Part shown: positions 1 through 64,000 of the stretch, piece by piece | Layout: each line of letters starts with the position of its first letter | Numbering within the stretch: position 1 is the first letter of the stretch | NCBI RefSeq assembly: GCF_014192715.1 | Contig: NZ_JACHYH010000002.1 | Coordinates: 124,001-188,000, forward strand | Direction of reading: 5' to 3' | DNA length: 64,000 nucleotides | Origin: Luteibacter sp. Sphag1AF | GTDB lineage: Bacteria > Pseudomonadota > Gammaproteobacteria > Xanthomonadales > Rhodanobacteraceae | The notes under the pieces: generated by a model | The model's input: only the letters and a program-made list of their open reading frames with translations | Databases searched by the model: none | What the model was told of the DNA's origin: nothing | Program-made: the position numbers and the translations under genes

Positions 1-107
1 TGCCCGATCAGCGGCCGCCCACCCAGCAACTGGTACTGCTTTGGCCGATCACCGCCGGCACGCACACCCCGACCCGCTGCCGGAACGACACACCACAAAC
101 CACGCAT
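1..107 (-). CDS. ispD: IspD, 2-C-methyl-D-erythritol 4-phosphate cytidylyltransferase (N-terminus only)
   Basis: Partial gene running off the left edge. The minus strand from the ATG at 107 reads [20 protein letters not shown], then [15 protein letters not shown]. This is the N-terminal nucleotide-binding signature of IspD (PAAGxGxR followed by PKQYxxLxGxPLI). IspD makes CDP-methylerythritol in the cytosolic MEP isoprenoid pathway. The start codon lies one base after the ftsB stop (TGA-C-ATG). ftsB-ispD adjacency is the standard gammaproteobacterial order, so the two are probably translationally coupled. Only 35 codons are visible, so full length and catalytic completeness cannot be judged. 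Confidence 0.88.
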
Positions 108-108
108 G

Positions 109-447
109 TCAGTGCCCGCCGTCGATGGGCGGCGGCGTCGGAGGTGCCTTGACGCTGGATGGTTCCACGATCTGATAAAACGTTTCGCCCGGCTTGATCA
201 GACCCAGCTCCGAACGGGCGCGGGCCTCGGTGGCCTGCTCGCCGTGCTTGAGGTCTTCAACGTCCGCCGCAAGCGCCTGATTGCGCTTTTGCAGTTCGAG
301 ATTCTCATCGGCCTGCGTCTTCAGACTGTCGCGCAGCGTCTCCACCTCATGCATGCTGCCACTACCGACCCACAGCTTAAGCTGCAGGCCGATCAGCAGA
401 ATGATCAGGGCGAGACCGATCCAGCGAAGTACGGCGGCGTTGCTCAA
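109..447 (-). CDS. ftsB: FtsB, divisome protein (DivIC-like)
   Basis: Bitopic inner-membrane cell-division protein that forms a complex with FtsL and FtsQ. It has a short cytoplasmic N-terminus, one membrane segment (about residues 6-25, [20 protein letters not shown]) and a periplasmic coiled coil (about 32-75) typical of the DivIC/FtsB family. The C-terminus is Pro-rich. The frame is open further upstream, but that would run into eno. I chose the TTG at 447, which gives 112 residues (family about 90-115) and begins 10 bases after the eno stop. No good Shine-Dalgarno is visible, so translation may depend on coupling to eno. The start is the least certain part. Confidence 0.85.
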
Positions 448-457
448 GGGACGGGAC

Positions 458-2148
<1,691 letters not shown>

Positions 2149-2268
2149 CGTGCGCGCCCTCCCAAGGCCCAAAATTACGGTGGATAGCGGCGGAAGAGTC
2201 GCGCCGTAGGGCGCCATCATACTAAGGATGCCCGGCATAAGGTCATGCCAGCTGCATCGCGCGCAACG

Positions 2269-2759
2269 TCAATGCGCGCCTTTTTCGAGCAGTTCAATGA
2301 AACCCGGAGGCGTCGTGCAGGTTCCCTGCGTGGCCATTGCCGTGAAATAACGGGCATAGCCGGCACGAACGGCCGTTTCGGTGCGCGTGCGACCGTCCTG
2401 GTTGGCGTCCATCATCAGGGCCATCAGCGCCTGCGTGGTCTGGTTGGCCGCATCGCCGCCGGACTGGGTGAGCGACTTGCGCCAGGGCGACTCGGCGTCC
2501 AGCAACGCAAGCGCCTTTTCGCGCACCTCGGCGGCCTTGCCCGAATCGGCAAGACGGCGACCCACTTCGCCGCCGTTGATGTTCTGCTTGCTCATGTAGC
2601 CGTCTTCACAGGCGGCCACCTGGCGATAATCAGCCATCAGCAGCTTCCACTCTTCCGACGTGAGCGGCGCATACGGGCTGCGCGCCGGCGGCGGGTCCGC
2701 CAGCACGGGCGCACTGAACGCCACGATGCAGGCCAGTGCCAGCAGGCGCGCGGCGCGCG

Positions 2760-2763
<4 letters not shown>
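2269..2763 (-). CDS. Secreted hypothetical protein with signal peptide
   Basis: 164 residues. It begins with a clear Sec signal peptide ([22 protein letters not shown], cleavage expected before DPPP). The mature part is helical and polar, with a [17 protein letters not shown] segment and two cysteines (CEDG and GTCTTPPG) that could form a disulfide in the periplasm. I do not recognise a family. The ATG overlaps the kdsA stop by four bases (ATGA), so the gene is coupled to kdsA, although nothing in it suggests a role in Kdo synthesis. The start is fixed by that overlap and by the signal peptide; the frame is open about 29 codons further upstream. Confidence 0.75.
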
Positions 2764-7196
<4,433 letters not shown>

Positions 7197-7300
7197 CGCG
7201 CCCCCCCCTTCCAGTCTCACGGCATGACACCGCCGTCCGTTAGCTTGACCTGCCCCGCCGTGCCGACCATCCTGCACGGCTACGAACGACCGCGAGCCTC

Positions 7301-9190
7301 ATGAATACTCGTTACAACGCTTCCGACATCGAAGTCCTTTCGGGCCTTGACCCCGTCAAGCGCCGGCCGGGCATGTACACCGACACCACGCGGCCGAACC
7401 ACCTTGCCCAGGAAGTCATCGACAACTCCGTCGATGAGGCCCTCGCCGGCCACGCCAAAACCATCGAAGTCACGGTATTTGCCGATGGCTCGGTGGAGGT
7501 GTCCGACGACGGCCGCGGCATGCCGGTGGACATTCACCCGGAAGAAGGCGTTCCCGGTGTCGAACTGATCCTCACGCGACTGCATGCCGGCGGCAAGTTC
7601 TCCAACAAGAACTACGCCTTCTCCGGCGGTTTGCACGGCGTGGGCGTGTCGGTGGTCAATGCGCTGTCCACGCGCGTTGACGTGACCATCCGCCGCGACG
7701 GCCAGGAATTCCGCATGTCGTTCGCCAATGGCGACCGCATCAGCGACCTGGACGTGATCGGCACTGTTCCGAAACGTCGCACCGGTACCACGCTGCGCTT
7801 CTGGCCCGACCCGAAATACTTCGACACACCGAAGATTCTCGTCACCAAGCTCAAGCACCTGCTGCGCGCCAAGGCGGTGCTGTGCGCAGGCCTCACGGTG
7901 AAGCTGCACGACGAGGCGTCCGGCGAGTCTGTCGAGTGGTACTACGAAGACGGACTTTCCGACTATCTGCGCGGTGCGCTGGAAGGCGCCGAGGCATTGC
8001 CGCCCGACCTGTTCGTGAAGCACTTCGCACGCGAAACCGATGCGGTCAGCGTCGCCCTCACCTGGCTGCCTGATGGCGAACTGGTGCAGGAAAGCTACGT
8101 CAACCTCATCCCCACCGCGCAGGGTGGCACGCACGTCAACGGTCTGCGTTCCGGCCTTACCAACGCCATCCGCGAATTCTGCGACCTGCGCAATCTGCTG
8201 CCGCGCGGTGTAAAGCTGGCGCCGGAAGATGTGTGGGAACGCCTGGCCTTCGTCCTTAGCGTCAAGCTGCAGGATGCCCAGTTCGCTGGCCAGACAAAAG
8301 AACGCCTGTCCTCGCGCAACGCCGCCGGCGTGGTCGAGAACATCGTGCACGATGCTTTCAGCCTGTGGCTGAACCAGCACGTGGACATGGGCGAGCGCAT
8401 CGCCCAGCTGGCCATCGAGCGCGCATCCGCGCGACTGAAGGCCGCCAAACAAGTCGTGCGCAAGAAGATCACCCAGGGCCCCGCCCTGCCCGGCAAGCTG
8501 GCCGACTGCGCGTCCACCGACCTGGCCCGCACCGAACTCTTCCTGGTGGAAGGTGACTCGGCAGGCGGTTCGGCCAAGCAGGCGCGTGACAAGGACTTCC
8601 AGGCGATCCTTCCGCTGCGCGGCAAGATCCTCAACACCTGGGAAGTGGAATCCGGCGGCGTGCTCGCGTCGCAGGAAGTGCACGATCTGGCGGTGGCCAT
8701 CGGCTGCGATCCGGGCAAGGACGACCTCTCCGGCCTGCGCTACGGCAAGGTAGTCATCCTCGCCGACGCGGACTCCGACGGCCTGCACATCGCCACACTG
8801 CTGTCTGCGCTGTTCCTGCGCCACTTCCCCGCACTGGTCCGCGAAGGCCATGCGTTCGTCGCCATGCCGCCGCTCTTCCGCGTCGACGTGGGCAAGCAGG
8901 TGTTCTACTGCCTCGACGAAGAAGAGAAGCGCCTGATGCTTGAGAAGGTCGAGCGCGAAAAGATGAAGGGCGCCGTCAGTGTTACCCGATTCAAGGGTCT
9001 GGGCGAGATGAACCCCGCGCAGCTGCGCGAGTCCACCATCCACCCCGACACCCGCCGCCTCGTGCAGCTGACCGTCGAAGCCGACGACGGCACCCACAAA
9101 CTGATGGACATGCTGCTCGCCAAGAAGCGCGCCAGCGACCGCAAGCAGTGGCTTGAAGAAAAAGGCGACATGGCAACCCTCGAAGTCTGA
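7301..9190 (+). CDS. parE: DNA topoisomerase IV subunit B
   Basis: ATPase subunit of topoisomerase IV, which decatenates daughter chromosomes with ParC. 629 residues, the ParE length (GyrB is about 800 in this group). The GHKL ATPase fold shows EVIDNSVDEALAG near 38, DDGRGMPVDIH near 68 and GGLHGVGVSVVNALS near 108. The TOPRIM domain shows LVEGDSAGGSAKQARD near 415 and the metal-binding ADADSDGLHI near 487. The C-terminal FKGLGEMNP is conserved. No parC lies nearby. The upstream gap of 104 bases to the peptidase gene may hold its own promoter. Confidence 0.96.
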   Translation: MNTRYNASDIEVLSGLDPVKRRPGMYTDTTRPNHLAQEVIDNSVDEALAGHAKTIEVTVFADGSVEVSDDGRGMPVDIHPEEGVPGVELILTRLHAGGKFSNKNYAFSGGLHGVGVSVVNALSTRVDVTIRRDGQEFRMSFANGDRISDLDVIGTVPKRRTGTTLRFWPDPKYFDTPKILVTKLKHLLRAKAVLCAGLTVKLHDEASGESVEWYYEDGLSDYLRGALEGAEALPPDLFVKHFARETDAVSVALTWLPDGELVQESYVNLIPTAQGGTHVNGLRSGLTNAIREFCDLRNLLPRGVKLAPEDVWERLAFVLSVKLQDAQFAGQTKERLSSRNAAGVVENIVHDAFSLWLNQHVDMGERIAQLAIERASARLKAAKQVVRKKITQGPALPGKLADCASTDLARTELFLVEGDSAGGSAKQARDKDFQAILPLRGKILNTWEVESGGVLASQEVHDLAVAIGCDPGKDDLSGLRYGKVVILADADSDGLHIATLLSALFLRHFPALVREGHAFVAMPPLFRVDVGKQVFYCLDEEEKRLMLEKVEREKMKGAVSVTRFKGLGEMNPAQLRESTIHPDTRRLVQLTVEADDGTHKLMDMLLAKKRASDRKQWLEEKGDMATLEV

Positions 9191-9202
9191 GGCTGTGTTT
9201 GC

Positions 9203-9222
9203 GTGGCGCAGGGATGCGCCAC
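9203..9222 (+). terminator. Possible parE terminator hairpin
   Basis: Perfect 8-bp stem GTGGCGCA/TGCGCCAC with a GGGA loop, 12 bases after the parE stop. There is no real T tract behind it (ATTCG), so it is at best a weak intrinsic terminator or an mRNA 3'-end stabiliser. Confidence 0.4.
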
Positions 9223-9785
9223 ATTCGCCCGAATTGTCTGCGCCCCGACCTCGCCGCTGCCTGCCGTTCTGTCGGGCTAGAACCTGTCAGACGTTTTCAT
9301 CGAGAAAATGACTCTGCTCACCTATGTGCCTTCCGAGGGCTGCATATAGCAGCGAGAGCGCGAATGTCGTTTCAACGAAGCAACCAACGGCTTCCAGCCC
9401 CTAGCCACAGGGCCCACATTGGAACTTCGTTCGGCCAAGCCAAGCCAAGCCCAGCCAAGCAGTTTCGCTCGTTGGCTATGCACCTTTCAGGCATCCAGCG
9501 GCACGATATGTCGTTGGTGGCGTACCAGTGAATCAGCACCTCCACCAACGCTCTCCTTTCAGACCCGTTGCGGCCCAGAACCAAGGTGTGTTCGCCCAAG
9601 CATTCCCACGCGCGCGACCGATCGCTCGTTTCTACTCGTATCGGTCTGGGCAGCCACGCGCCAAGCGCCTCGTAGCCAGCGAGGCAAACCCGCGTTTCCT
9701 CTGCGTTGCGAATACGTCATACCGGAGGCATGTGCATGCCTCCTCCCGCCGCGCCACATAAACGGGCTGGCTACGCTATCGCGTC
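9223..9785. other. Gene-poor intergenic stretch between parE and the Rhs gene
   Basis: About 560 bases between the convergent parE and rhs genes. I find no credible coding sequence; the open frames are short and composition-driven. It contains a short tandem repeat of GCCAA units (9434-9459, five units with one variant). It also has a 20-base palindrome with 9-bp arms, GGAGGCATG/CATGCCTCC, at 9724-9743, about 40 bases past the rhs stop. An Rhs gene would normally be followed here by an immunity gene; none is visible. Confidence 0.5.
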
Positions 9786-12700
9786 CTAAAAGGTGAGCCA
9801 GGCCGAACAACCACCATCGTTACATGCGCGAAGACGGTAGTTGTAGACCATCGTGTAAGGGCTGGCGCCCCCCTCCAGGAAGAACGAAAGATCGGGTCCG
9901 CTGTAAACCAGAGTGCTTGTTTCCACACGCTGTACTTCATAACGCGTGGCGCCGGCGACAGCGTCCCACTCTGCCGTGTATTGGTCGACCTTACCCTTGA
10001 ACGTATATTGAATGCTGCCACTCGGAGTAGCGGGCACGAGTGACACCGTCACCGTGGCCAACGCACTTTTCGGCCCGCATCCGGCCACGTTGCAACCCTG
10101 CACCTGGTAGTAGTACATGCCGTTGCCGCGGCCGGTGGTATTCCACTGGCCCGACGCATTCTGCTGCACCAGCGTGCCCGGCGCGCTGTTGACGCTTTCC
10201 CACAGCGCATAGGTTGTCGCACCCGGCACCGTGCTCCAGCCGATGGTGAACGCTCCCGTGTTGCTGGTGCCGCTGCCCGTAATGGTCGGCGCGGCGGACG
10301 GCGGCGTGGTCAGCGTCACAGTCGTCGTTGTCGTCAATTCCGCAGCCGAGCACCCGGCGCTTCCGCAGAACTGCACACGGTAAACGTAAGTACCGTTCGC
10401 CCGGCCGCTTGTGGACCAGGAGGTCGCCGCACTGCTCTGCACGTTGGTCCATGCGCCACCGCTGATCTGCTCTTGAAGCACGTACTTCGTCGCGCCCGGA
10501 ACTGCCGTCCACTGCACGGTGAAATTGCCGTCGCTGGACGACGTCGGCGACGTCAGTACGCCGTAGGGGCCAACCGAGATCGGAAGAATGCCGAAATCAC
10601 GGAACCACGCAACACCTTCCTGCACGATTTCATACTGCACGAGGCGATTGGCCCCGAATGCGCCCGCGGTGGGCACAGGTACGGTGAGAACCACGTGTGT
10701 ACCGGGTGCGATATCCGGCAGGCTCACCCGGGTCAGATCATTGAGGGTGATGGTCTGGTTGCCGCTGGCGAAATGCGTACCCAGCCGCTGCGGCTTGCTG
10801 CCTCGCGTACTGAGGACCGCCGTGCCGTTGTTGGCAACGTCCACACTGGCAACGAAGGTCTGGCCGTCGCTGGACAGCGTCGGGCTGCCGATCACGGTAA
10901 GCGCGACCCTCGCTTCATTCGGCTTGAAGTTGAACTCGGTGTTGCACAGGTATGTGGAAGCAAATGCACACGGCGAGTACGGCCCCAGCTGGATCGCCTT
11001 CGTACCCCAGGAATCGAACCAGTTGATCCCTTCCTGCACGAGATTCACGTTCAACACATACTCTTTGCCCACAAAACTGGTCGCTGGAATCTTCAACGTG
11101 ACCGCGGCATGGCCGCCCGGGAGAATGTCCGGGATGGTCGAGCGCGGGGCGGCGATGCCGGTATCCACACCAGCAGCATTGAACATGCGTGCAGACAGAT
11201 GCACGGGAAGGCGGCCGGATGACGTGAGCCTGGCGGTACCATTGTTGGCGATATCCACATTGACCGTTACCGTGGTGCCATCGGAGGACATCGTCGGCGC
11301 TCCCAACAGGGTCAGCGTCACGTTGACCTGCGAGGGCCGGAGAGCCGCCATATCCACGCGGGCCGAGGCCACCAGCTTCTTGCCCAGGTACATATAGTCG
11401 GTGCCGATATCGGCCGCCGGCTCGTATTCCCACATCAGCTGACCGGCGCTGTTATAGGCGTAATAGGTGGTCTTATTGTCAATCGTGGACTGCTTTTTCA
11501 CCCGGCGACCCGCCGCGTCGTAAAGGTACGCGCCGTGACCCGCGATGGCGGTCAGGCGGTTGGCCTGGTCGAACGTCAGCGCCACATTGTTCTTGTTGAT
11601 CGTGTTGCCACGCGGGTCGTACTGGAAGCTGTGCACGGTTGCACCACCGTTGGTGACGGTGGTCAGCAGGTTGTTCAGATCGTAGTTGTACGTGTTGGTA
11701 CCAGCGCTGTTGGTCAGGCTGCGGATGTTGTTGAGCGTGTCGTAGGTGTAGCTTTCGGTACCCCACAGGTTGCTCGCCGTGGCGCTCGTCAGGCGGTTGA
11801 GGCCGTCGTAGCTCATGACCTTGGTGCGCTGTCCGTTGTTGGTCAGATCCGAGATCTTGCTGACGTTGGCGTTCGCGTCATAGCTGAAATCTTCACTGAC
11901 CAGCACACTGCTGGCCGTGCCGTAACTGAAATTGCTGATCAGGTTACGCAGGTTCTTCTGGGCCAGATAGCTTGCGCCATTGCCCATGTTGAACGAAGCC
12001 AGGTCGCCATCCGGCGAATAGGCCACCCCGCTGGCATACGCACCCACCTGAGTCGGCCGACCCAGCGCATCAGGTGCGAAACTGACGATCTTTTCGTCCG
12101 GGTAGCGAATGGTGCTGAGTACGCCGTTGGTGTCGTAGCCATAGCCCAGCGCCCACTGGTAGCCATCCACACTGAGCACTTCAGCGGTCAGCAGGCCCAG
12201 TTCGTTTCGTCCAAACGTCCAGGATGCCAGGCCCGAGGTAGCCGTTGCCGGATTGCCCAACGCATCGTAGGTAAAGCTGCTGCTGTCCGTGCCGCCCGGA
12301 TACACCATCGAGGTGATGCGATTCATCGCATCGTAGCCACGCACCGTGCGCGCGGCCGTTGCCACCGAAGCACGACCGCAGCCATCGCTGCCACCGTCGG
12401 CAATGGTCAAGCCGGTCGCACTCCAGGTCACGTTGTTGGAGGCATCGTAATCCATGACTTCGCTGCCGCTCTCTGGCTCGGAAGTACGGCATAGCCGGTG
12501 ATAAGCGTCGTAGTACATACGCTTGGTGATACCACCCTGCGCGATGGACAGTGGATTGCCATAGATGTCCCGCTCGATCACCTGCACCACGCCCTCGGGC
12601 GCGTCTACGCGGATCACGTTGTCATACGACGGCTGGTCGAACACCTGGAAGCTGGTCGTGGTGATGTTGCCCTTCGGATCGGTCACCTGCTTGCGTGCAC

Positions 12701-15221
12701 CGCTCAAATAACGGGTGGTGCTGACCAGATTGCCCTGCTCGGAATGCTGTATCGACTGCGCCGGGCGGCCCAGTACATCGTAGGAAGTGAGTACGCCTGC
12801 TCCGATGGCAATCATGTCCGGGGCGCCATTGACCGGATAGGACACGAAGGTCTTGCGGCCCTGCCAGTCATAGTCGGTACGGGACGACACATGCATGGCA
12901 CCGTCGTTGTCTCGATACGTTCCCGACAGAATGGGGCGGAGCATCGCGTCAAAGTAGGTCAGCTGTGACTTGTTGCCCTGACTGACCACCCGGCGCCAGT
13001 GCGCGCCCCCTATGCCTCGCTCGGCCGTGGTCACATAGTCGTAGCGGAAATGCTTCGGCGCCCATGCCACATTGCCCGTCGGATAGGCGATGTCGGTAAT
13101 ACGACCCATGCCGTCGTACCAGTACGAGGTCCGAGCGCCGTTTTGATTGGTGATCGAAGAAATCTGGCCGAAGTCATCCACGACCAGCGACTGCGAGGTG
13201 CCGTCCGCGTAGCCCACCAGCTGCGGAATGCCACGCTTGTAGTTTTGCAGTGTGGTGGTGTGGTTGTTGCCGTCGGTAAAGCTGGCCAGCTGCCCCTGCG
13301 CGTTGAACGCGTAGCTCATCACGTGCTGCCCAAACTGATAGCGGTCAGTCAGGGTGGCGTTGGTCGTGTTGTACGTATTACTGCTGACGACCTCACCCGT
13401 CGTCAGGTTCTTCGACTGCAACGGCAGTCCCAGAACCCAAATCGCGTAGTTGTCGTAGTAGGACCGCTCATCAGTGACTGTCGCACCCATGCTGTTGAAA
13501 CGACGGGTTTGCAATGGTCTTGCAAAGGCATCGAATGAGAGGACTTCCGAGCTGTATGTGTCGCCATCCTGGACGATCGTTTGCCTGGCCATCGGCGCAA
13601 CACTCATCGCCTTGGCATCATTAAGGAAATTTCCCCAGTTATATCCATAATTCGCCGGCCAAGGACCCTGCGCAGGATCAGCGTAAGTGAAACTCTCAAT
13701 CTTCAAGGGCGAGCCACTGTCCACGCCAGCGTAATACTCCGTACGGACAGGCTTGCCTTCTGTTGCATCGAACTTATTGCTGAAGACGTAGCGCGTCGTG
13801 TTACCAGACGGATCAATGACATCGCTATAGGTCGTTGTGCCACAACCGGCACCACATTCCGACTGCCAGCTGGCTGTCGCCACGGGATAGCGGTACGTCC
13901 AGCGCTGCGTCCCGAGCATGGCGCCAGTGATGTCTTTCCTTGTCAACGCAAGATTGTTGTAATACCGCGTAATGAGCAGGTAACCCGAATTTACTGGAGT
14001 CGCATCGCAAACTCGCGGGACCGCGGACCTGCCATGAGTTGTAGGCGTCGCCTCGAAGTAACCATTAAGGCCGGACGGTGCCGAGATCGTTCCAGACTTC
14101 ACCTTCGTGCCATCGGCGAATATCGGATCGGCACAACTTCCGTATGCAGGGGTCGTCTGGACATTGAAGGCCAATCCCTGCAATGCATAGTTCCACGCGG
14201 TGCCATCAGGGAGGCCCACGCGATTCAGTGTTGCTCCCGCAACATCTGTCGTGTAGCTATACGACCAGGTTCTGGTCGCGCCACCAGCGACGACGACGAC
14301 CTGTGAAATCCGGGGCCTGTCACCCACATAGTTGAACGTCACACGCCGTCCATCGCTCGCATCGATGCGCGACAGGCGATCACCATCGTACGAATAGGTC
14401 AGAAAGTTTCCAAAACGATCCTCAACGCGGGTAACCATCATCTGGCCACGCTTGCGGAGAATCGTCATACCACGCGCTATCCGGTACGAAAGATGATCGA
14501 GCCAGTACCTGGTGCCATCAGGCCCCACGGCAATGAATGCCTCACCTGCTTCCCCATTGGCAGTGGCACCAAGACAGCCGATGTGCCAATTCTCCTTTGA
14601 CAAAGCAACAAAGTTGATACCCGGCATCTGCGGCGGCGGCGGACTCGTATCGGCGCGCGCCAGGATCTCCTGATCGCCCATGCCAGGAATGCTTAACGTG
14701 AAACCCTGTGTCCACCACTTCTCGGGCTCCACCCAATCAAACTGTCTCAAGAGAACTTCCGGCGGCCCACCCAAATTCGTACAGCGATCCGTACGCGCAA
14801 TCGAATTTACAACCCAGCCGTCCTGACGCGGATACGGCCGAGAAGCGGCCTGTGCACTGGTCAGCGTGTTGAAATTGGCGACGTCAAGCTCCCAATCGCC
14901 AAATGCTGCCTCGGTACGTCGTACATCCACATCTCCATCGACGGCAAATGTGCGGCTGATTTGAATGGTGGGGCCAGTTCCTGGGACGGAAATGTCGGTG
15001 ACGTGGAAGGAAAAGGTACCGTCGTAAACATTGACGGATTCACCAAATGGGTTATCTCCGAGCGGGGAAATTTCCTGATCTACCTTGATTAGCTTCTTGT
15101 ACTCATCCTCAGGCGAACCCATGACGACCTGAGCAACGACAGACCCCGCCGTCAGCACGCCAGCGAATAATAAGGCGACACCAATTCCCGCGACACGAAT
15201 GCCGCGCTTCGAATACAACAT
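9786..15221 (-). CDS. Secreted Rhs/YD-repeat protein with CARDB-like and fibronectin type III-like tail
   Basis: 1811 residues from the ATG at 15221, preceded by GAGGGG at a 7-base spacing; five codons upstream an in-frame TTG is a poorer start. It has a signal peptide (GVALLFAGVLTAGSVVA, cleavage near residue 31), an N-terminal beta-rich region, then roughly 1000 residues of YD repeats (for example YDGMGRITDIAYPTG, YDANANVSKISDLT, YDLNNLLTTVTN, YDAAGRRVKKQ). These build the hollow Rhs shell. The usual Rhs core end (DPxGL) and a variable toxin tip are absent. After YLGKKLVASARVD come two ~110-residue CARDB-like repeats, each with a NGTA core and a QEGxxWFxxxG signature. They are followed by three fibronectin type III-like repeats ending WLTF. 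It is probably surface-exposed or secreted and adhesive. The domain names are from memory of families; the repeat boundaries are by eye. Confidence 0.85.
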   Translation of the reverse strand: MLYSKRGIRVAGIGVALLFAGVLTAGSVVAQVVMGSPEDEYKKLIKVDQEISPLGDNPFGESVNVYDGTFSFHVTDISVPGTGPTIQISRTFAVDGDVDVRRTEAAFGDWELDVANFNTLTSAQAASRPYPRQDGWVVNSIARTDRCTNLGGPPEVLLRQFDWVEPEKWWTQGFTLSIPGMGDQEILARADTSPPPPQMPGINFVALSKENWHIGCLGATANGEAGEAFIAVGPDGTRYWLDHLSYRIARGMTILRKRGQMMVTRVEDRFGNFLTYSYDGDRLSRIDASDGRRVTFNYVGDRPRISQVVVVAGGATRTWSYSYTTDVAGATLNRVGLPDGTAWNYALQGLAFNVQTTPAYGSCADPIFADGTKVKSGTISAPSGLNGYFEATPTTHGRSAVPRVCDATPVNSGYLLITRYYNNLALTRKDITGAMLGTQRWTYRYPVATASWQSECGAGCGTTTYSDVIDPSGNTTRYVFSNKFDATEGKPVRTEYYAGVDSGSPLKIESFTYADPAQGPWPANYGYNWGNFLNDAKAMSVAPMARQTIVQDGDTYSSEVLSFDAFARPLQTRRFNSMGATVTDERSYYDNYAIWVLGLPLQSKNLTTGEVVSSNTYNTTNATLTDRYQFGQHVMSYAFNAQGQLASFTDGNNHTTTLQNYKRGIPQLVGYADGTSQSLVVDDFGQISSITNQNGARTSYWYDGMGRITDIAYPTGNVAWAPKHFRYDYVTTAERGIGGAHWRRVVSQGNKSQLTYFDAMLRPILSGTYRDNDGAMHVSSRTDYDWQGRKTFVSYPVNGAPDMIAIGAGVLTSYDVLGRPAQSIQHSEQGNLVSTTRYLSGARKQVTDPKGNITTTSFQVFDQPSYDNVIRVDAPEGVVQVIERDIYGNPLSIAQGGITKRMYYDAYHRLCRTSEPESGSEVMDYDASNNVTWSATGLTIADGGSDGCGRASVATAARTVRGYDAMNRITSMVYPGGTDSSSFTYDALGNPATATSGLASWTFGRNELGLLTAEVLSVDGYQWALGYGYDTNGVLSTIRYPDEKIVSFAPDALGRPTQVGAYASGVAYSPDGDLASFNMGNGASYLAQKNLRNLISNFSYGTASSVLVSEDFSYDANANVSKISDLTNNGQRTKVMSYDGLNRLTSATASNLWGTESYTYDTLNNIRSLTNSAGTNTYNYDLNNLLTTVTNGGATVHSFQYDPRGNTINKNNVALTFDQANRLTAIAGHGAYLYDAAGRRVKKQSTIDNKTTYYAYNSAGQLMWEYEPAADIGTDYMYLGKKLVASARVDMAALRPSQVNVTLTLLGAPTMSSDGTTVTVNVDIANNGTARLTSSGRLPVHLSARMFNAAGVDTGIAAPRSTIPDILPGGHAAVTLKIPATSFVGKEYVLNVNLVQEGINWFDSWGTKAIQLGPYSPCAFASTYLCNTEFNFKPNEARVALTVIGSPTLSSDGQTFVASVDVANNGTAVLSTRGSKPQRLGTHFASGNQTITLNDLTRVSLPDIAPGTHVVLTVPVPTAGAFGANRLVQYEIVQEGVAWFRDFGILPISVGPYGVLTSPTSSSDGNFTVQWTAVPGATKYVLQEQISGGAWTNVQSSAATSWSTSGRANGTYVYRVQFCGSAGCSAAELTTTTTVTLTTPPSAAPTITGSGTSNTGAFTIGWSTVPGATTYALWESVNSAPGTLVQQNASGQWNTTGRGNGMYYYQVQGCNVAGCGPKSALATVTVSLVPATPSGSIQYTFKGKVDQYTAEWDAVAGATRYEVQRVETSTLVYSGPDLSFFLEGGASPYTMVYNYRLRACNDGGCSAWLTF

Positions 15222-15389
15222 CAAATATCCCCTCAAGCCGATTTACGGCAAGACAAATCCCAATACCGACATCCATGTCCACTCGCGAATGGGCGGATCA
15301 CAAATGAATATCAAAAATTACGATAAATCCAGATAGCAGATTCAACCCACTGGCGAGGTCAACGCCACCGAAACTCAAATCATCCACTC

Positions 15390-15560
15390 CAATCCACCGC
15401 GCACACCCAGAAGAAGCGATATCCGCCAGCCGATATGACGCGAAAAGACCAAACAATCGCGAGCAAAGGGGTAATGATCCCCAAGGCAACGACGAATTCG
15501 ATCGCTGCTAATCAGGATCAACGACAACATTTCCTACCGACATTCTAAGCGGCAGGCCTG
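15390..15560. repeat. Direct repeat copy A (~170 bp), partner at 17071-17242
   Basis: About 170 bases closely matching 17071-17242 in the same orientation, including a shared run of about 20 bases around gcgagcaaaggggtaatgat and another around aatcaggatcaacgacaa. It contains the tail of an immunity-like gene plus about 120 bases of downstream sequence. That downstream part has an open frame that could encode a short hydrophobic peptide (34 codons from a TTG at 15484 to the stop at 15380). The two copies differ by scattered substitutions and small indels, so the duplication is not recent. Confidence 0.8.
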
Positions 15561-15680
15561 CCCACTCACGTCATTCACCGACACTCCCATCGCCTCGCCC
15601 TTCAGCTCGTTGATACCCCGTATCAGGACTGACACCTCTGCGCATGGCGCCTGCGCGCTCTCGTCCCACCTGCGCCTCAT
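15508..15680 (-). pseudogene. Decayed Rhs-tip tail fused to an internally deleted immunity gene
   Basis: Reading the minus strand, one frame ends SPDTGYQRAEGRGDGSVGE then TGA. This matches the toxin-tail remnant at 18112-18225 (NPDTRDINDPEGETVGNLGE then TGA). One base later a GTG-AGT start like that of the immunity gene at 18110 appears. After a few codons the sequence jumps, in a shifted frame, to GLPLRMSVGNVVVDPD and a stop at 15508. That is the C-terminus of the gene at 17190-17621. I read this as a tip/immunity cassette that lost most of the immunity gene by internal deletion. A 48-residue frame (15534-15680) runs through the join but looks like a by-product. Confidence 0.55.
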
Positions 15681-16391
15681 GACGGAAACACACGAATAAT
15701 ATGGGTGCACTTAAAGCGCCTCATGGCTGCGCTATAAAAATAGCGCGCCGACTACGGACGACGCGAACGAAGCCCCCACTGATCTGCTCCTTTCATTCGC
15801 TCGCCAGCAAGCACAGGAATCTTCGTGCGCAACGGCTTGAACAACCGCAGGGACATGCCTTGGCCTGTAACCCGAGCAGTGCGTCTGGTGTGATTCAAGC
15901 GGCTCCGCCGCCTATCTGGCGGCGACTCGGTCGAAGGAGGACATATGAATGCGCGGGAGTCATCGCTGCTCCGACATGACGCATGCTGACGATTGCCCAC
16001 CTGCCTCGCTCGTCAAGCCGAGCATTCCTCGTGTCGATCTCGCACACGAAAAAATGCCCGCGCGGCGTTGTCGCGCGCATCTAGTTTCATGCCGCATTCC
16101 CCCTCCCCATACACCGAGGCAATTTCGGTGATGCTGTCAATTAAGAAAGAAATTGCGAAACGTGTCAACAGTCGAGCGACAGGAGACGCTCGCTACAGAT
16201 TACGATGTAGGAGCGCCGAAATTTTGACGCTTCAAAAAAGTACAAGCTCGATGAGTCCGGCGCAGATGTCTCGCCTAAAAGCGTTGATTCGATTCTGAGC
16301 CCAACTGCAGATCACCCGAGGCAGGAGTCGGCATCTGGTCAGGCGGGACGCCACCCATATGTCGTCATCGACAGGGCGTCCTGGCGCGCAA
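15681..16391. other. Non-coding accessory stretch
   Basis: About 700 bases with no coding sequence I can support. It includes a short hairpin GCGCTAT/ATAGCGC (15729-15746), a GCCGCC/GGCGGC hairpin near 15908, and a good minus-strand terminator at 16049-16080. It most likely represents debris between the older Rhs locus and the IS3 remnant. Confidence 0.45.
16049..16080 (-). terminator. Rho-independent terminator, leftward
   Basis: On the minus strand ATGC-GCGCG, a loop, then CGCGC-GGGCAT followed by six T. Stem of about nine pairs with a two-base bulge. It would stop transcripts arriving from the immunity-gene/IS region before the Rhs gene, so that gene probably has its own promoter between about 15222 and 15400. 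Confidence 0.55.
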
Positions 16392-17068
16392 CTGTAATGA
16401 CCCACTGAAATACTGCTCAGGTGTTACTTTCCCAAGGGAGCACACCCACGAGCATCGTGGTGGAAGAAGAGATCAAGCGCTGGACGGCCCGCCGTAAATT
16501 GGCATTGGTTCTGGAAGTGATCCAGGGCAAGACGTCCATATCCGAAGCTAGCCGCCAGTTCGATCTGCCGCTCTTGGAGATCGGGGGGCGGGGTTGAGGA
16601 TGCCAAGCGCTGCATGGAGAACGCCTTGCGGGCCAAGCCGGAAGATGTTCGCTAACAGTACGAGCGGCAGTTGAAAGACCTTCAGGAGGCCTACGGCGAA
16701 GCCATGCTAGAGCTGCGCGCCAGAAAAAAATTGCACTCCCTGCTGGGCAAGGAGGAGACCTGATGGTCTCCCTTCAGCAGGGATTGCTTACCGATGAGTT
16801 CGAGGTATCCATGGTCAAGCTACGCCGCTGGTTTGGGGTGGCGAGGCGGACGGTCTATTGCCGCCCGACCAAGGCGCCGCCGAAGATCCAGGAGGCGATC
16901 GCCGCTCTCTTATCGAAGCGGAGCCGTCTTTCGGCTATAGGACCGTCGCCGGCCTGCTTGGCATGAACAAGAACACGGTCCAACGTATCTTCCAGCTCAA
17001 GGGCTGGCAAGTCCGTAAGCGGCCCATCAGGCAGCGCCCACGAATCCAGGCGTTGCCGTCGGTCGCAA
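16392..17068 (+). pseudogene. IS3-family transposase remnant (orfA and 5' part of orfB)
   Basis: Plus-strand remains of an IS3-type element. orfA fragments read EEEIKRWTARRKLALVLEVI and EASRQFDL, then after a frameshift NALRAKPEDVR, a stop, and QYERQLKDLQEAYGEAMLEL ending LLGKEET. orfB begins at 16763 (MVSLQQGLL), with a helix-turn-helix region VSMVKLRRWFGVARRTVY. After another frameshift it continues EAEPSFGYRTVAGLLGMNKN and TVQRIFQLKGWQVRKRP. The sequence stops before the DDE catalytic core, near PSVA at about 17067. There are at least two frameshifts and one nonsense codon, so it is inactive. The left boundary (tgtaatgaccc, 16392) is a guess from typical end sequences. Confidence 0.8.
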
Positions 17069-17070
17069 CA

Positions 17071-17242
17071 CCAACGCACCACGCACCCCAGGAAGAAGCG
17101 ACATCCGCCAGTCAATATGACGCGAAAAGACAAGACAATCGCGAGCAAAGGGGTAATGATCGCGAGGGCAACGATTCATTCGATCGTTGCTAATCAGGAT
17201 CAACGACAACATTTCCTACGGAAATTCTAAGCGGCAGGCCTG
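17071..17242. repeat. Direct repeat copy B (~170 bp), partner at 15390-15560
   Basis: Matches copy A over its length in the same orientation. It spans the last codons of the immunity-like gene (LPLRISVGNVVVDPD) and about 120 bases after its stop, and is cut on its left by the IS3 remnant. The match at both protein and non-coding level indicates duplication of a whole immunity-gene 3' end plus spacer, as expected for recombination among Rhs tip/immunity cassettes. Confidence 0.8.
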
Positions 17243-17621
17243 TCTCGCAAACGCGGCCAATAACGTCCGAGTCGAGCACAAACTCAACCGGATTCAGGGT
17301 CTCATATTTGCCAACCCCTTCCACGACCATCACGTCGAAACGACCGGAACCGAAGCCGCGCAGGGTAGTCAACGGCTCCTTTAGTAAATGCATCGCATCC
17401 GTAACCTTTCTTGCCGTAGTTGATACATCGGCAGACGCCTCTCGCACTAAGCGCGACCAACTATTTGTGGCATGCAACGGAGGGACGTCATACCACCACG
17501 TCACCGGCTCACCGATACGCGCAACCGTCGAGGGCTCAAGTCCAGAAGCGCATGTGACGATATCCGGATTGAGATCCTTACCCTCCAGATACATCCTCAC
17601 ACACACGAAAGCATCAGTCAT
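17190..17621 (-). CDS. DUF4279-like protein, putative Rhs-toxin immunity protein (second of pair)
   Basis: 143 residues: MTDAFVCVRMYLEGKDLNP, then ASGLEPSTVARIGEP. This resembles the DUF4279 fold opening, a beta strand followed by (L/V)xPxxVTxxxGLxP and a conserved G-x-P. The middle has HLLKEPLTTLRGFGSG. It carries no signal peptide and is acidic, consistent with a cytoplasmic immunity protein. It lies 48 bases after the related gene at 17670-18110 and both follow a fragment resembling an Rhs tip C-terminus. The DUF4279 assignment is from pattern memory and moderate. Immunity function is inferred from position only. Local base composition is visibly lower in GC than the core genes, suggesting transfer. 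Confidence 0.65.
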   Translation of the reverse strand: MTDAFVCVRMYLEGKDLNPDIVTCASGLEPSTVARIGEPVTWWYDVPPLHATNSWSRLVREASADVSTTARKVTDAMHLLKEPLTTLRGFGSGRFDVMVVEGVGKYETLNPVEFVLDSDVIGRVCETGLPLRISVGNVVVDPD

Positions 17622-17669
17622 AACACGGCACCCTTACTATCGACAGACTACTAATGAATGAACGCGTCA

Positions 17670-18110
17670 TTAGCTCGAAAGGTCGTTGCGCGCTGCAATT
17701 TGAAGAGAAAACCCTAATCTATACATATCACGCAACACGTCATTCGCAATTTCGAAACCGACAATTTGACCATCGCGATCGACATCCACGTCTCTAGAAA
17801 TAAGCACATCCAGACAGCACCATGTCACGCCATTTATTTCAGCAATAGAAAAATCCAAATGGCGGAACTCCCCCAAGAATTCACGAAGCACCAGACTCAC
17901 ATCAGAGCAATCGTAAGGCCGTCCTTCATACGACCATGAATTATTGCGATATATGGCCGAATCTTCTCGACCAGGCATCCTTTTCTCGCCTTTTCTACTC
18001 ACGTCGTGAGGAGAAAGGCCGATAACATCAGTCAAATAATCCGGACTCATTTCCCCTAACACTCGGGCACTGATACGGACATGCATGCGTGAATCCAACC
18101 GCCAACTCAC
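17670..18110 (-). CDS. DUF4279-like protein, putative Rhs-toxin immunity protein (first of pair)
   Basis: 146 residues from a GTG at 18110 (MSWRLDSRMHVRISARVLGEM), followed by SPDYLTDVIGLSPHDVSRKG and NNSWSYEG. This is the strand-PxxxTxxxGLxPxxxxxKG pattern of DUF4279 proteins. The frame is open to 18260, but I chose the GTG for two reasons. It lies one base after a stop closing an Rhs-tail-like fragment, and the decayed copy at 15508-15680 keeps the same TGA-N-GTG-AGT junction. There is no signal peptide. It forms a pair with the DUF4279-like gene downstream. The cognate toxin is missing apart from its last ~37 codons, so this is an orphan immunity gene if the reading is right. Confidence 0.62.
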   Translation of the reverse strand: MSWRLDSRMHVRISARVLGEMSPDYLTDVIGLSPHDVSRKGEKRMPGREDSAIYRNNSWSYEGRPYDCSDVSLVLREFLGEFRHLDFSIAEINGVTWCCLDVLISRDVDVDRDGQIVGFEIANDVLRDMYRLGFSLQIAARNDLSS

Positions 18111-18111
18111 A

Positions 18112-18225
18112 TCACTCACCGAGATTCCCCACCGTCTCACCCTCCGGATCGTTAATGTCTCTCGTATCAGGATTGATGCTCCAATCCTTTGCCCCACCTC
18201 CCCTTCCCTGTCCTCCGCAACAGCA
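18112..18225 (-). pseudogene. Remnant of an Rhs toxin C-terminus
   Basis: A 37-codon open segment ending GGGAKDWSINPDTRDINDPE then GETVGNLGE and TGA, immediately before the immunity start. A related but diverged tail precedes the decayed immunity copy at 15508. A conserved short tail directly upstream of an immunity gene is what a truncated Rhs or other polymorphic toxin tip looks like. The upstream part is gone; an IS3 remnant begins about 115 bases further on. The toxin identity cannot be told. Confidence 0.4.
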
Positions 18226-18340
18226 TCAATACATCCGGGCTTATAGGATGACATTACCATTAGCGAAGGCGGGATTTCTCCATAACAACAGCGTTGCCTG
18301 CCATTAACAAATGCGTTAGCGATACGGCATCCGCTGTTCG

Positions 18341-18581
18341 ATGACCGACGGTTACGACGGCTACCAGAACGCGCTGGCCGAACGGATCGACGGCATCCTG
18401 AAAGGGGAGTTTCCGCTGCAACCGCCGGGTGATCTGCGACAGGTCCGACAGATGGTCAGGGAGTCGGTGGCTATCTACAACCACAAGCGCCGTAAAATAC
18501 AAAACGCCCGATGAGGTCCATCGGGTGTTCTTTCGCCAGTGCCAGACTGCCGCTATACCGTCCATCCAGGTGTCAACCTAG
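18341..18581 (+). pseudogene. IS3-family transposase remnant (3' end of orfB), different element
   Basis: Plus-strand MTDGYDGYQNALAERIDGIL followed by LKGEFPLQPPGDLRQ, VRESVAIYNHKR, then a deletion/frameshift and KYKTPDEVHRVFF to a stop at 18579. This is the C-terminal DDE-domain end (glutamate-bearing NALAERxxGxLK segment) of an IS3-type transposase. Its sequence style differs from the 16392-17068 remnant, which belongs to another IS3 subgroup. The two are therefore not halves of one split element. Its upstream catalytic domain is missing. Confidence 0.78.
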
Positions 18582-18718
18582 ATCAGGACGGATCATCGCA
18601 ACGGATGTGCCTCTCTGGTTCACGGTGGATTGCCGGGGAAGGCCGCGCGTATTTTCATAAAGAAGTACGCGCCACCCCATTTGGCGATGACGTGAAACGG
18701 GTCGTTCCGCGATGAACC

Positions 18719-18756
18719 AAAAAAAACGCCACGCCTTGGCGATGCCAGGCGTGGCG
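18719..18756 (-). terminator. galU terminator
   Basis: Minus-strand hairpin CGCCACGCCT/AGGCGTGGCG (10 bp, 10-base loop) followed directly by eight T. It lies 19 bases after the galU stop. Strong intrinsic terminator closing the lapA-lapB-wecA-wbpM-galU unit. Confidence 0.9.
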
Positions 18757-18774
18757 CTTTATCCCACAGATGTA

Positions 18775-19653
18775 TCAGGCGTGCTGGGTTGCGAACTCGC
18801 GAACCACGTCAGCGAGTTTCGGGTCCTGCATGGCCATGTGCATCGTGGCGCGGACGAGGCCGACCTTGTTGCCGCAGTCGAAGCGCTCGCCTTCGAAGCG
18901 GTAGGCCAGAACCTTGCCCTTGTCCTTGAGCAGGTTTTCGATAGCGTCGGTGAGCTGGATTTCGCCGCCGGCGCCCGCGTTGGTGTTCTTCAGGTATTCG
19001 AAGATTTCGCACGGCAGAACGTAACGACCGACCACCGCGAGGTTGGACGGGGCCGCTTCGGGCTTCGGCTTTTCCACCATGTGGGTGATGACCGAGGCGC
19101 GGTCGCTCAGCTGGACCTTTGCATCCACGATGCCGTACTTGTCGGTGTCTTTCTGCGGCACTTCTTCCACCGCAATCACACCGGCATCGTTGGCGTCGGC
19201 CACTTCGGCCATCTGGCGCAAGGCGCCCTTGCCATTGTTCCAGATCAGGTCGTCCGGGAGCATCACGCCGAAGCGCTCGTTGCCCACCACGGGAGCGGCG
19301 CGCAGCACGGCGTCGCCGAGGCCCAGGGCTTCGGGCTGGGTGACGAACACGCAACGCACGTGGCGCGGGAGGATGCCGCGAAGAATGGACAGGAGCTCTT
19401 CCTTGTTCTTCTCGGCAAGCTTCGCTTCCAGTTCGTACGCCTTGTCGAAGTAGTCGGCAATGGCGTGCTTGTAGCGATTGGTCACGAACACCAGCGTATC
19501 GGCGCCAGCATCCACCGCCTCATCGACCGCGTATTGAATCAACGGGCGATCCAGCACCGGCAGCATTTCCTTCGCCACGACCTTGGTCGCCGGAAGAAAG
19601 CGCGTGCCGAGGCCAGCGACGGGGAATACCACCTTGCGCAGGGGTTGGGTCAT
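18775..19653 (-). CDS. galU: GalU, UTP-glucose-1-phosphate uridylyltransferase
   Basis: Makes UDP-glucose from UTP and glucose 1-phosphate for LPS, exopolysaccharide and trehalose/glucan chemistry. 292 residues from the ATG at 19653, which overlaps the upstream dehydratase stop by ATGA. Motifs: nucleotide-binding FPVAGLGTRFLPATK near residue 9, the basic residue context KEMLPVLDRPLIQYAVDEA near 27, and GLGDAVLRAAPVVG and FGVMLPDD near 105-125. Length and motifs match bacterial GalU/GtaB. It is the last gene of the polysaccharide unit and is followed by a strong terminator. Confidence 0.96.
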   Translation of the reverse strand: MTQPLRKVVFPVAGLGTRFLPATKVVAKEMLPVLDRPLIQYAVDEAVDAGADTLVFVTNRYKHAIADYFDKAYELEAKLAEKNKEELLSILRGILPRHVRCVFVTQPEALGLGDAVLRAAPVVGNERFGVMLPDDLIWNNGKGALRQMAEVADANDAGVIAVEEVPQKDTDKYGIVDAKVQLSDRASVITHMVEKPKPEAAPSNLAVVGRYVLPCEIFEYLKNTNAGAGGEIQLTDAIENLLKDKGKVLAYRFEGERFDCGNKVGLVRATMHMAMQDPKLADVVREFATQHA

Positions 19654-21548
19654 GCAATGTCTCCACTCTCGTTGCGTTTGAGCGGCACCACGTTGTCCGA
19701 CTGCGCCTCCGTCCAACGGAACGAGGGCAGCAACTGGGACACGCAGCGACGCAATGCATCTTCGTCGAATACGGCCGCGGCTTCTTCAGCGCGGGCCAGC
19801 TGAACCTGCAACAACTCCCATGACACCTGACGGTGCTGGGCCTGGAAAATCTTGGCGTGCGTGGTGCTGGTGTAATTCTCCAGCGGGTGGAACAGTTCTT
19901 CAAACAATTTTTCGCCCGCGCGCAGGCCGGTGTACACGATCTGGATGTCTGACCCCGGACGCTTGCCTGCCAGACGGATCATCTGCTCGGCCAGGTCACG
20001 GATCTTGACCGGGTCGCCCATGTCCAGCGCGAAGATTTCGCCTCCCTTGCCCAGACTGGCGGCCTGCAAAATGAGCTGGCAGGCTTCCGGAATGGTCATG
20101 AAGTAGCGGGAGATTTCCGGATGCGTGATGGTGACCGGGCCGCCCGCGCGAATCTGCTCGCGGAACAGCGGCACCACCGACCCTGCGGAATCAAGAACAT
20201 TACCGAAGCGAACGGTGATGAAACGTGTAGAAGTGTGCGCAGCAAGGTTCTGGCACCAGATCTCCGCCATGCGCTTGCAGGCACCCATCACGCTGGTGGG
20301 GTTCACTGCCTTGTCGGTGGAAATCAGCACGAATGATTCCACGCCGTAATGCACGGCTGCGCCGGCCACCACGCGGGTGCCCAGCACGTTGTTGCGGAAC
20401 GCTTCGCGAAGCTGGCCCTGCAACATCGGCACGTGCTTGTATGCCGAGGCGTGGAACACGATCTGCGGCTGCACGTCTTCAAAGATGCGGTGGATGGCGA
20501 CCTTGTCGCGGGCGTCCGCCAGCACGCCGTTGAACACCATTTCCGGATACGCCGCCGTCAGCTCCTGACCGATGCGATACAGGTTGTACTCGGACATCTC
20601 CACCACGGTAAGCGACTGGGCGCCAAGGCGCGCTACCTGCCGGCAAAGCTCCGACCCGATGGAGCCGCCGCCACCCGTGACCAGCACGCGACGCCCACTG
20701 AGGTTTTCGCGAATGGCGGTCCAGTCCAGCTCCACGGCATCGCGGCCCAGAAGGTCTTCGATGGCCACTTCCTTGATCTCATTGAACTGTGCCCTGCCCG
20801 CCACGACGTCTTCCAGACGGGGCACGGTACGGAATGGTAGTGCGGTGCTTTCGCAGATGGCGACGATGCGGCGCATCTGCGCCGTGGTGGCACCGGGAAC
20901 CGCGATGAGCAGCATCTGCACGGCAACCGCACGGGCAAGCTCGGGAAGCTGGTCAATGGTGCCAAGCACGGGCACACCGTTGATCTGCGCGCCGCGCAGT
21001 GCGGGGTTGTCATCCACAAAGCCGATGACGGTATAGCGGCTGTCGCGGCGAAGGTCACGAGACAATGCCTCGCCGGCGCGATCAGCGCCGACGACCAGCA
21101 CGCGCTTGGTCGGTGCAGACATGAAAAGATCGACGCGACTGTCTTTCCAGAACCGATAACTCAAACGCGGCGCACCCAGCAACAACGCAAGCACCACCGG
21201 ATACACCAGCAACACCGAGCGTGGCACGCCATCGAGGCGTGCATACATCACCATCGTCAGCCCGATGATCAGGGCGCCAATGATCGTGGCACGCAGGATG
21301 TTCCACAGATCAGGCAGGCTGGCGAAACGCCACACGCCTTTGTACAGGCCGGTCCAGTTGAACACCGCACCCTGCACCAGCAACACGATGGGGAATTCCA
21401 TCGGTAGAAAGGAAACCGGTGCCACATCGGGCATCAGCGCATAGCGCAGCGATTTTGCGATCCACCAGGCGAGCGCAGCCATCGCAAGGTCGTGCGCAAC
21501 GACCGCGGTGCGCGGGTGAATGATGCCAATGACTTTACGTAGAAACAT
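19650..21548 (-). CDS. WbpM/FlaA1-type membrane nucleotide-sugar 4,6-dehydratase
   Basis: 632 residues. Four N-terminal membrane helices (about 10-125) are followed by a CoA-binding-like Rossmann domain (KRVLVVGADRAGEALSRDL) and a C-terminal SDR domain with RVLVTGGGGSIGSELCRQV. The dehydratase catalytic region is LISTDKAVNPTSVMGACKR, with Met replacing the usual SDR Tyr as in WbpM/PglF-type enzymes. These enzymes convert UDP-GlcNAc to the 4-keto-6-deoxy sugar used for bacillosamine, QuiNAc or FucNAc in O-antigen. I chose the ATG giving MFLRKVIGIIHPRT; it overlaps the preceding gene by 14 bases. The product sugar cannot be decided from sequence. Confidence 0.9.
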   Translation of the reverse strand: MFLRKVIGIIHPRTAVVAHDLAMAALAWWIAKSLRYALMPDVAPVSFLPMEFPIVLLVQGAVFNWTGLYKGVWRFASLPDLWNILRATIIGALIIGLTMVMYARLDGVPRSVLLVYPVVLALLLGAPRLSYRFWKDSRVDLFMSAPTKRVLVVGADRAGEALSRDLRRDSRYTVIGFVDDNPALRGAQINGVPVLGTIDQLPELARAVAVQMLLIAVPGATTAQMRRIVAICESTALPFRTVPRLEDVVAGRAQFNEIKEVAIEDLLGRDAVELDWTAIRENLSGRRVLVTGGGGSIGSELCRQVARLGAQSLTVVEMSEYNLYRIGQELTAAYPEMVFNGVLADARDKVAIHRIFEDVQPQIVFHASAYKHVPMLQGQLREAFRNNVLGTRVVAGAAVHYGVESFVLISTDKAVNPTSVMGACKRMAEIWCQNLAAHTSTRFITVRFGNVLDSAGSVVPLFREQIRAGGPVTITHPEISRYFMTIPEACQLILQAASLGKGGEIFALDMGDPVKIRDLAEQMIRLAGKRPGSDIQIVYTGLRAGEKLFEELFHPLENYTSTTHAKIFQAQHRQVSWELLQVQLARAEEAAAVFDEDALRRCVSQLLPSFRWTEAQSDNVVPLKRNESGDIA

Positions 21549-22578
21549 GACGAATCCTTCGATGCAAGCACCATTGCTTGCCGCCACGCCAGACCATCGC
21601 CGCCAGCCCGAAAGTCGCCACGCACAAGGCAGGCGCCCACGAGGGCCAGCGAAACGCTATCCATGCGACAGGTACACAGACGAGAACATTCCACCCAAGA
21701 TAAAACCCGGTCACCCGGGCGTGCGAAGCGCCCCGCCTGACAAGCCATTGATACATATGCTCCCGATGGGGAGTGTACCAGCGGCTACCGCGAAGCATGC
21801 GCACGAGAAGCGTCAAGGAGGCGTCGATAACAAACGCTGAACTGAGAATCAACGCGGGCCACACCAACGGGGTACGCCACACCCACAGGAGGCCCACCAG
21901 GACGAAAACCAGCAAGCCCAGGGTGGCGCTGCCCACGTCTCCCATGAAGATACGGGCCGGTGATCGGTTGAACCACCAGAAGCCCAGCGAGGCACCTGCC
22001 ACGGCGAGAGCTGCCCCGGCGATAGCTGGATTACCCGCCGCCCATGCCAGTGCGGCGCATCCCAGGCCGTTGAAAATGGCCTGCTGGGCGGCCAGTCCGT
22101 CGATGCCGTCCATGAAGTTGTGCAAATTGATGGACCACACGCCCGCCACCAGCAGCGGCGCCGCCCAGAGCAGGCTGGAGGTCTCCCGGGCCAGAACCAG
22201 CGATACCGCCAGAGTCGCCAGAAGTTGCACGGCCAGCCGGGGCCGGATGGGCAACGACCCATGATCGTCCAGCCAGCCGATGGCGGCCACGGCCAGCGTC
22301 GAGAGGGTGAGGATGAGGGTGCTGACCCAGCCCGGGGACCCGGGCAGCGCCATGAGGGCCAACGGCATGGCCACGGCCACCCCGCCAACGATGCCGATGC
22401 CGCCCCCGCGGGGCGTGGGCATCGTGTGAGAGCGACGGCGACCGGGCGCGTCCAGCATGCCGCGGCGATGCGCATAACCGATGGTCAGACGCACGAGCAC
22501 AAACGACACCGCCAATGCGATGCCCGCAGTCAGGAGGATCGCCTCTTCCGGCGACATGGCCCCAAGACTCTCCGTCAT
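21535..22578 (-). CDS. WecA/WbpL-type undecaprenyl-phosphate glycosyl-1-phosphate transferase
   Basis: 347-residue polytopic membrane enzyme of the MraY/WecA superfamily. It transfers a sugar 1-phosphate to undecaprenyl phosphate to start O-antigen or related glycan assembly. Conserved cytosolic motifs: the Asp pair and Arg in GWLDDHGSLPIRPR, NLHNFMDGIDGLA, FMGDVGSATLG and the HREHMYQ loop. About ten hydrophobic segments are visible. The ATG at 22578 overlaps the lapB stop (ATGA). Paired with a WbpM-type dehydratase it resembles the wbpL-wbpM pair of pseudomonads, so the substrate may be a 6-deoxy-HexNAc rather than GlcNAc. Confidence 0.9.
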   Translation of the reverse strand: MTESLGAMSPEEAILLTAGIALAVSFVLVRLTIGYAHRRGMLDAPGRRRSHTMPTPRGGGIGIVGGVAVAMPLALMALPGSPGWVSTLILTLSTLAVAAIGWLDDHGSLPIRPRLAVQLLATLAVSLVLARETSSLLWAAPLLVAGVWSINLHNFMDGIDGLAAQQAIFNGLGCAALAWAAGNPAIAGAALAVAGASLGFWWFNRSPARIFMGDVGSATLGLLVFVLVGLLWVWRTPLVWPALILSSAFVIDASLTLLVRMLRGSRWYTPHREHMYQWLVRRGASHARVTGFYLGWNVLVCVPVAWIAFRWPSWAPALCVATFGLAAMVWRGGKQWCLHRRIRHVST

Positions 22579-23753
22579 TCGTTGGCGACGCCATGAATGG
22601 GTCGGACGGTTCCCCAGTTCTTGCAGCTCGGGCACTGCCAGTGATGCGCTTTCGCACCAAAACCGCAGCGGCTGCAACGGTACATGGCCTGACCTTCCAG
22701 AAGCTTGCGCGTAAGGTCGCGCAGGATCAGGTAGTTCTCACGAGCTTCGCCAGACACCTTGTCCATCGTCGCGTCGATCAACGCCATGAGGCCACGCACC
22801 GACGGCCGCTTGCGCAACTGGCCGGTGAGGAAGTCGATGGCCGTACGCTCACCGTCGCGACCTTCGTACAGCCGCGTCAGCGCCAGCACGGGAGAAATGC
22901 CGTGATAGCGATCCATGATTTCGCGCAGGAAGCGCTCGGCGCGCTCCATCTGTTGCGAGCGGGCGTAGCAATTGAGAAGAGGCGGAAGGATTTCCGGAAC
23001 GAAGGCGATATCGGCGGCAATGGCCGCTTCATACGCATCCACCGCCTGCCCTACTTCGCCTTCTTCGGCGTATAGACGGCCCATGATCATGTGCGCGCGG
23101 ACGCAGTCACGCTGGCAGATAAATGCCTCGCGCAGATAGTCGCGTGCTTCAGTGCGCGCACCGTGCTGTCGCGACTGCTCGGCCAACTCGCAATAGAACT
23201 GCGCGATCATCGCGGACTCATCTTCGCCCGTCATGCCTTCCATGCGACGTGCGTGCTCGATGGCTTTGTGCCATTCGCGCTCGTGCTGATAGATGGCGAT
23301 GAGGTGACGCAGCGCCGAAGGGGCCAGCGCGTCCATGGCCACCAGGTCGGAGAACAGCGTTTCGGCGCGATCCAGCAGGCCGGCGCGCATGTAGTCTTCA
23401 CCGAGCTCCAGCAGCGCGACGGTTTTCATTTCGTCGGACAGGCCCGGTCGCGAAACCAGGTGCTGATGCAGACGGATGGCGCGATCCACTTCGCCGCGCT
23501 TGCGGAACAGGTTGCCGAGCGCGAGGTGCGTTTCCACCGTGTCGCGATTGTATTCGGCCAGACGCACGAACACTTCCAGCGCCTTGTCCTGCTCTTCATT
23601 CAGAAGATAGTTCAGGCCACGGAAGTAGTCGGAAGAAAGCTCGTTGACGCGGTCGCCCGAACGGCGCACGTGCGTGCGGCGCGCAGCCCACCAGCCACAG
23701 GCAAAGGCGGCGGGAGGAATGAGGACGAGCAGCCACAGCCAGATCGGGTTCAT
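22575..23753 (-). CDS. lapB: LapB (YciM), LPS assembly regulator
   Basis: 392 residues. One N-terminal membrane anchor (WLWLLVLIPPAAFACGWWAA), a series of TPR helices through the middle (for example YFRGLNYLLNEEQDKALEVF and VETHLALGNLFRKRGEVDRA), and a C-terminal rubredoxin-type metal site with paired CxxC (YRCSRCGFGAKAHHWQCPSC). LapB recruits FtsH to degrade LpxC and scaffolds LPS biosynthesis at the inner membrane. All four cysteines are present. It is coupled by an ATGA overlap to lapA, the conserved arrangement. Confidence 0.95.
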   Translation of the reverse strand: MNPIWLWLLVLIPPAAFACGWWAARRTHVRRSGDRVNELSSDYFRGLNYLLNEEQDKALEVFVRLAEYNRDTVETHLALGNLFRKRGEVDRAIRLHQHLVSRPGLSDEMKTVALLELGEDYMRAGLLDRAETLFSDLVAMDALAPSALRHLIAIYQHEREWHKAIEHARRMEGMTGEDESAMIAQFYCELAEQSRQHGARTEARDYLREAFICQRDCVRAHMIMGRLYAEEGEVGQAVDAYEAAIAADIAFVPEILPPLLNCYARSQQMERAERFLREIMDRYHGISPVLALTRLYEGRDGERTAIDFLTGQLRKRPSVRGLMALIDATMDKVSGEARENYLILRDLTRKLLEGQAMYRCSRCGFGAKAHHWQCPSCKNWGTVRPIHGVANE

Positions 23754-24010
23754 GCGGCAGGCGCGGCGGAGGCCTTGATATCCGCGCGCTCACGACGGCG
23801 GCGGCGGCGATGGGATACCGACGTACCCAGCCATGCGGTGAGCCCCCCGAGCACCCAGCCGATCACTACGGCGACGAGGGCAGCGGCCCCCTTGGGCACC
23901 GACACGTGGGCAAAGCCCAGGTCGTAGGACACGAGGTCGGCATTCAACGCCCCGAACACGACGCCGGCAGCGATGAAAAGCAGAAGAAAGATGAGGGCGA
24001 GAAGACGCAT
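23750..24010 (-). CDS. lapA: LapA (YciS), small inner-membrane protein
   Basis: 86 residues with two hydrophobic helices (ALIFLLLFIAAGVVFGALNA and AALVAVVIGWVLGGLTAWL) and a basic cytosolic tail (HRRRRRRERADIK). This is the DUF1049/LapA layout, including the conserved N-A-D-L-V between the helices. It acts with LapB in LPS assembly. It is the first gene of the lapAB-wecA-wbpM-galU unit, separated from ihfB by about 110 bases that include the ihfB terminator. Confidence 0.92.
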   Translation of the reverse strand: MRLLALIFLLLFIAAGVVFGALNADLVSYDLGFAHVSVPKGAAALVAVVIGWVLGGLTAWLGTSVSHRRRRRRERADIKASAAPAA

Positions 24011-24103
24011 CGGCCGACTTTACCCGATTAAAACGCCGGGCAGTAGGCAGTGGTTGGCGGTTCGTACAGGTTCCGGACGCCTTTGGCCGGCCAAACGGGA
24101 CGC

Positions 24104-24134
24104 AAAAAAAAACGCTGCGTTATTCCGCAGCGTT
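24104..24134 (-). terminator. ihfB terminator, overlapping the stop codon
   Basis: Minus-strand hairpin AACGCTGCG/CGCAGCGTT (9 bp, loop of six) followed by a run of nine T. The ihfB TAA stop sits in the loop, so the last ihfB codons form the 5' arm. Confidence 0.88.
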
Positions 24135-24419
24135 CGTCTCGGCCAGGTTTACGCGTTCGCGTAGTTCCTTTCCGGGTTTGAAATGAGGCACGTGCTTGCC
24201 CGGCAAGGCAACCGCTTCGCCGGTCTTGGGGTTGCGGCCCATGCGCGGCGGACGGAAATGCAGCGCGAAGCTGCCGAATCCGCGGATCTCGATGCGCTCT
24301 CCCGTGGAAAGGGCGTGGCTCATTTGCTCAAGCACGCTCTTGACCGCGAGTTCCACATCACTGAACGCAAGATGGGTCTGGCGCCGCGCCAGCGCCTCGA
24401 TCAGTTCCGATTTGGTCAT
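24120..24419 (-). CDS. ihfB: Integration host factor beta subunit
   Basis: 99-residue DNA-bending nucleoid protein that pairs with IhfA. The HU/IHF fold shows [14 protein letters not shown] at the N-terminus and the signature beta-arm region [22 protein letters not shown], with the intercalating Pro in RNPKTG and [11 protein letters not shown] at the end. It lies directly downstream of rpsA, a conserved proteobacterial order (cmk-rpsA-ihfB-lapA-lapB). A 66-base gap with a hairpin separates it from rpsA. Confidence 0.96.
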
Positions 24420-24450
24420 GGGTCCCCTGACTTACCGACGCTAAAGGAAA

Positions 24451-24475
24451 CGAGGAGCGGGTGACCCGCCCCTCG
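24451..24475 (-). terminator. Hairpin between rpsA and ihfB (partial terminator or attenuator)
   Basis: CGAGGAGCGG and CCGCCCCTCG form a ten-position stem with one mismatch and loop GTGAC, followed on the minus strand only by TTTCC. It sits about ten bases past the rpsA stop. It could reduce read-through from the highly expressed rpsA into ihfB. Confidence 0.5.
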
Positions 24476-24485
24476 TCCGACTGGC

Positions 24486-26159
24486 TTAGTCGGCCTTGTT
24501 CATCTGCTCTTTCAGGAGAGCGCCGAGCTTGGTGGTGCCACCAGCAGCCGACTGGTAGTCAGCCATGGTGTCCTGAAGCTCTTCCTCGTCCTTCGCGCGG
24601 ATCGACAGCTGGAGCTGACGGCCCTTGCGATCCATGCCGGTGAACTTGGCTTCGACGGCATCGCCGACCTTCAGGTGCAGCGTGGCATCTTCCACACGCT
24701 CCTTGGCGATGTCGTTGGCGCGGATGTAGCCCTCGACACCTTCGCCGAGGTCGATCAGCGCACCCTTCGCGTCCACTTCCTTCACGGTGCCGTTCAGAAC
24801 GGTGCCGCGCGGGTTGGTGGCCATGAACTGACCAAACGGGTCCTGCTCCATCTGCTTGATGCCGAGCGAGATGCGCTCGCGCTCCGGATCAACGGCAAGC
24901 ACCACGGCTTCCACTTCGTCGCCCTTCTTGAAGTTGCGAACGAGGTCTTCACCCGAAGCCTGCCAGGAGATGTCGGACAGGTGAACCAGGCCGTCGATGC
25001 CGCCTTCCAGACCGATGAAGATACCGAAATCGGTGATCGACTTGATCTGGCCGGAAACCTTGTCGCCCTTCTTGTGCATGGCGGCGAAAGCTTCCCACGG
25101 ATTCGAACGGGTCTGCTTGATACCCAGCGAGATGCGGCGACGCTCCTCGTCCACGTCCAGGACCATGACCTCGGTCTCGTCACCGACCTGAACCACCTTG
25201 GCCGGGTTGACGTTCTTGTTGGTCCAATCCATTTCGGAAACGTGCACCAGGCCTTCGACGCCCGGCTCGATCTCAACGAAGCAACCGTAATCGGTGACGT
25301 TGGAGACCTTGCCGAACAGGCGGCTGCCGACCGGGTAGCGGCGGGCGATGGCGACCCACGGGTCGTCGCCGAGCTGCTTGAGGCCGAGCGAAACGCGGTT
25401 GCGCTCGCGGTCGTACTTCAGCACGCGGACGTCCAGCTCGTCGCCGACGTTGACGACTTCGGACGGGTGACGCACGCGCTTCCACGCCATGTCGGTGATG
25501 TGCAGCAGGCCGTCGATACCGCCGAGGTCCACGAATGCGCCGTAATCAGTGAGGTTCTTGACCACACCCTTGACGACTGCGCCTTCGGTCAGACGCTCAA
25601 GCAGCTTCTCGCGCTCTTCCGAGAACTCGGTCTCGACAACGGCGCGGCGGCTGACGACCACGTTGTTGCGCTTGCGGTCGAGCTTGATGATCTTGAATTC
25701 GAGATCCTTACCTTCGAGGTAAACCGGATCACGAACCGGACGGACGTCGACCAGCGAGCCCGGCAGGAATGCGCGGACGTCCTTGATGTCGACGGTGAAG
25801 CCGCCCTTGACCTTGCCGGAGATCTTGCCGGTGATGGTCTCTTCCTTGTCGAACGCCTGCTCGAGGTCGTCCCACACCATCGAACGCTTGGCCTTCTCGC
25901 GGGAGAGCTTGGTCTCGCCGAAGCCGTCTTCCAGGGCGTCAAGAGCAACCTTGACCTCGTCGCCCACTTCTACTTCCAGCGCGCCCGACTCGTCCTTGAA
26001 CTGCTCGATGGGGACGATGCCTTCGCTCTTCAGGCCGGCGTTGATCACCACCACGTCGTTGCGGATTTCCACAACGATACCGGTGACGATGGAGCCGGGC
26101 TTCAGCTTGGAAATAGCCTGCTGGCTCTGTTCAAACAGTTCGGCAAAACTTTCAGTCAT
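24486..26159 (-). CDS. rpsA: 30S ribosomal protein S1
   Basis: 557 residues with six S1 (OB-fold) RNA-binding domains: ribosome-binding domains in the N-terminal ~185 residues and mRNA-binding repeats after that. Repeated signatures are [60 protein letters not shown] and [19 protein letters not shown]. It delivers structured or SD-poor mRNAs to the ribosome, relevant here since several genes in this window lack a clear SD. It lies between cmk and ihfB as in E. coli. Confidence 0.98.
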
Positions 26160-26326
26160 GTTGATTCCAGGGTTATGAAAGGTCGGACCCGCCGGCGACA
26201 GACATCAATGCTGTGCGCGCGTGCGAAGCGACCCACCGGTTGTGGGTGTCTCGGAAAGGATCTTCCTCGGCACCGTTGCCTAAATGCCCACGCATTCAGT
26301 GCGGGCGGAAATGCCGGGATGCCCCC
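26160..26326 (-). promoter_or_regulatory. rpsA leader region
   Basis: 167 bases between cmk and rpsA on the minus strand. They hold a GCCC-GCA/TGC-GGGC hairpin just after cmk, and ACCCAC/GTGGGT closer to rpsA with single-stranded GGAA-type stretches between. S1 of enterobacteria is autoregulated through a structured leader. This leader has comparable hairpins, but I cannot show the same mechanism. Confidence 0.35.
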
Positions 26327-27007
26327 TTACGGGCGCACCACAGCGAATACTTTGGCGACCACCTCGTCGATGGGCATGCCGGTCGTATCAACCAGAACAG
26401 CGCCTTCGGCGGGCTTCAACGGGGCGACCGCTCGCGACGCATCTCTCTCGTCGCGCGCCTCGATCTCCCGGAGCAGGCCTGCAAGTGTAACGCTCAGACC
26501 CTTATCCTTCAACTGCTTATAGCGCCTTTTCGCACGCTCCGAGGCACTGGCGGTCAGGAATACCTTGTGGGCAGCGTCGGGGAAAATCACCGTTCCCATG
26601 TCCCGACCGTCGGCCACGAGGCCGGGTGCCTTGCGGAAACTCAGCTGGAGGTCCACCAGCGCCTGGCGGACGCTCGGGATGACGGCAATGGCCGAGGCGG
26701 CTGCGCCGGCGGTCTCGGTGCGCAGTTCGTCGGTGGCATCGTGGCCGTTCACGATCACATGGGTCTCGCCCCCGTCGTGGCTGGCCACGAAACGGATACG
26801 GATGGTCTGGGCGCAGCGGGTGACGGCATCAACATCAGACAAATCAATGCCTTCGGCACCAGCGGCATAGCCGATGGCCCGATACAGGGCGCCCGAATCA
26901 AGCAGGCGCCAGCCCAGCTTTTCAGCAACAAGGCGGCTGATGGTGCCTTTGCCCGAGCCGGATGGTCCGTCGATGGTGAGCACGGGGACGACTGCCGGAT
27001 GGGCCAT
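26327..27007 (-). CDS. cmk: Cytidylate kinase
   Basis: Phosphorylates CMP/dCMP. 226 residues from the ATG at 27007 ([14 protein letters not shown]), with the P-loop GPSGSGKGT near residue 14. The CMP-binding segments are [13 protein letters not shown] near 36 and [15 protein letters not shown] near 130. The lid region is [13 protein letters not shown]. The frame extends 20 codons upstream without family similarity. The cmk-rpsA-ihfB order is conserved. Confidence 0.96.
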
Positions 27008-27359
27008 GAAGAATTCCTCAAACCTGAAACCGGCATGATATCGCGTTGCAGCAACAGGCACTCTCATAGACGTGTCCGTTTCCCCGTGCTAAAAGCCGGT
27101 CCCGTACACCTTTAGAAGCGAGCCGTCCGACCGCCATGCCCGACCTCCAGAGCCAGTTCGAGCAGGCCGTCCTCGCCGCTACCCGGTTGCCCAGTCGGCC
27201 CTGCAACGACACCCTTCTTGAGCTGTATGCCCTCTTCAAGCAAGGCTCCGAGGGGAACGTCCACGGCGATCAGCCCGGATTCTTCGACTTTGTGGGCACG
27301 GCCAAATTCGAGGCCTGGGGCAAGCTCAAGGGCATGTCGCGGGACGAGGCGATGACCCG

Positions 27360-30034
<2,675 letters not shown>

Positions 30035-30038
<4 letters not shown>

Positions 30039-32113
30039 GAACGGGCCCGCCCCTGCGCAATGGCGGAACATGCCGCATGCGCGATGGGTCCGTCGAACAG
30101 GCGAGCCGACGAATCAGGCATGCGCCGCCGCCAGTTGGGATGTTGCGCGTCGGTGGGGCCGGGAAGATTGGGCTGCTCATGGAGACCAAGCACGTCTTCC
30201 ACCGGGAAAATGGCCAGGGGGGCGGGCGCGCTGGCCACGTGCTTCGCGGCCGCCACTACCACAGGCGACACATCATCAGGCGCGGGCGGCGAATTCTCGT
30301 CCCACGCGGCACCCGATGCGCAAAGCGCCCGCCACAGCAACCCACGCTCGGTCACGCGCACGGCAGCTTCGTCGACCGCCGGATCATCGAGCCCGGTAAC
30401 CTTGCGCCAGGTAACGTCGCGCCCGCTCCACCAGCCAGCCACCGTCGGTACGTCATGCGTGCTGGTGGTGGCCATCGCGCGCGACGACCACTCCATCGGC
30501 GAAATGAAACCGCCATCGGCAGCACGCTCAAACCACAGAACACGAATGCCCAGCACGCCGGCATCGCCAATGGTCTGGCGGAAATCAGCCGGGATCGTAC
30601 CGAGGTCTTCTCCGATAACAATAGCGCGATGCAGATGCGACTCCAGCGCAATCAGCCGCAGCATGTCCGTCAATGGATAGCGCACATAGGCCCCTTCTGT
30701 GGAACTTGCGCCGTGCGGCACCATCCACAATCGCTTCAGCCCCAGCACGTGGTCGATGCGGACGCCGCCGGAATAGCTCAGCGCCGCACGCAACATGCCG
30801 ATGAAGCCGGAAAAGCCTGTCTCGCGAAGACCACGGGGAGAGAACGTGGTAAGTCCCCAGTCCTGACCCAGTCGGTTCAACGCATCCGGCGGCGCGCCCA
30901 CGGACAGTCCCTTCAACATCTCGCGCTGATGACTCCAGGCATGACTGCCGCCGCTATCGGCACCCACGGCAAGATCGGCGATCAGGCCGATACCCATGCC
31001 CGCATCGCGGGCAGCGGCCTGTGCAGACTGCAAACCCTGCGTGGCCAGCCATTGCAGATACGCATGGAGCGCCACCTCGCGCGAATGATCACGCGCAAAG
31101 GCTGCCACCTCGGGCGACGCCGGATCCTGAAACGCCTTCGGCCACGCTTGCCAGCCGCCAGGACGACCATTCACGCTGAAGTGGCCATGCAATGCCTCGA
31201 AGCGTGCATGACGCTCAAGTGATTCGCCCTTCTGCCGGCGAAACTCCATGAACCGCTCGGAGTGCGCGAGATCCACCGACGCCCATTCAAACAACGAGCG
31301 CAGAATCGTCATGCGCGCACGCGCTGCACGTGGCCAGTCGATCAGCTCAAGCCATTCAAGTTCGGCAAGTTCCTGGCGCAGATTGTGTGAATCAATCACC
31401 GCGCGCATCGTCTGTTCGCCGCTGACCGTAGCCGGGTCGATATACAGGCCATTGAGAAACAGCCGACTGGACGGGGCATACGGACTGTAGCGCTCAGGTG
31501 CGGCCGCAAACATGGCATGCAATGGGCTGATCGCCAGCGCATCCGCGCCCTTCTCCGCAGCGGCGCGCACGCACTGCTCCAGGGCGGCGAAATCCCCGAA
31601 GCCGCCATCGCCGGGACGACGCAGCGAGGCCATCTGCACAGCCACACCCCATGGCCGCCTTACTCCCTGCACGTCCTCGACAGCAAACGCCCGTGATGGT
31701 GCGATGGCAACGGCAACGTCCTCGTCGCCCAGTTCCAGCCGGTAGTAACCGGGAGGCACGCGCACGTCTACAGACGTGTCACCCGTCGGCACGTCACCTT
31801 CCGCCATCGTCGTTCCTTCGCTGGTGCAGAGGCGATAGCGACGACCTCTTCCCGCCGCAGGCACATCAATGGGACGGCCCGCTTCTGCCGTAATAAGAGA
31901 CGCCATTTGCCGGCCTGCACGCTCGCGTTCAACGCGATCCATGCTGGCGTCTATGTCATCGGAGGTATCGGCGGGAAGGTCCAGCGAGCGCAGCACCGCG
32001 CGCAAGGTATCGGCTCCGACGACGTGCGGCGTGTCCAGCGCATCGCGCCAGTGGACATCGACACCCGCCAGTTCGGCCAGACGGGCAAGGCGATCATCGA
32101 CGTTCGCGTTCAC
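30035..32113 (-). CDS. malQ: MalQ, 4-alpha-glucanotransferase (amylomaltase)
   Basis: GH77 enzyme that transfers glucan segments between maltodextrins, recycling short chains. 692 residues from a GTG at 32113 overlapping the treZ stop (GTGA). It has an N-terminal extension of about 150 residues as in E. coli-type MalQ. The catalytic barrel shows GDGGFGDFAALEQC, the nucleophile Asp in VRIDHVLGLKRLW, the general acid Glu in VIGEDLGTIP, and STHDVPTVAGWW. It lies between treZ and treY and would rebalance the chain lengths these enzymes use. Confidence 0.94.
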
Positions 32114-33878
32114 GGGACAGAAGACTCCAGGCAGACAACAGTGCAACGGGCAGGCAGCATGCCGCGGGCGGTGGCAGCGATGGCAGAAGCGTCACCGTGG
32201 ATCCACGCAGCAGACGGCGATGGTGCATGGGTAAAAGTGATGTCCGTGTCGCCGAGGTTGGCATAGATGGTCAGCACCTGGCGCGTGCCAAGTTGCCAGC
32301 TGGCACGAAACGCGCGCTCGCCCAGCGCGTGTGCGCCTGCGCTTCGGGAATCCTCCACGAACGGCGCAACATATCGCGCCCGCGATGCGAGCAGTCCACG
32401 AAACCATTCGGCGTGGCGACTTGCAGCTTCCGCACGGGCTTCCTCCTCGTCCAGCCGTGAGGCATGAAACGTCTCCTCGCTTGCGGGGTCCGGCACGTCA
32501 TCACCGGAAAAACCTGCGAATGCCTCGAACTCCCAACGGCGCCCTGCACTTACCGATTCGGTGAGCTCCGGATCGGTGAAATCGGCAAAGAACTGGAACG
32601 GCCTGCGGCTTGCATATTCCTCGCCCATGAAAAGCAGCGGCACGTAGGGCGCCAGAAGCAGGAGGGCCATGGCCGCATTCAACGCGTCCGGATGAATCAG
32701 CGTGGTCAACCGGTCGCCCAGAGGGCGGTTACCGATCTGGTCATGGTTTTGCAGAAAATTGATAAACCGGCCCGGAGCCTTGCCCGCGCTGCGCTCACCG
32801 CGCGGCTTGCCATCCATGACCTCGCCCTGCCATGCAAACCCTTCGCTCAGTGTGCGAAGCAATAACGGAAGCGCATTTTCGAAGTGCGCGTAATAGCCTT
32901 CCGTTTCACCTGTCAGCAGCACATGTATGGCGTTGTGGAAGTCGTCGTTCCACTGAGCGTCGTAGCGATCCGGTGAAAGGAGATGCGCCTGATTGTCTTC
33001 GTTCTCCAGCATCAGGTGCACGTGGCGACGCGCCCCCGTTACTGCGCGAACGCGCGCTGCCAGTGAGGCCAGCCAATCGGCGTTGGCAATCGTGTGCACG
33101 GCATCCAGCCGCAGCCCATCAAGCCGGAATTCCTCGATCCAGTACAGCGCGTTGTGCACGAAGAAATCGCCGACCGGCTGCCGATCCACCGCAATGGCGG
33201 GCCCCCACGGCGTGTGCGGCACGGGCTTGAAGAATGGCGAGGCGTACTCCCCGAGGTAATTCCCGTCCGGCCCGAAGTGGTTGTAGACCACATCAAGAAA
33301 CACCATCAGGCCCAGACCGTGCGCTTCATCTACCAGCGCTTTCAGTTCATCCGGCGTGCCGTAAACCGAAGCTGGTGCGAACGGCAACACACCGTCGTAG
33401 CCCCAACTGCGCACACCACTGAACTGCGCCACAGGCATCAGTTCAACGGCAGTGATGCCCAGCGCAGCCAGTCGCGGCAGTTGAGCGCGCACGCCATCAA
33501 AGCCGCCCATGGCGCCAGCATGCACTTCCATGATGACCGCCTCGCGCCATGGCCTGCCCGTCCAGTCGCCGTGCATCCAGCGATACTGGGTGGGCTCGGT
33601 CACCACACTGAACCCGTGAACGTCACCATCCTTCTGGCGACGCGATGCCGGATCGGGCACGGCCAGATCGCTTCTTACACGAAACCGGTATCCCGTGCCG
33701 ACCGGCGCCTCCAGCGTGGCGTCAAACCACCCGTCGTTGAGCGCGCGCATCGGCGCGGCGCGACCATCGTCCAGTTCGACCTGCACCGAACGGCAGTCGG
33801 GCGCCCACAACCGGAATCGCGTCCGGTCGCGGGAGAGGGGTTGCGCTCCGTACGGCATGGCGTGGGCAAACCCAGAGG

Positions 33879-33882
<4 letters not shown>
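32110..33882 (-). CDS. treZ: TreZ, malto-oligosyltrehalose trehalohydrolase
   Basis: GH13_10 enzyme releasing trehalose from maltooligosyltrehalose made by TreY. 590 residues from the ATG at 33882, overlapping the glgX stop (ATGA). An N-terminal CBM48-like beta domain (RFRLWAPDCRSVQVEL) precedes the barrel with FLDVVYNHFGPDGNYL, nucleophile Asp in GLRLDAVHTI, general acid Glu in LMLENEDN, and FLQNHDQIGNR. An open frame continues 25 codons upstream inside glgX and is not supported. Confidence 0.95.
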
Positions 33883-35987
<2,105 letters not shown>

Positions 35988-35998
35988 GTGAGTTCTCG

Positions 35999-38185
35999 TT
36001 ATTCAGCAATAAAGATGACCGTGGCCAGGGGTGGCAGGGTCAGAACCAGCGAGGCATCGAAGCCATGGCTGCCGTGATCGTCGGTATCGCGCCCACCCTC
36101 GTTTCCGAGACCGGAGCCGCCGTAACCGGCGGCATCGGTGTTGAGCGCTTCGCGCCAGCGTCCAGGTTGCGGCACGCCAACGCGGAAGTCGTGATGCGGC
36201 GTGGGGGTCATGTTGCAGACGACCAGCACAGGCTTTGCGTCTGCCGCATGGCGCAACCACGCAAAGACACTTTGCGACGCGTCATCGCCGATGACCCATC
36301 GAAAGCCGCGCGGATCGCTGTCCCAACCGTGCAAGGCCGGTTGTGCCGCATAAAGATGGTTCAGGTCGCGCACCAGTGCCTGCACACCGTGATGGAGCGG
36401 GTGGTCCAGAAGATCCCACGCGATCTGCGCGTCGTGATTCCATTCGTGGGGCTGGGCGATTTCCCCGCCATTGAAGAGAAGTTTCTTGCCCGGATGCGCC
36501 CACATGAAACCGTAATAGGCACGCAGGTTGGCAAAGCGCTGCCACTCGTCTCCCGGCATGCGACCCAGCAACGATTTCTTGCCGTGTACCACCTCGTCAT
36601 GTGAAAGCGGAAGCACGAAGCGCTCCGACCACGCGTACACCATGCCGAAGGTCATTTCGTGGTGGTGCCACTGGCGATACAGGGGATCGCGCGACATGTA
36701 CTCCAGCGTGTCGTGCATCCAGCCCATGTTCCACTTGAAGGTAAAGCCGAGACCACCTTCGGACACGGGCTGGGTGACGCCAGGCCATGCCGTCGATTCT
36801 TCCGCGATCGTCATCGTGTCGGGATGGCGCTCTGCAATCAGCTGGTTCACCCGGCGAAGGAATGCGATGGACTCCAGGTTCTCGCGGCCCCCATAAATGT
36901 TGGGAACCCACTCGCCGTGCTTGCGGCTGTAGTCGCGGTACAGCATGGATGCCACCGCATCCACTCGCAGCCCGTCGATATGGAAGCGCTCCAGCCATGC
37001 CAGCGCGCTGGCCACGAGGAAGGCGGAAACCTCGTTGCGACCGAGGTTGAAGATCAGCGTGTTCCAGTCCTGGTGAAAACCCTCGCGCGGATCAGCATGC
37101 TCATACAGCGGCGTGCCGTCGAAATGCGCGAGGCCATGAATGTCCGTGGGGAAATGCGCCGGGACCCAGTCAACGATGACGCCGATTCCCGCTTCGTGGC
37201 AGCGGTCCACAAAGCGTGCGAACGCCTCCGGCGTACCAAAACGGGAGGTCGGAGCAAACTGGCCAAGTGGCTGATAGCCCCAGGAGCCGCCGAAGGGATG
37301 CTCCGAAATCGGCAGCAGTTCAATGTGGGTAAAGCCCATGCCAGCGACGTATGGGATGAGTCGTTCACCCAGCGAGTCCCAATCCAGCGTGCCGCCATCG
37401 GGGGCGCGCAACCATGAGCCCGCATGCAACTCGTAGATCGACAGCGGCGAGCCCGCGTGATGAAGGCTCGCGCGCCGATGCATCCACTCGTCATCCGTCC
37501 AGCGGAACGCCTCGGGATCGGCCACGACCGATGCCGTGGCCGGGGGATGTTCCGCCGCCAGTGCTACGGGATCAGCCCGCTGGGTCAGCGAACCGTCTGC
37601 TCCCCAGATTTCGTATTTGTACCGCGCGCCCGGCAACAACCCCGGCACGAAGATTTCCCACACACCCGCAGGCATGCGCAGACGCATCGGGGAGCGACGG
37701 CCATCCCAGCTGTTGAAGTCACCCACCACGCTCACGCGTTTGGCATTCGGCGCCCAGACAGCGAAGCGCACACCGTGCACGCCGTCCACTGTGCCCGGGT
37801 GCGCACCCAGGCAGCGGAAAAGTTCGGTGTGCGTGCCTTCGGAAAGGCGGCGCAGGTCGTCGTCTTGCAGCAACATGCCGAACGCATACGGATCGTGAGT
37901 CTCCTGCACGCCGCCTGGCCACTGGATGCGCAGCCGGTACGAGCCAGGGACATCAACGCCACCAGCGAAGATGCCACCGTCATGCACTTTGGCCAGCGAG
38001 CCAATCACCACGCCGCCTGAATCAATGACATCCACGGCGATAGCGCCCGGCTGGAGCGAGCGGATGACGCGGCGTCCTTCTACGTCATGCGGCCCCAGCA
38101 GCGCGAATGCATCGCCATGGCGACCTTCCGCCAGCGCGGTCAGCGCGGCGGTATCGGTCTGCCCAAGTGCCTTGCGATCCGTCAC
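35999..38185 (-). CDS. glgB: GlgB, 1,4-alpha-glucan branching enzyme
   Basis: GH13_9 enzyme introducing alpha-1,6 branches. 728 residues: an N-terminal N1 module ([13 protein letters not shown]), a CBM48 ([20 protein letters not shown]), then the barrel with [14 protein letters not shown], nucleophile Asp in [15 protein letters not shown], Glu in [12 protein letters not shown] and [12 protein letters not shown], and the C-terminal all-beta domain. It overlaps the treS/mak stop (ATGA). In the GlgE pathway it branches the alpha-1,4 chains that GlgE elongates. Confidence 0.97.
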
Positions 38186-41100
38186 GCGTCGTTCTCCAGT
38201 TCGCTGGCCGTGTCGCCGCGCGCGGCGTGAAGCAGACCGCGTACCGGCACATCCAGCCAGGTGGGACGGTTGGCAGCCTCGTAACTCACTTCATAAGCGG
38301 CCTTCTCGATCACGAACAATTCAACCAGGGGCGCGAGCGCTTCGGGGCTGACCCAACGCACAGGCGCGGCGTCGAGCACCGCACGGTACGCGCTGAGAAA
38401 CACGGCCGCACTGCGTTCGCGGAAACGCGCCAGATAGTCGGCGAACCCCGGATCCGCGACGGGAGCCAGACCATCCTCGCCCCGCTTGGCCATGGCAGCC
38501 GCGTAATCGAGCGAGCGCAGGAAGCCCGCAACGTCACGGAGCGCGGATACCTTCGCGCGACGCTCCGCCAGCGTGCGTGCCGGCTCGCCTTCAAAGTCGA
38601 TGATGTATGCATCGTCCTGCACCACCAGGATCTGGCCCAGATGAAAATCGCCATGCGCCCGGGTGAGCAAGGTGCCCTCACCCGCTTCGGCCAGTACGCC
38701 GATCCGGTGTTTCAATGCGGCGGCGAGGCCATGCAGTTCCGCCGCATCGGCAGCCAAATCGCTTGCCGGGGCACTCACGCTGTCCAGCGCAGACAACGCG
38801 CGCTCCAGCTGCGCCACGACGGACTCCCGCACACTTGCCACATCGTCGGCAGTCGCCGTTCGCGGCGAAAAGTCCTCGGCGTCCGTCGGCGCGGCGAGCA
38901 CAGCGTGCAGTTCACCCAGCCGTGTGCCGACTGCACGTGCGAAATTGTCGTAGCCGGCGTCGATCTCCTCGCGGCGCTCCGTGTCTACCGAGTGACTGTA
39001 CTCGTCATAGCTGCGGCTGAGGTAATCCAGCGTCCAGCGCCACGCGTCGCCCTGATTGCGCAGGAAGCCCTGCAACACGGCCAGCGTCGTGCGCTCGCCC
39101 TTCTCGTCGATCCGCACCACCTCGCCCAGCAACGGCGACGTGTTGGCGTAGCCGTGCTCGGTGAGGAAGCGAGACATCTCCACTTCGGGATTGATGCCTT
39201 CGGACGTCAATCGGAACAGCTTCAGGACGGCGGTGTCATGCAGGATCATCGAGCTGTTGGATTGCTCGGTGAGCATCCACCGGTTCTCGACCTCGGCGGG
39301 GAAATCAAGACCCTTGAAGGCCTCGGTCGTTTCAAAAGCAATGACACCGCCCGCATGCACCGGCAGTTCCACGTGGTTGCGCAAGCCGATCAGCAGGCCC
39401 GAAGCAAAGGCTTCCAGCGAGAAGCCATCGGTCAGAAGTCCGATGCGACGTCCGCGCCGAACACGTGCCAGCGCGAGCTGCTGCGCGCGCGACGACGGGT
39501 TCTCGTCTTCCCACACAATGCCAGCGGGCAAGCTGTAGCGCTGCTTGCGACCGTCCGCCAGCGTGGCTTCAATCTCGCAGATGATGAGGTCATCGCCACG
39601 ATCCGGCCACGGTGCGGCGTACACCAGACGCACGCTCTCGATGCCCTTGTCTTTTGCAGTGAACCAGCGGCGCACAGCAAGGTACTTCGGCAGAATTTCG
39701 CGCTCGATCACGCCACGGTGATGCGCCATGACCGGACCTTCGACAAGCGGCCCGCGTACGACCAGCGTCTCGTAGTCGGGCATCGGCTCGGCGGCCTGCA
39801 CGTGCCAGTCCGGCATCTGTGCATTCGCGCAAATCTGGAATGCGTAGAAGCCATACGGCGGCAAAGTCAGCAGGTACGGAAGACGACCGAGCGGCGGAAA
39901 CGACGAGCCGCCCATGATTTCGATGGGTACCTGTCCGTCGAACGCGGCCAGATCCAGTTCCACGGCCTGCAACGAACGGGACATGTTGGCCACGCAAAGC
40001 ACCTGCTCGCCGTCGAATTCGCGCAGGTAGGCAAGCACTTTGCGATTGCCCGGATACAGGAATTTCAGCGTGCCGCGGCCAAAGGCCTTGTAGCGTTTGC
40101 GCACGGCCAGCATGCGGCGCGTCCAGTTCAGCATCGAATGCGGATCGCGCGCCTGCGACTCCACGTTGATCGACTGGTAGCCATACAGGGGGTCCATGAT
40201 CGGCGGCAGCACGAGGCTGGCCGGATCGGCACGCGAGAAGCCGCCATTGCGATCGAGAGACCACTGCATCGGCGTACGCACGCCATCGCGGTCGCCCAGA
40301 TGGATGTTGTCACCCATGCCGATTTCATCGCCGTAATACAGCACGGGCGTACCGGGCATGGTCAGCAGCAACGCATTCATCAGCTCAATGCGGCGGCGGT
40401 CGCGCTCCAGCAGCGGCGCCAGTCTGCGACGTATGCCCAGGTTGATGCGCGCCCGCTTGTCGGCTGCGTACGTCTCCCACAGATAGTCGCGCTCCGAATC
40501 GGTGACCATTTCCAGCGTCAACTCATCGTGGTTGCGAAGGAAAATGGCCCACTGGCATGCCTCGGGGATGGCCGGCGTCTGGCGCATGATGTCGGTGATC
40601 GGAAAGCGATCTTCGCGTGCGATAGCCATGTACATGCGCGGCATCAGCGGAAAGTGGAATGCCATGTGGCATTCGTCACCCTGCCCGAAATAGTCCTGCG
40701 TATCTTCCGGCCACTGGTTGGCTTCGGCCAGAAGCATGCGGTCGGGATAGTGCTCGTCGATTTCCCTGCGCATGATTTTCAGAATGTCGTGCGTCTCGGG
40801 AAGGTTTTCGTTGTTCGTGCCTTCGCGCTCGATCAGATACGGCACCGCGTCCAGGCGAAGCCCATCCACGCCCATGTCCAGCCAGAAACGCATCACGTCC
40901 AGCACGGCCTTGAGCACCGCCGGGTTGTCGAAGTTGAGGTCCGGCTGGTGCGAGAAAAAGCGATGCCAGAAGTACTGACCGGCCACCGGATCCCACGTCC
41001 AGTTCGACTTCTCGGTATCCAGGAAGATGATGCGCGTGCCGTCATACGCCTGATCGGTGTCGGACCAGACATAGAAGTTGCGGGCCGCCGAACCCTTCTT

Positions 41101-41502
41101 GGCGTGCCGCGCGCGCTGGAACCACGAATGCTGGTCGGAGGTATGGTTGATGACCAGCTCGGTGATGACACGGATGCCACGCTCATGCGCTTCATTGATG
41201 AAGCGACGCACATCGGCGAGCTTGCCGTAGTCCGGATGCACCGCCTTGTATTCAGCGATGTCGTAGCCGTCATCGCGGCGCGGGCTCGGGTAGAAGGGCA
41301 GCAGCCAGACGGTGTTGACGCCCAGCTCGGCAATGTAGTCAAGCTTCTGGATCAGGCCCGCAAAGTCGCCGACGCCATCATCGTTGGCATCGAAGAACGA
41401 CTTCAGATGCACCTGATAAATGATGGCGTCCTTGTACCACAGCGGATCGCTGGAGAAGCCGGGAGCGGCGTTGGCAGCTTCAGATTTGACGCGTCGGGAC
41501 AT
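38182..41502 (-). CDS. treS: TreS-maltokinase fusion (trehalose synthase / Pep2)
   Basis: 1106-residue bifunctional protein. The N-terminal GH13_16 trehalose synthase (about 20-560) interconverts trehalose and maltose: [18 protein letters not shown], nucleophile Asp in [16 protein letters not shown], Glu in [12 protein letters not shown] and [13 protein letters not shown]. The C-terminal maltokinase (about 600-1090) has the kinase-like [11 protein letters not shown] and [11 protein letters not shown] segments and makes maltose 1-phosphate, the GlgE donor. The fusion channels maltose to M1P. It begins three bases after the glgE stop, the classical GlgE-pathway pairing. Confidence 0.96.
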
Positions 41503-41505
41503 GAA

Positions 41506-44500
41506 TCAGACTCCGGGTAGCCGGACATGCCACAGCGCGTAAGGCTGGCCGAGGCCGAGCCATACATGCTGGGATGCGCCGCGCCAGGCAAGGGGTTGGT
41601 CGTGAAGAAGATCGTGTGCGGCAATGTCTGCATCAGCAGACAGGCCCCACTCGTCGAGGGGAAGCTGGAGGTCGGCGGCCTGTGCGTTGTGCGGATCGAG
41701 GCTGATGGCAACCAGCACGATGTCCTCGCTATCGGCAGCGCGCTTTTCAAAAAAGAGCACCTGATCGTTGTTTGCGTAAAGAAAGCGCAGGCCCATGTGA
41801 CTCTGCAACGCAGGGTGTTCGCGGCGAATGCGATTCAACGCAGAAATCTCGGCCACGATGTTGCCCGGCATGTTCCAGTCGCGCACCCGAATCTCGTATT
41901 TCTCCGAATCCAGGTATTCCTCCTTGCCGGGCACGGGGGTGCCTTCGCACAGTTCAAACCCGGAATACATGCCCCACAGTCCCGATAGCGTGGTGGCGAG
42001 CGCGGCCCGGATCAGGAACCCGGGGCGACCTGAGGTCTGCAGGAAATACGGATCAATATCCGGCGTGTTGACGAAGAAATTCGGCCGGAAGAAATCGCTC
42101 GGCGGGCCTTGCGTCAGCTCCGTCAGGTAGTCGGTGAATTCCTGCTTGGTGTTGCGCCAGGTGAAGTACGTGTACGACTGGCTGAAACCCACCTTCGCCA
42201 ACCGGTACATCGGCTTGGGACGAGTGAAGGCTTCGGACAGGAACAACGTATCGGGATACTTCGCGCGCACCTTCGCGATCATCCATTCCCAGAAAGGGAA
42301 CGGCTTGGTATGGGGATTGTCGACGCGGAACGTTCTCACGCCTTCGCCTGCCCAGTACAGAACGACATCGCAGAGCGCCTTCCACAGCGACGGCACGGCG
42401 CCGTCAGCATAGAAGTCCACATTGACGATGTCCTGATACTTCTTCGGCGGATTTTCGGCGTAGCGGATCGTGCCGTCCGGACGCCAGTCGAACCACTCAG
42501 GATGTTCCTTCAGCCACGGATGATCGGGCGAGCACTGAATGGCAAAATCCAGGGCCAGTTCGAGGCCGTGATCGGCCGCGGCATCACGCAGGCGACGGAA
42601 ATCATCCAGTGTGCCGAGCTCGGGATGGATCGCCGTGTGGCCGCCGTCCGGCGATCCGATGGCATAGGGACTGCCCGGATCATCAGGTCCCGGCGTGAGC
42701 GTATTGTTCTTGCCCTTGCGGAAAGCGGTGCCGATGGGATGGATCGGCGGGAAATACAGCACGTCAAAGCCCATGTCACGAATCGCGGGAAGCCGTTCGA
42801 TCACATCGGCGAACGTGCCGTGGCGCGAGGGATCGGTGGTCTGCGAGCGAGGAAACAGTTCGTACCAGCTCGCAAATCCCGCCTCCCGACGATCCACATC
42901 AACGATCAGCACGGGTTCGGAGGCTGCCGCAAACGGACGCGGATCCGTTGCTGCCAGGTTGGCCAGCGTGTCCTCTGCCTGCAGCAACTCCAGGCGCTCC
43001 GCATCATCGGCCTTGCCCAGGGCAGCAAGCAGATTGCGTATCGCCTTGGCCCGGGCACCCGTGGCCGTCGCGGCACGCGCCTCCACCAGCAGGCGCCCTT
43101 CTTCCAGTTCCAGCGTGAGCGGTACGCCCGCGCGCTGCTTGGTGTCCAGTTCGTAGCGATACGAAGCAAACGCATCGCGCCACGCCACCACGCGATACTC
43201 GAAACGACCTGTGCGCGCGGGCGTGAAGCTCGCTGCATACACATCGTTGCCCTGCGGCGTCATGATCTCTTCGCGCCACCCCTTGTCGTCTTGCGCGCGC
43301 CATTGCAGCCGCACAGCCAGTACGTCGTGCCCATCCATGAACACGTCGGCCGTCACGTCGATTCGCTGGCCGACGATGCGCTTGGCGGGGAAGCGGCCGT
43401 CGTCCACGCTCGGTCGCACCGCTTCAATGCACACGCGAGGCGCAGAAGTCGCCGCTTTCACCAGGTCACGCGCCTGAGTGACGCTGAACTTCCGCACGAC
43501 CTGCGCCGCCCGTCTGGCGACAAGTGGCAACACCGCGCCGGGAGCCAGCACCACATCTTCGCCGGCATCAAACACCTTGCGGCCATCTGCGCTGGCGTAA
43601 GGCCCGAAATGCGACGCGGCGCCCATCAACGCGTGGGCCGCATGTACCGTGGCCTCGCGGTCAAGCGATGCGTTGACCAGCACCAGCGAGGCCTCCGTGG
43701 CGCGCCGGGCGTCCAGTTCACTGGTAGACAGCAGTACCGCCACGCCGCGTTCGGCGACGATGCTGCGATAAGGCATACGCGCGCTTTCATCCGCCAGGCG
43801 CGCATTGGCGCGGCGCACAGTCTCTGAAAGGTCCAGGGCACCGGAGGCCGCCATGGCGTCGGGCGTCACCGGATTGCCACGGCGCGGGTCAAGCGCCTCG
43901 TGCACGGCAAACTCGAAACCCATGGGCATCAGCCAACCCGCCGGGGAAGTGGCGGAAAAGTCGATGGCACGCCGATACGCGCGTTCGCGCTGATTTTCCT
44001 CGTGCAGCGTGTCGCCAAGACGCGGACCAAACGGCACCTCGGCAGCCGCCAGGGGTGGCGCGACGGCCGCCAGGCGAGTTGCCTCCTGGGCAAACCACGG
44101 GGCGCGGAAGTCCCACCAACTGGCAGATGACACGGTCACGTCAAATCCCGCTCCCGCCAGCGCGCGAAGCTCCTCGGGCGTGCTGCCCGGCGTCCAGGCG
44201 ATGAAACAGGCATCAGGCGACGCCGTTCTCACCGCCGCGAACAGGCCCGCCCAGCGCTCGGCGGAAAGTCGCTGCGGATGCAGCACGCGGAAGCCGCAGA
44301 CGCCCGCGCGCACCCACGCTTGCAGACGATCCGTCCACCAGGTGATCGCCGCATCCGCAACGGCCGGATCATTCAGACGCCAGCGAACGCTGTCGCTTTC
44401 GCTGGGTGTCCAGCGCGGATCAGGGGTGCCGTGCTCCGCAGCCACCGCGCGAAACCACTCCGGGTGCTCTGCACGAAGCGGCGCATCGGACGCCAGTTCA

Positions 44501-44796
44501 TCCACACTCAGATCAAGCCACAGTTCCATGTCACGGGCACGACAGGCCTTGGCCAGTTCGCCAATGCGCTGCACCGCCTCGCCTTCCACACCCAGGCCCG
44601 GATGCAGTCGGTCGAAGTCCCTTGTCACAAACACGTCACCCGTGGACGAGGCGTCAAACGGAGGCGCGACCAGCAATTGCCGAAAACCCAGCGCTGCAGC
44701 GTGATCCAGCCAGCCCATCCAGTTGGCCAGGCCACCTACCAGCAGCGGGTGCAGGTAATAAATGCGCAACGGAGCGCGAGCGGAGCTGACCGACAT
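41506..44796 (-). CDS. glgE: GlgE, alpha-1,4-glucan:maltose-1-phosphate maltosyltransferase, with extra N-terminal domain
   Basis: 1096 residues from the ATG at 44796 (GGGAG six bases upstream). The C-terminal ~645 residues are a normal GlgE: a beta domain (PRVCIEAVRPSVDDGRFPAK), FPRSQ near 660, ALDFAIQCSPDHPWLKEHPE, nucleophile Asp in VRTFRVDNPHTKPFPFWEW, Glu in LFLSEAFTRP and FVNTPDIDPYFLQ. It extends glucan using maltose 1-phosphate. The first ~430 residues form a second amylase-like barrel (YYLHPLLVGGLANWMGWLDH, LWLDLSVDELASD, GVCGFRVLHPQRLS) with no Asp at the expected nucleophile position. It is therefore probably non-catalytic and may bind glucan or partners. First gene of the seven-gene operon; its promoter should lie in 44797-45012. 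Confidence 0.93.
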   Translation of the reverse strand: MSVSSARAPLRIYYLHPLLVGGLANWMGWLDHAAALGFRQLLVAPPFDASSTGDVFVTRDFDRLHPGLGVEGEAVQRIGELAKACRARDMELWLDLSVDELASDAPLRAEHPEWFRAVAAEHGTPDPRWTPSESDSVRWRLNDPAVADAAITWWTDRLQAWVRAGVCGFRVLHPQRLSAERWAGLFAAVRTASPDACFIAWTPGSTPEELRALAGAGFDVTVSSASWWDFRAPWFAQEATRLAAVAPPLAAAEVPFGPRLGDTLHEENQRERAYRRAIDFSATSPAGWLMPMGFEFAVHEALDPRRGNPVTPDAMAASGALDLSETVRRANARLADESARMPYRSIVAERGVAVLLSTSELDARRATEASLVLVNASLDREATVHAAHALMGAASHFGPYASADGRKVFDAGEDVVLAPGAVLPLVARRAAQVVRKFSVTQARDLVKAATSAPRVCIEAVRPSVDDGRFPAKRIVGQRIDVTADVFMDGHDVLAVRLQWRAQDDKGWREEIMTPQGNDVYAASFTPARTGRFEYRVVAWRDAFASYRYELDTKQRAGVPLTLELEEGRLLVEARAATATGARAKAIRNLLAALGKADDAERLELLQAEDTLANLAATDPRPFAAASEPVLIVDVDRREAGFASWYELFPRSQTTDPSRHGTFADVIERLPAIRDMGFDVLYFPPIHPIGTAFRKGKNNTLTPGPDDPGSPYAIGSPDGGHTAIHPELGTLDDFRRLRDAAADHGLELALDFAIQCSPDHPWLKEHPEWFDWRPDGTIRYAENPPKKYQDIVNVDFYADGAVPSLWKALCDVVLYWAGEGVRTFRVDNPHTKPFPFWEWMIAKVRAKYPDTLFLSEAFTRPKPMYRLAKVGFSQSYTYFTWRNTKQEFTDYLTELTQGPPSDFFRPNFFVNTPDIDPYFLQTSGRPGFLIRAALATTLSGLWGMYSGFELCEGTPVPGKEEYLDSEKYEIRVRDWNMPGNIVAEISALNRIRREHPALQSHMGLRFLYANNDQVLFFEKRAADSEDIVLVAISLDPHNAQAADLQLPLDEWGLSADADIAAHDLLHDQPLAWRGASQHVWLGLGQPYALWHVRLPGV

Positions 44797-45012
44797 GAGG
44801 ACTCCCGGAATGTAAGACCCCAGCATGCCGAGCCAAATGTGTGCGCTGCGCCAAAGCCGACGCCGGACGGCCACACTGGTGATGCATCCACAGTGACGCA
44901 GCAAGATGTTGCCGCAATGTGAACGGCCCTCATTGCCGCGTGGGAACGGGCTTTCTTGCGACGGGGTGTTGCGGGAACCACAAGCATCCCGCCCCGCAGG
45001 AATCGCGAATAG

Positions 45013-45648
45013 TTACGGAATGGCGCGCATCTCGGCGGCGATGGCCTGCTCGTCGTCCCCAGGACGCTCCGCCAGCAACGCGGCGGCGCCCAGACGATCC
45101 TCCGCCGTGCGGTTCTGACTGACCTTCCACTTGCCTTCCACGCGATCCAGCGGAATGCGCAGCCCCACGATGGCGCGCACCATGCGCTGGATATAGTCGC
45201 CCGGTGCATCGTCCACCGACCAGGGACGTGGCTGGGTCTGGCCTTCGTGCTTCGCGGTCAGCCTGCGCAACAGAATCAGCAAAGTGTCCGCATCGTCAAA
45301 TGCGTGCGGACGTCCATACGCGTGCACGGCGACGTAGTTCCACGTGGGCACTTCCTTGCCATGTGCTGCCTTGCCCGGATAGCCATTCGGCGAGATGTAC
45401 GCATGCGGGCCAGAAAACATGACCAGCGCGTCGCCCTCCGGTGGCTTTGCGTGTGTATTGGCGCGTGCCACATGACCGTACAGCGTACCCAGCGGCCCCT
45501 CGTCGCGAACAAGGATCATCGGCAGGTGTGTGGCTTCCAGTCCCGATGCGCCATGCGTCACCAACGCGGCAAAGCCGATACGCTCGATGGCATCGTGAAG
45601 AACGGGAAGACGGGTTTCGGCAAAGGCGCTGGGCGTGTACATCGTCAC
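45013..45648 (-). CDS. PaiB-like FMN-binding protein
   Basis: 211 residues of the FMN-binding negative transcriptional regulator (PaiB/DUF447) family: MYTPSAFAETRLPVLHDAIE at the start, ATHLPMILVRDEGPLGTLYG, HVARANTHAK, VMFSGPHAYISPNGYPGK and VPTWNYVAVHAYGRP. It has a split-barrel flavin-binding fold. The B. subtilis name suggests a protease/sporulation regulator, but in Gram-negatives the role is unclear and a flavin-dependent reductase is equally possible. Start is either MTMYTP (45648) or MYTP two codons in. It stands 216 bases upstream of glgE on the same strand. Confidence 0.9.
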   Translation of the reverse strand: MTMYTPSAFAETRLPVLHDAIERIGFAALVTHGASGLEATHLPMILVRDEGPLGTLYGHVARANTHAKPPEGDALVMFSGPHAYISPNGYPGKAAHGKEVPTWNYVAVHAYGRPHAFDDADTLLILLRRLTAKHEGQTQPRPWSVDDAPGDYIQRMVRAIVGLRIPLDRVEGKWKVSQNRTAEDRLGAAALLAERPGDDEQAIAAEMRAIP

Positions 45649-45795
45649 ATTCTAGGCGCGATGGTGCGCCAGTCGGTAGCCGCCACGTCACCCATGTGAC
45701 GCGCCTGGGTGTTCGCCCACTCTCAAACAATTCCGATGATTTTTTCGGAATAATCGGATAGTTCTGCCTTTCGTGAATCGGGATGCTTCCTGCGT
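45649..45795. other. Divergent intergenic region
   Basis: Upstream of the PaiB-like gene (minus) and of the structured leader (plus). An AT-rich stretch with ATTCCGA/TCGGAAT around a T-rich loop (45730-45751) and TCGGAATAATCGGATAG is the most promoter-like part. No gene seen. Confidence 0.4.
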
Positions 45796-45989
45796 CGCCG
45801 AATCCTCGGCGGCCGGGTGTCGAAACCCGCACAGTTCAGAGGTACGCAGGCGGCTCGCCTCCTGCGTTACTTTCACTCGCCCTTACGGCGGGCGTGTCGG
45901 GCAGGCTTCGTGCCTGGCCGGGTGATGCCTTTGAACTGCCGGTTTTCGACCCCGACACGTCCGCCACCTTGCTGCGGCAAGGTGCGGAC
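45796..45989 (+). ncRNA. Highly structured RNA leader, C4-antisense-like four-way junction
   Basis: Nested pairings seen directly: a 5' hairpin CGCCGA/TCGGCG (45796-45811). An outer stem GTCGAAA/TTTCGAC (45819-45825 with 45944-45950) extended by CAGTTCA/TGAACTG (45832-45838 with 45932-45938). Inside it are three hairpins: ACGCAGG/CCTGCGT (45844-45867), CGCCC/GGGCG (45878-45894) and CAGGC/GCCTG (45902-45916). A 3' hairpin GTCCGC-ACCTTG/CAAGGT-GCGGAC (45959-45989) ends just before the ribosome site of the next gene. GTGTCG (45817-45822) can also pair with CGACAC (45953-45958), giving an alternative fold. The geometry recalls phage C4-type antisense or attenuator RNAs. A GTG-led open frame (MSKPAQFRGTQAARLLRYF...) also runs through it, so it could be partly coding. 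Confidence 0.6.
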
Positions 45990-46010
45990 CTTCGAGGTAA
46001 AGGAACCGCC

Positions 46011-46361
46011 ATGCGCCCGACCGATCAAACCGTGCCCTGCCCTACCTGCAACACGGGAATGTCCATCACCAGCCACCGGCTGCATGAGGATCTGTTCCTG
46101 CGACTGGGTGATGCCACAGCCCTCAATGACCTGATGTCATACACGACCGAAGCCGATGTGAGTCCGGCGACGTTGCAGCGCATGCACAACCTCAGCAAGC
46201 GACTGTTGAGCGATTCGCTGCCGGCAATCACGGCGATCTGGCTCACTCAGGCGGATCTTATTCCGCCTGAGGCGCTGGAGATTCTGAAGGCCGGGCCGTT
46301 CGGCCCGACTGATTCGCGAGCAAGCTCACTTCCACAACACAAGCCCGAAAGCGCCACCTGA
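46011..46361 (+). CDS. Small Cys-pair protein downstream of a structured leader
   Basis: 116 residues starting MRPTDQTVPCPTCNTGMSIT, preceded by AGGTAAAGG at a suitable spacing. The CPTC pair at residues 10-13 looks like half of a zinc knuckle, but no second CxxC follows. The rest is helical (LHEDLFLRLGDATALNDLM, LQRMHNLSKRLLSDSLPAI, IWLTQADLIPPEALEILKAG). I do not recognise a family. The last 17 codons run through a REP-like palindrome. The frame is open back to 45783 through the leader structures, but the SD and protein character favour 46011. Its compact size and RNA leader suggest a regulated small-protein module, possibly of phage or pseudomonad origin. Confidence 0.6.
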   Translation: MRPTDQTVPCPTCNTGMSITSHRLHEDLFLRLGDATALNDLMSYTTEADVSPATLQRMHNLSKRLLSDSLPAITAIWLTQADLIPPEALEILKAGPFGPTDSRASSLPQHKPESAT

Positions 46362-46393
46362 AGCAGCCCTGGGCGAGCGGGCCTGCTCGCGAA
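46312..46393. repeat. Inverted pair of REP-like palindromes (REPIN-like)
   Basis: Left element 46312-46336 (attcgcgagcaagctcactt plus ccaca, palindrome GAGC-AA-GCTC) and right element 46371-46393 (gggcgagcgggcctgctcgc plus gaa, palindrome GCGAGC/GCTCGC) are in opposite orientation, 34 bases apart. Both resemble the Pseudomonas REP consensus (GGGAGCGAGCTTGCTCGCGA-like). A further copy of aagctcacttccaca lies at 46433-46447, inside the start of the zipA 3' region. Confidence 0.6.
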
Positions 46394-46459
46394 GGGGGCT
46401 AATGATGGCCCGCTCCTGAGGGATCGCTCAGAAGCTCACTTCCACATGGAGAGTCTGGC

Positions 46460-47476
46460 TTACTGGCCGAACTTGATTTCTTCGCCTTCGTGGCCACGGT
46501 CCCAGCCGCGCAGTTCGTCGCGGATATGGGCGATGCGCTGGCGACCGAGCGCATTGCGTTCTTCGTCAAGCACGAGGCCGTCGAGCAACTCGGCGAGGCG
46601 TTGTGCCGTGGGCAGCATCGCGTCCCACGCATCCAGCGCAGGCGCAGGGCCCGGCAGGGCCATGAAGAAACTGAGACCCGGGGTCTGCATGGTGGCCACG
46701 CGGGACATATCGAAGTTGCCGGGTTTGACGAGGTTGGCCACGCTGAAGATGGGCCCCAGTTCCGGACGGCCATCCACCAGGCGGTGATAGATTCCCATGT
46801 CGCCGAACTCAAGGCCGGCCTTCTCGGCAGCGACCACGAGGTCGGAGCCATTGAAGCGCGCACCTTCACGGGCAACGACGTACAGGCTGACGATGCGCTC
46901 CACCGGAGCGGTGGACGGACGACGGCCAAGGTCGGAGCGCGGAGGCACTTTCGGCGGCGGCGCGGGTGCAGGCGCCGGAGCAGGCGTGGGAGCCGGTGCC
47001 GGAATCGGTGCAGGCGCCGGCACGTGAGCCGCCGGGGCATGAATGGTCAGGTCGTCGATATCGCCTTCGTCCGTGGCGCTGATCGAATAATCGGGCGAGA
47101 AGCCCGGCTCGATGCGCTCGGCACGCGCGGGTGCCGGTGCATGAGCGGGCTCGCAGCCACGTGCGCCACGCTCGTCGGCCAGGGCCGCGCCCAGACGCTC
47201 CAGTTCAGCGCGCAGATCGACGTCAAGCTCGCCCTGCTTCGGCGATGTGTTGAACAGCGGGTCGCGCGGGTCGTCCAGATAGGGCTCATCGCCTTCATCG
47301 CCCATCTTAGGCTCGCGGCGCTCTGCGGGACCGGTGGGCGGCATAACTTTGCGGCGGCCCTGTTGTTCCTTGCGCGGCTGGCCAAACAGCCAGATCAGCA
47401 CCAGCACGATAATGCCGACAACCAGCATGGGGATGCCGACAGCGGGGTTCCAGGCAAACGCCATTACGGGAGTCAT
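46460..47476 (-). CDS. zipA: ZipA, cell division protein
   Basis: 338 residues. N-terminal membrane anchor (VGIPMLVVGIIVLVLIWLFG), a basic/acidic then long Pro-Ala linker (about 140-190, PAPAPIPAPAPTPAPAPAPA) and a C-terminal FtsZ-binding domain (IVSLYVVAREGARFNGSDL, GDMGIYHRLVDG, IFSVANLVKPGNFD). It tethers FtsZ to the membrane. Two ATGs lie two codons apart. I chose 47476 because AAGGA is six bases upstream of it, whereas it would abut the 47482 ATG. It starts 22 bases after the smc stop, the conserved smc-zipA order of Xanthomonadales and pseudomonads. Confidence 0.94.
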   Translation of the reverse strand: MTPVMAFAWNPAVGIPMLVVGIIVLVLIWLFGQPRKEQQGRRKVMPPTGPAERREPKMGDEGDEPYLDDPRDPLFNTSPKQGELDVDLRAELERLGAALADERGARGCEPAHAPAPARAERIEPGFSPDYSISATDEGDIDDLTIHAPAAHVPAPAPIPAPAPTPAPAPAPAPPPKVPPRSDLGRRPSTAPVERIVSLYVVAREGARFNGSDLVVAAEKAGLEFGDMGIYHRLVDGRPELGPIFSVANLVKPGNFDMSRVATMQTPGLSFFMALPGPAPALDAWDAMLPTAQRLAELLDGLVLDEERNALGRQRIAHIRDELRGWDRGHEGEEIKFGQ

Positions 47477-47498
47477 AGTCATTCCTTGTATATAGAGC

Positions 47499-50400
47499 TT
47501 ACGCCGCGCCCACGAGCTTGGACGCCTCGGCCAGATCCACCTGGACAAGGCGGGACACGCCCGGTTCGCGCATCGTAACGCCGCACAGCTGATGCGCGGC
47601 TTCCATCGTCGCCTTGTTATGGCTGACGAAGATGAACTGAACCTTTTCACTCATCTCTCGCACCATGGCGGAGAAGCGGCCCACGTTGGCTTCATCCAGC
47701 GGTGCGTCCACCTCGTCCAGCAGGCAGAACGGCGCGGGATTGAGACCAAAAATGGCAAACACCAGCGACACGGCGGTAAGCGCCTTCTCGCCACCGGACA
47801 GCAGCGTGATGTTGCTGACGCGCTTGCCGGGCGGTCGGGCCATGATCGCCACACCGGTATCGAGCAGGTCTTCGCCGGTCAGTTCGAGGTAGGCGTGACC
47901 GCCGCCAAACAGGCGCGGGAAGAGCTCCTGCACACCTGCATTGACGCGGTCGAAGGTTTCCTTGAAGCGCTGGCGGGTTTCGCGATCAATCTTCTTGATC
48001 GCGCCCTCCAGGGTTTCCAGTGCGCTGCCCAGATCGGCCAGCTGCGCATCGAGGTAATCCTTGCGCTGCGACTGCTCGGCGTGTTCCTGGATGGCGGCCA
48101 GGTTGACCGGTTCCAGGCGCACGATTTTCTGCGCCAGATCGGTCAACTGCTGCTGCCAGCGATCCGGCTCGGCATCTTCGGCAAGCTCGGCCAGCAGCGT
48201 GTCCAGTTCGAGGCCGGAGGCCACGATGGCATCGGCCAACTGTTGCGCGCGAAGCTGCAATGCCTGCGCAGCGAGACGTTTCTCGCCCACGCTTTCACGG
48301 ACCTGATTGAGCGCGTGCTCGATGCGCTGACGTTCCTGTTCCAGTCGGCGGAACTCGGCGTCGCAATCTTCCAGCGCCCGGCGCGCTTCAACCAGCTGCC
48401 TGTCGACCAGCAGGCGCTGGTCGAGGTAGGTCTGGCGTTCCGCTTCCAGTTCCGCGATGGGATCGCTGCCGGCTTCGAGCTGCGCTTCAATATCGGTGCG
48501 GCGCGCGATGATCTGGCGCAACTGGGCGTCCATGCGCGCCAAAGCCTGCTCCAGCGAGGCCAGCGCGGAACGCTTCGATTCCATGCCCAGCGCCAGCTGA
48601 TGCGACTGCTCTGCCGCTTCACGGGCGTTGATGCGTGCTTCTTCGCGGGCTTCCAGCAGTTCGCGGCGCTCGTTTTCCAGCGCGCGACGCTCGTCTTCCA
48701 TGTCGCCCATGTTGCCCACGGACTCATCCAGACGCGCGCGCGATTCCCGCGTGGTGCCGTCCAGTTCGTCCAGTTGTTCGACCAGCACGGCGATTTCACC
48801 GGAGACTTTCTCCGAGCGCGCACGCGCCGTTTCCATCTTGCCACGATGGCTCTGCAACTGACCGGCCAGCTCGGACAGGCGGCGGTGTGCTGCGTAAAGC
48901 TCGCGCTGCGCGTCGTCGCGCTGGCGCTCGGTTTCAAATTTGCGCGTGCGCAGCGTTTCGAGCTGTTCGGTCCACTCTTCCGTGCTGCCTTCCAGCGATT
49001 CGATCTGGTCAGCCAGCTGGCGGATCTCGCGCTCACGCGCCAGCACACCTACCTGGTTGCCTTGCGCACGCAGGATGCGCGCCCAATGCGGACCCATCCA
49101 TGCGCCGTCGCGCGTGATGATGGATTGATGTGGCGCCAGCGACTCCACGCGTGCGCGGGCCTGCTCCACCGAATCGGCGACAAACACCTGCGACAGCAGT
49201 GACACGGCGGCGACCGGGCCACGCACATGCGCGGCCAGCGTGCCTTCGGGACCGGGGCCCGCCTGCTCGCGTGCGAACAACGCAACGTCGGCATCGCCCA
49301 GATCAGCGAATTCACCGGACAACGCGATGGGCGAGTCGACCAGCACGCCATCGAGAACGCCAGCCAGCACGGTTTCCACGGCAGATTCGTAGCCGCCGTC
49401 CACTTGCAGCGTTTCGCCAAGGCGACGCGATTTATCCAGACCCAGCCGGGCAAGCCAGCCGCTGGCGGCCGTTTCTTCCTGCCCCAGTGCCGCGTGCTGC
49501 AAGGCTTCCAGCGAGGCCTGGCGGCCGCGCGCGGTCTGCAACTGCTGGCGGGCCTCGTTGAGTGACGACTGCACTTGACGCTCTTCGTCCAGCACGCGCT
49601 CATGAGCGACCTTGTGCTGGTCCAGCAGCGAGCCAAGCGATTCGACGCGCTCGCGCTGGGTGTCATGTTCGATGTCCAGCGACTCGGCGGCCGCTTCCAG
49701 CGACGTGAGGTCGGTAGCTTTCTGTTCGGCTTCCAGTGCTTCGCGGCGCTTGGACAAATCCACCGACTGACGGTCGAGGTAAGCGAGCTTGGTGCGCTCC
49801 ACTTCCGCCGCACGCGCCGCCTCACCCGCCGAACGGGTATGGGTGTCCCAGCGCGACTGCCAGTCGGCCAGACGGGCTTCCGTCACCCGCTGGGTGTCGC
49901 TGGTTTCGTCCTGAATCTGCTGCAGCGCTTCGAGTTTGGGCTCGCCTTCGGCAAGCGCCATGCGCAGCGTTTCGATCTGTTCGTGGTCGGCGCTGATATG
50001 ACCTTGAAGTTCGTCGTGCTCGCGCGCTGCTTCAGCCAGCGAACGGGTAAGACGTTCGTTGAGGTCGCGGCTGTGGCGCACCTGCTGCTCAACGCGCGCG
50101 ATTTCCGAGCCAACCTTGTAGACCTCGGCCTGAACCAGATTCAGATGCTCGCTGGCGCCTTGATGACGATCACGCACGCTTTCCAGCTGCGCTTCCACCT
50201 GGCGCTGCTCGGCGATGCGCTTTTCGATGTCCAGCTCGGCCTGACGCAGACCGTCGCCCTCGCCTTCGTGGCGACGATGCAGCGTGCGGTATTCCAGCGC
50301 GCGCAACTCGGCCTCACGGCGGGTCTGTTCTTCCTTCAGCGCTTTCCAGCGCTCGGCCGCGCGGGCCTGGCGGTTCAGGTGGTCCAGCTGCTTGTCCACT

Positions 50401-50999
50401 TCGTCGCGCACGTCACGCACGCGGTCGAGGTTTTCGCGGGTGGCCTTGATGCGGCTCTCGGTTTCTTTCCGGCGTTCTTTGTACTTGGAGATGCCGGCGG
50501 CTTCTTCCAGGTGGGTGCGCAGGTCTTCCGGAGCAGCCTCGATAATCTGGCTGATCATGCCCTGTTCGATGATCGAATAGCTGCGCGGGCCCAGGCCCGT
50601 GCCAAGGAACAGGTCCGTGATGTCGCGGCGACGGCAGCGTGCGCCATTCAAGTAATACGAGGACTGACCATCGCGGCTGACCAGACGCTTCACCGAGATT
50701 TCGGCGTAGGTGGCGTATTCGCCCTGGATGGTGCCGTCGCTGTTGTCGAAGATGAGTTCGACCGTGGCCTGGCCCACCGGCTTGCGCGCGCTGGAGCCTG
50801 AGAAGATCACGTCAGTCAGCGAGTCGCCGCGCAGACGGCTGGCGGCGCTCTCGCCCATCACCCAGCGAATGGCATCGATGATGTTGGACTTGCCGCAGCC
50901 GTTCGGGCCGACAACGCCGGTCATATTGGTAGGCAGATGCAGCGTGGTGGGGTCAACGAACGACTTGAAACCCGCCAGCTTGATCGTGGTCAGACGCAT
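47499..50999 (-). CDS. smc: SMC, chromosome segregation ATPase
   Basis: 1166 residues. N-terminal ABC half with Walker A GPNGCGKSNIIDAIRWVMGE near residue 32. A long coiled coil (about 170-500) leads to a hinge (about 510-670, GVLDGVLVDSPIALSGEFAD), a second coiled coil (about 680-1000), and a C-terminal half with signature LLSGGEKALTAVSLVFAI and Walker B PFCLLDEVDAPLDEANV. This is the complete prokaryotic SMC organisation; it organises and segregates the chromosome with ScpA/ScpB, which are not in this window. Confidence 0.97.
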   Translation of the reverse strand: MRLTTIKLAGFKSFVDPTTLHLPTNMTGVVGPNGCGKSNIIDAIRWVMGESAASRLRGDSLTDVIFSGSSARKPVGQATVELIFDNSDGTIQGEYATYAEISVKRLVSRDGQSSYYLNGARCRRRDITDLFLGTGLGPRSYSIIEQGMISQIIEAAPEDLRTHLEEAAGISKYKERRKETESRIKATRENLDRVRDVRDEVDKQLDHLNRQARAAERWKALKEEQTRREAELRALEYRTLHRRHEGEGDGLRQAELDIEKRIAEQRQVEAQLESVRDRHQGASEHLNLVQAEVYKVGSEIARVEQQVRHSRDLNERLTRSLAEAAREHDELQGHISADHEQIETLRMALAEGEPKLEALQQIQDETSDTQRVTEARLADWQSRWDTHTRSAGEAARAAEVERTKLAYLDRQSVDLSKRREALEAEQKATDLTSLEAAAESLDIEHDTQRERVESLGSLLDQHKVAHERVLDEERQVQSSLNEARQQLQTARGRQASLEALQHAALGQEETAASGWLARLGLDKSRRLGETLQVDGGYESAVETVLAGVLDGVLVDSPIALSGEFADLGDADVALFAREQAGPGPEGTLAAHVRGPVAAVSLLSQVFVADSVEQARARVESLAPHQSIITRDGAWMGPHWARILRAQGNQVGVLAREREIRQLADQIESLEGSTEEWTEQLETLRTRKFETERQRDDAQRELYAAHRRLSELAGQLQSHRGKMETARARSEKVSGEIAVLVEQLDELDGTTRESRARLDESVGNMGDMEDERRALENERRELLEAREEARINAREAAEQSHQLALGMESKRSALASLEQALARMDAQLRQIIARRTDIEAQLEAGSDPIAELEAERQTYLDQRLLVDRQLVEARRALEDCDAEFRRLEQERQRIEHALNQVRESVGEKRLAAQALQLRAQQLADAIVASGLELDTLLAELAEDAEPDRWQQQLTDLAQKIVRLEPVNLAAIQEHAEQSQRKDYLDAQLADLGSALETLEGAIKKIDRETRQRFKETFDRVNAGVQELFPRLFGGGHAYLELTGEDLLDTGVAIMARPPGKRVSNITLLSGGEKALTAVSLVFAIFGLNPAPFCLLDEVDAPLDEANVGRFSAMVREMSEKVQFIFVSHNKATMEAAHQLCGVTMREPGVSRLVQVDLAEASKLVGAA

Positions 51000-51141
51000 G
51001 AATTCTTCCGGTGGGACAGCCCGTTTCCCCTAAGGAACGGACGAATCGGTCACTCTGCCAAAGGGGCCGACCGGGCGCAATCGGGCGAGTATACGCGAGC
51101 GGAGGTTAGCTTTCCCCCGCATCCCTTTGGATTTCCGGCAT

Positions 51142-51405
51142 TTATTCGCCGGGAGCCTTGGCCTCGATGGCCAGCGCGTGAATCTGATCCGGCATCATGG
51201 ACGCCAGCGCCCCATAAACGAGCCGGTGCCGGCCGATGGCCGACTGCCCCGTGAAGGCCGGGCTGACGATGCGGACAAGAAAGTGCCCCTTGCCTTCCCC
51301 GCCATGCCCCAGGTGCTTGTAGCCCTCGTCGACCACTTCCAGCGAATCCGGGTCAAGCGCACCGGCCAGCAGGTTGTAGATCTGATCGACCTTTTCAGCG
51401 GTCAT
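51142..51405 (-). CDS. BolA-family protein
   Basis: 87 residues: [79 protein letters not shown]. The central H-x-G...H-F-x-x-x-I-V-S-xxF and R-H-R-x-V-Y are the BolA/IbaG signatures. BolA proteins partner with monothiol glutaredoxins in Fe-S cluster handling and affect morphology. The ATG overlaps the YciI-like stop (ATGA). Confidence 0.93.
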
Positions 51406-51701
51406 GGCAGCGTCTGGCGGAACGGGCGCACCGACACGTCTTTATAGACGCCCGCAGCCTTGAACGGGTCGGCGTCGGCCCAGGCGGTGGCGGTGGCTAG
51501 GTCGGCGAATTCGGCCACGATCAGGCTGCCAGTGAAGCCGGCTTGTCCCGGATCGTTGGAGTCGATGGCCGGAAACGGGCCGGCAAGCACCAGACGACCT
51601 TCGGCCTGAAGAGCTTTCAGGCGATCCAGATGAGCCGGACGATGGGCCATGCGGCCTTCCAGCGAATTGGGATGATCGAGTGCGGTGATGGCATACAGCA
51701 T
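51402..51701 (-). CDS. YciI-like protein
   Basis: 99 residues of the YCII (YciI/DGPF-related) family: [67 protein letters not shown] and VRPFRQTLP. The conserved R-x-x-H, G-P and D-P-F positions are present. A ferredoxin-like fold of uncertain enzymatic role. It is coupled to the BolA gene, a pairing also seen near intracellular-septation genes in other proteobacteria (from memory). Confidence 0.92.
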
Positions 51702-51749
51702 AGGGATGCTCTCCGTGGGATGAGGAAGGCGCCGCGTGGGCGTCGCCGG

Positions 51750-52205
51750 TCAGTCGATGGCGTGAAACAGACCTTCGGCCGGGTCAGTGGCGTCGGTTTG
51801 CAGGCGACCGCTTGCGCTGTCCACCTGGAAGCTGAAGACGCGCGGCGACACGCCCGGATCGCCACCGCAGGTGTCGTCGTGCCGTTCGTGCACGTCCACG
51901 ATGAAGCCGGTGCCCGCCGAGTACGGGATATAGCTCAGGCACTCGGGCTTCAATGTGGTCAGGTGGTTCTTTTCGATCGAGGCTTCGACCCGCTGGACCG
52001 CTGCCTTTTCATCAGCCACGACCGGAATGGGCGCCGCCTCGGCATCGGCCGCCACAGCCGGAACATTCGCAGGCGCCGTGGCCGCCGCAGCGGCCGGAGG
52101 AACCGCCGGCGTTTCCGCCGCCTTGTCGTTCTCGTCGTGCGAGCAGGCTGCCCCGCTCGCCACGAGCAACCCTGCCGCGACCCACTTCAGGACGCTACGG
52201 GCCAT
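51750..52205 (-). CDS. Secreted hypothetical protein, possible lipoprotein
   Basis: 151 residues. The N-terminus MARSVLKWVAAGLLVASGAA then C is a signal sequence with a Cys where a lipobox would put it, but the -3 to -1 residues (GAA) are not canonical. An Ala/Pro-rich low-complexity spacer follows (about 30-60). The C-terminal domain has two cysteines (ECLSYIP and DTCGGDPG), likely a periplasmic disulfide. No family recognised. It starts five bases after the lysS stop and may be co-transcribed with it. Confidence 0.75.
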   Translation of the reverse strand: MARSVLKWVAAGLLVASGAACSHDENDKAAETPAVPPAAAAATAPANVPAVAADAEAAPIPVVADEKAAVQRVEASIEKNHLTTLKPECLSYIPYSAGTGFIVDVHERHDDTCGGDPGVSPRVFSFQVDSASGRLQTDATDPAEGLFHAID

Positions 52206-52210
52206 GAGCC

Positions 52211-53743
52211 TCAGGCCTCCGGGCGCATGTAGGGGAACAGCAGCACGTCACGGATGGACGAGGCGCCGGTCAGCAACATCACCAGACGATCCATACCGAT
52301 GCCCAGACCGCCCGTGGGCGGCAGGCCCACTTCCAGCGCGCGGATGTAATCGGCGTCGAAGTGCATGGCCTCATCGTCACCGGCGTCCTTCGCGTCCACC
52401 TGAGCCTGGAAACGTGCGGCCTGGTCTTCGGAGTCGTTCAACTCCGAGAAGCCGTTGGCAATTTCCTTGCCGTTGATGAACAGCTCGAAGCGGTCGGTGA
52501 TGCCCTTGTTGGTGTCGCTTTCGCGCGCCAGCGGCGAGACTTCCACCGGATGGTCGGTAATGAAGGTGGGCTGCACCAGCGTGTGCTCGACGGTGGCCTC
52601 GAAGATTTCGAGAAGGATCTTGCCCCAGCCAAAACCGGGCTTCACGTGAATGCCAAGACGCTTCGCGTGCGCGGCCATCTTCTCGCGATCGCGCAGGTCC
52701 GATGCCTGAATCCCGGGATTGAGTTCAAGCACCGCATCTTCCATGCGCCAGCGGCGGAACGCCGGAGCCACGTCGATGCTGGCACCGTCCCACTCAAGCG
52801 TGGTCTTGCGGACCACATCCTGCGCCAGGGCACGGATCAGGCCTTCGGTGATATCCATGATGTCGTGATACGTGGCGTACGCCTGGTACAACTCAAGCAT
52901 GGTGAACTCGGGATTGTGCCGGGTGGACACGCCCTCGTTGCGGAAATTGCGGTTGATTTCGTACACACGGTCGAAGCCGCCCACCACCAGGCGCTTGAGG
53001 TAAAGCTCCGGCGCCACACGCAGGTACAACGCCATGTCCAGCGCGTTGTGGTGAGTGACGAACGGGCGCGCCGTAGCGCCGCCGGGGATGACGTGCATCA
53101 TCGGCGTTTCCACTTCCATGAAGCGACGCGGCGATTCTTCCAGCCAGCGACGCGTATGGCCGATGATCTGCGAACGCAGCGCGAAGGTGCGGCGCGCTTC
53201 CTCGGTCACGATGAGGTCAACGTAGCGCTGGCGATAGCGCTGCTCCACGTCGGCCAGACCGTGATGCTTGTCGGGCAGCGGACGCAGCGACTTGGTGAGC
53301 AGGCGCAGGCTGTCTACCTTGATCGAAAGCTCGCCGGTCTTGGTGCGCATCAGCACACCGGTGGCACCGATGATGTCGCCAAGGTCCCAACGCTTGAAGG
53401 TGTTGTAAGTCTCTTCACCCAGCGTGCCCTGATGGACGAAAAGCTGGATGCGGCCGGTACCGTCCTGCATCTGCACGAAGCTGACCTTGCCCTGCCCGCG
53501 CATCAGGATGATGCGGCCGGCTACGGCGACGCGACGCGGTGTGGCCTCGATGGCCTCGGCGGTGAAGGTTTCCGCATCCTCGAACTCTTTCTGCAGGTCG
53601 CCCGCGAAGCTGTCGACCCGGAAATCGTTAGGGTACGCGATGCCCGACTGGCGCAGCGCCTTGAGCTTTTCGCGGCGTTCGGCAATCAGCTTGTTCTCGT
53701 CGGCGACCGGCGCGGTCGGCGTCTGGGTAGCGTTGTCAGTCAT
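52211..53743 (-). CDS. lysS: Lysyl-tRNA synthetase, class II
   Basis: 510 residues. N-terminal OB-fold anticodon-binding domain ([32 protein letters not shown]), then the class II catalytic core: motif 1 near [20 protein letters not shown], motif 2 [20 protein letters not shown], and motif 3 [15 protein letters not shown] near the C-terminus. It lies downstream of prfB, the prfB-lysS order also found in E. coli. Confidence 0.97.
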
Positions 53744-53839
53744 GGGAAGCTCTTCGCGTTGAATGGAGGGGATGGGGTTCTGCCGGTAAAACGTGCGAGG
53801 GACGCGTGGGCAGGGATGCCTTCCGTGGCACCCCTTTTA

Positions 53840-54965
53840 TTACGCGTCCAGACGTTTGGAACCCGCTTCCAGGCCGGACTTCAGGCTGGCTTCCACGAAG
53901 CCGTCGAGGTCGCCGTCGAGCACCTTCTGGGTGTCGGTGCGCTCGATGCCGGTGCGCAGATCCTTGATGCGCGACTGGTCGAGCACGTAGTTGCGAATCT
54001 GGCTGCCCCAGCCGATATCCGACTTGGTGGCTTCCAGCGCATCCTTTTCGGCGTTGCGCTTCTGCACTTCCAGCTCGTACAACTTCGCCTTCAGCATCTT
54101 CATGGCGCGGTCGCGGTTGGCGTGCTGGCTGCGCTCGGTCTGGCAGGCCACCACCGTGTTGGTAGGCACGTGGGTGATACGTACCGCCGACTCGGTTTTA
54201 TTGACGTGCTGACCACCGGCACCCGACGAGCGGTACACGTCGGTTTTCAGATCGGCCGGATTGATGTCGATTTCGATGTCGTCATCCACTTCCGGCGACA
54301 CGAACACCGAGGTGAAGCTGGTGTGGCGGCGGTTGTCCGAATCGAACGGGCTCTTGCGCACCAGACGGTGCACGCCGATTTCCGTTTTCAGCCAGCCGTA
54401 GGCGTAGTCGCCTTCCACGCGGAACGTGGCGGACTTGATGCCCGCCACTTCGCCCGCGCTGACTTCCATCATCTCGACCTTCCAGCCTCGCGACTCGGCC
54501 CAGCGCAAGTACATGCGCAGAAGCATTTCGGCCCAGTCCTGGGCTTCGGTGCCGCCCGCGCCAGCCTGCACATCGACGAATGCCGAGGCCGAATCCAGCT
54601 CGCCGGAGAACATGCGCTGGAATTCCAGCTTGCTGACCTGCGCGTCTACCTTGCTGAGGTCCTCGAGGATGGCGTTGATCGTGTCCTCGTCGCCATCGCT
54701 GGCGGCCATGTCGAGCAGGTCTTTCGCGTCGTCCAGGCTGGCCGACATGGTGTCGATGCCGATGACGATCTGTTCAAGACGGGCGCGCTCGCGACCCAGT
54801 TCCTGGGCGCGGGTGGGGTTGTCCCACACGGTGGGGCTTTCCAGCTCGCGACTTACTTCTTCCAGCCGTTCTTTCTTGACAGCGTGGTCAAAGATACCCC
54901 CTAAGCGACTCGACCCGGCCCCGAAGGTCCGAAATCTGCGCAAGGATCGGATTGATCTCGATCAT
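53840..54965 (-). CDS. prfB: Peptide chain release factor 2, with programmed +1 frameshift
   Basis: RF2, which recognises UGA and UAA. The start is the ATG at 54965 ([20 protein letters not shown]). Frame 0 runs 25 codons to an in-frame TGA at 54888-54890, then the ribosome shifts +1 and continues [14 protein letters not shown]-type sequence to 53840, 374 residues in total. The second frame is open upstream of the shift site, so a naive start there is wrong. Motifs: codon-recognition SPF ([12 protein letters not shown]) and peptidyl-hydrolysis GGQ ([18 protein letters not shown]). Confidence 0.96.
54885..54902 (-). promoter_or_regulatory. RF2 autoregulatory frameshift site
   Basis: Minus strand AGGGGG-TAT-CTT-TGA-C: an internal Shine-Dalgarno-like AGGGGG three bases before the slippery CTT and the UGA followed by C. 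This is the classical RF2 site, where scarce RF2 favours the +1 shift. Confidence 0.95.
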
Positions 54966-55055
54966 TGTGTTTACCCGAAGTGTGCGGCGCGGGAGGCGCC
55001 TGCAAAGACCAGGAATCTTAGCAAAACCCCTCCCTTGCCGCATCGCCGCATGGCG

Positions 55056-56726
55056 TCAGCCAGCCAGCGCCTCCCGGTGTACGCCCCGGACGGCACGTCC
55101 GGAAGGGTCGGCGGCGGTGGCGAAGGCCGGATCCCAGGCCAGCGCTGCCGGAGATGAGCAGGCAATGGACTTCCCGCCCGGCACCGTGGCCGCACAGGCT
55201 TCACCCGGGAAATGCCTCTCAAAGAGCGCGCGGTACAGGTAGGCCTCCTTGCTGGCCGGGGTGTTGTGCGGGAAGCGGCTGGCGGCGGCGGCGAACTCAC
55301 GGTCGCTGACGGTTGCCTCCGCATGCGCTTTCAGGCCGTCGATCCAGCCGTAGCCCACGCCATCGCTGAACTGCTCTTTTTGCCGCCAGAGGATTTCGTC
55401 CGGCAGCAGGCCCTCGAAAGCCTCGCGCAGAATGCCCTTCTCGATACCCTTGCGGCTGACCATCTTCGCCTGCGCGTCGAACGACATCGCCACGTCGAGG
55501 AACACGGTGTCGAGGAACGGCACCCGCGCTTCCACGCCCCAGGCGGCCATCGACTTGTTGGCACGGAGACAGTCGTAGTTGTGCAGGGCGTCCAGCTTGC
55601 GCACCGTTTCTTCGTGGAAGGCGCGCGCCGAGGGCGCCTTGTGGAAATACAGGTAACCGCCAAACACTTCGTCGGACCCTTCGCCCGACAGCACCATTTT
55701 CACGCCCATGGCCTTGATCCGGCGCGCCAGCAGGAACATCGGCGTGGAGGCTCTGATCGTGGTGACGTCGTAAGTTTCGATGTGCCGGATCACTTCGGGC
55801 AACGCGTCCAGTCCTTCCTCGAAGGTGTACCGGAACCCGTGATGCACGGTGCCCAGGGCCTCGGCAGCTACGGCAGCGGCGGCCAGATCAGGCGAGCCTT
55901 CCAGACCGATGGCGAAGGAATGCAGGCGAGGCCACCACGCTTCGCCCCGATCATCTTCCTCGATGCGTCGACGCGCGAACCGTGCTGCGATGGCGGCCAC
56001 CAGCGAGGAATCCAGGCCACCGGACAGAAGCACGCCATACGGCACGTCGGTCATCATCTGGCGATGCACGGCGGCTTCAAACGCTGCGCGAAGTTGCGCC
56101 GGTTCGATCTGCTGCCCGGCCGTGGCATCGTATTCGCGCCACGGACGCTGCCAGTAGCGCACAAGTTCACCCTGCGCGCTGTCGTAGTAATGGCCGGGCG
56201 GAAACGCCGAGGCGTCGGCGCACACGCCCACCAGCGCCTTCAGTTCCGAGGCCACGCAAAGGCGCCCTGCCCGGTCGTGACCCCAGTACAACGGCACGAC
56301 GCCCATCGGATCACGCGCGATGAGGAAGCGACGCTTCGCGCTGTCCCACAGGGCGAAGGCAAACATGCCGTTCAACTGGTCCAGAAAGTCCACACCGTGT
56401 TCGCGATACAGCGCGTTGATGACTTCGCAGTCAGACGCTGTCGTGAACGGATAGGCGCTGTCACGACGCAGTTCGCGATGGTTGTAGATCTCGCCGTTTA
56501 CTGCCAGCGCCAGTTCGCCATCGGGCGAGCGCAATGGCTGGGCGCCACTGGCGGGATCAACGATGGCCAGGCGCTCGTGTACAAGGATGGCGCCATCGTC
56601 CACATACACGCCGCTCCAGTCCGGACCACGGTGCCGCTGCCGCTGCGACAGCTCCATGGCCTGCACGCGAAGGGCCGCCAGATCGTCATCGGCATGAAGA
56701 TGGAACATTCCAAAAATCGAACACAT
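55056..56726 (-). CDS. asnB: Asparagine synthase B (glutamine-hydrolysing)
   Basis: 556 residues, the length of E. coli AsnB. The N-terminal class II glutaminase has the nucleophile Cys2 (MCSIFGMFHLHADDDLAALR), RGPDWSG and VNGEIYNHREL. The C-terminal synthetase has the ATP-pyrophosphatase loop LLSGGLDSSLVAAIAARF near 240 and GEGSDEVFGGYLYFHKAPSA near 345. It makes asparagine from aspartate, glutamine and ATP. It is preceded by an Asn-rich leader ORF and a terminator/antiterminator (56759-56942). This predicts transcription attenuation by charged tRNA-Asn. It stands as a single gene with 90 bases before prfB. Confidence 0.97.
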   Translation of the reverse strand: MCSIFGMFHLHADDDLAALRVQAMELSQRQRHRGPDWSGVYVDDGAILVHERLAIVDPASGAQPLRSPDGELALAVNGEIYNHRELRRDSAYPFTTASDCEVINALYREHGVDFLDQLNGMFAFALWDSAKRRFLIARDPMGVVPLYWGHDRAGRLCVASELKALVGVCADASAFPPGHYYDSAQGELVRYWQRPWREYDATAGQQIEPAQLRAAFEAAVHRQMMTDVPYGVLLSGGLDSSLVAAIAARFARRRIEEDDRGEAWWPRLHSFAIGLEGSPDLAAAAVAAEALGTVHHGFRYTFEEGLDALPEVIRHIETYDVTTIRASTPMFLLARRIKAMGVKMVLSGEGSDEVFGGYLYFHKAPSARAFHEETVRKLDALHNYDCLRANKSMAAWGVEARVPFLDTVFLDVAMSFDAQAKMVSRKGIEKGILREAFEGLLPDEILWRQKEQFSDGVGYGWIDGLKAHAEATVSDREFAAAASRFPHNTPASKEAYLYRALFERHFPGEACAATVPGGKSIACSSPAALAWDPAFATAADPSGRAVRGVHREALAG

Positions 56727-56758
56727 GACACGGGGCTCCTGGTTATCGGACGTCAGAA

Positions 56759-56796
56759 ACGCAAAAGGCCCGCCTTGGAGGGCGGGCCTTTTGCGT
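56759..56796 (-). terminator. asnB attenuator: terminator hairpin
   Basis: Perfect 16-bp inverted repeat ACGCAAAAGGCCCGCC / GGCGGGCCTTTTGCGT with a six-base loop, 33 bases upstream of the asnB start and 23 bases after the leader stop. In minus-strand RNA the GC-rich core (GGCCCGCC/GGCGGGCC) is followed by UUUUGCGUUUC, a usable intrinsic terminator. No gene ends immediately upstream on this strand, so its position inside the asnB leader indicates attenuation. It could also act on the plus strand by symmetry. Confidence 0.85.
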
Positions 56797-56836
56797 AGGT
56801 TTGGTGGATGTCTATCCGCCTAAACGCCGGCCCTCC
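56777..56836 (-). promoter_or_regulatory. asnB attenuator: antiterminator pairing
   Basis: The minus-strand segment GGAGGGCCGGCGTT (56836-56823, the last codons of the leader ORF) is complementary to AAGGCCCGCCCTCC (56790-56777, terminator 5' arm plus loop) at 12 of 14 positions, including seven contiguous pairs. Forming it destroys the terminator. Upstream, two AACGCC stretches within the Asn codons (56859-56864 and 56868-56873) can pair with GGCGTT of the same segment, giving the protector stem. A ribosome stalled on the Asn codons would block the protector and free the antiterminator. Confidence 0.75.
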
Positions 56837-56942
56837 CGATGTTCCGGGCATTATTATTGGCGTTATTGGCGTTCACGCGCGGCATCGCATTCGCGGGAAG
56901 CGAATGGTTGGCACATACGGCAAAGTGAGCGCGGGACATCAT
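56820..56942 (-). CDS. asn leader peptide (attenuator, Asn-rich)
   Basis: 40 codons from ATG 56942 (MMSRAHFAVCANHSLPANAM, then PRVNANNANNNARNIGRAGV) to TAG at 56820. Nine Asn codons in total, seven within eleven codons (56841-56873: AAC GCC AAT AAC GCC AAT AAT AAT GCC CGG AAC). An internal ATG gives a 21-residue version (MPRVNANNANNNARNIGRAG plus V), the usual leader-peptide size. No Shine-Dalgarno precedes either start. A weak promoter (TTGCGC at 56973-56978, TCTATT at 56949-56954, 18-base spacer) would put the transcript start at the first ATG, making it leaderless. The role is inferred from position before asnB and the overlapping terminator/antiterminator. Confidence 0.8.
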   Translation of the reverse strand: MMSRAHFAVCANHSLPANAMPRVNANNANNNARNIGRAGV

Positions 56943-57067
56943 GGATCGAATAGATCACGAACGATGTCCTGCGCGCAATAGGCACAGTGCAGGAAATTGT
57001 GAAATGCCACCGGCCACGGCAGGCCGTCATGGCGTAGGGTCCGGTGCCTGCAAATGGAGCTTGCAAC

Positions 57068-57610
57068 GTGCACAGCGAAAAACGGGCCATACCATTACGA
57101 CGCAGCCAGTCGATCACCGACTACCTGTCCCGGCCGTCCGGACAACGACGGCTGGTCATCGGTTGCGGGCGCACGCCCGAACACGTGCACATGGGTTCGG
57201 TGGAGGGCATGCCCTGCTCGCTGGGCCAGACGCACGAGCACGACTTCACGGTGGACGTGAACCCGGACGCATCGCCGGATATCACGATGGATATCATGCT
57301 CTGGCGCAGCTCCCCTCTTTTCACGCTGGGTACGGGACAGTTCGATCAGGTGACGTTTGAGTATCTTCAGCGAGGACCCAGGCGCCCGTTCAGTGCGACC
57401 CACATCGACCTGTGGATCGACGCAGCCCATGCGCTGCTGGCACCGGGTGGCCTGCTGCGGTTTTATTCCGGGCTGCCCGCCTATCTGAATGCGGCCACGC
57501 AGGCCATGAACAGGCACGGCTATCGCGTGCAACGCGGGACTATTCCGCCCCAGGGTGTGCCGCATAACCGGCATGGGCACCAGTGGTGTGAAGGCGCGCG
57601 CCCGCGCTGA
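57068..57610 (+). CDS. SAM-dependent methyltransferase-like protein
   Basis: 180 residues from a GTG at 57068 (GGAG eight bases upstream); an earlier in-frame GTG at 57044 lacks an SD. The sequence RRLVIGCGRTPEHVHMG resembles a class I methyltransferase glycine loop. TVDVNPDASPDITMDIM resembles the acidic second motif, and DLWIDAAHALLAPGGLLRFY a LxPGGxL strand. It may therefore bind SAM, but catalytic specificity is unknown. It is divergent from the asnB leader and converges with the tssM-like gene, ending five bases from its stop. Cargo or modifier of the adjacent type VI cluster is possible but unproven. Confidence 0.6.
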   Translation: MHSEKRAIPLRRSQSITDYLSRPSGQRRLVIGCGRTPEHVHMGSVEGMPCSLGQTHEHDFTVDVNPDASPDITMDIMLWRSSPLFTLGTGQFDQVTFEYLQRGPRRPFSATHIDLWIDAAHALLAPGGLLRFYSGLPAYLNAATQAMNRHGYRVQRGTIPPQGVPHNRHGHQWCEGARPR

Positions 57611-57615
57611 AGCAC

Positions 57616-59703
57616 TCACGTGCCCGCGCTCGACGTTGCCGGAGGCGGGGCCTCTCCACGCTTTCGCATCATGGCCCGCGCGGCGGGAAGCACATCGTCA
57701 AACAGATGGCTGAACACGCCAGGCCCCTGTGCGACCGTGGCGGCCAGACGATCCACCGCGCCGGGATCGTAGCCCGCCGGGGTAATCGCATCAGGCGCGG
57801 CGGCGACCACGTCCAGTTGCAGGGCCAGTGCCGCGAGATCGGCCCGCAATACACGGCCCCACGCATGCGGTGCCGGACCATCCGCCGAGCGCATGGCGCG
57901 AAAGCGCCACGCCAGCGGATCGTCGTCGTTCACTCCGGAGGTTTCCACGGCCACCCCATGAATCAGGCTGGCCAACGGCGAATCCTCACCAGCGAGCAGG
58001 TTGAGACGCCGCGCCAGCGCGGAAGGTGACGTCGCGTTGACCACGCGCAAATCCGATAACGCGGCCTGCCAGACGGCAATGTTCTCGCGGTGATGCAGGT
58101 CCAGTACCGCCTCGCGGGTTGTCTCCAGCGGCAATCGCGCCCCCATGACCCACGCTTCGTCTTCAAGCGCCTGCTGGGTCGCAGTGGACACGCGGGCCAC
58201 GAATTCGCGATGACCACTTGCCGAAGCCCAGAGCGGCAGCACCGCGTGCAGGGACACGCCGCTGCGCCTGCGAAGCAGCCCTGCGGCGGCGCCACGTGTC
58301 ATGGAAGCGATGGATATCGTCCTCCCCCGCGCAGGCATGATCTCCGTGACGGCGCGGCGGTAGATGCGTTCCACGGGCGAGGTCCGGCCCAGTTGCGCGC
58401 GCGCAGCCGTCACCAGTTGCATGTCCACACGGCTGTCCGGTGGATGGGTGAATCCTTCCAGATGCCTGTGCGCAGCCGCCTCGGTCAGCCACGGCGACAA
58501 CGCGGTCATGTCTGGCCCGGCGGCGTGCAGGGCGAGATAGGCACGCAGGGCGGCATGCAGACGATCCGGTGCTTGTGTCGCTGGCGAACTCAGCACGGCG
58601 TGGATGCGCCCGGCGACCGCAGGCAGCAGGCGCCCCGCGATCGCATCGTGGTATCGCTCCGCTGCCGTGCCGCGCAAATCACTCACGCGCGCATCCTGCG
58701 CATCGGTGTCGGTGTCGGTGGATGCCAGTGCCCGCAATGCGTCGAGGTGGCGCCACGGGCCCTTGTCGGCATCCGCAAGCGTGGCTTCGGCGGACACCAC
58801 CCGACCGGTCATGCTGTCAAGCGCGCGACTGCCCTGATGGAAACGCACGCAGCCAAAGGCCAGACCCGCCACACCGATCAACACCAGGCTTCCCGCGATG
58901 AGTCGTCTTCGCCACATGCGGCTCACGCGACGGCGCAGACCGCGCGCGGCGTCCAGTGCATCATTCAACGACAACGCAGGTCGCGCGGCAACGTCGAAGT
59001 GAATGCTCGCAGGCCATAGCCGTCGCGCCCTGCCCTCGCCCGGAAACATCTGCGTGATGCTGGCGGCAAGCACCTGCGCCATGGCGCTCCACGTACGCGG
59101 GAAGCGATAGATGTCCCCACACGCTGTCACGTCGGGTGCGCGGTGAAGGCGTGACACCGGGCAGACCACGTCTGCACAGGAGCGTTCCTGCAACACGGTG
59201 GCGAGAGCGTGCATGGAAGCCGGAGCAACCGCGACATGGCCAGCAGCGGCGACTCCTGTCGCCATCCAGCGCGTGTAGCCGGGAATGTCATCACACCCGG
59301 TCACCAGCACCCGTACCTGAGGACGGCGACCAGCGACATCGACGATATCCCCCAACAGCTCCCGCCAGTGCAGCGCTGCCGCAGCACGTGTGGCCGGCGC
59401 GGCAGCGCGCAGGAAGCCCGCGTGCACAACAACCATCACCAGACACGGACGGCGACGTCCCCGCAGCGCGTCGACTACGGCTTCCCAGAGCGTGGTTTCT
59501 TCACTCTGGCAAACGTTTCTTGCAACCGTCAGCAGCGCATGACCGTTGACGCGTGACACACGCACGTCCTCCCGCAGCGGCTCCGTGACATCCCCCTCTC
59601 CGAGCAGCAGCGCACCGGGCCAGTGACGAAGCTGCGCGCACCAGCTGCGCACGGTTTCCCGAATGGCGTGTCGACGCGCGTCCAGTTCGCTGGTGGCCGT
59701 CAT
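57616..59703 (-). CDS. Short TssM/IcmF-like type VI secretion protein
   Basis: 695 residues, against about 1100-1200 for usual TssM. The N-terminal two membrane helices are missing. The NTPase-like region is degenerate: WPGALLLGEGDVTEPL stands where the Walker A GxxxxGKT should be, though VRVLVTGCDDIPGYTRWM resembles the later TssM strand-TKxD segment. One membrane helix follows (LIAGSLVLIGVAGLAFGCVR, about 268-287), then a periplasmic IcmF-related part. It overlaps the tssL stop by ATGA, in the position expected of TssM. Either a reduced functional TssM or an unrecognised relative; I favour the former from synteny. Confidence 0.7.
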   Translation of the reverse strand: MTATSELDARRHAIRETVRSWCAQLRHWPGALLLGEGDVTEPLREDVRVSRVNGHALLTVARNVCQSEETTLWEAVVDALRGRRRPCLVMVVVHAGFLRAAAPATRAAAALHWRELLGDIVDVAGRRPQVRVLVTGCDDIPGYTRWMATGVAAAGHVAVAPASMHALATVLQERSCADVVCPVSRLHRAPDVTACGDIYRFPRTWSAMAQVLAASITQMFPGEGRARRLWPASIHFDVAARPALSLNDALDAARGLRRRVSRMWRRRLIAGSLVLIGVAGLAFGCVRFHQGSRALDSMTGRVVSAEATLADADKGPWRHLDALRALASTDTDTDAQDARVSDLRGTAAERYHDAIAGRLLPAVAGRIHAVLSSPATQAPDRLHAALRAYLALHAAGPDMTALSPWLTEAAAHRHLEGFTHPPDSRVDMQLVTAARAQLGRTSPVERIYRRAVTEIMPARGRTISIASMTRGAAAGLLRRRSGVSLHAVLPLWASASGHREFVARVSTATQQALEDEAWVMGARLPLETTREAVLDLHHRENIAVWQAALSDLRVVNATSPSALARRLNLLAGEDSPLASLIHGVAVETSGVNDDDPLAWRFRAMRSADGPAPHAWGRVLRADLAALALQLDVVAAAPDAITPAGYDPGAVDRLAATVAQGPGVFSHLFDDVLPAARAMMRKRGEAPPPATSSAGT

Positions 59704-60839
59704 GCGGTGGGCGCCTGTGCATCCAGATAAATGTCGACGCGACGGTTGACCGCGCGATCTGCGCTCGTGTCATCCGGGCCGAGGGGACATGCCGCACCCT
59801 TGCCGTCCACAAGGACAGTGTGGTCATGCGAGCGAAGTTGCATCAGCTGATGTACCTGCTGCGCACGCCGCAACGACAGTGCACGATTGGCAGCCGGGCC
59901 GCCTGCGAGAGGCATGCTGTCGCTGTGTCCCACAATGCGTACCGGCCCAGGCCACTCGTCCAGAAGCCCACCCAGGCGACGCAGGGTATCTGCATGACGG
60001 GATGCAACGCGGGCCGATCCGGAAGCGAACAGATCAGGCGCCACCAGACGCAGATGAGGTGCCGGCGAAGCGCGGACGATTTCGAGCATGTCGCCACTGA
60101 CGGAAGCGGCGATGCGACGGATGAGGTCTTGCGAGGAATCGGCACGCGGCACGGGATCGGCCGGCGGCGGAGACAGGGCAAGAATGCGCTGCTCAAGTGC
60201 GCTGGCCCTCCTGTCGAGGTGACGCTGCGTGAAGACGTGCAGACACGCTATGAGCATCACCACGGCCGCACCGGCGAACAGGTATCGGACCCACGGAGGA
60301 TGACGTCGAGGCTCCGCACGAGGGGGTGGCTCCGCATCCCCGACCAGAAGGTACAGATGATCGCGACGCCGCCGGATTTCTTCCTTGCCCTCGGCGTCGA
60401 TGCGATAGCGCCCCTCCATGCCAAGTGCGAGACACACGTAGTAAAGCTCGGCAAGAGCGAGGTCAGGAGGATCGCTCCAGCGGCAGGTGTCTATCAGGTC
60501 GAAGACGCGCTCACCACCTCCGCGCTCGGCGTGAAAGTGCATGAGCAGACTGCTGGCCGCCCAGCGCCCTGCCCCCCAATCGGTGGAGCCAGCCATTTCG
60601 TCCAGCAAAGTGCACAGTGCATAGCTGCCGTGCGCAATGCTATCGGGGGCCACACCGGCCTTTCGCGACGTGGCCTGGAAACGGACGATCGCGGCGAGCA
60701 TGCCTTTGCGAAGCACGGCGATGTCGGGCGTGGGATGCGATCCCTTGAGGAGTGCCGCGATGTGCAGCGCGTCTGACGCAAATCCGGTCAGCGTCCCGGT
60801 GGAAGGCGCCGGGGTTTCGGGCACCCGTTGTGCTCTCAC
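59700..60839 (-). CDS. tssL: TssL (DotU-like) with C-terminal OmpA peptidoglycan-binding domain
   Basis: 379 residues from a GTG at 60839 overlapping the tssK stop (GTGA). The N-terminal cytoplasmic DotU domain has SYALCTLLDEMAGSTDWGAG, LLMHFHAERGGGERVFDLID and YYVCLALGMEGRYR. One membrane segment (WVRYLFAGAAVVMLIACLHV) is followed by a periplasmic OmpA/MotB domain (PVRIVGHSDSMPLAGGPAAN, RALSLRRAQQV, NRRVDIYL). TssL, TssM and TssJ form the T6SS membrane complex; the OmpA tail makes this the extended form that grips peptidoglycan. Confidence 0.92.
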   Translation of the reverse strand: MRAQRVPETPAPSTGTLTGFASDALHIAALLKGSHPTPDIAVLRKGMLAAIVRFQATSRKAGVAPDSIAHGSYALCTLLDEMAGSTDWGAGRWAASSLLMHFHAERGGGERVFDLIDTCRWSDPPDLALAELYYVCLALGMEGRYRIDAEGKEEIRRRRDHLYLLVGDAEPPPRAEPRRHPPWVRYLFAGAAVVMLIACLHVFTQRHLDRRASALEQRILALSPPPADPVPRADSSQDLIRRIAASVSGDMLEIVRASPAPHLRLVAPDLFASGSARVASRHADTLRRLGGLLDEWPGPVRIVGHSDSMPLAGGPAANRALSLRRAQQVHQLMQLRSHDHTVLVDGKGAACPLGPDDTSADRAVNRRVDIYLDAQAPTA

Positions 60840-62173
60840 GACTCCCCCCGGATGGCCCACAACGCAAACCGTGGCGCAGGCAGATCCCCTGACACGTGCA
60901 TGCCTATGCCCGCCGAGCCAGCGAAGCCGACCCATTGCGGATGTCCCCGGTCAAACTCGAAATAGCTGAAGCCGGGATAGGCCGGAAGCTCCGGTGGAAC
61001 GCCCGGCAATGCCTGCACGGGCAAGCCCGGCAGTTGCAGGTCCACCAGATCGCGCATGCGCTCGGAGGGTCCGACTTTCAACGCTTCCGGCAACGTGCGA
61101 AGGAGCCGATCCACCGGCAACGACGAGCTGACGCCGAGCACGAAACGTGCGTTGGCATAGAGCGATGCGTCAGCAACAGGTGCGTGATAAAGACCGAAGG
61201 TGCGCTCCTCAATCGGCAATGCAATCACATTGTCCGCCACAGCTACCGCGATGGCGCGGCCAAGCTCGCCCATCAATGGCGCGAAACAGGACGCCAGGCC
61301 ATCATGCCGATACGGTGGCAGCGATGGCATGCCTCGTCCCCGCTCGAACACAGCCAGTTCGCCACGCAGTGCCACCAGTCCTTCATAGATGCGCTCCGGA
61401 TGCATCAGCTGTTGTCCCGTGACGTGGGCCAGCCACGCTTCGGCACGTCCCAGCACCTGAGCCAGGAGGAACTGCTGCACTTCGGTGAAGCCTCCCACAC
61501 CCGGACGGCGCAGCCCTTCATACAGGCCATGCACGCGCTGCCTGAGCTGGGTGAGGAAGGAGTGCAGCATCGTGGCGAGGCGTCCGGACACGCGCCAGCC
61601 GAGCACCGGGGGAATGAAATGTGGATCGAGCTGGACCACGCCGGCCTCGTCGCGGCACAGCACGCGCACCACACCCATCCACGTATGTCCCTGCACGGCC
61701 TCTCCCGCCGGCATCAGCGACAGGTGCGGCCTGGCCAGTTGTAACGTGGCCGGATCGCCGCCGTGATAGTGGCTGTCTGCCACATCGGCCTCGAATACCG
61801 CGAAACGCGCGAGACTGGCCGGCGACGGATCGGCCTGGGTTTCCACCGCACCACGGCGCCTGAGTGGCAACGCAAGCACGATGTCCGTTTCGCGCGCTCC
61901 TTCAGGAATGGCGCAGGCCACGCTGGCAATGTCGTCGCGCAGGTCGAACGGCGTACCGTCACGCATCACGCCCGCGCAACGGGTCAGCCGGATGCGGCCG
62001 CAGGCGAGCTCGCCCTGGTCAATGTCCAGCTCCGTGAATCCCCAGCCATGCATGCTGGTCGCGCGGATGGTGGCCGCAATCTGCGCAGCCACATGCCTGT
62101 CCTGCTGTTGAAAGTGATGTGGCTGGAGAAACATGCCTTCCGACCACACCACCTTTTCGCCTCGTTCAATCAT
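60836..62173 (-). CDS. tssK: TssK, type VI secretion baseplate subunit
   Basis: 445 residues with the TssK N-terminus KVVWSEGMFLQPHHFQQQDR, and later LTRCAGVMRDGTPFDLRDD, LHSFLTQLRQRVHGLYEGLR and VPPELPAYPGFSYFEFDR. TssK trimers link the baseplate to the TssL-TssM membrane complex. It starts three bases after the vgrG stop and overlaps tssL by GTGA. Confidence 0.95.
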   Translation of the reverse strand: MIERGEKVVWSEGMFLQPHHFQQQDRHVAAQIAATIRATSMHGWGFTELDIDQGELACGRIRLTRCAGVMRDGTPFDLRDDIASVACAIPEGARETDIVLALPLRRRGAVETQADPSPASLARFAVFEADVADSHYHGGDPATLQLARPHLSLMPAGEAVQGHTWMGVVRVLCRDEAGVVQLDPHFIPPVLGWRVSGRLATMLHSFLTQLRQRVHGLYEGLRRPGVGGFTEVQQFLLAQVLGRAEAWLAHVTGQQLMHPERIYEGLVALRGELAVFERGRGMPSLPPYRHDGLASCFAPLMGELGRAIAVAVADNVIALPIEERTFGLYHAPVADASLYANARFVLGVSSSLPVDRLLRTLPEALKVGPSERMRDLVDLQLPGLPVQALPGVPPELPAYPGFSYFEFDRGHPQWVGFAGSAGIGMHVSGDLPAPRFALWAIRGES

Positions 62174-62176
62174 GGA

Positions 62177-64000
62177 TCATCCATTTCCTGCCGCTTCCTG
62201 CGGCACAGCAGAGGGTTCAGTTATCGTTGCGGCCCGGGGCGGCTTAGGGCGGCGGGGCGTGGCCCGCTGCGCATTGCGTGCATGGCGCGAGGGTGGAGGC
62301 GCGCCACCATGAATGAGCACATCGCCCGAGCCATCCAGGGTGATTTTTGTGCCGTGGAGTGCAATGCCATCGGCGTCGATCACCAGAGAACTTGATCCCG
62401 CGCGCAGAATCAGCGCATCGCCGGTCTCTATCGTGACCGTGCCTGTGACTTTGACGTCGATGTCTGCGCCGGCCGTGAGGACCGTATCCGCATCGATGCA
62501 GAGTTGAACGGAGCCCGCGACGGTCTGTTCCAGGTCGCCTCCCACGCGCTGGACCTGCCTGCCCAGCACGTCGCAGTGCGCGTCACCGCGAACCAGCCGG
62601 AACGTGTCGCCGCCCGTGTCGGCGTGGCAATCGGCGGCATGACGCGCGAACGCGTTGCCGTCGATCACGTGATGCGACTCGTGCTTCACGTGCACCGCGA
62701 TGTCGTGGTCGACGATCAGCGACGCATCGCGGCCCGCATGCATGTCCAGCGATTCTTCGCCTGCCGTGTCGTCGAAGCGCAGCTCGCTGCTGATGGCGGC
62801 GTCGCCCAGCGAGCGGGACCGATAACCCGCCAACGTTCGCGCTGGCAGATATTCGTACGGGGGCCGCTGTCCTGCGTTGTAGACGGAACCGGTGATGATC
62901 GGGCGATCCGGATCGCCGTCCAGATAGCCCACCACCACTTCCTGCCCCACTCGCGGCAGGAAGCTCGCGCCCCATCCCGCGCCCGCGAGCGGTTGCGCCA
63001 CACGCACCCAGCACCCGGCGTCGTCGGACGGACTGGCCGCGTGCTCCCAGTGAAAGCGCAGCTTCACACGCCCGTCGGCGTCCGATACCTGCGTGCCCAT
63101 GTCACCACCGACCACGATGGCGGTCTGCACGCCGGTAATGACGGGTCGGGGGATCGGATCGGCGCGAAAGGAACGCTGCACGGAGAGTGCGTGAAATTCA
63201 CCACGAATGACTGGCTCGACGTGGTTGCCCACGTTCTCCGATGGCGCACTGATACTCAGCGTCAGCCGCGTCACGACAAACCGGCCACTCTCCCCGGCCA
63301 TACGCTCGTCGTCCAGCGCAATGGCCTGACCGACGCTGATGGCCGGATGGCGGGTGCCCGCCCGGCAAAGATTCGCTGCGGCCTGCACGGCATCCAGCTG
63401 CTGGCGTGCCAACGCGTCGGCATGACCGCGCTGCTCGCTGCCCGCCGGGTAATCGTAGATCGCCAGTGCGTATTCGTCCGCTGGCGCCATGGCTTCGCCA
63501 CAGAGCATTGCTGCGCTGCGGTTCGTGGCCCGTTGCCAGGCGAAGTCACCCAGCGTCACCGCCGTGGACGTTACGGCGGCGGCAGACTCCCAGGTCACAT
63601 TGCTGTCGCCCATGGCGGCCAGCCATGGCAACGCCTCGCCATCGGACACGGCATGCGAGGCCGCCGAATCAACAATGACCATTTCTTCGCCCGCGGGCGT
63701 GTGCCGGAAAAAGAAGTACACACCGATATCGGCGAGCAGGCGCGTCACGAAGCGATAGTCGCTCTCCCGGTATTGCACGCAATGCTCCCGGGGCGGGTCG
63801 TCGGGCGAACACTCCCACGCCACCCGTGCCGGATACGCAGACAGCACCTCATCCACGATGCTGCGTACGCTGCGCTGGCGGAAAATCCGGCAGTCAGCAG
63901 CCAGCGTAGCCAGCCACAGCCACGGGCGAAGAACAAAGCGATAGCGCCCGCGCTCCATGCGAACCACCTGCGCCAGCACGCCCTGGAAACGACGGTACAC
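62177..64000 (-). CDS. vgrG: VgrG (TssI), type VI secretion spike (5' end outside window)
   Basis: 607 codons visible; the start lies beyond the right edge. gp44-like region (RIFRQRSVRSIVDEVLSAYP, REHCVQYRESDYRFVTRLLA), then the gp5 OB fold (GCWVRVAQPLAGAGWGASFL, PRVGQEVVVGYLDGDPDRPI), then the beta-helix needle with repeating D/H/V residues and DUF2345-like TVTIETGDALILRAG. The protein ends in a short Pro/Arg-rich tail (PRRPKPPRAATITEPSAVPQ) with no effector domain, so any effector must be carried separately, probably via PAAR or adaptor genes to the right of the window. Confidence 0.95.
   Translation of the reverse strand: MYRRFQGVLAQVVRMERGRYRFVLRPWLWLATLAADCRIFRQRSVRSIVDEVLSAYPARVAWECSPDDPPREHCVQYRESDYRFVTRLLADIGVYFFFRHTPAGEEMVIVDSAASHAVSDGEALPWLAAMGDSNVTWESAAAVTSTAVTLGDFAWQRATNRSAAMLCGEAMAPADEYALAIYDYPAGSEQRGHADALARQQLDAVQAAANLCRAGTRHPAISVGQAIALDDERMAGESGRFVVTRLTLSISAPSENVGNHVEPVIRGEFHALSVQRSFRADPIPRPVITGVQTAIVVGGDMGTQVSDADGRVKLRFHWEHAASPSDDAGCWVRVAQPLAGAGWGASFLPRVGQEVVVGYLDGDPDRPIITGSVYNAGQRPPYEYLPARTLAGYRSRSLGDAAISSELRFDDTAGEESLDMHAGRDASLIVDHDIAVHVKHESHHVIDGNAFARHAADCHADTGGDTFRLVRGDAHCDVLGRQVQRVGGDLEQTVAGSVQLCIDADTVLTAGADIDVKVTGTVTIETGDALILRAGSSSLVIDADGIALHGTKITLDGSGDVLIHGGAPPPSRHARNAQRATPRRPKPPRAATITEPSAVPQEAAGNG

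Follow-up and report, generated by a model that had tools for sequence, protein, structure and literature searches.

A predicted asparagine-specific, ribosome-mediated transcription attenuator upstream of asnB in Luteibacter and other Xanthomonadales

The window analysed here is a stretch of 64,000 nucleotides from Luteibacter sp. Sphag1AF (RefSeq assembly GCF_014192715.1, contig NZ_JACHYH010000002.1, positions 124,001 to 188,000), and positions given below are counted from its first letter. On the minus strand lies asnB (55056..56726, -), which an initial annotation made from the letters alone had read as an asparagine synthase gene and which matches NCBIfam NF006949.0, a glutamine-hydrolysing asparagine synthase B, with 859.1 bits (cut-off 499). 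It is the sole match of an AsnB search of the organism's own genome at E ≤ 0.001. The gene stands in tandem with prfB and lysS (asnB-prfB-lysS, 52226-56726, -), the last of which is recognised by NF001756.1 (685 bits). The next gene downstream, prfB (53840-55043, -), has a short ORF ahead of its main reading frame and in a different one, with the change of frame at ctttgac, which we take to be the usual layout of the programmed frameshift of RF2. prfB is present in 34 of 77 relatives' loci (one being an asnB fragment) and was not found in the examined Xanthomonas, Stenotrophomonas, and Lysobacter loci, whose flanks extend to at most 2.5 kb. Read-through could reach the translation genes prfB and lysS. 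On the other side of asnB, a TssM-like protein is encoded at 57616-59703 (-), with a score of 112.8 bits that is below the cut-off of 388, and may belong to a run of type VI secretion genes. Between this gene and the asnB leader lies a 188-codon ORF (57044-57610, +) with no NCBIfam match.

The leader of asnB contains a short ORF of 40 codons (56820..56942, -), which starts at the ATG at 56942, ends with the stop codon TAG at 56822-56820, and has the predicted translation MMSRAHFAVCANHSLPANAMPRVNANNANNNARNIGRAGV. Nine of its codons specify Asn, at residues 12, 18, 24, 26, 27, 29, 30, 31, and 34, and seven of them fall within the eleven codons 24-34. This dense run is referred to as region 1 (56841..56873, -). 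A perfect, GC-rich 16-bp stem begins 23 nt past the stop codon, in which region 3 (56796-56781) pairs with region 4 (56774-56759) around the 6-nt loop CTCCAA (56775..56780), all on the minus strand. These features had been described in the initial annotation, and direct reading confirms the nine Asn codons, their clustering, and the spacing of the stop codon from the hairpin. The hairpin also lies just before the asnB start, as claimed, although the distance from the stem to the asnB ATG is 32 nt rather than 33. The U-rich tail that had been ascribed to it exists as a T-run, but TTTCTG follows the stem, which makes for a short U-tract that lies partly inside the stem, and a simple terminator scan gave no flag. 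The hairpin is almost symmetric (AAAAGGCCCGCC...GGCGGGCCTTTT). Folding of the 234-nt region gave -86 kcal/mol, compared to -71.7 kcal/mol (sd 4.7) for 200 dinucleotide shuffles, none of which was as low (z -3.0).

Region 2 (56822..56838, -) lies within the leader ORF and its stop codon, and forms the 5' strand of a putative antiterminator whose 3' strand is region 3 (56781..56796) together with the first loop bases. The 3' end of the ORF had been proposed to be complementary to the terminator 5' arm and loop; the segment GGAGGGCCGGCGTT (56836-56823) indeed pairs with them in a computed duplex of -23.6 kcal/mol, and the first four loop bases complete the window's region 2/3 pair, GGAGGGC/GCCCTCC. 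The two copies of AACGCC in region 1 (56873-56868 and 56864-56859), likewise noted initially, can pair with GGCGTT at -15.1 kcal/mol, which makes region 1 a possible protector strand. Across the relatives described below, this protector 1:2 pairing averages -22.7 kcal/mol versus -19.4 for shuffled sequences, a modest gain. Alternative-structure folding with a modelled ribosome, whose footprint was assumed to extend 12 nt past the A-site codon, separates the two competing pairings. As long as region 4 has yet to be made, a ribosome placed at any of the Asn codons from 12 to 31 leaves regions 2 and 3 paired (-26.5 to -38.6 kcal/mol for the whole fold), and one placed at Asn 34 abolishes this pairing (-12.0). 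The terminator alone forms when the ribosome is placed at the stop codon (-32.6). At equilibrium with region 4 present, the terminator outcompetes the antiterminator in the folded window RNA, and the switch must therefore be kinetic and decided during transcription, as is the case for other attenuators.

Upstream regions of asnB were collected from named genomes (80 loci kept from 584 candidates) and from a family draw of 197 genomes, of which 150 have asnB at E ≤ 1e-150. From 229 loci, 26 were skipped because of low identity or a missing start, and the 203 that were placed gave 193 distinct loci after ten duplicates were merged. A further 24 with less than 70% AsnB identity over the aligned part were set aside, and 169 were analysed; the identity values for L111-L229 are based on about 67 residues. 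Leaders were found by a stop-to-stop scan, and a scan demanding an ORF start had missed many. A non-redundant choice comprised 125 leaders, of which 38 of Rhodanobacteraceae type were aligned (alignment A1) and used to make a covariance model. The rest of the order was represented by 47 asnB upstream regions, to which one from the class was added; some of these come from the same strains as named loci.

The Asn run is strongly conserved ahead of asnB. At least five Asn in eleven codons occur within 350 nt in 138 of the 169 orthologues and in 7 of 3380 dinucleotide shuffles, with corresponding counts of 154/169 and 70/3380 for at least four Asn, and of 164/169 and 760/3380 for at least three. 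On the antisense strand, none of the 169 upstream regions has five or more, and certain relatives' leaders reach just three Asn per eleven codons. When up to 700 nt upstream are considered, a run of at least three Asn, a stop codon, and a hairpin 16-36 nt (median 24) past the stop are found together in 165 of 169 loci from Rhodanobacteraceae, Xanthomonadaceae, and their kin. A hairpin of at least 8 bp with a T-rich tail lies in that interval in 161 of the 165, compared to 18 of 825 first-order Markov controls. In certain relatives the hairpin is up to 384 nt from asnB, far enough for a second promoter to fit in between. Among named genera, the leader is present in Rhodanobacter, Fulvimonas, Dyella, Frateuria, Stenotrophomonas, Pseudoxanthomonas, Xanthomonas, Lysobacter, Luteimonas, Thermomonas, and Arenimonas. 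The conservation of Asn run, leader stop, and terminator across the two families supports the attenuator interpretation of the initial annotation. A hairpin kept where the Asn run is lost, which that annotation had named as counter-evidence, is not clearly seen in any of the 169 loci: 165 have both, and the four lacking the run show no terminator of comparable quality. In these four (L013, L025, L037, and L204), no Asn run was found, and their top hairpin scores range from 24.5 to 38, with no more than three T in six positions, whereas the leaders average 48 (sd 3.7). L204 proves little because it is a contig end of 250 nt, with an 11-bp hairpin lacking a T-tail. The other three, with AsnB 74-79% identical to that of the window, are possibly contaminating or misbinned contigs, judging from their record titles (Rhodococcus sp. 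RD6.2, Holophagales, and Deltaproteobacteria, respectively).

Over the rest of the order, leader and hairpin were found in 17 of the 48 regions (L230-L246), comprising 14 of 15 from family f2 and all three from f159; two of them (L245 and L246) have AsnB identities of 64-66% over the first residues and 75% over the whole protein. One region (L254) comes from a further family, f164, and contains a candidate asnB leader, either independent in origin or an outlier. Its ORF has four Asn codons among eight and is followed 21 nt past the stop by a terminator with a hairpin score of 48; there are also a GCGCGGGT/GCCCGC pairing of -14.0 kcal/mol and a promoter-like TTGACA-GATAGT that would give a longer 5' end, that is, a 5' UTR and not a leaderless start. 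No Asn leader was found in the other 30 regions (L247-L277 apart from L254), in which AsnB is 61-71% identical over the whole protein. A class-wide search of 276 genomes returned a single asnB match at E ≤ 1e-150 outside the order (L277), where the Asn run is not above 3/11. Among the loci below 70% identity, L211-L227 show at most three Asn in eleven codons. Three others (L039, L040, and L042) reach four in AT-rich DNA and were rejected, their best hairpins being weak (22.5-27 against the leader mean of 48).

At E ≤ 3.8e-7, 131 of the 197 family genomes had a match to the covariance model, one in each, and all 131 lay within 800 nt of asnB. Of the 19 asnB genomes lacking such a match, 17 have a divergent AsnB, one (G086) has a weaker match adjoining asnB (E 2.6e-5), and one (G165) has asnB at a contig end. 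Four places inspected as possible leaders of other genes (E 1.8e-6 to 5.1e-5, taken from the weaker matches listed and not the four best) have no Asn ORF and were rejected. Upstream of asnS in the organism's own genome, there are at most two Asn in eleven codons.

The variation within the Asn codons points to constraint on the amino acid. In the Asn-majority codon columns of four groups of aligned leader ends, 94 cells hold the minor synonymous Asn codon and 41 hold a non-Asn codon, figures that indicate a direction without a p-value, since the choice of columns with 70% Asn or more depresses the non-Asn count and the cells lack independence; a group of two rows (RAGD) was left out as too small. 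Only one in nine single-base changes of an Asn codon is synonymous, so this ratio indicates that Asn itself is being kept. No third-position excess was seen in the peptide outside the Asn codons, where 13, 12, and 12 variable columns were counted at positions 1, 2, and 3 in one genus (2 of 17 rows being out of register by one codon). The C-terminal residues are kept within groups (GRAGV, RWRARA, and RPMRDC) and differ between them, while the Asn codons are common to all groups. AAT makes up 540 of 1165 Asn codons (46.4%) in the 169 leaders versus 73 of 584 (12.5%) in the asnB genes of the loci checked, a difference that may reflect slow decoding, avoidance of structure, or neither.

Compensatory changes, which had been suggested as a check, are clear in the terminator and partly so in the antiterminator. 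In the 38-leader alignment, the terminator is paired in 94.4% of cells with a sharp loss on sliding, and 5 of its 13 pairs show two-sided change (34 cells compared to 12.3 shuffled). The antiterminator is 95.7% paired in the same Rhodanobacteraceae-type alignment but shows no two-sided change there. Should region 4 constrain region 3, this absence would be expected, yet it is no proof. Over all 165 leaders, regions 2 and 3 pair at a mean of -19.9 kcal/mol versus -12.4 with shuffled region 2, and permuted partners reach -18.27 (sd 0.19), with none of 2000 permutations as good as the true partners (kinship uncorrected). This advantage is carried by the contrast between families: pairing averages -22.9 within the 16 Xanthomonas-type leaders and -19.2 within the first 60 of the 137 Rhodanobacter-type leaders, compared to -15.5 and -13.1 for crosses between the types. 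With kinship likewise uncorrected, own partners are better than swapped ones within the 16 Xanthomonas-type leaders (p 0.0015) and not clearly better within the 137 Rhodanobacter-type leaders (p 0.12), and the loop bases, which the terminator leaves unpaired, bind region 2 better than swapped loops do (p 0.002, 159 leaders). By computed pairing, the antiterminator partner segments change in step between families, as in the region 2/3 pairs GGCGGGCC/GGCCCGCC, GGCCGATGCGGG/CCCGCATCGGCC, GCAGGCC/GGCCTGC (L032 and L056), and GGTCGATGCGGG/CCCGCATCGACC (L016).

The position of a putative promoter was not part of the initial annotation. In the window, a predicted -35 element TTGCGC (56973..56978, -) is followed after 18 nt by a predicted -10 element TCTATT (56949..56954, -), which ends 6 nt 5' of the leader ATG; a strict promoter scan gave no flag here, and the assignment draws on the relatives, in which TTGC also appears in the column profile. 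A sigma-70-like -10 element ends 6 or 7 nt 5' of the leader ATG in 153 of the 169 distinct leaders, a count biased by the choice of the ATG according to promoter score. Among leaders with a single possible ATG, the proportion is 91 of 97, compared to 334 of 1258 antisense ATGs. A TTG-type -35 element at 16-18 nt spacing is present in 156/169 leaders, most commonly with a 17-nt spacer (111). The base directly 5' of the ATG is C in 160/169 leaders, and a Shine-Dalgarno core was found in 9/169. From the location of the -10 element, the leader mRNA is predicted to be leaderless, with the RNA starting at or within a base of the AUG.

A second point beyond the initial annotation concerns the source of Asn-tRNA. 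AsnRS scores above its cut-off in all 24 genomes sampled over the order, and GatA does so in 26 of the 197 family genomes, namely in none of the 150 asnB-positive genomes (which include those with a divergent AsnB and no leader) and in 26 of the 47 asnB-negative ones. At the thresholds used, 21 family genomes have neither asnB nor GatA, and one genus (g5) includes both states. As GatA does not exceed its cut-off in the asnB genomes, their Asn-tRNA should derive from free asparagine via AsnRS and so probably reports the level of free asparagine.

Collectively, the data are best explained by a ribosome-mediated transcription attenuator specific for asparagine, to which we assign a probability of about 0.9, with stalling and read-through as predictions from sequence and modelled folding. 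In this mechanism, the RNA would start at the leader AUG or no more than one base away, and the Asn-rich ORF would be translated by a ribosome on the nascent RNA. When Asn-tRNA is ample, the ribosome would reach the stop codon in region 2 and cover that region, allowing regions 3 and 4 to pair and terminate transcription ahead of asnB. When Asn-tRNA is scarce, it would stall on the Asn run and leave region 2 free to pair with region 3 before region 4 is made, so that the terminator is blocked and asnB transcribed. Untranslated RNA may adopt the protector 1:2 pairing. We also lean towards a fuller account, in which the attenuator is kept in at least three families of one order, its leaderless mRNA is translated from the first base, AAU is enriched as a hungry-codon bait, and the system persists in the absence of GatCAB so that Asn-tRNA reports free asparagine.

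The conserved hairpin could in principle be an ordinary insulating terminator that shields asnB from upstream transcription, with a chance ORF and meaningless Asn codons in front of it. The near-symmetric stem, which could terminate on either strand, would suit this role, and the missing terminator-scan flag has also been counted in its favour. It is nevertheless highly improbable in view of the Asn density (138/169 against 7/3380 shuffles), the synonymous variation at Asn codons (94 against 41), the fixed spacing from stop codon to hairpin, and the promoter placed immediately before the leader ATG. A direct RNA sensor ahead of asnB, that is, a T-box or riboswitch, deserves similarly little credence. 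T-boxes do control asn genes in Firmicutes, but at E values up to 1, window positions 56000-57500 gave seven Rfam matches, none of them a T-box or riboswitch, ten relatives gave no Rfam match at gathering score and none to a T-box, and what is conserved is a reading frame with two simple helices.

Nascent-peptide arrest, in which the leader peptide, while in the ribosome tunnel, would itself respond to free asparagine or a different small molecule and not to uncharged tRNA-Asn, is somewhat less remote and still quite unlikely. A leader ORF overlapping the antiterminator would suit an arrest peptide equally, and C-terminal residues are conserved within groups. However, the groups share Asn codons and not one peptide, and their differing C-termini coincide with region 2, so pairing explains their conservation; modelled stalls at Asn codons also free region 2. 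An attenuator working as proposed whose terminated leader RNA or peptide has a further role in trans, like the one reported for Sinorhizobium trpL, is an unlikely addition. The predicted leaderless small mRNA does resemble rnTrpL, the Sinorhizobium meliloti attenuator RNA that starts at the trpL ATG, a start stated from earlier work in PMC7298713. Against this stand the poor conservation of the asnB leader peptide outside its Asn codons and the lack of a known target.

Textbooks describe ribosome-mediated attenuation for a small number of amino acids, represented in Proteobacteria by the trp, his, leu, ilv, thr, and phe leaders. The asnB leader shares with these operon attenuators a short ORF rich in codons for the end product, a terminator, an overlapping antiterminator, and a stop codon in region 2, and differs in its Asn codons, its target asnB, and its predicted leaderless start. 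The window contains sub-threshold Rfam matches to Thr_leader (RF00506, 31 bits, gathering 55, E 0.0018) and Leu_leader (RF00512, 21 bits, gathering 50), which we take to reflect this layout; a similar Thr_leader score of 29 bits occurs on the opposite strand. Pfam and NCBIfam gave no match for any of six leader peptides. The T-box control of Firmicutes responds to the same signal, tRNA-Asn charging, at the same type of gene, whereas there the RNA binds tRNA directly and no leader peptide is involved. The trpL system of S. meliloti (rnTrpL/peTrpL), as presented in PMC7298713, offers a parallel for a leaderless leader mRNA, which is only predicted for asnB, and differs in being a tryptophan system of Alphaproteobacteria. 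In Rhodobacterales, attenuation has been proposed from comparative genomics for a Cys-codon uORF (uORFC-8-2) upstream of cysS, according to PMC8632094; it likewise represents a lineage-restricted amino-acid specificity of the same mechanism, but for cysteine and with an aminoacyl-tRNA synthetase gene as its target. The initial annotation knew of no described ribosome-mediated attenuator for asparagine synthase, and none appeared among the open-access titles and opening abstract lines listed, subscription literature lying outside this scope. The terms 'asparagin' and 'asnB' are absent from the main text of two survey papers on attenuators and RNA motifs (PMC2965389 and PMC8632094). Within the parts of the open-access literature so covered, an asparagine specificity of ribosome-mediated attenuation is apparently undescribed.

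An asparagine version ahead of asnB, in eleven named genera including Xanthomonas and Stenotrophomonas, lengthens the list of amino acids served by attenuators and offers an answer to how this order controls asparagine synthesis. The predicted leaderless start would make it a clean case for the coupling of initiation at a bare AUG to transcription in an attenuator. Many Rhodanobacteraceae could, if the mechanism holds, tie asnB to the downstream translation genes prfB and lysS. The proposed attenuator also suggests that tRNA charging can gauge asparagine in cells that have AsnRS and lack the GatCAB bypass, in which case the charging of tRNA-Asn would be the cell's asparagine gauge.
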